From NCBI GenBank assembly GCA_017544545.1, contig JAFYDY010000011.1, positions 1-37,963 of the forward strand: a stretch of DNA of 37,963 bases. Direction: 5' to 3'. Below the pieces are notes generated by a model. It saw only the letters and a program-made list of their open reading frames with translations, was not told the origin of the DNA and did not search any database. Positions 1-37,963 of this stretch are shown piece by piece (positions within the stretch are counted from its first letter, which is position 1; every line of letters begins with the position of its first letter). This DNA is from a bacterium (GTDB lineage Bacteria; Cyanobacteriota; Vampirovibrionia; Gastranaerophilales; Gastranaerophilaceae). Both the position numbers and the translations under genes were made by a program.

Positions 1-853
1 GGCTCTTGAAGAACAGGGGCTTTGTCAGGTAGCTTTAAAAATGCTTGGAGTAAAAGATAAAAAGCCCGATTTAAAATCCTGGGAAAAACTTGTTGAAAGA
101 ATTAAAAACCCGTCAAAAACAATCAAGGTAGGTATTGCAGGCAAATACACACAGCTGTCGGATGCGTACATTTCGGTTGTGGAAGCGTTGAAACACGCAG
201 GTTATGCAGATGCTGCTTCGGTTGATATAAAGTGGATAAATTCAGAAGATTGCGTGGATTATGAGTGTTGTAAAAAGGCCTTATCCGATATTCAGGCAGT
301 AGTTGTTCCGGGCGGATTCGGAGTTCGTGGGATTGAGGGTAAGTTAAATGTTATCCGTTATGCAAGAGAAAATAATCTGCCGTTTTTGGGCTTGTGTTTG
401 GGATTGCAGTGTACAGTTATTGAATATGCAAGGAATGTTTTGAAATTAGAAGACGCTAATTCAAAAGAATTTGATGATAATCCTGCTAATCCCGTTATTG
501 ATATGATGCTTGATCAAAAACATGTTAAAGGTTATGGCGGAACGATGCGTCTGGGTGCGTATGACTGTAACTTGAAAAAAGGTACGGTAGCACATAAAGC
601 GTATGGCAAGGATGTAATTTCAGAACGTCACAGACACAGATACGAAGTTAATTATGAGTATATAGACAAATTATCAAAGGCAGGCCTGGTATTTTCCGGC
701 ATGTCTCCGGACGGTATGCTTGCCGAAATTGTGGAATTGCCAAAACTCGACTGGTTTGTTGCATGTCAGTTCCATCCGGAATTTAAGTCACGTCCGGACA
801 GACCGCACCCGTTGTTTAAGGGCTTGGTAGATGCTGCCATAAAAAGAGTTTAA
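1..853 (+). CDS. pyrG: CTP synthase, C-terminal part (5' end outside window)
   Basis: CTP synthase makes CTP from UTP, ATP and glutamine in the cytoplasm. The reading frame is open from the first base of the window, so the gene is cut by the window edge and only about 283 of the usual ~535 residues are present. These cover the end of the synthetase domain and the whole class I glutamine amidotransferase domain. Visible marks are the glycine-rich GGFGVRGIEGK, the nucleophile elbow GLCLGLQ with its catalytic Cys, the HRHRYEVN segment typical of CTP synthases, and the HPE triad end in CQFHPEFKSRP. The first in-window ATG (position 41) is internal, not the start. A sugar transporter gene follows after 24 bases with its own ribosome binding site. 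Identification is secure. Confidence 0.97.
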   Translation, partial: ALEEQGLCQVALKMLGVKDKKPDLKSWEKLVERIKNPSKTIKVGIAGKYTQLSDAYISVVEALKHAGYADAASVDIKWINSEDCVDYECCKKALSDIQAVVVPGGFGVRGIEGKLNVIRYARENNLPFLGLCLGLQCTVIEYARNVLKLEDANSKEFDDNPANPVIDMMLDQKHVKGYGGTMRLGAYDCNLKKGTVAHKAYGKDVISERHRHRYEVNYEYIDKLSKAGLVFSGMSPDGMLAEIVELPKLDWFVACQFHPEFKSRPDRPHPLFKGLVDAAIKRV

Positions 854-877
854 TAGTTTATACAAATAGGAGAATAT

Positions 878-2245
878 ATGAACAGTGCAGAATTGAAACG
901 TTTTACTACAATTAATTTCCTGAATTTTGCTTTGGGGTTTTTGGGATTACAGTTTGCGTGGCAGATGAGAATTGCCTTATCAGAACCCGTAACATCAAGT
1001 TTGGGTGCATCACCTTTATTATATAGCCTGATATGGCTCGCAGGCCCGTTTTCGGGTATGGTCGTTCAGCCGATTATTGGTGTTTTGTCTGATAAAACTA
1101 AATCACGCTTTGGAAGAAGAAGACCATATTTGTTGGGTGGTGCGTTGATTACAGCACTCGCTTTGTGGGCTTTTCCTCATTCTGCGGGAATTTCTGATTT
1201 TATAAGTAAAGTGTGCCATTTTAATATGCCGGCATGGGGTGGCTTATTAATTGCGGCTTTATTGATTTGGGTTATTGATGCTTGTATAAATATTGCTCAA
1301 GGGCCTTATCGTTCTTTGGTGCCGGATGTTGTGCCAAGAGAGCAGCACGCTCAGGCAAATTCATATATAAGTCTTGCAATCGGTTTAGGCTCAGTTATTG
1401 CAATGGTTGTAGCTCCTGCGTTGAAATTTTTCTTTAATTATCAAATGTCAATTTCAGCACAATTTATTATGGCAGGTGTTGCCTTTGCTCTCGCTATGCT
1501 TTGGACTTGTATTACCATAAAAGAAAAATCAACTGTTCAGGATGAAATAACTGCTAAAGATGATGAAAAATCACAAAGCTTTTGGCAGTCAATGAAAGAA
1601 TTTTTCTTGTTATCACCCGAGGTTAAAAAGATTTGTACAATGCAATTTTTTACCTGGATTGGTATGATGTGCCTTTTGATATATGTAACACCGTTTGTTA
1701 TGCACACTGTTTATAATATCCCTGATGTCGCTGCAAATCCTGTGGCTCAAAACCTTAAAGATACGGCACAAAATTATGCTCTGATTTGTCTTGCAGTCTT
1801 TAATCTTGTTTGTTTTTTGGTTGCAATTCCTATCGGAAAACTCGCTGATAAATTCGGAAACAAAAAAATTCATATCGTTTCAATGGTATCAATGATTGTT
1901 GCATATTTGGGGCTTGCGTTGTGTAAATCAAGTCCGGCAGCAGTTTTATGCTTGATGGGATTGTCAGGTATCGGCTGGGCAAGTGTTTGTGCGCTGCCTT
2001 TTGCAATGCTTTCAAAATATATAAAACCGGGTACGGAAGGTTCTGTAATGGGTATATTTAATATCTTTATTGCCGGTCCGCAAGTGTTTGTTTGTACTCT
2101 GGTCGGCTGGTTGATTAACGCTTCGGTTATTTCATCAGATGGTAATATTAATCACCATTATGAATACACCTTCTATATCGGTGCAGCTTGCCTGTTGGCA
2201 GCCGTAATAGTTACAAAGATGATAAAAGAGGGTGAAACAGCTTAG
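878..2245 (+). CDS. MFS transporter, GPH/SUT-like (sugar:cation symporter)
   Basis: This 455-residue inner-membrane protein has about twelve hydrophobic segments. The N-terminal part contains WLAGPFSGMVVQPIIG followed by SDKTKSRFGRRRPYLLGG, a loop 2-3 signature shared with the SLC45/plant sucrose transporter (GPH) group of the major facilitator superfamily. A second copy of the MFS loop motif, GKLADKFGNKK, begins the C-terminal half. Known members move sucrose, maltose or other glycosides with H+ or Na+; the substrate here cannot be read from sequence. A ribosome binding site (AGGAGA, 868-873) sits five bases before the ATG. The gene follows pyrG closely and may be co-transcribed with it. Its stop codon overlaps the stop of convergent recF by four bases. 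Confidence 0.85.
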   Translation: MNSAELKRFTTINFLNFALGFLGLQFAWQMRIALSEPVTSSLGASPLLYSLIWLAGPFSGMVVQPIIGVLSDKTKSRFGRRRPYLLGGALITALALWAFPHSAGISDFISKVCHFNMPAWGGLLIAALLIWVIDACINIAQGPYRSLVPDVVPREQHAQANSYISLAIGLGSVIAMVVAPALKFFFNYQMSISAQFIMAGVAFALAMLWTCITIKEKSTVQDEITAKDDEKSQSFWQSMKEFFLLSPEVKKICTMQFFTWIGMMCLLIYVTPFVMHTVYNIPDVAANPVAQNLKDTAQNYALICLAVFNLVCFLVAIPIGKLADKFGNKKIHIVSMVSMIVAYLGLALCKSSPAAVLCLMGLSGIGWASVCALPFAMLSKYIKPGTEGSVMGIFNIFIAGPQVFVCTLVGWLINASVISSDGNINHHYEYTFYIGAACLLAAVIVTKMIKEGETA

Positions 2246-3354
2246 CAGCTGATTTTACCGCCTTCAATTTTAAATATTTCGACGTCTTTTAAAAATTCAT
2301 CTTCAAACAGTATGGTATCAACTGAGGTGATAATCGTTTGGGTGTTTGGGTTGATTGATTTTAGCAGATAGTTTTGTCTGAGATCATCAAGTTCTGCCAA
2401 AACATCGTCAAGTAAAAGTATCGGTTCGTCGCCTGTTTTTTCGGTAATCATATAAAGCTCGGAAAGTTTCAGCGCAAGTACGATTGTTCTTTGCTGTCCT
2501 TGGGATGCATATTTTGTTGCTTCCTGACCGTTTATATAAAACAGTAAGTCGTCCCTGTGTGGACCAACACAAGCCTGACATCTTCTGTATTCCTCTTCCT
2601 TGCGTTCGTTGAGTGAACGCTTAAATTCCTGCTGAATATCTTCAACTTCAGGATACTCCTGATTATTCAAAAAGCTGCAATCGTACACGAGTGACAAATT
2701 TTCGGTTTCGCTTATTGTTTTGTGTTTTTCCCTTGCCAGTCGTTCAATTTCTTTCAGGTATTTAAGACGAATATAGATTATGTTGCTTCCTGTCACAGAC
2801 AGTTGTTCGTTCAAAACCTCAAGCAAAGTGTTATCAACCATTCCGGTTTTTGCTGATTCTTTATAATAGTTGTTTTTTTGAATCCTGATTTTATCATATT
2901 TTGACAGTCGGTCATCATATGCCGGATAAATTTGTGAAATAGCTCTGTCAAGCCAGTCGCGCCTATCCTGAGGGGCGCCTCTTAATAAAAGTAAATCTGA
3001 TGTTGAGAATAAAACTGTTTTTAAAACGGATTTAAAATCCTTAATGGTTGCTTTATTGAGATTAACTTTGATTTCCCGTTTTTTGTCGGTGTTATATGAA
3101 TATGACAGATTGATGTCTGTTCCTGCTTTTGTTACCTCAGCATCAATTTTAAAATAATCTTTGTTGAAGCGTATCAATTCCTGCACGCTGGAAGTCCTCG
3201 GAGTTTTCAGGGTTGATAAAAAATATATGCTCTCAAGGATATTAGTTTTCCCCTGAGCGTTCTTTCCTATAATAAGAGCCTTTGTTTTGTTAAAATTGAG
3301 TTCTAAGCTCTCGCAGTTTCTGTAATCTTTGAGGTTTAAACATTTAAGTTTCAT
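2242..3354 (-). CDS. recF: DNA replication/repair protein RecF
   Basis: RecF is an SMC-like ATPase that acts with RecO and RecR to load RecA at single-strand gaps. The protein carries the Walker A motif GKNAQGKTN near residues 30-38, an ABC-type signature SQGQQRTIVLALK and the Walker B/D-loop stretch LLLDDVLAELD near the C-terminus. The ATG at 3354 gives the family-typical beginning MKLKCLNLKDYRN. A TTG six codons upstream (3372) is an alternative start, giving 376 residues. A TATAAT sits only six bases before the ATG, so leaderless translation is possible, but no -35 is visible. recR and ybaB lie 10 kb away in the same window. The usual dnaA/dnaN/gyrB neighbours of recF are absent here. Confidence 0.95.
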   Translation of the reverse strand: MKLKCLNLKDYRNCESLELNFNKTKALIIGKNAQGKTNILESIYFLSTLKTPRTSSVQELIRFNKDYFKIDAEVTKAGTDINLSYSYNTDKKREIKVNLNKATIKDFKSVLKTVLFSTSDLLLLRGAPQDRRDWLDRAISQIYPAYDDRLSKYDKIRIQKNNYYKESAKTGMVDNTLLEVLNEQLSVTGSNIIYIRLKYLKEIERLAREKHKTISETENLSLVYDCSFLNNQEYPEVEDIQQEFKRSLNERKEEEYRRCQACVGPHRDDLLFYINGQEATKYASQGQQRTIVLALKLSELYMITEKTGDEPILLLDDVLAELDDLRQNYLLKSINPNTQTIITSVDTILFEDEFLKDVEIFKIEGGKISC

Positions 3355-3394
3355 AGGTTTATTATACTTCAAACAAATGATTTTTCCCCAAATA

Positions 3395-3423
3395 TAGACA
3401 TGGTTTAAAAATTAGTGTATAAT
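3395..3423 (+). promoter_or_regulatory. Sigma-70-type promoter of the pilT operon
   Basis: TAGACA (3395-3400) and TATAAT (3418-3423) are separated by 17 bases, 36 bases before the ATG of the small gene at 3459. The -35 has one mismatch to TTGACA. It lies in the divergent space between recF and the pilT operon. Confidence 0.7.
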
Positions 3424-3458
3424 AGTTTCAGCAAATATTATAAAGAAGGGCTTTATAT

Positions 3459-3710
3459 ATGTTACCTGTTATATCAGAAGAGATTGCGGCAACAGCATTC
3501 AGTGAAATTTTTGAGAATATGCCTGAATGGCGTAAAAAAATGATACATTATATTAAGGATGAAAATCCGGAAGTTAATACTGCAATAATAGAAGCGGCAA
3601 ACAAGACAAATCTTGATCCGAAAGCAGTGGCTCTCGGAGCGTATATGACGTACCTGCTTATTGAACTTGCAGTTAAAGAAAATGATGCAATGATGAATTA
3701 TACAGAATAA
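3459..3710 (+). CDS. Small unrecognised protein upstream of pilT
   Basis: This is an 83-residue, mostly helical and acidic protein with no signal peptide or membrane segment. It begins MLPVISEEIAATAFSE and I do not recognise a family. It has an AAGAAGG ribosome binding site, a good promoter upstream, and ends 12 bases before the pilT start codon, so the two are almost certainly one transcript. A cytoplasmic accessory role in twitching or pilus retraction is possible from position alone but is only inference. Confidence 0.75.
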   Translation: MLPVISEEIAATAFSEIFENMPEWRKKMIHYIKDENPEVNTAIIEAANKTNLDPKAVALGAYMTYLLIELAVKENDAMMNYTE

Positions 3711-3722
3711 TGGTGGTTATTT

Positions 3723-4790
3723 ATGATTATTGAAGAATTATTGAAAGAGTTATTAGACAGAAACGGTTCCGACTTACATATTTCAAGTAAGTTGCCTCCG
3801 GTAATCCGTGTTGATGGTAAATTGATTCGTACGGATCATCCGGTGTTATCCTCAGAAGATGTTGAGAATTTACTGTTCCCGATGTTATCAAACGAACAGA
3901 GAAGACATTTGGAACAAGAATGGGAACTTGACTTTTCATATGGTATTGAAGGGTTGGGTCGTTTCCGTGTAAACTTCTATAAAGATAAAGGTTCATATGC
4001 CGCAGCTTTCCGTACAATTGCGACAAAGGCTCCGGATTTGGAAGAATTGGGTATGCCGCCTATTGTTACACAAATTGCTGAAAAGCCGCGTGGTCTGGTT
4101 CTTGTTACAGGGCCTACAGGTTCCGGTAAATCAACAACTTTGGCTGCAATGGTAGACTATATTAACAGAACAAGAGCAGAACATATTTTGACGATTGAAG
4201 ACCCTGTCGAATTTGTGCATACGTCAAAACTTTCAATAATTCACCAACGTGAGTTGGGTATGGATACAAGATCATTCGCAAATGCGTTGAAATCAGCACT
4301 TCGTGAAGACCCTGATATCATTCTGGTAGGTGAGATGCGTGACCACGAAACTATCGCGTTAGCTTTGACAGCAGCAGAAACAGGTCACTTGGTATTCGGT
4401 ACCTTGCACACCTCATCTGCTTCACAGACGATTGACCGTATTATCGACGTATTCCCAGAAGGTCAGCAGCAACAGATTCGTGTTCAGCTCGCTAACTCTC
4501 TGGTTGCGGTATTTGCTCAGACACTTTTACCTAAAAAAGCCGATGACGGTTCAAAGAGAGGTCGTGTTATGGCTCAGGAAATCATGGTCGTTACACCGGC
4601 TATTTCCAACCTGATTCGTGAATCAAAAGCTGCGCAAATATATTCTACAATTCAAACTTCATCTGGTTCAGGTATGCAGACTCTTGAATCTGCTCTTGCT
4701 GAATTGTATAAAAGCGGTAAGGTTACACTGGAAGACGCTATGGCTAAATCTTCCAAACCAAATGAACTTAAACGTTTAATTCAAGGTTAA
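3723..4790 (+). CDS. pilT: Type IV pilus retraction ATPase PilT
   Basis: PilT is the hexameric ATPase that powers type IV pilus retraction (twitching motility, DNA uptake) at the cytoplasmic face of the pilus base. The 355 residues match the usual PilT length. Visible elements are Walker A GPTGSGKST (from residue 130), Walker B IILVGEMRD (about 199-207), the His box GTLHTSSASQTIDRI, and a C-terminal TPAISNLIRE segment matching the AIRNLIRE signature that separates PilT from PilB. It is second in an operon, 12 bases after the 83-residue gene and followed 19 bases later by a membrane protein gene. No pilin, pilB or pilC gene is in the window. Confidence 0.96.
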   Translation: MIIEELLKELLDRNGSDLHISSKLPPVIRVDGKLIRTDHPVLSSEDVENLLFPMLSNEQRRHLEQEWELDFSYGIEGLGRFRVNFYKDKGSYAAAFRTIATKAPDLEELGMPPIVTQIAEKPRGLVLVTGPTGSGKSTTLAAMVDYINRTRAEHILTIEDPVEFVHTSKLSIIHQRELGMDTRSFANALKSALREDPDIILVGEMRDHETIALALTAAETGHLVFGTLHTSSASQTIDRIIDVFPEGQQQQIRVQLANSLVAVFAQTLLPKKADDGSKRGRVMAQEIMVVTPAISNLIRESKAAQIYSTIQTSSGSGMQTLESALAELYKSGKVTLEDAMAKSSKPNELKRLIQG

Positions 4791-4809
4791 AAATATAGGA
4801 GGGTCTTTT

Positions 4810-5583
4810 ATGGCTTCTATTATTGATTGTTTTACAGATGCTATACATGAAGATTTGGCTATTGTAAAACTTGCAGTTTTTGCTGTGCCGGTTTATTTTT
4901 CCATAAAGCTTTTTATGTCAGGCAATATGAGCATGTTCTACTTTTGGACATCTATCTTCGGGGTGTTATTTCTGGGTGAGATGACGAAGGGCATAAATAA
5001 TATACGTATGAATAAGCGAAGCGTATTGTCCCTGAATCCTTTGGATGTCATTTGGGCACTATTGAAATCTCTTCTGGTATTGATCCCGCAAGGTTTGGTG
5101 CTGGCGCTTGCCGGCCATGTCATTGTATTACTCTTGACTTCAATTCCGGTAAATATAGAACAGTACAATTTGGTTGTTACTATAATTGTATGGTGTATTA
5201 TAGGTTCAATTTTATTAACTTCATATTTGTCTTTTGCAAAATATCTGAAAGTGTCTGAAGGCTATAACTTAGTTGTCGTATCAGAATCTTGTATAGATGT
5301 TTTCATAAGTGTTTTATTTTTTGTACCTCAGGTTATAATCGTTAATGCCGTTGTATTTTGGATGCCCTACTATTTCTTCCATAAATATATGCAAATGCCA
5401 AATGACCACTGGTTTATGCTGGCTATGGCAAGTGTTGTAATCGTAATCAATTTCTCAATGTTTGTAAATTATTTGGCTCAGGCTTCATATGAACAAATTA
5501 AAGGTAACAACGAAGATTACGATGATAATTACAACAAAACTAATGCAATTGACGATGCTGCAGAAAGAATGAACGGACATTAA
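4810..5583 (+). CDS. Polytopic membrane protein of the pilT operon
   Basis: This 257-residue protein has about six hydrophobic segments (roughly residues 15-35, 38-56, 80-112, 120-145, 158-190 and 200-226) and an acidic, Asn/Asp-rich C-terminal tail. I do not recognise the family. The start is supported by an AGGAGGG ribosome binding site just before the ATG. It is the last gene of the pilT transcript, which then runs into a strong hairpin at 5601-5630. A link to the pilus machinery rests only on position. Confidence 0.75.
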   Translation: MASIIDCFTDAIHEDLAIVKLAVFAVPVYFSIKLFMSGNMSMFYFWTSIFGVLFLGEMTKGINNIRMNKRSVLSLNPLDVIWALLKSLLVLIPQGLVLALAGHVIVLLLTSIPVNIEQYNLVVTIIVWCIIGSILLTSYLSFAKYLKVSEGYNLVVVSESCIDVFISVLFFVPQVIIVNAVVFWMPYYFFHKYMQMPNDHWFMLAMASVVIVINFSMFVNYLAQASYEQIKGNNEDYDDNYNKTNAIDDAAERMNGH

Positions 5584-5600
5584 TACATAATTTATATACT

Positions 5601-5630
5601 AAAAAGACCGGCTGTGAGGTCGGTCTTTTT
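5601..5630. terminator. Bidirectional rho-independent terminator
   Basis: A perfect 10-bp inverted repeat, AAAAAGACCG and CGGTCTTTTT, encloses a 10-base loop. A-rich and T-rich arms make it work on both strands: it ends the pilT operon (+) and uvrB (-). The last two bases overlap the uvrB stop codon. Confidence 0.9.
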
Positions 5631-7617
5631 ATTTGTTCATTTCACGAAGTTTTTTGAGCTGATCTCGAATTTGTGCTGCCCGTTCAAAATCAAGAATTTT
5701 AGCGGCTTTATGCATATCTTTTTCAAGTTTATCAATGAGTTTGGGAAGGTCTTTTTGTTCGATTCCCAAATCTACCATTTCTTCAGCAACAATATCTTCC
5801 AAGTCTCTGTAACTTGCAACAAGTGACAGTAAATTATTTTCAATCGGCTTTTTGATAGTTTGCGGAATTATTCCGTATTTTTTGTTATGCTCAAGCTGAA
5901 TTTTACGTCTGCGCTCTGTTTCTTTTATTGCTCTGTCCATTGATTCTGTTATTTTGTCGGCATACATTATGACCTCGCCGCATGAATTCCTTGCAGCACG
6001 TCCGATTGTCTGAATAAGACTGGTATCTGAACGCAAAAAGCCCTCTTTATCGGCATCCATAATCGCAACGAGTGAAACTTCCGGTATATCAAGTCCTTCT
6101 CTTAACAGATTAACCCCGATTAGGACATCAAATTCTCCAAGCCGCAAATCTCTTAATATTTCAACCCTTTCAATAGACTGTATTTCGCTGTGAAGATAGC
6201 GAACACGTATTCCTTCCTGAATGAAGAAATCGGTTAAATCTTCTGCCATCCGTTTTGTCAGCGTTGTAATAAGTATTCTTTCATCTTTGTCTGCACGTTT
6301 TTTAATTTCTGCTTTAAGATCTTCAATCTGTGTATCTATCGGACGTACTGAAACTTTTGGATCCAAAAGACCTGTCGGTCTGATAATTTGTTCAACGATT
6401 TGCTCTGAGTTTTCCCTTTCAAATTCGGCAGGGGTTGCTGAAATGTATATCTTTTGTTTTACTTTGCCGTAAAATTCTTCGTTCGTAAGCGGCCGGTTAT
6501 CTTTTGCGCAAGGAAGTCTGAAGCCGTAATCCACAAGAACTTTCTTCCTTGCTGCATCTCCGTGGCTCATACCTTTAATCTGCGGCAGGGTAACGTGAGA
6601 TTCATCAACTACTGTCAGAAAATCATCAGGGAAGTAATCAAGTAAAGTTGCCGGTGCCGAGCCTTTCGGACGGCGTTCAATTATTCTTGAATAATTTTCT
6701 ATTCCGGTGCAATAGCCCATTTCTTTTATCATTTCAATATCATATTTTACCCGTTGCTCCAGTCTTTGAGCTTCAACGAGTTTATTTTCGTTGTTGAGCT
6801 GTATAAGTCTTTCCTGTAATTCCTGTCTTATCAGCTCTATTGTTCCCTCAACATCTTCATCATCAGAAAGATAGTGAACGGCAGGATAAATAACAACAGA
6901 TTGGGGAGTTGCAAGAATTTCCCCGGAAACATTGTCTATTATCACTATTTTTTCAATTTCATCACCGAAGAAATAAAATCTTGTTATACATTTTTCGTAA
7001 GCCGGCATAAGCTCAACTATATCCCCTCTTACTCTGAAGGTGGAGTTTTTAAGCTCGAGGTCGTTTCTTTCGTACCTTACTTTGACGAGATATTTTAATA
7101 AATCATCCCTGTTTATTTCATCTCCTACATTTATTTCGGTGGAGCCTTTAAAATAGTTTTCGGGTAAGCCCAAACCGTATATACAGCTTACGGAAGAAAC
7201 AACAATTACATCATCTCTTTCGTAAAGACTTCTGGTAGTATTATGTCGGAGTCTGTCTATTTCTTCGTTTATTGAGGATGATTTTTCTATATAGGTATCG
7301 GTTCTTGGAATATATGCTTCAGGTTGGTAGTAATCGTAGTAACTTATAAAATATTCAACCGCATTATCGGGGAAAAGTTCTTTAAATTCGTTATACAGTT
7401 GTGCGGCAAGCGTTTTGTTGTGTGCAATAATCAGTGTCGGTTTTTGGATTTGTTCTATAACGTTGGCAATAGTGAAGGTTTTCCCCGAGCCTGTTATCCC
7501 GAGTAGTGTTTGGGTATCATAGCCCTTGATTAATCCATCGGTTAATTGCCGAATTGCCTTTGGCTGATCCCCTGCCGGTTTATATTTAGAACATATTTTG
7601 AATTCTCTGTGTTCCAT
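5629..7617 (-). CDS. uvrB: Excinuclease ABC subunit B
   Basis: UvrB is the damage-verifying helicase-like subunit of nucleotide excision repair, working with UvrA and UvrC. The 662 residues are full length. Visible features are the N-terminal [12 protein letters not shown], Walker A GITGSGKT (residues 40-47), the beta-hairpin region [17 protein letters not shown], the DESH helicase box, [18 protein letters not shown], and a C-terminal UVR domain that recruits UvrC. The ATG at 7617 gives the family-typical start, but no Shine-Dalgarno is visible before it (the 15 bases upstream are almost only A and T). It stands alone on the minus strand and its stop codon overlaps the shared terminator. Confidence 0.98.
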
Positions 7618-7739
7618 AATATTATTTTATTACAAAATAGTATTAATTCTATACCCATAGGTTTGGATGATTTTTATCGGTGTTTCTTGTAATGCAGCCA
7701 AAAATATGATAAGATTACTTGTAATTTAAGGAGGGTTAT

Positions 7740-8648
7740 ATGGAAAAGATTATAGAAAGTTTTAAAAACCTTTATAGAGGCGAAGGTATAGCGGCAAAGC
7801 ACTGGGCTTTGGTGTCTTTGTTCATTCTGCCGGCATTGCTTTCCGGCGTGGCATCGCTTATGGATAAAGACACACCATCTCAGGTTATGATAATAGTAGG
7901 AATAGCAGTTTTGGCGCTTTTAGCTCTTTCAATTGTTCCAATGATATGGCTGCTTGGGTATTCTATACGTTTTGCAGAAGACAGATTGATGGGTGAAACG
8001 GGTATCCCGCAGGTTAATTTGGAAATGCTTTGGGAAGGTGTAAAAATTTTACCACTGACAATTGTTTGGGGATTATACTTTTTATTTGTATTTGTTGCAA
8101 TCCTTGCCTTGCCGTTTTTACCATTAATTGGAGGAGGGAAAGATCCTTCTGGAATTATTATTGCGATACTCGGCTTTTTAGTTGCAATGATGGTAATATT
8201 GGCTTTATGCGTACTTGTATTGCCGTTCTATAATTATATCATTGTTGAATATGTAAAATACGGAAATCAGGGCTATTTGTACAATCCGCTCACGTTAGCA
8301 AACTATATGAAGGTTGCATTCAAAGATACAATTATAGTATTTGCAAAATTCTGGCTCGTTGCGATTGTTGCAAGTTTTCCGATGGGAATACTTAATGTAA
8401 TTGTATTTGTAGTAGCCTTGCCGTTGTTGGTGTTAGCCGCTGCAGGAGATGCTTCCGCTGCTGAATCATCATCTATGGTCTATAATTCGGCAACAGTGAT
8501 AATAGTTGTTATCTTGGGTGCTTTGTTGGCAACTTTACAGATGTATGTAAATACTATGATTGCAAATGCGGCAACAGAAAACTATATCGGTGTTTATAAA
8601 TCCAAAATAGAAGCTTTGGAAAATAAAGAAGAATTTGAGAATATTTAA
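7740..8648 (+). CDS. Polytopic membrane protein, DUF4013-like
   Basis: This is a 302-residue inner-membrane protein with about six to seven hydrophobic segments, including two long Val/Ile/Leu-rich stretches in the C-terminal half. The segment GYSIRFAEDRLMGETGIPQVN followed by a Trp-rich hydrophobic region recalls the DUF4013 group, but this is a weak match by eye. A strong AAGGAGGG site precedes the ATG. It is monocistronic: divergent from uvrB and followed by a strong terminator. Function unknown. Confidence 0.7.
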   Translation: MEKIIESFKNLYRGEGIAAKHWALVSLFILPALLSGVASLMDKDTPSQVMIIVGIAVLALLALSIVPMIWLLGYSIRFAEDRLMGETGIPQVNLEMLWEGVKILPLTIVWGLYFLFVFVAILALPFLPLIGGGKDPSGIIIAILGFLVAMMVILALCVLVLPFYNYIIVEYVKYGNQGYLYNPLTLANYMKVAFKDTIIVFAKFWLVAIVASFPMGILNVIVFVVALPLLVLAAAGDASAAESSSMVYNSATVIIVVILGALLATLQMYVNTMIANAATENYIGVYKSKIEALENKEEFENI

Positions 8649-8665
8649 ACAGTAGACTATATATT

Positions 8666-8705
8666 CAGGGCGAATTTTTTGATTAAAAAATTCGCCCTGT
8701 TTTTT
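8666..8705 (+). terminator. Rho-independent terminator
   Basis: A 15-bp perfect stem, CAGGGCGAATTTTTT paired with AAAAAATTCGCCCTG, has a GATT loop and is followed by a run of six T. It ends the membrane protein gene at 7740 and separates it from the convergent gene ending at 8704. Confidence 0.93.
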
Positions 8706-9015
8706 ATCTGTTTTTTGATAAAATCATTATATTATCAATAAGTTCTTTTCTGTTTGTTGGGGAAATCGGATTATCTGTTGTTTGTTTTTTATCAATGTAT
8801 GAGTTTATCATGCTCTCTTGTTTTTGGGTTGAATATTCGTTCCAATATGGAGTTTTTCTTATTTTGTCAATAATTTTAGCTTCAATATCTTCATATTCAT
8901 ATTTAGGTTGCGTGGTTGTCATATATTGTGTGGGTACCGATTTTGAAGTTTCTTCCGCTTTGGAGTAGATGTCTTTCTGTGCAAGTCTGTTTTTAAATCT
9001 TTCTGCTAATCCCAT
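8704..9015 (-). CDS. Small unrecognised protein downstream of the CpaE-like ATPase
   Basis: The start is placed at the ATG at 9015 (MGLAERFKNRLAQKD), giving 103 residues, because AGGAG lies eight bases upstream. A longer frame from 9054 would run into the upstream gene and lacks a ribosome binding site. The protein is hydrophilic, with a low-complexity Ser/Thr region and a C-terminal helical half containing KYEYEDIEAKIIDKIRK. No family is recognised. It begins 13 bases after the CpaE-like gene, so the two form an operon, and it may be a partner of that ATPase (inference). Confidence 0.7.
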   Translation of the reverse strand: MGLAERFKNRLAQKDIYSKAEETSKSVPTQYMTTTQPKYEYEDIEAKIIDKIRKTPYWNEYSTQKQESMINSYIDKKQTTDNPISPTNRKELIDNIMILSKNR

Positions 9016-9028
9016 TTTTTCTCCTGTT

Positions 9029-10207
9029 CTATGATTGTTGTAAAATATTTTCAAATTTATCTATTATGTTTTGTTTGTAGAGGTTGTCGCAAATATATTG
9101 TGCCAAATCTCTGTAATTTTGGGCAAGATTGCTGTTGCTGTTTGCCGTGCTGACAGGCACACCTTTGTTAATTGCTGACATTATTGCAAAATAATTGTTC
9201 GGAACCTTCCAGTATATTTTTCTGGATAGGACTTTTTCAATATCTGCCTCTTTTATTTCGTCATTTTCCATATAGCGATTGACGACAATTTGTGTTTTTT
9301 CTTTGTCGTATCCTAGTTTCCCAAACAATTCCAGACATCTTTGAGTGTTGCGCAGTGCCGGAAGATTTGCCGAAGTTACAAGCATTATCATATCCGATTG
9401 GTCAAGTGCTGCGATGTTTTTCCCGTCAAAACTCGATTCGGCGTCCACTATAATGTATGAAAATGTATCTTTTAGAATATTAAACAGTTTTGAAATTTGT
9501 TTTGGCTGAATATTATCTGCCTGTTTAAAATATGGTGGATCTGCCAAAATATAAAGGTTTGTATTTTTGTATCTTTCAAGTGTGCTGAGCAAGAATATTT
9601 CGTTAATTTTATCAATATTTTCAAGCATATATGAAATATTAAAAGATGGCTTTAAGTCCAAAAACGTTGTTATGTCACCCATTTGAAAGTTCATATCAAT
9701 CAATGCAACTTTTTCTTTTGAAATATTTGCAAGCTCCAGCGCCAAATTGCTTGCCAGTGAAGTTTTTCCCATTCCTCCCTTATTAGAGAAGATTGAAATA
9801 ATTTTGCATTTGTTAGTGTGCTTGGGTTCTTCAATCTGTTCAATAATTTTTTTAACGGCTTCTAAAAATTCATTTTTGATTATGGGAACGGGGATAAATT
9901 CCCTTGCTCCTGCTCTCATAATATCAATGATAAGTTCTATTGTAGGGTTGTCCGACAGGGCAAGAATCCTGCAGTTTTTGCATTGGGATGCAATATTGTG
10001 CATCAGCTCAATTTTTTCTTTTTCTCTTTGAGATATATCAATTATAAAAACGGACTGATTGTGAGTCTCGTTAAAGGTATCAATGATTTTTCCAAAGTCG
10101 TTCATGTCCGGCAAAACTTCAATATTATCAAATTCACTAAGGTACAATTTGATAACTTCCGAAGTTGAAAATTCATCTGTCAAAACTAAAGCCGAAATTT
10201 TTTGCAT
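9029..10207 (-). CDS. CpaE/TadZ-like MinD/ParA-family ATPase with receiver-like N-terminus
   Basis: This 392-residue protein has a response-regulator-like N-terminal domain of about 120 residues (ending RAGAREFIPVPI) and then a MinD/ParA ATPase. The deviant Walker A reads SNKGGMGKTS near residues 142-151, followed by VALIDMNFQMGDITTFLDL. That arrangement is characteristic of CpaE/TadZ proteins, which position the Tad/Flp pilus secretion apparatus at the cell pole. The receiver part resembles CpaE pseudo-receivers. No flp, cpaF or tadB/C gene is in the window, so the partner machine lies elsewhere or differs. It heads a two-gene operon with the small gene ending at 8704. The 6S-like RNA lies just upstream on the same strand. 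Confidence 0.82.
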   Translation of the reverse strand: MQKISALVLTDEFSTSEVIKLYLSEFDNIEVLPDMNDFGKIIDTFNETHNQSVFIIDISQREKEKIELMHNIASQCKNCRILALSDNPTIELIIDIMRAGAREFIPVPIIKNEFLEAVKKIIEQIEEPKHTNKCKIISIFSNKGGMGKTSLASNLALELANISKEKVALIDMNFQMGDITTFLDLKPSFNISYMLENIDKINEIFLLSTLERYKNTNLYILADPPYFKQADNIQPKQISKLFNILKDTFSYIIVDAESSFDGKNIAALDQSDMIMLVTSANLPALRNTQRCLELFGKLGYDKEKTQIVVNRYMENDEIKEADIEKVLSRKIYWKVPNNYFAIMSAINKGVPVSTANSNSNLAQNYRDLAQYICDNLYKQNIIDKFENILQQS

Positions 10208-10280
10208 TCACATACCCATACTTTTCAAACATTATACCATGTTTGTGGGGTTGGGGCAATTTATAAAGAGCAAATAAAAG

Positions 10281-10447
10281 CTCAGTACAGGCGGATTTTG
10301 TTACCTGCTGAACTCGCAGGTGGGTGAGCACCCTGACTAATCCGTTTCCCGCTGGCGATTAGAAATCGGCGGGTATACTTCAATGCCTAGGAGTTAACTC
10401 TCCCTTTTATAATAAATGTAGGAACAAAATTAACACCTGTACTGAGT
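10281..10447 (-). ncRNA. ssrS: Structured RNA, probable 6S RNA (SsrS-like)
   Basis: A terminal stem of 11 perfect base pairs joins 10281-10291 with 10436-10446. A second stem (ATTTTGTT with AACAAAAT, about 10295-10302 and 10423-10430) continues it inward. Read on the minus strand, the 5' strand of the central region is AT-rich (ATTTATTATAAAAGG). The 3' strand carries a small hairpin, ACCTGC/GCAGGT, in the same relative place as the 3' central hairpin of E. coli 6S RNA. A long, GC-richer, bulged apical arm lies between. The length (~167 nt) and rod-like layout fit 6S RNA, which mimics an open promoter and sequesters RNA polymerase. The strand is fixed by a TGTTATAAT promoter eight bases upstream and a weak GAGC/GCTC hairpin downstream. 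Family assignment is by structure, not by database match. Confidence 0.62.
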
Positions 10448-10454
10448 AATATAT

Positions 10455-10463
10455 ATTATAACA
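10455..10463 (-). promoter_or_regulatory. Extended -10 promoter of the 6S-like RNA
   Basis: On the minus strand TGTTATAAT is a perfect extended -10 element (TGnTATAAT). It lies eight bases before the first base of the terminal stem, so transcription should begin at about 10447. No clear -35 is present. Confidence 0.75.
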
Positions 10464-10471
10464 TGATTTTT

Positions 10472-10506
10472 TAATAAAATAAAAACCCGACATCTCAGAT
10501 ATCGGG
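10472..10506 (-). terminator. Terminator of the 57-codon gene
   Basis: On the minus strand, CCCGA/TCGGG and ATC/GAT stems (10486-10506, one mismatch, 3-base loop) are followed by TTTTTATTTTATTAA. It separates the 57-codon gene from the 6S-like RNA promoter. Confidence 0.8.
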
Positions 10507-10566
10507 GAAATAAAATTTGTAGGGGAAAAATTAAATTGGAGTTAATATACAATAAATAAAAATCTT

Positions 10567-10740
10567 TTATGCTATGTGCAGCATTTGTTTGTTATAAGCT
10601 GCAATAAAATTCATTTGCTGAAACAAGAGTTCTGATTTATCAACGAAAGGTTCAGGTTGTACAGCGACGGTTGTTGTAACCTGATCTTTGTACATATCTT
10701 GTAATTTTTTGTCCAGTTTTTTTAAATTTGCAACTGCCAT
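10567..10740 (-). CDS. Small protein of 57 residues, unrecognised
   Basis: This complete short frame begins MAVANLKKLDKKLQDMY and ends in a TAA at 10567. It is preceded by a purine-rich GAGAGAGAGA ribosome binding site, has a promoter-like element (10766-10790) and is followed by a rho-independent terminator (10472-10506). That is a full transcription unit for one small gene. The protein is a lysine-rich N-terminal helix followed by a glutamine-rich segment, with no signal peptide or membrane helix. No family is recognised. The promoter region is almost identical to that of the L,D-transpeptidase-like gene at 35465, which suggests shared control. Confidence 0.72.
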   Translation of the reverse strand: MAVANLKKLDKKLQDMYKDQVTTTVAVQPEPFVDKSELLFQQMNFIAAYNKQMLHIA

Positions 10741-10765
10741 AATTTATCTCTCTCTCATTTAACTC

Positions 10766-10790
10766 TCTTGTATATATAAAGTATATACTC
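10766..10790 (-). promoter_or_regulatory. Promoter-like element shared with the 35465 gene
   Basis: On the minus strand this reads GAGTATATAC followed by TTTATATATACAAGA. The 16-base core ATACTTTATATATACA also occurs at 35422-35437 on the plus strand. In both places the element begins 49-50 bases before the ATG, so it probably contains the -10 region of a common promoter class. Confidence 0.6.
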
Positions 10791-10819
10791 GTATCTGAAT
10801 TTCAAAGTTAATAATTTTT

Positions 10820-10837
10820 GTTACATTTCGTAATATA
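10820..10837. promoter_or_regulatory. HLR1-like box in a divergent intergenic region
   Basis: GTTACATT, two bases, then GTAATATA. The first half matches the cyanobacterial RpaB half-site (G/T)TTACA(A/T)(A/T) exactly and the second at 6 of 8 positions with the canonical 2-base spacer. It lies between the divergent 57-codon and 766-residue genes. The region is AT-rich, so chance is a real alternative. Confidence 0.45.
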
Positions 10838-10918
10838 TGGGTAGCGAAATGTTAATTTTGGGCAAATAATAGAAAAAAATTGTTTTTATATACTTGTAGG
10901 GAAAATAGGAAGTAATGA

Positions 10919-13219
10919 ATGGCAGACTCAATTAATGGCTTAAATATACCAAGTATACAGAACAATAAACCGGTAAATTTTCAGCAGACAGTTGTGACAA
11001 CACCTATGCAGGGTATTCCTGTTGATCAGGAAAAATTGAAACAGGCTGCGACGGATAACTATATTTCAAACAGGGTAAAAGCCTCTGAAGGTGACAATCC
11101 GCTTGCCAAATTGGGCATAGGAACTGCAATTTGGTATGGTATTGCTCAGTTAATGGATAAAATTAACCCAAAAATGGGCGGTAATTTTGAAAAATCTTTA
11201 GGCGGAAAAGTTGCAAGTGTCGGCGACAGCTTCTCAGCTACCTGGTTAGGCAAAAAAATTGACGGATTCATTGATTGGTTTGACACAAGAACTACAAAAT
11301 GGGCTGAACAGAGCAAGATTATTAATTCGTTAAAATATCATTCGACTTCTCCTGAATGGAAATTTGCAAAGACTCCGGCAAAAGGCTTGTACGGCTTTTG
11401 GTCTGTGGATGCTGATCAAGTTTTGCAGGAATACCTGAAACCGATTGGTACTAATGCACAAAAACTTGAACAGTATGCTATATCGCAAAAAGATATTGAC
11501 GAATTTGTTAAAACTTTAAAAGGCAAAACTCCGGACGTAAAAAAATTAATGATTCAGGAAAAAGAATTGTCTGCGTTGGGAGTAGATGCAAAAGTTATCG
11601 AACGTATTAATGGGTTTGCAGACAGAGCAGCAAAAAGTGCTTTGAGCGGGGCAGAAGGCACTCCTCAATATGCGGAATTACTTAAACAGACTCAAAATTC
11701 AAAACGTCTGCAAATGCTGCAAAAATATGCTGAAAAATTAAAATGTAAAGATTTTGGCGAATTTAAAAGTGTTGCAGAGTTCAGAAAATTCGAGTCTATT
11801 GATAACCCGGATAAAGCTGTTAAAATCTGGACTAATTTAGCTGAAAAGCATCCTGATTGGAAGGTTTCCATCTGGAGAAATAAAACAAAAGGTGCATTCA
11901 GTAAATTAAGAACACATTTGTTTGGCAGAACGGTAAGTTTTACGGAATACCGTAACAAAGGTTTAATCGCTGCAGGAAAAGGTGGTGCATCAAGACTTGG
12001 CAGATTTATGTCAAAGGCTATGGGCTGGATTATGGAAGGCAGCACAAACCGATTCGGCGGCGGTAAATTGGTCGTTGCTCTGCAGGCCTTCATCTTTGCA
12101 GAAATGGTTATGGCTACTATCAAAGCTCCTTGGGGTGAAAAATTTAAGACAGGTGTCGAAAGAGTTGTAAATGACTTTACATATTTTGTCGGTGCAACAC
12201 TGGGTATTGTCGGTATGCACAAAATTGGCGGCTTTAAATATCTCGGGCTTAAGGATGCTGCCGCTATTGAAAAATATCGTATGGAAGAAAAAGCCTTGAA
12301 TGCAAAAAATGATGCAGGTCTGTTCGCTTCAAAGAAAGATTGGAAGCAAGCAGTTAAAAACTTAAATCAAAAATATTTGGGCAAAGAAAATATCAAGAAT
12401 CCGTTTGCAAGATTACTTCAAAAAATCGGTGAAATTATAAATATTGGTAATGAAAGAATAAAACCATACAAATCGACTGCAAAATGGAACCTGAACTGGT
12501 TACGTAAGATTAAAAACGGTAATCTTATCGGTGTACCGTTGAGAATTTGGCTTGTAATGGGAGTTGTCGTACCGTTCCTTGTAAAAGCTGCAACGAAAGG
12601 TTGTCATGCTATCTTTGGTCGTCCGACTCACTCGGTATTGGATGAAGATGAAGAAGAAAAAGAAAAGGATGTAGCACCGGCTTCTCAACAAGCACAACCA
12701 ACAGTTCAGCAATCAGGCGCAGCAACGGCAGTTGCAGCCAGTGCCGCAGCTCAGCAGAGATCTCCACAAGATTATAAAAGTGATACGAATTTAATCAAAC
12801 AGGCAATGAGCGGGAAACCGGCTTTTCAGGGTGCATTAAATTCACCTAATGATCATCCGACAGTACAGGATTATAAAACTACATATCCTGATACTAACTA
12901 TGTAAAAATGACTCTGAACGGACAATATCCTCCGGAAGGCGGCGTTGCTCAGCAGGAATTAAATAACGGCGGACAAAGATATGTGCCGAATCCAAATTCC
13001 AATGTAGGTCAAAACAGTACCGTTGTTAATAACACTACAACAACGATAGTTGATGGCAACGGACAAACTCAGGCAACACCCGAACCGTACAGAACTTATA
13101 TTCCTTCACCGGATTCAAAGGTCAAAAACAATGTTGATTTAACAGCAGCTGAAAAAGCGCTTGCTGATGCTGATAATGCAGAAAAGTTCATCAATGACAC
13201 CCTGTCACAAATGAAGTAG
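10919..13219 (+). CDS. Large unrecognised membrane-associated protein (766 residues)
   Basis: I do not recognise this family. The N-terminus (MADSINGLNIPSIQNN) is not a signal peptide. A long helical, basic N-terminal half is followed by hydrophobic segments near residues 384-401, 420-436 and 539-558, an acidic patch DEDEEEKEKD near 575-584, and a low-complexity Gln/Ala/Pro/Asn-rich C-terminal tail. The tail carries two related short motifs, YVPNPNSNV (about 688) and YIPSPDSKV (about 727). The layout suggests a membrane-anchored structural or surface-linked protein with a flexible tail. AGGA precedes the ATG by eight bases. The upstream region, divergent from the 57-codon gene, carries an HLR1-like box and a TATATACT -10-like sequence. 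Confidence 0.85.
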   Translation: MADSINGLNIPSIQNNKPVNFQQTVVTTPMQGIPVDQEKLKQAATDNYISNRVKASEGDNPLAKLGIGTAIWYGIAQLMDKINPKMGGNFEKSLGGKVASVGDSFSATWLGKKIDGFIDWFDTRTTKWAEQSKIINSLKYHSTSPEWKFAKTPAKGLYGFWSVDADQVLQEYLKPIGTNAQKLEQYAISQKDIDEFVKTLKGKTPDVKKLMIQEKELSALGVDAKVIERINGFADRAAKSALSGAEGTPQYAELLKQTQNSKRLQMLQKYAEKLKCKDFGEFKSVAEFRKFESIDNPDKAVKIWTNLAEKHPDWKVSIWRNKTKGAFSKLRTHLFGRTVSFTEYRNKGLIAAGKGGASRLGRFMSKAMGWIMEGSTNRFGGGKLVVALQAFIFAEMVMATIKAPWGEKFKTGVERVVNDFTYFVGATLGIVGMHKIGGFKYLGLKDAAAIEKYRMEEKALNAKNDAGLFASKKDWKQAVKNLNQKYLGKENIKNPFARLLQKIGEIINIGNERIKPYKSTAKWNLNWLRKIKNGNLIGVPLRIWLVMGVVVPFLVKAATKGCHAIFGRPTHSVLDEDEEEKEKDVAPASQQAQPTVQQSGAATAVAASAAAQQRSPQDYKSDTNLIKQAMSGKPAFQGALNSPNDHPTVQDYKTTYPDTNYVKMTLNGQYPPEGGVAQQELNNGGQRYVPNPNSNVGQNSTVVNNTTTTIVDGNGQTQATPEPYRTYIPSPDSKVKNNVDLTAAEKALADADNAEKFINDTLSQMK

Positions 13220-13237
13220 GGGTAAATACTTTAGGGG

Positions 13238-13834
13238 TTAGATTTCCCTTCTGCCTTCAATAGCTTTTGCTATGGTTATTTCGTCAGCGTATTCCAAATC
13301 TGCTCCGACCGGCAGTCCAAATGCGATTCTGGAAACTTTTATCCCGAAAGGTTTTATCAGTTTTGTTAAATACAGACTTGTCGCTTCTCCTTCTACCGAA
13401 GGGTTTAGGGCGATGATAACCTCTTTTACTTTGTCATCCGTAAGTCTGTTTAGAAGTTCCTTGATTCTTATATCTTCAGCTCCGATACCGTCCATGGGAG
13501 AAATAAGCCCCTGTAATACGTGGTAAAGTCCTTTAAATTCATTTGTTTTTTCAATAGCAATAAGGTCTTTTGTCTCAGATACAACGCATATAACCGAACG
13601 GTCACGGGAGGATGACGAACAAATTTCGCACGGACTTTCAGCGGAAAGATTGAAGCAAATTTCACAGGTGTGTGTGTTTTGTTTTGCTTCAATCACTGCT
13701 TTTGCAAAATTTTCAACATCAGCCGAAGACATTCTCAATAAATGGAATGCCATTCTCTGAGCAGATTTCGGTCCGACTGACGGAAATTTTTGAAACTGCT
13801 CGATTAGTGCGGCTATTGCTTTTGGGTATATCAT
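13238..13834 (-). CDS. recR: Recombination protein RecR
   Basis: RecR forms a DNA-clamping ring and works with RecF and RecO in loading RecA at gaps. The 198 residues are full length: an N-terminal helix-hairpin-helix region (FQKFPSVGPKSAQRMAFHLL), a zinc finger with C57, C60, C69 and C72, and a Toprim domain ending in the RecR-typical RIAFGLPVGADLEYADE. The start ATG overlaps the stop of ybaB by one base (TAATG), which points to translational coupling. The ybaB-recR order is the widespread one, but the usual upstream dnaX is absent. The convergent 766-residue gene ends 18 bases away. Confidence 0.98.
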   Translation of the reverse strand: MIYPKAIAALIEQFQKFPSVGPKSAQRMAFHLLRMSSADVENFAKAVIEAKQNTHTCEICFNLSAESPCEICSSSSRDRSVICVVSETKDLIAIEKTNEFKGLYHVLQGLISPMDGIGAEDIRIKELLNRLTDDKVKEVIIALNPSVEGEATSLYLTKLIKPFGIKVSRIAFGLPVGADLEYADEITIAKAIEGRREI

Positions 13835-14148
13835 TAGAAGTTAAGTCCCGGTATGCTGATTCCGCCTGTAATTTGTTTCATTTTTGCCTGCATTTCAACA
13901 GAAGCTTTTTCTGTCGCTTGATTTATCGCTGCAGTAATGAGATCTTCAAGCATTTCTATTGATTCTGATTTTGCTTCAGGGGAAATCTTAATTGATTTGA
14001 ATTTACCTTGTCCGTCACAGGTTACCTGAACCAAGCCTCCTGCAGATTCTCCTGTTATTACAAGGTCTGCAAGTTCTTTTTGTGCGAGTTCTGCTCTTTT
14101 TTGAGCATTCTGAACCTGTTTCATGATGTTCATTAAATTCATTCCCAT
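13834..14148 (-). CDS. YbaB/EbfC family nucleoid-associated protein
   Basis: This 104-residue dimeric DNA-binding protein begins MGMNLMNIMKQVQNAQKRAELAQKE in the tweezer-like YbaB fold. It contains the family core SAGGLVQVTCDGQGKFKSIKISPEA and ends with the common ISIPGLNF tail. AAGGAG lies seven bases upstream of the ATG and a TATAAT-bearing promoter lies in the short divergent space before the metalloprotease gene. It is translationally coupled to recR. Confidence 0.95.
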   Translation of the reverse strand: MGMNLMNIMKQVQNAQKRAELAQKELADLVITGESAGGLVQVTCDGQGKFKSIKISPEAKSESIEMLEDLITAAINQATEKASVEMQAKMKQITGGISIPGLNF

Positions 14149-14212
14149 AATATACTCTCCTTAAGTCTGTAATATTCTTTTCTAATCCTGAGTTTTATTA
14201 TACAATAAAAAT

Positions 14213-15004
14213 ATGGATAAGAAAACTTATTTACAAGAGTCAGTAAAAGGCGGCAGATTAGTCAGGTGGATTAGTATGCCGTTGAAGGTTTTTATTTCCC
14301 CTATGAATTTCTATTCAAAGAAAGGTCAGGACTTGAAATACAGGGGCTTGGTAAAAAGGGCTCTTGACGAGTGGCAAAAGGTTTCTAACGGAAAAGTATC
14401 TTTTGTAATTGTAAATAGTCTTTATGATTCTCAGGTTAATATCGAATGGAAAAGAGTTGAGCGTAAAGCGCTTGGCATGTGCTATTTCCAGTATGATAAA
14501 TTTAACAGGCTGGGCAGTGCAGAAGTTTCAATAGGGCTGACGGAAGGTCTTGTTCACGCTGATTATATGGATGAAGGCGAGGTCTACCATACAATATTGC
14601 ATGAAATAGGTCATGCAATCGGGCTTGGGCATAGTCCTTTTAAAAACGATATTATGTACACTCCGCACCAAAAAGGTGTTATGCATGTAGGCCCAGGAGA
14701 TCGCTTATCAATAAATTGGCTTTACACCTTTCCTCAGGGGAAAACGGTTGCTGAAATTGCCTCCAAATACAATGTTAGCGGAAGCGATATAGATGATGTT
14801 GTTGCAAAAATCATTTCAAAACAGGCAAAAACAGAGTTTGAAAAAGTAAAAGATAATGTTAAAGAAGGGCCAAAAAGAGATTTGCTGGAGGAAAACGAAA
14901 ATATCGGAAACCTTCGTAAATATCATATGGCACTTCAGAATGTTAATATTCCAAATGACATAAAGGAGCAAATCAGAAAACAGCACAGAGATATGAATTA
15001 TTAA
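14213..15004 (+). CDS. Matrixin-like zinc metalloprotease (M10A-type)
   Basis: This 263-residue protein has a complete metzincin zinc-binding motif HEIGHAIGLGH (H130, H134, H140, catalytic E131) followed by a Met-turn NDIMY (M148), as in matrixins. The region before it (RALDEWQKVSNGKVSFV and a VNIEWKR strand) matches the start of the matrixin catalytic domain. There is no propeptide with a cysteine switch, and no signal peptide is visible. The C-terminal 90 residues are helical and charged. The ATG at 14213 is the first available after an in-frame stop. No Shine-Dalgarno is seen, and a TTATAC sequence lies 10-15 bases upstream, so a leaderless message is possible. How it reaches a substrate outside the cell, if it does, is unclear. 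Confidence 0.85.
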   Translation: MDKKTYLQESVKGGRLVRWISMPLKVFISPMNFYSKKGQDLKYRGLVKRALDEWQKVSNGKVSFVIVNSLYDSQVNIEWKRVERKALGMCYFQYDKFNRLGSAEVSIGLTEGLVHADYMDEGEVYHTILHEIGHAIGLGHSPFKNDIMYTPHQKGVMHVGPGDRLSINWLYTFPQGKTVAEIASKYNVSGSDIDDVVAKIISKQAKTEFEKVKDNVKEGPKRDLLEENENIGNLRKYHMALQNVNIPNDIKEQIRKQHRDMNY

Positions 15005-15030
15005 TATTATATTAAAATACTTAACTAAAA

Positions 15031-15058
15031 TTGCCCCGATTTGTTTTTTGTGTATAAT
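15031..15058 (+). promoter_or_regulatory. Promoter of the accD operon
   Basis: TTGCCC (15031-15036) and TATAAT (15053-15058) lie 16 bases apart, about 55 bases before the accD start codon. The -10 is perfect and the -35 matches at its first three positions. Confidence 0.65.
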
Positions 15059-15113
15059 ATGTTTGTTAGATTAGATTTATATTGTATAAGGGATATTAGT
15101 AGGAAAACACAAT

Positions 15114-15977
15114 ATGACAGTACAAGATTGGTTTGAAAAGCGTAAAGAAGCTCAGATACAACGAAGAGCTCTTGAAGCAAGAGTGGAGATTGAAGCTAAC
15201 CCCGATTTGTGGACAAAGTGTGTTCACTGTGAAGCTCAGCTTTTAAAGAAAGACATTGAAGATAACCAGATGGTTTGCCCCGTATGTGATTATCATTTCA
15301 GAATAGGTGCAAGACAAAGAATTGCACAGCTTTTTGATGAAGGTTCTTTTGAGGAAATGTTTTCCGAAATAAAGCCGACAGATCCGTTGAATTTTGTTGA
15401 TACTGAATCATATAAAGATCGCATCGCTGCGGCTCAGAAAAAAACCGGGCTTGATGAAGCTGTCATTACCGGTATTGCTTCTATTGAAGGACATAAAGTT
15501 GCAACTGCCGTAATGGATTTCGATTTTATGGGCGGTTCAATGGGGAGTGTCGTCGGAGAACGTGTTACAAGAATTATTGAAAAAGCTATTGAATTAAGAC
15601 TTCCGGTGATTGCCATAACCTCATCAGGCGGGGCAAGAATGCAGGAATCTGCACTGAGCCTTATGCAAATGGCGAAGACATCTTGTGCATGTGCAAGATT
15701 AGACGAGGCAGGTTTGCTATATATAAATCTTATTACTGATCCGACATTTGGCGGAGTCACTGCAAGTTTCGGAACTTTGGGTGACATAATTGTCGCAGAA
15801 CAGGGCGCAAGAGTCGGTTTTGCAGGCAGAAGGGTTATTGAGCAAACCATAAGACAGAAATTGCCATCAGATTTCCAGACAGCCGAATATCTGATGAAGT
15901 ATGGGCAGGTTGATGTTGTGTCTTCCAGAAAAGACCTCAGGGATACATTGGCAAATATCCTGTCAATGCACGAGTAA
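15114..15977 (+). CDS. accD: Acetyl-CoA carboxylase carboxyltransferase subunit beta
   Basis: AccD and AccA form the carboxyltransferase that moves CO2 from biotin to acetyl-CoA, giving malonyl-CoA for fatty acid synthesis. The 287 residues include the N-terminal four-cysteine zinc ribbon (C36, C39, C55, C58) and the crotonase-like carboxyltransferase core with SSGGARMQESALSLMQMAK and GVTASFGTLGD. The ATG at 15114 follows an AGGAAAA site. accA begins 14 bases after its stop, so here the two subunits are adjacent and should be made in equal amounts. Confidence 0.98.
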   Translation: MTVQDWFEKRKEAQIQRRALEARVEIEANPDLWTKCVHCEAQLLKKDIEDNQMVCPVCDYHFRIGARQRIAQLFDEGSFEEMFSEIKPTDPLNFVDTESYKDRIAAAQKKTGLDEAVITGIASIEGHKVATAVMDFDFMGGSMGSVVGERVTRIIEKAIELRLPVIAITSSGGARMQESALSLMQMAKTSCACARLDEAGLLYINLITDPTFGGVTASFGTLGDIIVAEQGARVGFAGRRVIEQTIRQKLPSDFQTAEYLMKYGQVDVVSSRKDLRDTLANILSMHE

Positions 15978-15990
15978 GGAGTAAGTAGCA

Positions 15991-16944
15991 ATGGCATCAG
16001 TTTTAGATTTTGAAAGACCGATTATAGAGATTCAGGCAAAAATTGAGGAATTGAAAAAAATGAGTTTGGAGTCCGGCATGGATTTAAATAAAGATATTGA
16101 ACTATTGGAACAGGAAGCGGAAGAATACAAAAAAGAGTTATTCTCAAATCTTGATCCGACACAAAAAATACAGATAGCAAGGCATCCGGAAAGACCTAAT
16201 TTTCTGGATTATGTAAGTGCTATATTTACCGATTTTGTTGAGATGCACGGAGACAGAGTAGGTACGGATGATCGTGCCGTAGTCGGTGGTTTGGCAAAAT
16301 TGGACGGTAAGCCGGTCATGGTTGTCGGTACAATGAAGGGTAAATCAACCAAAGAAAATTTGGAATATAACTTTGGTATGCCGCAGCCGGAAGGATATCG
16401 TAAAGCGTTGAGATTGTTTAAACACGCTGACAAATTTAATATTCCGATTGTCACAATAATCGATACCCCGGGAGCATATCCGGGTATCAGTGCGGAAGAA
16501 CACGGACAGGGCTCAGCTATTGCAGTGAACCTCAGAGAAATGCAAAAACTCGGAGTTCCGGTAATTGCGATAATTTCAGGTGAAGGCTGCTCAGGTGGTG
16601 CGTTAGGTCTTGCTGTCGCAAACAGAGTCTATATGCTTGAACACGCATATTATACCGTTATTTCACCCGAAGGCTGTGCTTCTATTCTGTGGCGTGATGC
16701 GGCAAAGAATCTTGAAGCTGCAACTGCATTAAAAATTACTGCGCCTCATTTGTTAGATTTTGGCGTAATCGACGGTGCAATAAAAGAACCTACACGAGGT
16801 GCTCATACTGATTATGACGAAATTGCAGAAGAAATGAAAAAGACAATTAAGCAAGGTCTGTCAGAACTTGAAGGTATGTCGCGTGAAGATTTGAGAAATC
16901 ACCGTTATGATAAATTCCGTAAAATGGGTAGATTTATTGAATAA
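15991..16944 (+). CDS. accA: Acetyl-CoA carboxylase carboxyltransferase subunit alpha
   Basis: This is the alpha partner of AccD. The 317 residues are full length, with the family opening LDFERPIIEIQAKIEELK, the core IDTPGAYPGISAEEHGQG, and SGEGCSGGALGLAVANRVYMLE followed by SPEGCASILWRDA. A clear AAGGAG site precedes the ATG. A methyltransferase gene starts 12 bases after its stop, continuing the operon. Confidence 0.98.
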   Translation: MASVLDFERPIIEIQAKIEELKKMSLESGMDLNKDIELLEQEAEEYKKELFSNLDPTQKIQIARHPERPNFLDYVSAIFTDFVEMHGDRVGTDDRAVVGGLAKLDGKPVMVVGTMKGKSTKENLEYNFGMPQPEGYRKALRLFKHADKFNIPIVTIIDTPGAYPGISAEEHGQGSAIAVNLREMQKLGVPVIAIISGEGCSGGALGLAVANRVYMLEHAYYTVISPEGCASILWRDAAKNLEAATALKITAPHLLDFGVIDGAIKEPTRGAHTDYDEIAEEMKKTIKQGLSELEGMSREDLRNHRYDKFRKMGRFIE

Positions 16945-16955
16945 TTGAAAGTTTT

Positions 16956-17891
16956 GTGCTGAAAGTGGAAAATTTTTATTACGAGTTGAAACTTCAAATA
17001 AATCCGGCAATTGAGGACTTAATTGCAGAGATTTTCTTTGAAAACTTTGATTGTGACGGTATTGTCATGGCAGAGGAAACCTACAAGGATTTAGAAATGG
17101 TTGCTACAACAGAAGGTACTTTGCGAATTTTCCTTCATAGTGATTATTCAGATTCTCCGGAAGACTTGCAGTATGACATAGAAAATATTTTGGATGTTTC
17201 AAGGGAAGAATTTCTATCAAGAGGGCTAACCGAAGATGAGCTTGGCTCCTGGGAGTTTACACTTGAAGAAAAAAAGTCTGAGGACTGGTCAAAGAAATGG
17301 AAAGAACAGTGGACAGTTACTCATGTGACGGATAAGATTGCAGTAGTTCCGGATTGGATTGAGTATTCGCCGCAGCCGGAGGAGGTTATGATAAAGCTGG
17401 AACCCGGTTGTGCCTTTGGAACAGGTACTCACCAGACAACACAGCTTTGTATGAAGGCTCTCGAGAAGTACATGAAATCAGGTGACAGAGTTGCCGATAT
17501 AGGCATGGGCTCCGGTATACTGTCAATTTTGGCTAAAAAGCTTGGCGCATCATATGTTTACGGTTGTGATACAGATGATACAGTCATTGATGTAGCAAAG
17601 GAAAATGCCCTTAAAAACAACGTCGAGTGTGTTTTTGAACTTGGCTCGGCCGATAAAATCAACGACAAATTTGATTTTGTTGTGGCAAATATTTTGCATT
17701 TCGTTCTGACTGAAATCATGCCGGATTTAAAAAATATTATGAAAAATGGCGCAATGATGTCTTTAAGTGGTATATTGGATGAAAAAAGACAAATGGTAAT
17801 TGATGCTTATGAAAAAGCCGGCTTAGAGCTTGTGGAAGAAATTAAACAGGATCAGTGGACATCATTTGTGGTAAGGAGAGGTAATGACTAA
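16956..17891 (+). CDS. prmA: Ribosomal protein L11 methyltransferase
   Basis: PrmA trimethylates ribosomal protein L11 using S-adenosylmethionine. The 311-residue frame shows the FGTGTHQTTQLCMKALE entry motif, the SAM-binding loop VADIGMGSGILSILAKKLGA, and the VVANILHFVL motif that corresponds to the catalytic NxL region. The frame has no ATG near its beginning. GTG at 16956 or GTG at 16965 must be used, with only a weak GAAAG upstream, so translation may depend on coupling to accA. The end overlaps the kdsB start by eight bases. Function by homology is secure; the exact start is not. Confidence 0.93.
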   Translation: MLKVENFYYELKLQINPAIEDLIAEIFFENFDCDGIVMAEETYKDLEMVATTEGTLRIFLHSDYSDSPEDLQYDIENILDVSREEFLSRGLTEDELGSWEFTLEEKKSEDWSKKWKEQWTVTHVTDKIAVVPDWIEYSPQPEEVMIKLEPGCAFGTGTHQTTQLCMKALEKYMKSGDRVADIGMGSGILSILAKKLGASYVYGCDTDDTVIDVAKENALKNNVECVFELGSADKINDKFDFVVANILHFVLTEIMPDLKNIMKNGAMMSLSGILDEKRQMVIDAYEKAGLELVEEIKQDQWTSFVVRRGND

Positions 17892-18624
17892 AACAGCGAT
17901 AATAATACCGGCGAGATACGGTTCAACAAGATTGGAAGGTAAACCGTTAATGGTTGTGGCAGGAAAGCCTGTTATTCAGTGGGTTTATGAAAAGGCCCTG
18001 CAGGCAAAGTCAGCCGATATGGTTATCGTTGCGACCGATGATAAAAGGATTTATGATTGTGTCATCGGATTCGGAGGGGTTGCCGAGATGACATCCGCGG
18101 ACCATAAGTGTGGCTCTGACAGAATTATGGAGGTTGCATCCAGACATCCGGAGATAGCTTATATTTGTAATCTTCAGGGGGATGAACCGTTAATTGAAGC
18201 AGAAAGTATTGATGCTGTTATAAAAAATGTGAAAGAGGATGACAGGGCTGATATCTCTACTCTGATAAGAAAAATAACACCTGTCGAGGCAGAAAATCCG
18301 AATCTGGTCAAGTGTGTTGTGGATAACGACGGATTTGCACTTTATTTTTCACGTTCCAAAATTCCGTATGAAAGAAATGAGGGCATAGCAACGTTTTACG
18401 GTCATTTGGGAATATACGGCTATAAGAGAAAAGCTCTTGAAGCAATGACGACTTTGCCGCAAACTCCCTTAGAAAAGACAGAAAGCCTTGAGCAGCTTAG
18501 GGCTTTGGAAAACGGCATGAAGATAAAAACACATGTTGTGGATTTTGTTCCTGTAGGAATTGACACAAAAGATGACCTTGAAAAGTTCAGAAAAATTGTC
18601 GAAGAAAAAATTTCAAAAATTTAA
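17884..18624 (+). CDS. kdsB: 3-deoxy-manno-octulosonate cytidylyltransferase
   Basis: KdsB activates Kdo with CTP to CMP-Kdo for the inner core of lipopolysaccharide, in the cytoplasm. The 246 residues match the family length, with the nucleotide-binding opening IIPARYGSTRLEGKPL, the CNLQGDEPLI metal-binding stretch, and HLGIYGYKRKAL. The start codon lies inside the end of prmA, with an AAGGAGAG ribosome binding site there, so the genes are coupled. Its presence argues for an outer membrane with Kdo-containing LPS. Confidence 0.97.
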   Translation: MTKTAIIIPARYGSTRLEGKPLMVVAGKPVIQWVYEKALQAKSADMVIVATDDKRIYDCVIGFGGVAEMTSADHKCGSDRIMEVASRHPEIAYICNLQGDEPLIEAESIDAVIKNVKEDDRADISTLIRKITPVEAENPNLVKCVVDNDGFALYFSRSKIPYERNEGIATFYGHLGIYGYKRKALEAMTTLPQTPLEKTESLEQLRALENGMKIKTHVVDFVPVGIDTKDDLEKFRKIVEEKISKI

Positions 18625-18648
18625 AAACCCCAGAGAATAGTGGGTTTT
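18624..18648 (+). terminator. Weak terminator-like hairpin after kdsB
   Basis: AAAACCC and GGGTTTT form a 7-bp stem around an 11-base loop directly after the kdsB stop codon, but only four T follow. It may be a weak or processing hairpin rather than a full terminator. Confidence 0.4.
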
Positions 18649-18699
18649 AGCGAAAAAGAACAGAGACAAAATTTTTCATTTACCCCCTTGCAATTTTTT

Positions 18700-18727
18700 G
18701 TTACTTAGTGTAACATAATGTTATAAA
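18700..18727 (+). promoter_or_regulatory. Triple 10-bp-phased HLR1-like repeat upstream of the rpaB homologue
   Basis: Three related octamers start exactly 10 bases apart: GTTACTTA (18700), GTAACATA (18710) and GTTATAAA (18720). The cyanobacterial HLR1 site, bound by RpaB, is a direct repeat of (G/T)TTACA(A/T)(A/T) with a 2-base spacer, which gives the same 10-bp period. The repeats lie about 80-110 bases before the start codon of the RpaB-like gene, where an autoregulatory operator would be expected. Confidence 0.55.
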
Positions 18728-18808
18728 TCTAAAGAAAAATATATAAAAATTAATATTTTTCATAAAAGTTTATTATGTAAGTTAATGAAAGTAAGTAAGG
18801 AAAAGACT

Positions 18809-19558
18809 ATGACAGAAAACGTGGAAATGCCGAATGAAACTGAGGATCGCCAACGTATTCTTTTGGCTGACGATGAAGCAAGTATCAGAAGAATTCTTGA
18901 AACTCGTTTAAAAATGGCAGGTTATGATGTATATACTGCGCAAGACGGTGAAGAAGCCGTTACTGCTTTTAATAAATATAATCCTGATTTAGTGGTATTG
19001 GATGTTATGATGCCGAAGATGGATGGTTACGGTGTAACTCGTGAAATCAGACGTTCATCAGATGTTCCGATTATCATATTAACAGCATTGGGCGATGTAT
19101 CCGAAAGAATTACAGGGTTGGAATTAGGTGCTGACGATTATGTAATCAAGCCTTTCAGCCCGAAAGAATTGGAAGCTCGTGTTAAAGCTGTATTGAGACG
19201 TACAAATAACAGAGAAATGGTTACTCCGTCAGGAAAGGTTACCAAAAATGTTATTACAACCGGTAATATCAAGATTGATACCGCAAGACGTCAGGTATAC
19301 AGAAAGAATGAAAGAATCCGTCTGACAGGCATGGAATTCAGCTTGTTGGAATTGTTGGTAAACAATTCAGGTCAGGCATTTTCAAGAAACGAAATTCTGC
19401 AGCATGTATGGGCATATCCGCCGGATCACAGAATTGATACACGTGTTGTAGACGTTCATATTTCAAGATTACGTTCAAAACTGGAAACAGATCCTGCAAA
19501 TCCGGAGTTAATCCTTACGGCTCGCGGAATCGGATATATGTTCCAGAGAATAAATTAA
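18809..19558 (+). CDS. rpaB: RpaB-type OmpR-family response regulator
   Basis: This 249-residue two-domain regulator has a receiver with RILLADDEASIRRILETRLK, phospho-acceptor D65 in VVLDVMMPKMDGYG, T92 and K114 (YVIKPF), then a winged-helix DNA-binding domain with RLTGMEFSLLELL and DTRVVDVHISRLRSKLE. The run LTALGDVSERITGLELGADD is nearly identical to cyanobacterial RpaB, the essential regulator partnered with the kinase NblS/Hik33. That pathway controls high-light genes, which have no place here, so the regulon must differ. The ATG at 18809 is chosen because AAGGA lies seven bases upstream. An in-frame ATG at 18785 would add eight residues but lacks such a site. HLR1-like repeats lie upstream. 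No kinase gene is adjacent. Confidence 0.92.
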   Translation: MTENVEMPNETEDRQRILLADDEASIRRILETRLKMAGYDVYTAQDGEEAVTAFNKYNPDLVVLDVMMPKMDGYGVTREIRRSSDVPIIILTALGDVSERITGLELGADDYVIKPFSPKELEARVKAVLRRTNNREMVTPSGKVTKNVITTGNIKIDTARRQVYRKNERIRLTGMEFSLLELLVNNSGQAFSRNEILQHVWAYPPDHRIDTRVVDVHISRLRSKLETDPANPELILTARGIGYMFQRIN

Positions 19559-19573
19559 GGAGTACAGATAAAT

Positions 19574-19604
19574 AAAAAGGGCTTCAGTCGAAGTCCTTTT
19601 TATT
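19574..19604 (+). terminator. Terminator of the rpaB-like gene
   Basis: AAAAAGG-G-CTTC and GAAG-T-CCTTTTT pair around the loop AGTC, with a T-rich tail, 15 bases after the stop codon. Confidence 0.88.
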
Positions 19605-19669
19605 GTATAAAATATTTTTGCCCCTTGATTTTGAGTCTTGATTTGGTAGTATAAGAGAGTAAATAGCGT

Positions 19670-19746
19670 GGCGGGTGTCGTCAAGTGGTTAAGACCACGG
19701 ATTGTGGTTCCGTTATTCGTGGGTTCGAATCCCATCACCCGCCCCA
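19670..19746 (+). tRNA. tRNA-His (anticodon GTG)
   Basis: The acceptor stem GCGGGTG/CACCCGC, the anticodon arm CGGA-TTGTGGT-TCCG with anticodon GTG, and the T arm GTGGG-TTCGAAT-CCCAT form a complete cloverleaf. The extra G at 19670 opposite C73 is the G-1 identity base of tRNA-His. CCA is encoded at 19744-19746. A TATAAG -10-like sequence lies at 19650-19655 and a terminator follows. Confidence 0.97.
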
Positions 19747-19758
19747 TTTATCGAATTT

Positions 19759-19777
19759 GACCCTTCGGGGTCTTTTT
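19759..19777 (+). terminator. Terminator of tRNA-His
   Basis: GACCC-TTCG-GGGTC, a UUCG tetraloop hairpin, is followed by TTTTT, 12 bases after the tRNA. Confidence 0.88.
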
Positions 19778-19833
19778 CATTAGGAACGATAAGGGTTTTC
19801 AGGGTTCGAACTTACATTATTCTATCTGTAGTT

Positions 19834-19990
19834 TGTAGGGTGGGCAAAATGCAATATGCCCACCAAAATATTTAATTGGTTGGTACGCTAACGCTTTACC
19901 CACCCTACATACTTTGAAAGTTTGTAGGGTGCAAGTTTGCACCAAAATAATAACTTAAAAGTTATTGTTGGGCAGGTATGCCCAACCTAC
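19834..19990. repeat. Cluster of REP-like palindromic units
   Basis: Four related units occupy most of the 391-base gene-free stretch between tRNA-His and the next gene. They are TGTAGGGTGGGC...GCCCACC (19834-19864), an inverted ACCCACCCTACA (about 19898-19909), TGTAGGGTGCAAGTTTGCAC (19923-19942) and an inverted GTTGGGCA...TGCCCAACCTAC (19967-19990). Each unit starts (T)GTAGG and contains a palindrome; neighbours face each other, so units 1 and 2 form a long hairpin. This is the layout of REP/BIME elements. No REP-type transposase is nearby. The rest of the stretch shows only the 34-bp repeat and AT-rich DNA. Confidence 0.7.
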
Positions 19991-19994
19991 TATT

Positions 19995-20028
19995 GTTATA
20001 ATAAACTTTGGCTTTTGCTAAGGTCTTT
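19995..20028 (+). repeat. 34-bp direct repeat, left copy
   Basis: The sequence contains AAACTTTGGCTTTTGCTAAG and matches the copy at 21688-21721 at 33 of 34 positions. It can fold as a short hairpin (CTTTGGC-TTTT-GCTAAGG with two G-U pairs) followed by TCTTT, so it may also act as a terminator. It sits next to REP-like units, as does the right copy. Confidence 0.8.
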
Positions 20029-20137
20029 CTTATATGAGCACCTTACTTGCTCAGGTGCGAACTCTACATTTGTAAATTTAAAGTAACATTAATAAATTTT
20101 GGGGCAATTATTTAAAACGAGTTGTTTTTATTTGAGT

Positions 20138-21646
20138 ATGGTGAAAGTAGATTTAAATACAGTTGAAAAACTCGTTAAGCCTGTTGTATCAAAAATAGAA
20201 AAGGCTGGTCAAGAGGTAATGGAAGCGGCAGAACAACATCCTTCCGATGTTATTCAAGCGGATGCAAGTATAATGCGAGCTTATTCGGGAATTAAGACTC
20301 CCGCAAGAAAATTATTTACATCACTGGACGAATTTTCGGAATCCTTTAGGCGTAATTTGCAGGCGTACAAAGAAGATATGCCTGAAGGCTTGTTCAGAGC
20401 GATTGAAAAAAGTGCAGAAGAAAACAACTTTGCCTTTTCAAAAGTCCGAAAAGAATATTATTCGGGTTTAGCTCAGTGTAAAACAATGGATGAAGTCCGA
20501 AAACTATATCCTGAATTTAAAAGTATAAAATTGGATCCACAGGGTGCGTTACGCGAGGACTTGGAAAGAATGATTCCTGCAGATTTATCCGAAAAATTCG
20601 AAGGTCTTGCTTCAGAAGACGAAAAAATAGAATATGTAATGAAATATTTCGATAAAGTTATAAGTGAACAAGCAAAAAGATGGCCGGCATATCCTGAATT
20701 TATAAAGTGTCAAAGGCAAATAGCGCAAGATTATGTATCAGGTAAATTTAAAGGCTGTCCTTATTCTCATAGATGTTATGCTTCTAAATTTTTCAATACT
20801 TATGGGTCAAAGTATGGTAACAACCCTAAGATGCCGGCAATATATGAGTTTTTAGGTAATGAAGATGCAGATGGCTTGTTTATTGACCTTTTAAAACAAA
20901 TTCATATTGAAGGTAAAAATTTGCAAGATGCGTTTGTAACTACCTCCAAAGGCAGAAAGATAACTGCAAACCTTCTTCAAAGGCATAATTTGGTGTTTCT
21001 TGATAGAAAATCTTCAAGTGTCAGAAATTTTTTAACAAATGCAGAGCAGGAAGCAACGGAATTTTTGAAACTTGGTAATCTATCAAAGGAAGAAATAAGT
21101 TCTGCGGTAATGGCAAGAACTTGGACAAAAAGCGAATTACGCAGAGACTTTGGGAATGCATGTAAGTATGGTTCAGGCTGGTCTAATATAAGATATATTT
21201 TGCAAAAAGAAAAATATCCGGATTCACACGCATATCCGACAGAGCAAATTATAGATGCTTATCTTGTCGAATTGTTCAAGCTTCACAAAGTGCCAAATGC
21301 AAAAAATCCATTTGAAGCTTTTGAACTTGCTGATGTTAATGTTGACAAACTAAAGAAATTTGTGAATATGAGATATGTTTTTGCGAAGCATAAAGATGAA
21401 AACAGAGAGCTCCTTAGTAGTAACGCATTTAAAACATACAAAAAGCAGTTTGATGTTGATGCGATGAAAAAATCTTGGGAAAATATTGAACAGCATTATA
21501 AAAAGGCCTTTTTTAAATATTTCTGGCGGCCGGAGCGTGTTGAACGATTCACAAAAGCACTTAATGAGAGTTACGAAATAGCCTCAAAAAATATAGGAAT
21601 AAGTGATGAACTTCTTTCAAAAGCAATGCTGGAAGCAATAGAATAG
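20138..21646 (+). CDS. Unrecognised protein between direct repeats
   Basis: From the ATG at 20138 this encodes 502 residues beginning MVKVDLNTVEKLVKPVVSK. A TTG at 20099 would add 13 residues, but it has no better ribosome binding site and gives an atypical leader. The protein is soluble, charged and largely helical, with no signal peptide or membrane segment. A Cys/His-containing stretch CPYSHRCYASKFF lies near residue 205. I recognise no family. The gene is alone, its stop codon is immediately followed by a REP-like palindrome, and 34-bp direct repeats bracket the whole unit, so it may be a module gained or moved as a unit. Confidence 0.75.
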   Translation: MVKVDLNTVEKLVKPVVSKIEKAGQEVMEAAEQHPSDVIQADASIMRAYSGIKTPARKLFTSLDEFSESFRRNLQAYKEDMPEGLFRAIEKSAEENNFAFSKVRKEYYSGLAQCKTMDEVRKLYPEFKSIKLDPQGALREDLERMIPADLSEKFEGLASEDEKIEYVMKYFDKVISEQAKRWPAYPEFIKCQRQIAQDYVSGKFKGCPYSHRCYASKFFNTYGSKYGNNPKMPAIYEFLGNEDADGLFIDLLKQIHIEGKNLQDAFVTTSKGRKITANLLQRHNLVFLDRKSSSVRNFLTNAEQEATEFLKLGNLSKEEISSAVMARTWTKSELRRDFGNACKYGSGWSNIRYILQKEKYPDSHAYPTEQIIDAYLVELFKLHKVPNAKNPFEAFELADVNVDKLKKFVNMRYVFAKHKDENRELLSSNAFKTYKKQFDVDAMKKSWENIEQHYKKAFFKYFWRPERVERFTKALNESYEIASKNIGISDELLSKAMLEAIE

Positions 21647-21673
21647 TTTGCAGGGGGTGCAATTATTTGCACC
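21647..21673. repeat. REP-like palindrome directly after the stop codon
   Basis: TTTGCAGGGG then GTGCAATTATTTGCAC is a degenerate copy of the units at 19834-19990, closest to the one at 19923. It begins at the first base after the stop codon of the 20138 gene. Confidence 0.65.
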
Positions 21674-21687
21674 AATAATTGTCAGCT

Positions 21688-21721
21688 GTTATAAGAAACT
21701 TTGGCTTTTGCTAAGGTCTTT
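21688..21721 (+). repeat. 34-bp direct repeat, right copy
   Basis: This differs from the left copy (19995-20028) at one position only (G for T at its eighth base). The two copies are 1693 bp apart and in the same orientation. It probably also ends transcription of the bracketed gene. Confidence 0.8.
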
Positions 21722-21732
21722 TGATAATTATA

Positions 21733-21778
21733 TCGTGAAAAATATCCCGATTATTAATTGAATCGTGATATTTCGTAG
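21733..21778. promoter_or_regulatory. Repeated ATCGTGA boxes upstream of adhE (possible redox operator)
   Basis: ATCGTGA occurs at 21732 and again at 21762, 30 bases apart (about three helical turns). The first belongs to an imperfect dyad, TCGTGA-N6-TCCCGA, that recalls Rex operators (TTGTGA-N6-TCACAA). The boxes lie 45-90 bases upstream of the adhE promoter. Assignment to Rex is inference. Confidence 0.35.
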
Positions 21779-21819
21779 TTGTTTTATATAATCTTAATAT
21801 CCTATATTGAGGAATAGTA

Positions 21820-21848
21820 TTGACATCGAATTTTTTGTGTAATAATAT
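21820..21848 (+). promoter_or_regulatory. Strong sigma-70-type promoter of adhE
   Basis: A perfect TTGACA (21820-21825) and TAATAT (21843-21848) are separated by 17 bases, 39 bases before the adhE start codon. Confidence 0.8.
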
Positions 21849-21887
21849 TTAATTAAGGAATTTAATCACAATTAAGGAGATAAGAAT

Positions 21888-24527
21888 ATGCCTAAACTAA
21901 AAGAAAGAACAACGGAAAAAACAAGCAGCAATGGGTTAGTTAACAACATTGATGCTTTGAACAGTTTACTTGAAAGAGTAAAAAAATCACAATTAGAGTA
22001 TGCGAAATTCTCGCAAGAAGACGTAGACAGAATTTTTAAAGCTGCAGCAACTGCCGCAGACAAAATGAGAATTCCTCTTGCCAGAATGGCAGTGGAAGAT
22101 ACCGGAATGGGTGTTTTAGAAGACAAAATTATTAAAAACCATTTTGCTTCTGAATATATTTATAATAAACACAAAAATGCAAAAACCTGCGGTATTATAA
22201 ATGTCGATAAAGAAAACGGAACAAAGACCGTTGCAGAGCCTCTTGGTATTATTGCCGGTATTATTCCTACAACAAACCCGACATCAACAGCTATTTTCAA
22301 GTCATTAATTTGTTTAAAAACGAGAAACGCTATTGTATTTTCACCACACCCTCGTGCAACAAAATCTACAATAGAAGCAGCTCGTGTTGTTCTTGAAGCA
22401 GCAGTTGAAGCAGGTGCACCAAAAGATATCATTGGCTGGATTGATGAACCTTCAATGGAATTATCTGATGCATTATTACATCACCCTGACGTAGCTTGCA
22501 TCTTGGCTACAGGTGGCCCGGGAATGGTTAAAGCTGCATATTCTTCAGGAAAACCAGCATTAGGCGTCGGCCCCGGTAATACTGCCGCTGTTATTGATGA
22601 AACTGCCGATATTAAAATGGCCGTATCTTCCGTATTGATGTCAAAAACTTTTGACAACGGTATGATTTGTGCTTCTGAACAATCTGTAATCGTTGTTCAG
22701 GATATATATGAAGAAGTTAAAAAAGAATTTATTTATCGCGGAGCTTATCTTGTAAGCAAGGACGATGAAAAGAAAATGATTGATCTTCCGTTCATTGATC
22801 CGGCAAGAGGAACTGCTCATCCTGCTATTGTCGGTCAGCCGGCTCACAAAATTGCAGAACTTGCAGGCTTCAAGATTCCGGACGATTCAAAAATCCTTCT
22901 TTGCGAAAGAGCAAAAATGGATTGGGAAGATCCGTTCTCAAGAGAAAAATTATCACCAATTTTGACTATGTATAAGGCTAAATCTTTTGAAGAAGCTGCA
23001 GAAATGGCACACGAATTAGTATTAAAAGGCGGTGCAGGTCACACATCAGTTCTGTATACAGACGAAAGAAAATCAGACAGAATTAATATGTATGCCGAAA
23101 AAATGCCTTCTTGCCGTATCTTGATTAACCAACCTTCTTCACAAGGTGGTATCGGTGATTTATACAACTTCAGACTGGAGCCGTCATTGTCTTTAGGCTG
23201 CGGCTCATGGGGCGGAAATGCCGTATCAGGCAACATTGGTGTAGAACATTTATTAAATTACAAAACTGTAGCTGAAAGGAGAGAAAATATGTTATGGTTC
23301 AAGGTTCCTCCGAAGGTATATTTCAAACGTGGTGCAACCGATTTGGCACTCAGAGAATTGCAAGGTAAAAAGCGTGCATTTATAGTTACGGACAGATTCT
23401 TGTTCAACTCAGGTGCAGTTGATACTATAACAAAAACTCTTGACGAGATAGGAATTGATCACCAGGTATTCTTTGATGTTAAACCGGATCCGACAATCGC
23501 TACAATTAAGCAGGCTATGGAAATTGTTAAACCATACGAACCTGATGTTATCATTGCGTTGGGCGGCGGATCTCCGATGGATGCCGGCAAAATTATATGG
23601 TTGTTGTATGAACAGCCGGATACAAATTTTGCTGATATTTCAATGAGATTTATGGATATCAGAAAAAGAATTTGTCAAATCCCTGATTTAGGTAAAAAGG
23701 CTACAATGGTATGTATTCCTACAACCTCCGGTACAGGTTCGGAAGTTACTCCGTTCTCAATTATTACGGATGAAAAAACTCACTATAAATATGCAATAGC
23801 AGATTACGCACTGACTCCGAATGTAGCAATCGTTGATCCGAATTATGTTGATGGTATGCCTAAAGGTCTGACTGCAGCATCAGGTATTGACGCTCTTGTT
23901 CACTCATTGGAAGCGTATGTTTCTTGTATGGCAACGAACTTTACTAATTCAAACGCTCTTGAAGCAACAAAATTAGTATTTAAGTATTTGGCTCGTTCAT
24001 ACAATGAAGGTGCTAATGATCCTGTTGCAAGAGAAAAAATGCATTATGCCGCAACTATTGCCGGTATGTCATTTGCAAATGCCTTCTTGGGATTGTGTCA
24101 CTCAATGGCTCACAAACTCGGGGCAATGTACTCTATTCCGCACGGTGTTGCAAACGCATTATTAATAAGACAAGTTATTAAATATAATGCCGTTGATAAA
24201 CCGACAAAACAGGCAATCTTCCCTCAATATAAATTCCCTTGCGCAAAGGCTAAATATGGCCAAATCGCAGACGAATTGAATTTGGGCGGAAAGAATGACG
24301 ATGAAAAAGTGGCATTGTTGATTAAGGCAGTTGATGAACTTATGACAGAAATTAACCTGCCAAAATCAATAAGAGACTTCGGCGTTAAGGAAGATGAATT
24401 TATGGCTAACCTTGATGTATTGGTTGAAAGAGCATTTGACGACCAATGTACAGGTGCAAACCCAAGATATCCTCTTATGAGTGAAATCAAACAAATCTTC
24501 TTAGATGCATATGAAGGTATTGTTTAG
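21888..24527 (+). CDS. adhE: Bifunctional acetaldehyde-CoA/alcohol dehydrogenase
   Basis: AdhE reduces acetyl-CoA to acetaldehyde and then ethanol, oxidising two NADH. It is the main fermentative ethanol route and assembles into spirosome filaments. The 879 residues hold an N-terminal aldehyde dehydrogenase domain with catalytic C261 in GMICASEQ, a linker near 450, and a C-terminal iron-dependent alcohol dehydrogenase with [10 protein letters not shown] (from 559), the metal-binding HSLEAY (H672) and [15 protein letters not shown] lies upstream of the ATG and a strong promoter precedes it. rex follows, so the gene is probably under NADH control. A hairpin between adhE and rex may set their ratio. 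Confidence 0.98.
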
Positions 24528-24556
24528 GAATAATTCCTGACAAAATGTTGGCTCAA

Positions 24557-24588
24557 GGGCTCTGCTCGGCCATGTTCACGCAGAGCCC
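24557..24588 (+). terminator. Hairpin between adhE and rex
   Basis: GGGCTCTGC and GCAGAGCCC form a perfect 9-bp, GC-rich stem around a 14-base loop. The following sequence is only moderately T-rich (CTGTCCTTTCTGTTTT). It may be a partial terminator or an mRNA-stabilising hairpin. Confidence 0.6.
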
Positions 24589-24647
24589 CTGTCCTTTCTG
24601 TTTTACGGCAGTAAAATTGCAAAGGACTTAAAAAGCGTAAAGGAGTA

Positions 24648-25286
24648 ATGAAAAGAATGAATATTCCTGACAAGGTCGTAAATCGTTTAACCTTATATCA
24701 TTTTATTCTTGACGACTTAAGAGAAGATGAAAAGTATATTTCAAGTTCAAAGATTGCGCAATTGCTGAATATTGATAATTCGCAAATAAGAAAGGACTTG
24801 AAATATCTTGATAAACCCGGTAAAGCTCGTTTAGGTTATGATGCCAAAATTCTGAAAAAAGCAATAGAAGAAAAGCTTGGATTTAAGCAGACAAAAGATG
24901 CCTTTATCATAGGCGCAGGGAATTTAGGTTCTGCCCTTGCCAAATATTCAAGTTTTCAGGATTACGGATTAAATGTTCTTGCAATGTTTGATAATAATCC
25001 GAATGTAATCGGAACGACCATTAACGGCAAAGAAGTATTTGATATAACAAGAGTCGGAAATCTATCCCAAAGATTAGGGGTTGATATTGCAATATTGACA
25101 GTTCCGAGAGAATCTGCAAAAAGTGTTGCCAATTATCTTGCAGGTTCGGGAATAAAATATATTTGGAATTTCACTACTTGTATTTTAGATGTTCCCAAGG
25201 ATGTCAAAGTCTGGAATGAAAACCTGGTCGGGAGTTTCCTGCAATTTACAAATAATAACGAGGTAAAAGAAAATAAAAATGGCTAA
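24648..25286 (+). CDS. rex: Redox-sensing transcriptional repressor Rex
   Basis: Rex represses fermentation genes and releases DNA when NADH is high. The 212 residues comprise an N-terminal winged helix (YHFILDDLREDEKYISS, IDNSQIRKDLKYL) and a Rossmann domain with IIGAGNLGSALAKY and MFDNNPNVIGTTINGKEV, followed by the C-terminal domain-swap helix region. AAAGGAG lies only two bases before the ATG at 24648 but eleven before an in-frame ATG at 24657, so the start could be three codons later. The 3' end overlaps the next gene by eight bases, tying rex to the ferredoxin-hydrogenase-phosphatase genes in one operon. Confidence 0.95.
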   Translation: MKRMNIPDKVVNRLTLYHFILDDLREDEKYISSSKIAQLLNIDNSQIRKDLKYLDKPGKARLGYDAKILKKAIEEKLGFKQTKDAFIIGAGNLGSALAKYSSFQDYGLNVLAMFDNNPNVIGTTINGKEVFDITRVGNLSQRLGVDIAILTVPRESAKSVANYLAGSGIKYIWNFTTCILDVPKDVKVWNENLVGSFLQFTNNNEVKENKNG

Positions 25287-25512
25287 TGAAATTAAGGTTT
25301 GTATGGGAAGTGCCTGCTTTGCAAAAGGCAATCAGGAAAACTTGGAATATATAAAACAGTATTTGGAAGATAATAATCTTGAAACGGTAGTTTCAATAAC
25401 TGGTTCTTTGTGTGAAAATAAATGCGATATAGGACCGAGGATTATTGTCAATGCCAAAGAATATACAAATGTTACTCCGCAAGATTTGGAAGAAATATTA
25501 AAGGGGCTGTAA
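25279..25512 (+). CDS. Thioredoxin-like [2Fe-2S] ferredoxin
   Basis: This 77-residue protein begins MANEIKVCMGSACFAKG and later has CENKCDIGPRIIVNAK. The Cys-x4-Cys and Cys-x3-Cys pairs and the length match the thioredoxin-fold [2Fe-2S] domain found in NuoE, HydC-type hydrogenase subunits and stand-alone ferredoxins. It overlaps rex by eight bases and precedes the hydrogenase-like gene by one base. It probably passes electrons to or from that protein (inference). Confidence 0.85.
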   Translation: MANEIKVCMGSACFAKGNQENLEYIKQYLEDNNLETVVSITGSLCENKCDIGPRIIVNAKEYTNVTPQDLEEILKGL

Positions 25513-25513
25513 T

Positions 25514-27241
25514 ATGGAAAAACAATATCCTGTCTATACTTTAAAAAATGAATGTAATGATTGCTACAAGTGTATTAGAGGATGTCACATAAAAGCAATC
25601 AGAATACAACAGGGCTCGGCGTCGGTTATAAATGAAAAATGTATAGCCTGCGGTCATTGTGTAAAAATTTGTCCTGCCGGTGCAAAAAAAGTCAGAAGTG
25701 ATATTGATAAAGTTAAAACCCTGTTGCTTACAGGTAAAAAAGTATATGTGTCCCTTGCACCGAGTTGGGCAGGTGTATATAACATCCCAAAAGGTAAAAT
25801 GATAGCAGTTCTTAAAAAACTTGGTTTTGCAGGAGTTTCAGAAACAGCATTGGGAGCGCAGGAGGTTTCTATCGAAACGGCTAAAATGCTGAATAAAGCG
25901 GGAAAGGGTTTATATATTTCCTCGGCGTGTCCGGTTATTGATGATTATATCAGACTTTACAAACCTGATTTTGCAAAATGTATTACACCTGTGGCGTCTC
26001 CGGCATTGACTCATTGTGCTTTATTAAAAGATATGCTCGGTGAAGATATAAGAATTGTTTTCATAGGCCCATGTATTGCAAAGAAGAATGAAGCTGATGA
26101 AAATCCTGATTTAATGTCGGCTGCTCTGACTTTTGATGAGTTAAACTATTGGATAAAAGAAGAATTTATTGATATAGAAACTATTGAAAGTGACGAAAGT
26201 TGTCATTTTGTTCCGGAAGGTGCATATGAAGGTGCGCTATACCCGCTCGAAGGCGGAATGAATGAAACAATAAAGCAAGTCGGTATTGAAAAGAACGACG
26301 TAACATTTATTGCGGTGAGTTCTTTGGAAGATTTTGACAAATCCTTGCAAAACATAAATCCGGATAAGGTAGAAAATAAAATTTTTGTTGAAGCGTTAGC
26401 GTGCTCCGGTGGTTGTATAAACGGCCCTTGTTTATCCAGCGAAAAATCAAGGATATTAATAACATCCGATATTTATGCAAATACTCAATACAGAGATGAG
26501 GTTCCGACAGAGCCAAGAAAAGTTGTTGAAAAAGAATATAAACCTGCACCTTTTGAAAAGGTTGAATATTCGATAGATCAGGTTACAAAAGCCCTGAAGA
26601 AAATAAGCAAACATTCGGAAGAAGATGAATTAAACTGCTCAGGCTGTGGTTATGCAAGTTGCCGAGAGTTTGTGAATGCCCTTATAGCAGGTGATGCTGA
26701 ACCTTCGCAGTGCGTATCCTATATGAGAAAAATTGCCGTAAGAAAAGCTGCCGCAATGCTGAGGTGTATGCCGTCCGCTGTTGTAATCGTTGATTCCGAA
26801 TTGCAAATAGTAGAGGCAAATGATTCTTTTGAACATATGTTCTTAAGTGATGAAATGTATGAAGTATTTGCTTCCCGTCAGGATGGTATGACAGGGGCTT
26901 GCATAGACAGAATTGTTCCGTTCCCTGAATTGTTTAAATCAGCTCTTGATACAGGGAAAGAAATTCATCAGGAACATTATGCAATAGATGATAAAGTGTA
27001 CGATATAAGTATATTTACTATCGAAGATAACGAGCTTGTCGGTGCTGTTATATCCGATGTTACAAAATCTGAAATTGACAGAAGTAAAATTGCACAAAAA
27101 GCGAGAGAAGTTATTACTAAAAATATTGCAACAGTTCAGGAAATTGCAAGTCTGCTTGGTGAACATATGGTTGAAACAGAGCTGCTTTTAAGCTCTATTG
27201 CAGAAGGCTATGATCCTAATTCTAATGAGGATAAAAAATAA
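25514..27241 (+). CDS. Sensory-type [FeFe]-hydrogenase with PAS domain (HydS-like, group C)
   Basis: In order this 575-residue protein has two [4Fe-4S] ferredoxin motifs (C14, C17, C20, C24 and C43, C46, C49, C53), an H-cluster domain, a four-Cys Fe-S domain (C375, C378, C383, C400) and a PAS domain (about 415-530). In the H-cluster domain, L1 reads SSACPV (C139), L2 reads GPCIAKKNEAD (C187, E193) and L3 reads ALACSGGCINGPC (C297, C301). The four cluster-ligand cysteines are kept, but the proton-relay Cys of the usual TSCCP is Ala138. With the PAS domain and the adjacent phosphatase, this is the pattern of putative H2-sensing group C enzymes. The stop overlaps the next start (TAATG). No catalytic hydrogenase or HydEFG gene is in the window. 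Confidence 0.85.
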   Translation: MEKQYPVYTLKNECNDCYKCIRGCHIKAIRIQQGSASVINEKCIACGHCVKICPAGAKKVRSDIDKVKTLLLTGKKVYVSLAPSWAGVYNIPKGKMIAVLKKLGFAGVSETALGAQEVSIETAKMLNKAGKGLYISSACPVIDDYIRLYKPDFAKCITPVASPALTHCALLKDMLGEDIRIVFIGPCIAKKNEADENPDLMSAALTFDELNYWIKEEFIDIETIESDESCHFVPEGAYEGALYPLEGGMNETIKQVGIEKNDVTFIAVSSLEDFDKSLQNINPDKVENKIFVEALACSGGCINGPCLSSEKSRILITSDIYANTQYRDEVPTEPRKVVEKEYKPAPFEKVEYSIDQVTKALKKISKHSEEDELNCSGCGYASCREFVNALIAGDAEPSQCVSYMRKIAVRKAAAMLRCMPSAVVIVDSELQIVEANDSFEHMFLSDEMYEVFASRQDGMTGACIDRIVPFPELFKSALDTGKEIHQEHYAIDDKVYDISIFTIEDNELVGAVISDVTKSEIDRSKIAQKAREVITKNIATVQEIASLLGEHMVETELLLSSIAEGYDPNSNEDKK

Positions 27242-28398
27242 TGTTTATAGATATTGCTTGTTCTCAAAAAAAGAAATATAACCAAAATGCATATGGTGAT
27301 TTTTTTGCTTCAAACAGGTTTCCTAATATGAACAGGGTTGTGGCTGTTTTGTCTGACGGTCTGGGAAGCGGGATTAAGGCAAATATCCTTGCTTGTATGA
27401 CTTCCACAATGTTATTAAAGTTTATGGAAAGTCACTCTGACATTGAAAAATCCTGTGAAATCATTATGAACTCACTTCCTGTTTGTAAAGTCAGAGGAAT
27501 CAGCTATTCTACATTTTCTGCAATAGACTGTTTTGAAGACGGCAAGGCAAAAATTGTTGAAGAAGGCAATCCGGACTTTATCTGGATTAGAAATGGCGAA
27601 GTTTTAAAGCCGGAATTTCAAACAATTCAGTCCAAAGACTTTAAAAACAGAAAAATGAAAGTTTATAATATAAAGCTTGAAAAATACGACAGAGTTATTT
27701 TCTGCTCAGACGGCGCGACTCAGGTTGCTATGGGAACAAAAGAATATCCTCTCGGATTGGAAAGAAGCGGTCTTATAAAAATAATTCTCAAAAAATTAGA
27801 GCAGGAACCTGAAATATCATCAAAAGACCTGAGCGAATTTTTGGTAAAACAAGTAGAACTTATTGCCCCAAACAGAGAGCTTAAGGATGATACTTCGATT
27901 CTTTCTATTTATTGCAGGGATCCGAGGGAATCGTTAATATTTACCGGCCCGCCATTCCATAGTGAAAAAGACAGCTTCTATGCCAAAACCTTTATGGATT
28001 TCAAAGGTAAAAAAGCTATCTCCGGAGGAACAACTGCAAATATTATTTCAAGAGAATTGAACATCCCTGTAGTAGCTGATATGTCCACAAACAGAGGTAA
28101 ATTACCCGGACTGTTAAAAATGGACGGAGTTGATTTGGTAACAGAAGGTATATTGACATTGACCAAGACTTTGGAATATCTTCAAAGTGGTCAGAGTGAT
28201 GATGATGCAGCAAGAGTTTTAATGAATTTTATGTTAAACTCTGATGTTATAAGCTTTTTAGTCGGGGCGCAAATGAACAAGGCTCATTATGATCCTAACC
28301 TTCCGATTGAAATAGAGATAAGAAAAAATATCATAAAACAAATAGCAAAAGTTTTAGAAGAAAAATATTTGAAAAAAGTTGAGGTACAATTTATATAA
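27241..28398 (+). CDS. SpoIIE-family PP2C-type protein phosphatase
   Basis: This 385-residue protein has the SpoIIE/PP2C metal-site pattern: VVAVLSDGLGSGIKAN near residue 32, ISYSTFSAIDC, RVIFCSDGATQ, and a final acidic LKDDTSILSIYC. The last ~130 residues form a distinct domain, beginning around FTGPPFHSEKD, that I do not recognise. Such phosphatases dephosphorylate Ser/Thr on partner-switch proteins or other targets. Here the start codon overlaps the stop of the hydrogenase-like sensor, so it is the likely output of that sensor, as in Firmicutes clusters that pair sensory hydrogenases with SpoIIE phosphatases. The substrate is unknown. Confidence 0.85.
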   Translation: MFIDIACSQKKKYNQNAYGDFFASNRFPNMNRVVAVLSDGLGSGIKANILACMTSTMLLKFMESHSDIEKSCEIIMNSLPVCKVRGISYSTFSAIDCFEDGKAKIVEEGNPDFIWIRNGEVLKPEFQTIQSKDFKNRKMKVYNIKLEKYDRVIFCSDGATQVAMGTKEYPLGLERSGLIKIILKKLEQEPEISSKDLSEFLVKQVELIAPNRELKDDTSILSIYCRDPRESLIFTGPPFHSEKDSFYAKTFMDFKGKKAISGGTTANIISRELNIPVVADMSTNRGKLPGLLKMDGVDLVTEGILTLTKTLEYLQSGQSDDDAARVLMNFMLNSDVISFLVGAQMNKAHYDPNLPIEIEIRKNIIKQIAKVLEEKYLKKVEVQFI

Positions 28399-28409
28399 AG
28401 GAGTTAAAA

Positions 28410-28667
28410 ATGGAAAAGATTACAGTAAAAGTATGCACCGGAACAACCTGTTTTGTAATGGGCGGGGCTAATTTGCAGGAATTAAACGATATTATTGCCA
28501 AAAAATATGGTGATAAGGTTGAACTTACTGCTTCAAATTGCTTGGGTTTATGCTCAATAAATTGGGAATATTCAAAAGCCCCTTATGTAAAAGTCAATGA
28601 AGAAGTTGTATCAGAAGCAACAGCAGAAAAAGTAATAGCAGAAATTGACAGACAGCTTGCAAAATAA
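28410..28667 (+). CDS. Thioredoxin-like [2Fe-2S] ferredoxin, second copy
   Basis: This 85-residue protein opens KVCTGTTCFVMGG and carries CLGLCSINW, the same Cys-x4-Cys and Cys-x3-Cys pattern as the ferredoxin at 25279. The spacing between the pairs and the tail differ, so it is a paralogue and not a recent duplicate. An AAAGGAG site precedes the ATG, 12 bases after the phosphatase stop. It is the last gene of the rex operon. Confidence 0.85.
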   Translation: MEKITVKVCTGTTCFVMGGANLQELNDIIAKKYGDKVELTASNCLGLCSINWEYSKAPYVKVNEEVVSEATAEKVIAEIDRQLAK

Positions 28668-28693
28668 TGGAATAATTTAAAATATAAAAAGGG

Positions 28694-28744
28694 TTGTTAA
28701 TTTCTGTAAAAAATAAAAGTTGTACTAACAAAATATATTTTTAG
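28694..28744 (+). promoter_or_regulatory. Conserved upstream element, copy A
   Basis: TTGTTAATTTCTGTAAAAA, a 10-base gap, then ACTAACAAAATATATTTT and TTAG. Copy B (30934-30985) has the same two blocks with an 11-base gap. Together the blocks match at about 40 of 41 positions. The core CAAAATATATTTTTA also occurs in copies C and (with one change) D. The element ends 41 bases before the ATG of the 28786 gene and probably contains its promoter. Confidence 0.7.
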
Positions 28745-28785
28745 AGGTTTTCCTATGTCTGAATAGTAACCGCTAAGGAGTAATT

Positions 28786-29976
28786 ATGTTAAAAATATCA
28801 CCTATTCTGCCGACAAATTATAACAATCAAAACAGGGTACTCAAGCAAAAAAGTTCAGAATCTGCTCCAGTTTGTGAGAACAAAAGAGAATATAATCCGG
28901 CTTACTATATGCCTAATAATATATCTTTTGGGAAAAGAATAGTTCCTTTCGACATTGCCCACTCCGAATATTTGAAATTAACCAATGATCAAAAAAGTTT
29001 TTTAAGAAGAAATTTCGAAAATTTTTATAAGCTTATTAATATAGATGAATTGTACTGGTCAAAAGGTAGAACGATTGACTCAAAACTGCCGTTATCAACT
29101 GAAGCTGAAATGAAAGACTTCTTAAACGTTGCTTCGTCATACAATAAATACAGGGCTGACAAAGCTACAGGGACTAAGGCAAATCGTATTATTTGTTTGG
29201 GAAGAAGCCCCAAGTGGTTCTTGAATGCATCTTTATGGATGAAGGGTGGTATTCAGGATTATACATTTACAGCCTTTTCGTCAAACTGGTATCACAGAAA
29301 CGGTTGTGGTGTCGGTGAAAAATTATTCCGTGATGACATGAGAGAACCGACAATAGAACAGGCATTTGCGTATAAAAAATATCTTAAAAGAATAGATTGC
29401 ACTCCTGTTGATTTGGTTGAATCAGCTGAAAAAACAGGTAAACCAGTAATAATTACAGACTATATTCATTCCGGCTGCGGTGTAACCTCTTGGTTGGATC
29501 TTATGTCTAAATATGCAAAGGATGACGGAGTATTGGATGAATTCGCAAAAAGTATTCGTTTGCATACAATGAGTTCAAATGATTACATAGACAATGTTTT
29601 AGAGTATCATAATGCTTTCAGAAACCCACGGGTTTTAATGCCGTCAAAATTGGAAAAATATTCGATTCCTCAAGATTACAACGATATGTCAGCAGATGTT
29701 TTAAAAAGTATGTTGGTGGACAAAAATACAAATGAATGCCGTTCAACGTTCTATTCCCCGCAAGCTTGGACAATATATTCACCCGAAAAATTCAAAATTG
29801 CGCAAATGACTCCGGAAGAACTGCAAAAAGCATATGATTACCATAAGATGTGGGGTGGAGTGTTCCCAAATGCATGGACTGATGCAATGAAAGATTACCG
29901 TAATATGCTGAACTTCAGAATTTTGGATTATCTTTCAGAGCATGGAATGCTTGATATGAGACATATTAATGACTAA
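28786..29976 (+). CDS. Unrecognised 396-residue protein with N-terminal NNISFGK motif
   Basis: The first ~45 residues are polar and probably disordered, then comes MPNNISFGKRIVPF, a motif echoed by NNVSFGAR in the 31036 protein and KISFQG in the 37407 protein. The rest is a soluble mixed-fold domain with no signal peptide or membrane segment. Two segments, RIICLGRSPKWFLNAS and KPVIITDYIHSGCGVTS, look like the strand-loop and PRPP-loop regions of a phosphoribosyltransferase-like fold (hydrophobic strand, Asp, then a small-residue loop). This is only a visual hint. An AAGGAG site precedes the ATG and conserved element A lies upstream. Confidence 0.75.
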   Translation: MLKISPILPTNYNNQNRVLKQKSSESAPVCENKREYNPAYYMPNNISFGKRIVPFDIAHSEYLKLTNDQKSFLRRNFENFYKLINIDELYWSKGRTIDSKLPLSTEAEMKDFLNVASSYNKYRADKATGTKANRIICLGRSPKWFLNASLWMKGGIQDYTFTAFSSNWYHRNGCGVGEKLFRDDMREPTIEQAFAYKKYLKRIDCTPVDLVESAEKTGKPVIITDYIHSGCGVTSWLDLMSKYAKDDGVLDEFAKSIRLHTMSSNDYIDNVLEYHNAFRNPRVLMPSKLEKYSIPQDYNDMSADVLKSMLVDKNTNECRSTFYSPQAWTIYSPEKFKIAQMTPEELQKAYDYHKMWGGVFPNAWTDAMKDYRNMLNFRILDYLSEHGMLDMRHIND

Positions 29977-30013
29977 GATTATGTTTCGGCTCAATCTCAT
30001 TACTGTATAAAGC

Positions 30014-30892
30014 ATGAAAATATTAAACAAAACGTTTAGAAAAATATTATTGCCGGCAATTACTACAATTGCTGCTGTATCAATCCCGATAAAAACAGGG
30101 ACAGAACACCAAGAGCTGCCCATAATTCCTTCTGTATATTATTTGCCAAACACAAATTGTATTTCCTCTCAGGATTTGAACGGTTTGAAGGTGGTGACGG
30201 ATACAAATTTTGTCGGTGGTGTTATTCATCGTTTTGATGACGAATCCGTTCAAAAACTAAAGACAAGAATACAAAAGCCGGATTCATTATTAGAATATAA
30301 AGCTCCTATTGAAAATAACAAAAATATTTATCTTGAACCCTTTGGCTACTTTTTTGCAAATCGGCCGGGCAGCGGTAAAAATCGTCCGCATATGGGTTTG
30401 GATATTTTTGTGTCACCAAATTCAAGAAAGCCTAAAAATCCCGTGTTGATTCAATCACCGGTTGATGGTGTTATTATATCGCACAAACGGGCACGGGAAA
30501 AAGATAATGTAATTTCAAACAGCGTAATACTGTTGGGCAGAGATGGCAGAAGATACGGCTTTGATCATATGGCTCGTCCTGAGGATTATAAAGATTCTAT
30601 ACCTATGCCGACTGTCGGAACAATTTTAAAAGCAGGCGATCCGATAGGGTATGTCGGGCGCACCGGCGAAACAACCATGTGGCATCTTCATTTAACAGTA
30701 ATGACAGATGAGCAGTTAGAAAAGCAACAAAATAGCAGGTATTGGCGAACAATCGCAGAACAATCCGGTTACAGCCAATTAAAAGGTCAGGTTAATCCGC
30801 TTAACCCTGCAGATGCAGGTCCGATAGCATATTTACTGAGTGAATACAGAGGCGGAAAGCTAAACCTGATTGGCAATTTTAAATTAAAATAA
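30014..30892 (+). CDS. M23 (LytM-type) peptidase, exported
   Basis: This 292-residue protein starts with a basic stretch and a hydrophobic segment (KILLPAITTIAAVSIP), a likely signal peptide or anchor. The C-terminal half is a LytM/M23 domain with H126-MGL-D130, H185 in DHMAR, and H224-L-H226, the four usual zinc ligands and the active His. It should therefore be an active peptidoglycan endopeptidase rather than a degenerate one. No good ribosome binding site is visible, and it starts 37 bases after the previous stop, so it may be translated from the same message. Confidence 0.9.
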   Translation: MKILNKTFRKILLPAITTIAAVSIPIKTGTEHQELPIIPSVYYLPNTNCISSQDLNGLKVVTDTNFVGGVIHRFDDESVQKLKTRIQKPDSLLEYKAPIENNKNIYLEPFGYFFANRPGSGKNRPHMGLDIFVSPNSRKPKNPVLIQSPVDGVIISHKRAREKDNVISNSVILLGRDGRRYGFDHMARPEDYKDSIPMPTVGTILKAGDPIGYVGRTGETTMWHLHLTVMTDEQLEKQQNSRYWRTIAEQSGYSQLKGQVNPLNPADAGPIAYLLSEYRGGKLNLIGNFKLK

Positions 30893-30933
30893 TACTGTCG
30901 TTGTGCAAAGCCCCGTCTGACCTGCAAAATTTC

Positions 30934-30985
30934 TTGTTAATTTCTGTAAAAATAAATATGATTTACTAACAAAATATATTTTTAG
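30934..30985 (+). promoter_or_regulatory. Conserved upstream element, copy B
   Basis: This has the same two blocks as copy A: TTGTTAATTTCTGTAAAAA (30934-30952) and ACTAACAAAATATATTTT plus TTAG (30965-30985... core at 30969), separated by 11 bases. It lies 50 bases before the ATG of the 31036 gene. TTGTTA at the left end and TAACAA in the right block form an inverted repeat about 25 bases apart. Confidence 0.7.
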
Positions 30986-31035
30986 TGTTTTTAGAGCAAT
31001 ATATAATTACAAAGACATGAAAGGATAGAGAAAGA

Positions 31036-31494
31036 ATGATAGACAGAATAAACAATGTTTCTTTTGGGGCAAGATTATATACAAATTTGGATATTCCGCA
31101 GGCAAAAGCATTTATGAAGGCTGCGCGCGGATTTGAATGGAAGACAAAAGCAAAATATCCGGATTCGACTCTGTATCTGCAATCAGACAGATTCCATAAA
31201 GAGCGCACAATATTAACTATTGGCGGCGAAAAAGAATGGACAAATTACATGGATATAGATGTTCTGCAGCCCGGGGAATTAAAGGACAGCAGCAAACTTG
31301 CCAGCAAGCTTGTAAAAGTTTTCAAAATGCTGACTCTTGAAGAAGATATATTGAGAAACTTAGGTAAAGACAGAGAAGTTGCTGATGCTATAGCAAAAAT
31401 GAATAAAATTGCCGGCAATGACGCTAAATTGCAGGAGTATGCAGGAAACGTCAGACGCGGATACGGCTATGACAACGTACCTGTGGAAGTTTAG
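31036..31494 (+). CDS. Unrecognised 152-residue protein with N-terminal NNVSFGA motif
   Basis: It begins MIDRINNVSFGARLYTN, placing the VSFG motif at residues 8-11. The remainder is a small soluble alpha/beta protein (strands around TLYLQSDRF and ERTILTIGG, then helices). No signal peptide, membrane segment or known family is seen. A purine-rich AAAGGATAGAGAAAGA precedes the ATG, and conserved element B lies upstream. The stop codon overlaps that of the convergent patatin gene by four bases. Confidence 0.75.
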   Translation: MIDRINNVSFGARLYTNLDIPQAKAFMKAARGFEWKTKAKYPDSTLYLQSDRFHKERTILTIGGEKEWTNYMDIDVLQPGELKDSSKLASKLVKVFKMLTLEEDILRNLGKDREVADAIAKMNKIAGNDAKLQEYAGNVRRGYGYDNVPVEV

Positions 31495-32339
31495 CGAAGA
31501 TATTCTCTTATTTGGTTAAGTTTATTTTTACAGTCTGAAACGCCCAAGTCGTAGATGCGCTGCAGTTTGTTTGTGTCTTTTTCAACCCTTTTTACGTTTA
31601 CAAATTCGGACGGACGCAGAACAAAAATTTTGTTTCCGTCAGTCTCGTATTTTTCTATCAGCTCCATTGTTTCATTGTACTTTTTATAAGAATTTTTTGC
31701 CGTTTCAACCAGATTTGGATACTTTCCGTAAAAAAGTTTGTAGGGAAGATATGATTTTTTCTTCCGGTTGTGCCCGAAAGGTTTTGTCAGTACAACAATG
31801 ATTTTTTTATAATCAGCTTCAAGCGCTTTTTTAATAGGTACGGCATCGCTTATTGCACCGTCTAAATATGAATTGCCGTCTATTTCAACAGGGTTTGAAA
31901 CAAAGGGCATAGAGCCTGATGCCCTAAAGTATTCCAGATCTTTTTCGGCATCATCAATTTTTATATATTCTGCTTTGCCGGTTTGCATATTTGTTACAAC
32001 GGCATAAAACTCAACGGGATTATTTTTGTATGCCTCAAAATCAAGTTTATCCAGTTCGTAAACAAGTTTGTTGAAGCAAAAATCTCTGTTCATCACGTCG
32101 CCCGTGGTAATGAGAGAATATAGCCCCATATAATTTTTTTCTTTTGCGTATTTAAGGTTGTATCTTATGGCACGTCCGACTTGACGGGATTTGTAATTTA
32201 AGCCGAACAGGGCGCCGGCTGAGACTCCATATATGACATCAACTTTTATGTCATTTTGCATAAAAACATCAATGACGCCTGCTGAATACAAGCCTCTCAT
32301 TGCGCCGCCTTCAAGTATCAATGCTGTTTTATGTTCCAT
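31491..32339 (-). CDS. Patatin-like phospholipase
   Basis: This 282-residue protein has the Ser-Asp dyad of patatins: an oxyanion-hole GGAMRG (residues 11-16), the nucleophile elbow GVSAG with S40, and D160 in DGAISDAVP. These enzymes hydrolyse acyl groups from phospholipids or other lipids. The form with GGAMRGLYSAGVIDVF is the common bacterial cytoplasmic type. There is no signal peptide. The gene is monocistronic or followed by the short secreted protein gene upstream on the same strand, 22 bases away. Confidence 0.92.
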   Translation of the reverse strand: MEHKTALILEGGAMRGLYSAGVIDVFMQNDIKVDVIYGVSAGALFGLNYKSRQVGRAIRYNLKYAKEKNYMGLYSLITTGDVMNRDFCFNKLVYELDKLDFEAYKNNPVEFYAVVTNMQTGKAEYIKIDDAEKDLEYFRASGSMPFVSNPVEIDGNSYLDGAISDAVPIKKALEADYKKIIVVLTKPFGHNRKKKSYLPYKLFYGKYPNLVETAKNSYKKYNETMELIEKYETDGNKIFVLRPSEFVNVKRVEKDTNKLQRIYDLGVSDCKNKLNQIREYLR

Positions 32340-32361
32340 AGTAACCTTACCATTCGCCTAA

Positions 32362-32721
32362 TTAGTATACTCGGGATTTGTATTCCAGATATCGTTTCTT
32401 TTGCCAATGGTTCAAAACTTTGCCAAGGTCTTTTCTGTAATCTTTTTCTATTTGATTCCACAAAGTGAAGGTATAATGGTTATAATCGTCTTTTGTCAGT
32501 GTGGGATTATTTTTTCTGTATTGTCTGGATTTTTCTTGTGCTTCGAGCCGCTTATTGAGATAAATCAGGTCAATTTCTTTAAGCTGTTCAATCTTGGTCT
32601 GATTTAAACCAAGAGATCTTAGGTACGCTTCGTGTTCTGCTTTTGTTACGGCACGAAAGCCAAATGCGGTATTTGAAGCGAACAATAACATCAATGTCAG
32701 TATAATTGCTTTTTTCTTCAT
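32362..32721 (-). CDS. Small exported protein, unrecognised
   Basis: This 119-residue protein has a clear signal peptide (MKKKAIILTLMLLFASNTAFG, with AFG before the likely cleavage site). The mature part is helical and highly charged (LGLNQTKIEQLKEIDLIYL, then a Lys/Arg/Tyr-rich tail). The layout recalls small periplasmic helical proteins such as the Spy/CpxP group, but the LTxxQ motifs are not convincing. It precedes the patatin gene on the same strand by 22 bases and may share its transcript. Confidence 0.75.
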   Translation of the reverse strand: MKKKAIILTLMLLFASNTAFGFRAVTKAEHEAYLRSLGLNQTKIEQLKEIDLIYLNKRLEAQEKSRQYRKNNPTLTKDDYNHYTFTLWNQIEKDYRKDLGKVLNHWQKKRYLEYKSRVY

Positions 32722-32839
32722 AGAAAGATTATATAATAACTTGCTGATTCTGAAAAGTCCTTTGAGAAATTGTATTGTTTTGTCATTATATATTGAAGTA
32801 TTTTGTGTTAATATAAAGGGGGTAATAGGAGTGTTAATA

Positions 32840-33481
32840 GTGAAAGTATTGTTATTTAATGGGTCCCCACATAAGCATGGTTGTACCTGTACTGCGTTAG
32901 AAGAAATTTCAAAAACCTTGCAAGAAGAGGGTATTGATTCTGAAATTTATCAGATTGGTATAAAATCCCTTACTCCATGCAGAGGCTGTGGAGCCTGTAC
33001 TCAGCTCGGCAGATGTGTTATTAATGATGATGACGTTAATAACTTTGTAGATAGGTGCAAAGATTTTGACGGTTTTATTTTTGGTTCACCTGTTCACTAC
33101 GCTTCGGCTTGCGGAGGTATTACAGCATTTTTAGACAGAGCCTTTTTCTCAGCTTTTATGTCGGGAAGGGGCGAGGTGTTTTCATACAAACCCGCAGCGG
33201 CTGTAGTCAGCGCAAGGCGTTCGGGAACGACTGCGACACTCGATCAGTTGAATAAATATATGACAATATCTCAAATGCCGATTATATCCGGCAGGTATTG
33301 GAATATGGTGCATGGGCATACACCTGATGAAGTTAAGCAAGATTTGGAAGGTATGCAAAATATGCGAATATTGGCTCGTAATATGGCTTGGCATCTTAAA
33401 TGTATGGAGGCGGGAAAAAGAGCAGGTGTTCCTATGCCAAAACAGGAAGAAATAGTTTTTACTAATTTTATAAGAGGATAA
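32840..33481 (+). CDS. NAD(P)H-dependent flavin reductase-like, flavodoxin-fold protein
   Basis: The protein opens [15 protein letters not shown], the FMN phosphate-binding strand-loop of the NADPH-dependent FMN reductase/iron-sulfur flavoprotein family, and has [13 protein letters not shown], the compact cysteine motif of that family, then [18 protein letters not shown] at 32840 is chosen as start: AGGAG lies eight bases upstream and it gives the family-typical beginning (213 residues). An in-frame ATG at 32741 would add 33 unrelated residues. It is likely a cytoplasmic electron carrier or quinone/flavin reductase. The next gene begins one base after its stop. Confidence 0.87.
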
Positions 33482-33482
33482 A

Positions 33483-34028
33483 ATGGAAGAAGTCAGAATT
33501 GATGTAAGAACACAAAGTCCGGAAAGAATTGCAGAAGCAAAAAGGAGCTCGGATTTGTGTTTCAGGATAAATCATACAAACCCGACAACACCTGAATGCC
33601 AAGGACTCGTTCAGGAACTTTTTAATCACACTTTGGGTGAAAATACAATTATTCATCCTCCGATTTTTACAATTTTGGCTGACAAGGTTAAAATCGGGAA
33701 AAATGTTACTATATTGAACGGTTTTCAGTGTATGTCGGCCGGTGGACTGACAATTGAAGATAATACAATGATTTCATTGAATTGTACTATTGCAACAAAC
33801 AACCACGATATGTATAATAGATATGTAATAACTTGCAAACCGGTTCATATAAAACGTAATGTTTGGATTGGAGTAAATGTTACAATACTTCCCGGAGTTA
33901 CGATTGGTGAAAATGCTGTTGTAGGTGCCGGTGCCGTTGTTACAAAAGATGTACCGGACAATGCCGTTGTTGTCGGAAATCCGGCGAGAGTAATCAGATA
34001 TCTGGATGCAGAGAAATTTAAGAGTTGA
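33483..34028 (+). CDS. Sugar O-acetyltransferase (LacA/Maa-like)
   Basis: This 181-residue protein has a left-handed beta-helix of hexapeptide repeats. [28 protein letters not shown] with the catalytic His, and [27 protein letters not shown] lead to the common end NPARVIRYL. Such enzymes acetylate maltose, galactosides or related sugars with acetyl-CoA. The start codon lies one base after the flavodoxin-fold gene, preceded by AGAGGA, so the two are co-translated. A flavodoxin gene follows. Confidence 0.92.
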
Positions 34029-34051
34029 GCAGTACATAGAAGGAGCAAATT

Positions 34052-34537
34052 ATGTCAAAGACGTTGGTAGTTTATTTTTCAAGAACAGGAGAGCAGTATT
34101 CCGTAGGTAATATTCTAAGAGGAAATACCGCTATTGTGGCTGAAATTATTGCTCAAAAAACCGGCGGAGATATGTTTGAAATAAAAGTAGTTAATGATAA
34201 CTATCCGACAGCATATATGGCTTTGACAGATTTTGCCAAAAAAGAAAAACAACAGCAGGCAAGACCTGAAATCGTTGGCGGGGTTGATAATATTGATGAA
34301 TATGACACGGTTTTTGTCGGATATCCTAATTGGTGGGGCGATATGCCAATGCCGGTTTATACTTTTTTAGAAAAATATGATTTATCCGATAAAAAAGTGT
34401 ATAATTTCTGTACTCACGAAGGTTCCGGCGGCGTTCATAAAGATGATTTTGCGTTGCACGGGCATGTTGCACAAAATTACAGAGCACAGACAGAAAAAGA
34501 AGTTTCTGCGTGGTTGAATAAGATCAATATACTGTAA
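34052..34537 (+). CDS. Flavodoxin-family protein
   Basis: The 161 residues begin KTLVVYFSRTGEQYSVGN, where SRTG is the FMN phosphate-binding loop of flavodoxins, and contain VFVGYPNWWGDMPMPVYTFL, the second flavin-binding loop with stacking Trp. It is a low-potential one-electron carrier or NAD(P)H:FMN-type reductase. A strong AAGGAG site precedes the ATG, 23 bases after the acetyltransferase. Three adjacent genes thus pair two flavodoxin-fold proteins with a sugar acetyltransferase. Confidence 0.92.
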   Translation: MSKTLVVYFSRTGEQYSVGNILRGNTAIVAEIIAQKTGGDMFEIKVVNDNYPTAYMALTDFAKKEKQQQARPEIVGGVDNIDEYDTVFVGYPNWWGDMPMPVYTFLEKYDLSDKKVYNFCTHEGSGGVHKDDFALHGHVAQNYRAQTEKEVSAWLNKINIL

Positions 34538-34572
34538 TAACAATTTGCACTAGAGTTATAAACATCGGTCGC

Positions 34573-34600
34573 AGTAGCAAAAAATATTTTTACGTGGTTT
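34573..34600 (+). promoter_or_regulatory. Conserved upstream element, copy D
   Basis: TAGCAAAAAATATTTTTAC followed by GTGGTTT. It aligns without gaps to copy C (37431-37458, minus strand). Across 42 bases running into the AAAAGGA ribosome binding site, about three quarters of positions are identical. It lies 26 bases before the GTG start of the 34627 gene. Confidence 0.6.
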
Positions 34601-34626
34601 ATAACAGGCAAAAGGAGTCATATATA

Positions 34627-34893
34627 GTGCCGCGAATATTACCAATAAGAGTTAAAACTCCGGTTACTCCGGATATTAAATACAGAAGAATGTTAAATAA
34701 ATTGAACCTTGAAGCAAGAGAAAAGGTTGCAACTCTTGATTTCTATGAACCCTTTGAAACAGCCGAAAAACAAAAAGAATTAATGGCGATTGAAAAGTGG
34801 AAGCAAGGGCAAAAAGCAGCAATATATGAACGTTGCTTCAACCCTCAGCCCACGGTTTTTGAACGATTAGTAAATTTCATAAATAGAAAATAA
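34627..34893 (+). CDS. Unrecognised 88-residue basic protein
   Basis: The GTG at 34627 is preferred as start because AAAGGAG lies nine bases upstream. An ATG at 34594 has no such site and lies inside the conserved upstream element. The protein begins PRILPIRVKTPVTPD and is a basic, Lys/Glu-rich helical protein without signal peptide or membrane segment. No family is recognised. A strong terminator directly follows. Confidence 0.7.
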   Translation: MPRILPIRVKTPVTPDIKYRRMLNKLNLEAREKVATLDFYEPFETAEKQKELMAIEKWKQGQKAAIYERCFNPQPTVFERLVNFINRK

Positions 34894-34895
34894 AT

Positions 34896-34924
34896 AAAAA
34901 TCCCGCACATTGTGCGGGATTTTT
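34896..34924. terminator. Bidirectional rho-independent terminator
   Basis: AAAAATCCCGCAC and GTGCGGGATTTTT form a perfect stem around a 3-base loop. It serves the 34627 gene (+) and the convergent gene ending at 34941 (-). Confidence 0.92.
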
Positions 34925-34940
34925 GTTATTGAAATTTTGT

Positions 34941-35285
34941 TTAATTCAGTCCGAAACCGTCACCAAAAACACTTGGTCCTTTTGCCTTTGATGTGGAATC
35001 TTTTGCAGCTTGTGCATCCATTAAGTTGATTAGGGTTTCCTGTCTTGTCTTAAGGTCTTGTGCTTGTTTGCCGAGGAGTTCAGCAGTTTTCGCATCACCT
35101 GAGACTAATGCATTGCGCATTTTTCCATGTAAAGAATCAATTTGTTTTGATATTTGATTTATTTCTTTTGCAGTTTCAGATACCTTTTGTTGATTGCTGC
35201 GAATATCTTGCTTTACTTTGTGCAGACTGTCGGCGTTAGCTTTAAGTCCTCTGTTTTTGTCCTGTCCACCAATACTTTCAACCAT
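34941..35285 (-). CDS. Unrecognised coiled-coil protein (114 residues)
   Basis: The ATG at 35285 (MVESIGGQDKNRG) has AAAGGA eight bases upstream. A longer frame to 35366 would begin inside the divergent promoter region and lacks a ribosome binding site. The protein is polar with a long predicted coiled coil (about residues 20-90, Lys/Gln/Ser-rich heptads) and a short tail ending SVFGDGFGLN. There is no signal peptide and no recognised family. It is divergent from the L,D-transpeptidase-like gene. Confidence 0.72.
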   Translation of the reverse strand: MVESIGGQDKNRGLKANADSLHKVKQDIRSNQQKVSETAKEINQISKQIDSLHGKMRNALVSGDAKTAELLGKQAQDLKTRQETLINLMDAQAAKDSTSKAKGPSVFGDGFGLN

Positions 35286-35356
35286 GCTGTATGTCCTTTC
35301 TTTTTTATTATTATCACAATATTCTATATCGGGGCAAAATGCAAAAACTTTAATTT

Positions 35357-35374
35357 TGTATAACAAAATGTAAA
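35357..35374. promoter_or_regulatory. HLR1-like box upstream of the L,D-transpeptidase-like gene
   Basis: On the minus strand it reads TTTACATT, two bases, GTTATACA. The first half is a perfect RpaB half-site and the second matches at 6 of 8. In the direction of the 35465 gene, TGTATAACAAAATGTAAA matches the box upstream of the 57-codon gene at 14 of 18 positions. Confidence 0.5.
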
Positions 35375-35415
35375 GTTTTATTGTTTTGATTTATTAAATA
35401 AGTCAATTATTTAAT

Positions 35416-35440
35416 GAGTAGATACTTTATATATACATAG
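35416..35440 (+). promoter_or_regulatory. Promoter-like element shared with the 57-codon gene
   Basis: GAGTAGATAC followed by TTTATATATACATAG. The core ATACTTTATATATACA is identical to that at 10766-10790 (minus strand), and the distance to the ATG is 49 bases here and 50 there. Confidence 0.6.
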
Positions 35441-35464
35441 GATATTAATGGGGAAATAATAATC

Positions 35465-36823
35465 ATGTCAATTGGGGAAATTAATGGAGTAATTACGGTT
35501 CAAAAGGGTGATTGTGCCTGGAATGTAGCAAAACAATCGCTGAAGCTTAATGGTGAAAAGGTGACAAATGCGGCTATAGTGAAGGAAATGGATCGTTTAG
35601 CGAAGTTGAATGGCTGTGATGATGTGCAAGATTTTAGTAAAAAGTTCTTCTCGACCATCGGTAAGAACATTGAAACTAAAGATTTAAATGCTAAAGAAAG
35701 ACAACTCCAAAGAATTCAGGAGGTTTCAGAAGAGCCGAAAAGACAAAAAGCGAAGAATGAAGTTGTGACACAAACTGATACAACTCGGAAAGCAGCGAAG
35801 CGTGAAGTTGTAGTGCAAGTCGATTCAACAAAAACTATAGTGAAGAGTGATAGTTTGCCAAAACTCAATACTTTAGCACCGGCTGATACAACAAAGCCGG
35901 TCAAGAAGTTTGAAGCAATAACAACTTCTGAAGAGGTTGCCAAGGTACAGGGGAAAGTTGAAAATCCGATTCCTAAAAATACAAAGAAATTTCTCGGTTT
36001 GGCATCTATGGATAGAGAATTTGGAAATCATTTGAAAAATCCGATTCCTGCCTGGGTGTTTCCGCATCCGGAGAATACTACGTACTTAATGGCTATAAAT
36101 TCTATGGATAGTGACGAAGCAAGGATTATTCAATATAACAAGGATAATTACAAAGGTGAGTATTACGGAATTATTGATAAGAAGACTTGTAAATTGAAGA
36201 TATACTGTAAGGACGGTACATTTATAAATGATTGTACAGTCGGGATTGGAAAATTAAAAGGTGATAACTTGCCCTCGTACTACTATGACAAGATGGAACA
36301 TACTAAAAATGCTGCAAAAGCAGAACTGGGAAGGTACACCACGGCCGGAGAATTTACATTAGATGAATATTCTACACCTGCTTCAAATTCATATGTTGGT
36401 GCAGATGGCGTGACAAGAGTGATGGCACTAAAAGGGGACAACAGAGGCGTAAGAAGCGGGCAAATGTCAATACATATGTTGTATAAACCGGATTTTGCCA
36501 AAAGAAAAGCCGCAATTGATTCGCCAAGTTTGGAAGATAACAGAATGTCATACGGCTGTGTCAATTTAACACCTGAAGATTATGACCGTATGCACTTCTT
36601 CTTGGGTGAGGGTTACAAAATCTATGTATTACCGGAAGAAGACGGCAATAAATTACAATTGGAAAAACAAAAAGACAACTCATATAAATTTGTACAACAA
36701 TACCATAAGGATGCAAAGCGTATGGGAACTCCGGAGCTGGCTTCATATGTAGAGTATGATGTGCGCAAGGACAGAACTCCCGAAAACTATGTGGATTGGA
36801 GTACCCTGTGTAAAAACACTTAA
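35465..36823 (+). CDS. L,D-transpeptidase (YkuD)-like protein with LysM-like N-terminus
   Basis: The 452 residues start with a LysM-like segment (ITVQKGDCAWNVAKQSLKLNG), then a polar linker rich in Thr, Lys and Asp with a repeated QxDTTRKAAKREVV-type phrase (about 95-150). The YkuD-like domain (about 220-395) begins YYGIIDKKTCKLKIYCKDG, contains AGEFTLDEY, H337 in MSIHML, and S362-Y-G-C365-V-N. The nucleophile Cys is in place, but the His of the usual SHGC motif is Tyr363. L,D-transpeptidases make 3-3 crosslinks or attach proteins to peptidoglycan. No signal peptide is obvious, which is odd for such an enzyme. A GGGGA precedes the ATG by about 12 bases. The upstream region has a HLR1-like box and the shared promoter element. 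Confidence 0.8.
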   Translation: MSIGEINGVITVQKGDCAWNVAKQSLKLNGEKVTNAAIVKEMDRLAKLNGCDDVQDFSKKFFSTIGKNIETKDLNAKERQLQRIQEVSEEPKRQKAKNEVVTQTDTTRKAAKREVVVQVDSTKTIVKSDSLPKLNTLAPADTTKPVKKFEAITTSEEVAKVQGKVENPIPKNTKKFLGLASMDREFGNHLKNPIPAWVFPHPENTTYLMAINSMDSDEARIIQYNKDNYKGEYYGIIDKKTCKLKIYCKDGTFINDCTVGIGKLKGDNLPSYYYDKMEHTKNAAKAELGRYTTAGEFTLDEYSTPASNSYVGADGVTRVMALKGDNRGVRSGQMSIHMLYKPDFAKRKAAIDSPSLEDNRMSYGCVNLTPEDYDRMHFFLGEGYKIYVLPEEDGNKLQLEKQKDNSYKFVQQYHKDAKRMGTPELASYVEYDVRKDRTPENYVDWSTLCKNT

Positions 36824-37407
36824 ATTTCGTGTGATAAATGAGTATTGTTTAAGTCTACTATATCAAAAATGTTTTCTAATTCGGATTGAACGCTGTTTCC
36901 CTGATTTACTGTTTTGTCAAGGGACAGATTTAGTTGTTCCGGTTTCAGGTGGAGGGTAAACATTTCTTCTCCGGTGTGGCTGCCGACAAGAATTGAGGTG
37001 TCCATATCCGGTCTGTCACAAACTACATCCGCAATTTTATTAAAGGTGTCAGCAACCTTGTTGCCTTGTCGTCCGTCAAGTTTTGTCCCGCCGACAAGCC
37101 AGGCAGTCAGAGGTTCATCCGCTGCTGTCTTTTTAAGTTGTTCTATCCCTTTTGTGATGTCAGCTATAACATAATCAAGGTTATCTATAAGCGGGATGTA
37201 TTTATAAAATCCGTCTTTTTTGTTTCGGACAATGAGAGTAAGGTTTAGCGGGTCTGTCTCCAGTGTGCAGACTTTGTTTTTGGTGAGACGGCAGTTTGTT
37301 CCGATGTGCAAATTTGTGTATTTTTCTCTTGTTATATTTGCAACTTTTCTGTATGCCGTGGGGCTTATGCTGAAATTTGTTAATCCCTGAAAACTAATTT
37401 TATCCAT
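36820..37407 (-). CDS. Unrecognised 195-residue protein with N-terminal KISFQG motif
   Basis: It begins MDKISFQGLTNFSISP, with the ISF motif at residues 4-6. The rest is a soluble alpha/beta protein (LNLTLIVRNKKDG, EPLTAWLVGGTKLDGRQG, DTSILVGSHTGEEMF). It has no signal peptide or recognised family. AAGGA lies nine bases before the ATG and conserved element C lies upstream, starting at the stop codon of the preceding gene. The stop codon shares TTAA with that of the convergent transpeptidase-like gene. Confidence 0.75.
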   Translation of the reverse strand: MDKISFQGLTNFSISPTAYRKVANITREKYTNLHIGTNCRLTKNKVCTLETDPLNLTLIVRNKKDGFYKYIPLIDNLDYVIADITKGIEQLKKTAADEPLTAWLVGGTKLDGRQGNKVADTFNKIADVVCDRPDMDTSILVGSHTGEEMFTLHLKPEQLNLSLDKTVNQGNSVQSELENIFDIVDLNNTHLSHEI

Positions 37408-37430
37408 TATAATCTTTCCTTTTATATGTC

Positions 37431-37458
37431 TAAAACCCTGTAAAAATATATTTTGCTA
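37431..37458 (-). promoter_or_regulatory. Conserved upstream element, copy C
   Basis: On the minus strand TAGCAAAATATATTTTTAC is followed by AGGGTTTTA. The TAG is also the stop codon of the upstream gene. The 15-base core CAAAATATATTTTTA is identical to copies A and B. It ends 23 bases before the ATG of the 37407 gene. Confidence 0.65.
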
Positions 37459-37963
37459 AAACTTCGGAATTTCTGCACACATACAGTGTACTCCACCGTG
37501 CCGGTTTGCAAGTATTTCCATTACAACATTTTGGTTATTCAAGCCGAAATCAAAAAGATAAAAAGTGCGTGCCCCCATAAGCATTTCTTCGAGAGCTCTG
37601 CTGCCGCCGCATATATAGTAGGTATCGCTTATTTCCGGAACGCTTTTTTTCAGCTCTGTATCAAACAATTGCTCTAAAAACTTCAATTCGGGCAGTGTCT
37701 TTCTGGTGGAATTTGAAATGTATGAAATCTTGCCTTTATTGTTTTTGAATGCAATAGCGTTAATGTAATTTATGCCGGCATAGTATCTGCCGCCTATTGT
37801 TATCGGTTTAAAGCCGAAGTTTCTTAATTCTTCGCATAAAGTGCCTGCCTTTTGGACAGACGGCTCGGCCAGTTTGCCTATTATATATGAGCGCATTTGT
37901 GAATATAAAGAAGAATTTTTTGGAAAAGCTTCGTGCATTTTATCAAGAAGAGTGAGTGATTTA
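37456..37963 (-). CDS. Unrecognised protein, C-terminal part (5' end outside window)
   Basis: The frame is open to the last base of the window, with the in-window part about 169 residues. The first ATG (37938) has no ribosome binding site, so the true start probably lies beyond the edge. The visible part is soluble and mixed alpha/beta, with GRYYAGINYINAIAFKNN and a C-terminal NRHGGVHCMCAEIPKF. No family is recognised. The gene is followed without a terminator by element C and the 37407 gene on the same strand. Confidence 0.65.
   Translation of the reverse strand, partial: KSLTLLDKMHEAFPKNSSLYSQMRSYIIGKLAEPSVQKAGTLCEELRNFGFKPITIGGRYYAGINYINAIAFKNNKGKISYISNSTRKTLPELKFLEQLFDTELKKSVPEISDTYYICGGSRALEEMLMGARTFYLFDFGLNNQNVVMEILANRHGGVHCMCAEIPKF

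Follow-up and report, generated by a model that had tools for sequence, protein, structure and literature searches.

Work on rumen methane and biofuel engineering share an old question: how do fermenting microbes decide between ethanol and H2? The locus described here raises it in a particular form: what would a hydrogenase-like protein and a Ser/Thr phosphatase do beside the ethanol gene adhE and the NADH-sensing repressor gene rex? The cluster lies in a stretch of 37,963 nucleotides (hereafter, the window) from a member of the Gastranaerophilales (Melainabacteria), and close counterparts of it come from rumen and gut genomes, many of them assigned to Candidatus Gastranaerophilales or Melainabacteria. 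We consider it probable that the genes encode a HydS–phosphatase redox-signaling module beside adhE and rex, equivalent to the sensor part of Ruminococcus albus hydS/hydA2 and of Thermoanaerobacterium hfsABC. The host genome (G000) is a 1.09-Mb draft in 117 contigs and is only 66% complete, so absences in it carry little weight, and relatives of 95–99% completeness were the main basis for calling a gene absent.

A sequence-only reading of this DNA had placed five closely packed genes after adhE. All five are present and were named by profile searches (Table 1). The genes from rex to fd2 form one tight unit, with an 8-base overlap, a 1-base gap, TAATG and an 11-base gap at successive junctions; the last of these had been given as 12 bases. 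The same reading had treated the genes as one unit, which holds from rex to fd2, but a hairpin separates adhE from rex in the 120 bases between them, so that position, and possibly read-through, is what links adhE to the unit. No ferredoxin-type hydrogenase gene lies downstream in the window, and no remnant of one was found after fd2.

Table 1 Genes and regulatory features of the cluster, in window coordinates.
Feature	Position	Strand	Evidence
Rex-like half-site TCGTGA upstream of adhE	21733..21738	+	Half-site enrichment at linked adhE genes
Second Rex-like half-site TCGTGA	21763..21768	+	Half-site enrichment at linked adhE genes
Probable sigma-70 promoter of adhE (TTGACA-17-TAATAT)	21820..21848	+	TTGACA and AT-rich -10 at the same place in related loci
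Third Rex-like half-site TCACAA, directly 3′ of the promoter	21866..21871	+	ATCAC(A/G/T)A or a near variant at the matching position in the linked loci listed
adhE, bifunctional acetaldehyde-CoA/alcohol dehydrogenase	21888..24527	+	NF010378, 1373.9 bits
GC-rich hairpin in the adhE–rex gap, terminator- or attenuator-like	24557..24588	+	Gap fold z = -3.0
rex, NADH-sensing repressor	24648..25286	+	NF003994, 214.9 bits (cut-off 130); GxGxxG (IIGAGNLG)
fd1, stand-alone thioredoxin-like (NuoE-type) [2Fe-2S] protein	25279..25512	+	PF01257; C8, C13, C45 and C49 invariant
hydS, PAS-bearing sensory [FeFe]-hydrogenase	25514..27241	+	PF02906, 155.7 bits; two Fer4; PF04060; weak PAS
spoIIE, SpoIIE/PP2C-type Ser/Thr phosphatase with a C-terminal domain without family name	27241..28398	+	PF07228, 43.6 bits
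fd2, second thioredoxin-like (NuoE-type) [2Fe-2S] protein	28410..28667	+	PF01257; four cysteines conserved

HydS retains all four H-cluster cysteines (C139, C187, C297 and C301) and carries A138, G185 and L295 at the positions of CpI C299, M353 and M497. A Cx2Cx4Cx16C motif at residues 375–400 is followed by a PAS domain, which is weak in profile searches, PAS_8 exceeding the Pfam threshold in a scan restricted to this region. In the structural model, residues 4–345 match solved [FeFe]-hydrogenases (8zqd_A, Z 37.1, rmsd 2.8, 337 residues aligned), and a PAS fold spans residues ~401–515, followed by C-terminal helices of low model confidence. Together these features are the published signature of sensory group C hydrogenases; at the same three positions, Thermotoga maritima TmHydS has Ala, Gly and Ser (PMC10055695; PMC8163306). 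The window protein thus shares Ala and Gly with TmHydS, as well as the C-terminal Cx2Cx4Cx16C motif and the PAS domain, but has Leu where TmHydS has Ser (M497 position); an operon with another hydrogenase gene is also reported for TmHydS. Phosphatase-linked putative H2 sensors make up HydDB group C3 (PMC5037454), and the window module is assigned to this type from its sequence, namely these residues, the cysteine motif with PAS, and the adjoining phosphatase gene. A HydG maturase is encoded in G000, which probably allows the H-cluster to be assembled.

The phosphatase shares its catalytic fold and metal-binding aspartates with RsbU, SpoIIE and RsbP. Residues 1–230 of its model match a PP2C/SpoIIE domain (3pu9_A, Z 25.1, rmsd 2.8, 214 aligned), and D39, D157, D216 and D217 are invariant and kept in distant relatives. 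In contrast to those phosphatases, its PAS input lies on a separate hydrogenase chain, it bears an extra C-terminal domain, and most hydS-bearing genomes tested lack a STAS antagonist. The extra domain (residues ~228–385; window 27922–28395) has GGTT and DLVTEG motifs, is conserved as far as R. albus, matches no Pfam family and has no convincing counterpart among PDB sequences; results of the phosphatase fold search were filled by the PP2C domain.

Gene order was compared across 86 hydS loci, one of which is a duplicate. In every one, hydS lies immediately 5′ of the phosphatase gene on the same strand, an order far beyond chance. The fd1–hydS–spoIIE–fd2 core is intact in 74 of the 86, several of the exceptions being contig ends or distant relatives, and a ferredoxin-type hydrogenase gene follows the core in 68. 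Conserved gene order, the point on which the sequence-only reading had been prepared to fall, is therefore confirmed for hydS–spoIIE and the four-gene core. The link to rex and adhE is not general in the lineage: either gene occurs within 7 kb at 27 of the 86 loci, and almost all genus mates have the sensor core at a distance from both, mostly adjoining the hydrogenase gene. The window arrangement is common to its rumen-locus clade, two further loci from Gastranaerophilales (L068 and L069), a genome of another family (G034), and L095. Other arrangements place adhE after the hydrogenase gene (L127–L129) or have rex (L130) or adhE (G035) divergent, and in G027 and G036 rex follows a bifurcating-hydrogenase-like set.

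In the HydS tree, the window protein groups with those of G034, L068, L069 and L126, apart from the genus mates, which form a separate 57-row clade (support 99). The fork uniting 18 linked rows has a support of 82 and includes long branches, which leaves the origin of the linked HydS unsure. A solitary ferredoxin-type [FeFe]-hydrogenase gene (L053) is present on another contig of the host draft (C49:2142–3635); its neighbors are the same as in genus mates, except that fd1–hydS–spoIIE–fd2 does not accompany it. Most simply, this genome would have lost the sensor of the genus type and would carry in its place a different, adhE/rex-linked one, acquired by transfer or derived from an old duplication. 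The draft also contains a second full-length adhE (C20:6017–8629), 80% identical to the window copy. In many of the window’s closest relatives, a gene for an iron-type alcohol dehydrogenase of ~400 residues comes after the cluster, following the hydrogenase gene in L055, L056, L058, L060 and L061 and following fd2 in L059 and L064.

The published Rex operator is TTGTGAANNNNTTCACAA (PMC6391272). Promoters of 12 linked adhE genes contain 38 Rex half-sites, compared with 3.8 in shuffles. Only some of them have full palindromes; the window adhE has half-sites only, its best full 18-mer scoring 10 of 14 (p = 0.20). A Rex palindrome occurs in 11 of 12 promoters of the unlinked, native adhE genes of the genus (e.g., TTGTGATAAAAATCACAA), against 0.0 in shuffles; because the motif pattern was defined on the linked promoters, only this native set provides an independent test. 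Judged by these motifs, the linked adhE promoter appears to carry a diverged, half-site version of the Rex operator. Palindromes also lie 5′ of fd1 in L128, L130 and G036, where rex or adhE is nearby, and L096 has two at this position though neither gene is in view. None was found upstream of fd1 in any genus mate or upstream of the solitary hydrogenase gene, and a general rule linking Rex to HydS was accordingly rejected. In 13 loci the adhE–rex gap measures 57–120 bases and, despite differing sequences, is predicted to form a hairpin every time (z -1.4 to -7.4); in L068, where the gap is 57 bases, the hairpin takes up most of it, so that a promoter would hardly fit. The hairpin may thus cause termination with read-through, which would yield much AdhE and little regulator.

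The same parts are found in R. albus 7, whose plasmid pRUMAL01 carries the row rex-adhE-phosphotransferase-Fd-Fd-hydS-spoIIE-hydA2. As in the window, rex, adhE, the genes for two thioredoxin-like [2Fe-2S] proteins and a PAS-bearing HydS, and that for a SpoIIE phosphatase with the same C-terminal domain are adjacent on one strand; however, their order differs, and neither the APH-type phosphotransferase nor the adjoining hydrogenase is present in the window cluster. Identities between the two are 58% for AdhE, 34% for Rex, 32% for HydS and 31% for the phosphatase. No Rex palindrome was found upstream of the R. albus cluster. Expression of an eight-gene R. albus cluster including adhE, a ferredoxin hydrogenase and a sensory hydrogenase was 111-fold lower in an H2-consuming co-culture (PMC6776011); this is presumably the pRUMAL01 cluster, given its gene content and the assignment of hydA2 and hydS to pRumal01 in a review (PMC10838669). 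The physical link of rex to two [2Fe-2S] proteins, which had been put forward as little described, is therefore not new, as R. albus has the same parts and the transcriptional H2 response of the matching cluster is published. The accompanying proposal, that an [FeFe]-hydrogenase of sensory type forms a pair with a Ser/Thr phosphatase and is tied to Rex and AdhE, is supported. The cluster is a real, conserved system of a known kind for which we found no earlier description in this lineage; new here are the strong Rex palindromes of unlinked adhE genes, their diverged half-site version at linked ones, the adhE–rex hairpin, and the lack of a STAS antagonist and a Hanks kinase in most of the complete hydS-bearing genomes tested.

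Genetic data come from Thermoanaerobacterium, where hfsB is tied to adhE; in R. albus, a cluster of this type responds strongly to H2. Deletion of hfsA or hfsB in T. saccharolyticum increases ethanol ~1.8-fold and raises adhE expression, an effect that needs hfsC and hfsD (PMC5707799). Like the genes studied here, hfsABCD combines a HydS-type protein (HfsB), a serine-phosphatase-like protein (HfsC), a ferredoxin hydrogenase (HfsD) and a genetic link to adhE (PMC5707799, PMC11837493), whereas a physical link to adhE or rex is not described in those two papers, and the HfsD-like gene of the host genome is on another contig. The order of HydS, phosphatase and small [2Fe-2S] protein seen in the hfs and hydS-hydA2 operons recurs in the window, but the hydrogenase gene of those operons does not.

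From the observed parts, residues, gene order and promoter motifs, we infer the following signaling steps. Rex would sense NADH and, when NADH is low, repress the adhE promoter; rex-fd1-hydS-spoIIE would be expressed, together with fd2, partly through read-through beyond the hairpin. HydS may bind H2 at a slow H-cluster and relay its state via the Fe-S clusters and the PAS domain, with the two [2Fe-2S] proteins as its electron partners. The direction of control is proposed from the hfs deletion genetics and the R. albus H2 response: HydS would restrain the phosphatase and H2 would lift the restraint, since deleting hfsA or hfsB raises ethanol only with hfsC and hfsD present and since high H2 accompanies expression of the R. 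albus cluster. The active phosphatase would then dephosphorylate some protein, increasing ethanol capacity, hydrogenase capacity or both. In favor of such a module are the residues and domains matching group C, the invariant hydS–spoIIE order, the R. albus counterpart, the effect of hfsB deletion on adhE and ethanol, the Rex palindromes at native adhE promoters, the HydG maturase in the genome, and the recurrent adjacency to adhE or rex in several forms (co-directional upstream, adhE downstream, rex divergent, adhE divergent). Against it stand the half-sites alone at the window adhE promoter, the L096 palindromes without rex or adhE, the ferredoxin hydrogenase outside the window cluster, the lack of a canonical phosphatase target or kinase among our search results, the R. 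albus cluster without an upstream Rex palindrome, and the low confidence of the HydS C-terminal helices.

On what might the phosphatase act? Its SpoIIE/RsbU fold is what a partner-switching cascade would use, in which a STAS antagonist is dephosphorylated and a sigma factor freed, and the sequence-only reading had proposed a search for STAS or anti-sigma partners elsewhere. These are absent from most complete hydS-bearing relatives tested. Neither STAS nor STAS_2 was found in G015 (99% complete), nor STAS_2 in G001, G009, G010, G023 or G034; the sole STAS of G009 and of G023 lies within a frame of ~545 residues, the stand-alone exceptions being in G004 (113-residue frame) and G034 (117-residue frame, 25.6 bits). 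No Hanks kinase was found in any of the 11 genomes searched, APH-type kinases are patchy, and the STAS, STAS_2, HATPase_c_2, Hanks kinase and APH kinase searches together gave no consistent candidate partner. As most of the complete hydS-bearing genomes tested lack both a STAS antagonist and a Hanks kinase, the target is probably not of the RsbU/SpoIIE type, and we regard a partner-switching cascade as extremely improbable. The search for a target is narrowed by a natural lineage in which the sensor parts have been joined to adhE and rex again and again, and in which the partners usual for such phosphatases are missing. In one tentative and on balance unlikely scheme, the direct substrate of the H2-controlled phosphatase would be a metabolic enzyme, for instance the ferredoxin hydrogenase or AdhE; if true, this would be a direct H2-to-enzyme dephosphorylation switch nested beneath the NADH control exerted by Rex.

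The proposed module has competing explanations. HydS could be a working hydrogenase, serving as an electron outlet or for uptake, whose redox partners are the two [2Fe-2S] proteins; the phosphatase would then be incidental. All four H-cluster cysteines and the accessory cluster ligands are kept, and TmHydS has measurable activity (PMC10055695); yet Ala, Gly and Leu at the C299, M353 and M497 positions, the PAS domain and the fixed phosphatase neighbor make this very unlikely. Less easily set aside, though still doubtful, is that two independent regulators travel together, Rex acting on adhE and HydS–phosphatase on the distant ferredoxin hydrogenase, sharing a condition of use but no crosstalk. 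The distance of the sensor core from adhE and rex in nearly all genus mates, mostly beside a hydrogenase, would fit such independence, as would the lack of Rex palindromes before fd1 in these genomes. It is countered by the adhE/rex linkage, which recurs in various arrangements and also in a distant phylum, and by the altered adhE expression upon hfsB deletion (PMC5707799). The HydS–phosphatase signaling module remains our preferred reading.

Downstream of fd2, a repeat of ~52 bases (TTGTTAATTTCTGTAAA...ACTAACAAAATATATTTTTAG) occurs in two copies, at window positions 28694–28744 and 30934–30985; its first 17 bases do not occur again in the G000 sequence. The copies bracket ~2.2 kb containing two genes, in the position occupied by the ferredoxin hydrogenase in relatives. 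The proteins encoded at 28786–29976 and 31036–31494 are without a Pfam match, and both carry an N-terminal ISFG/VSFG motif.
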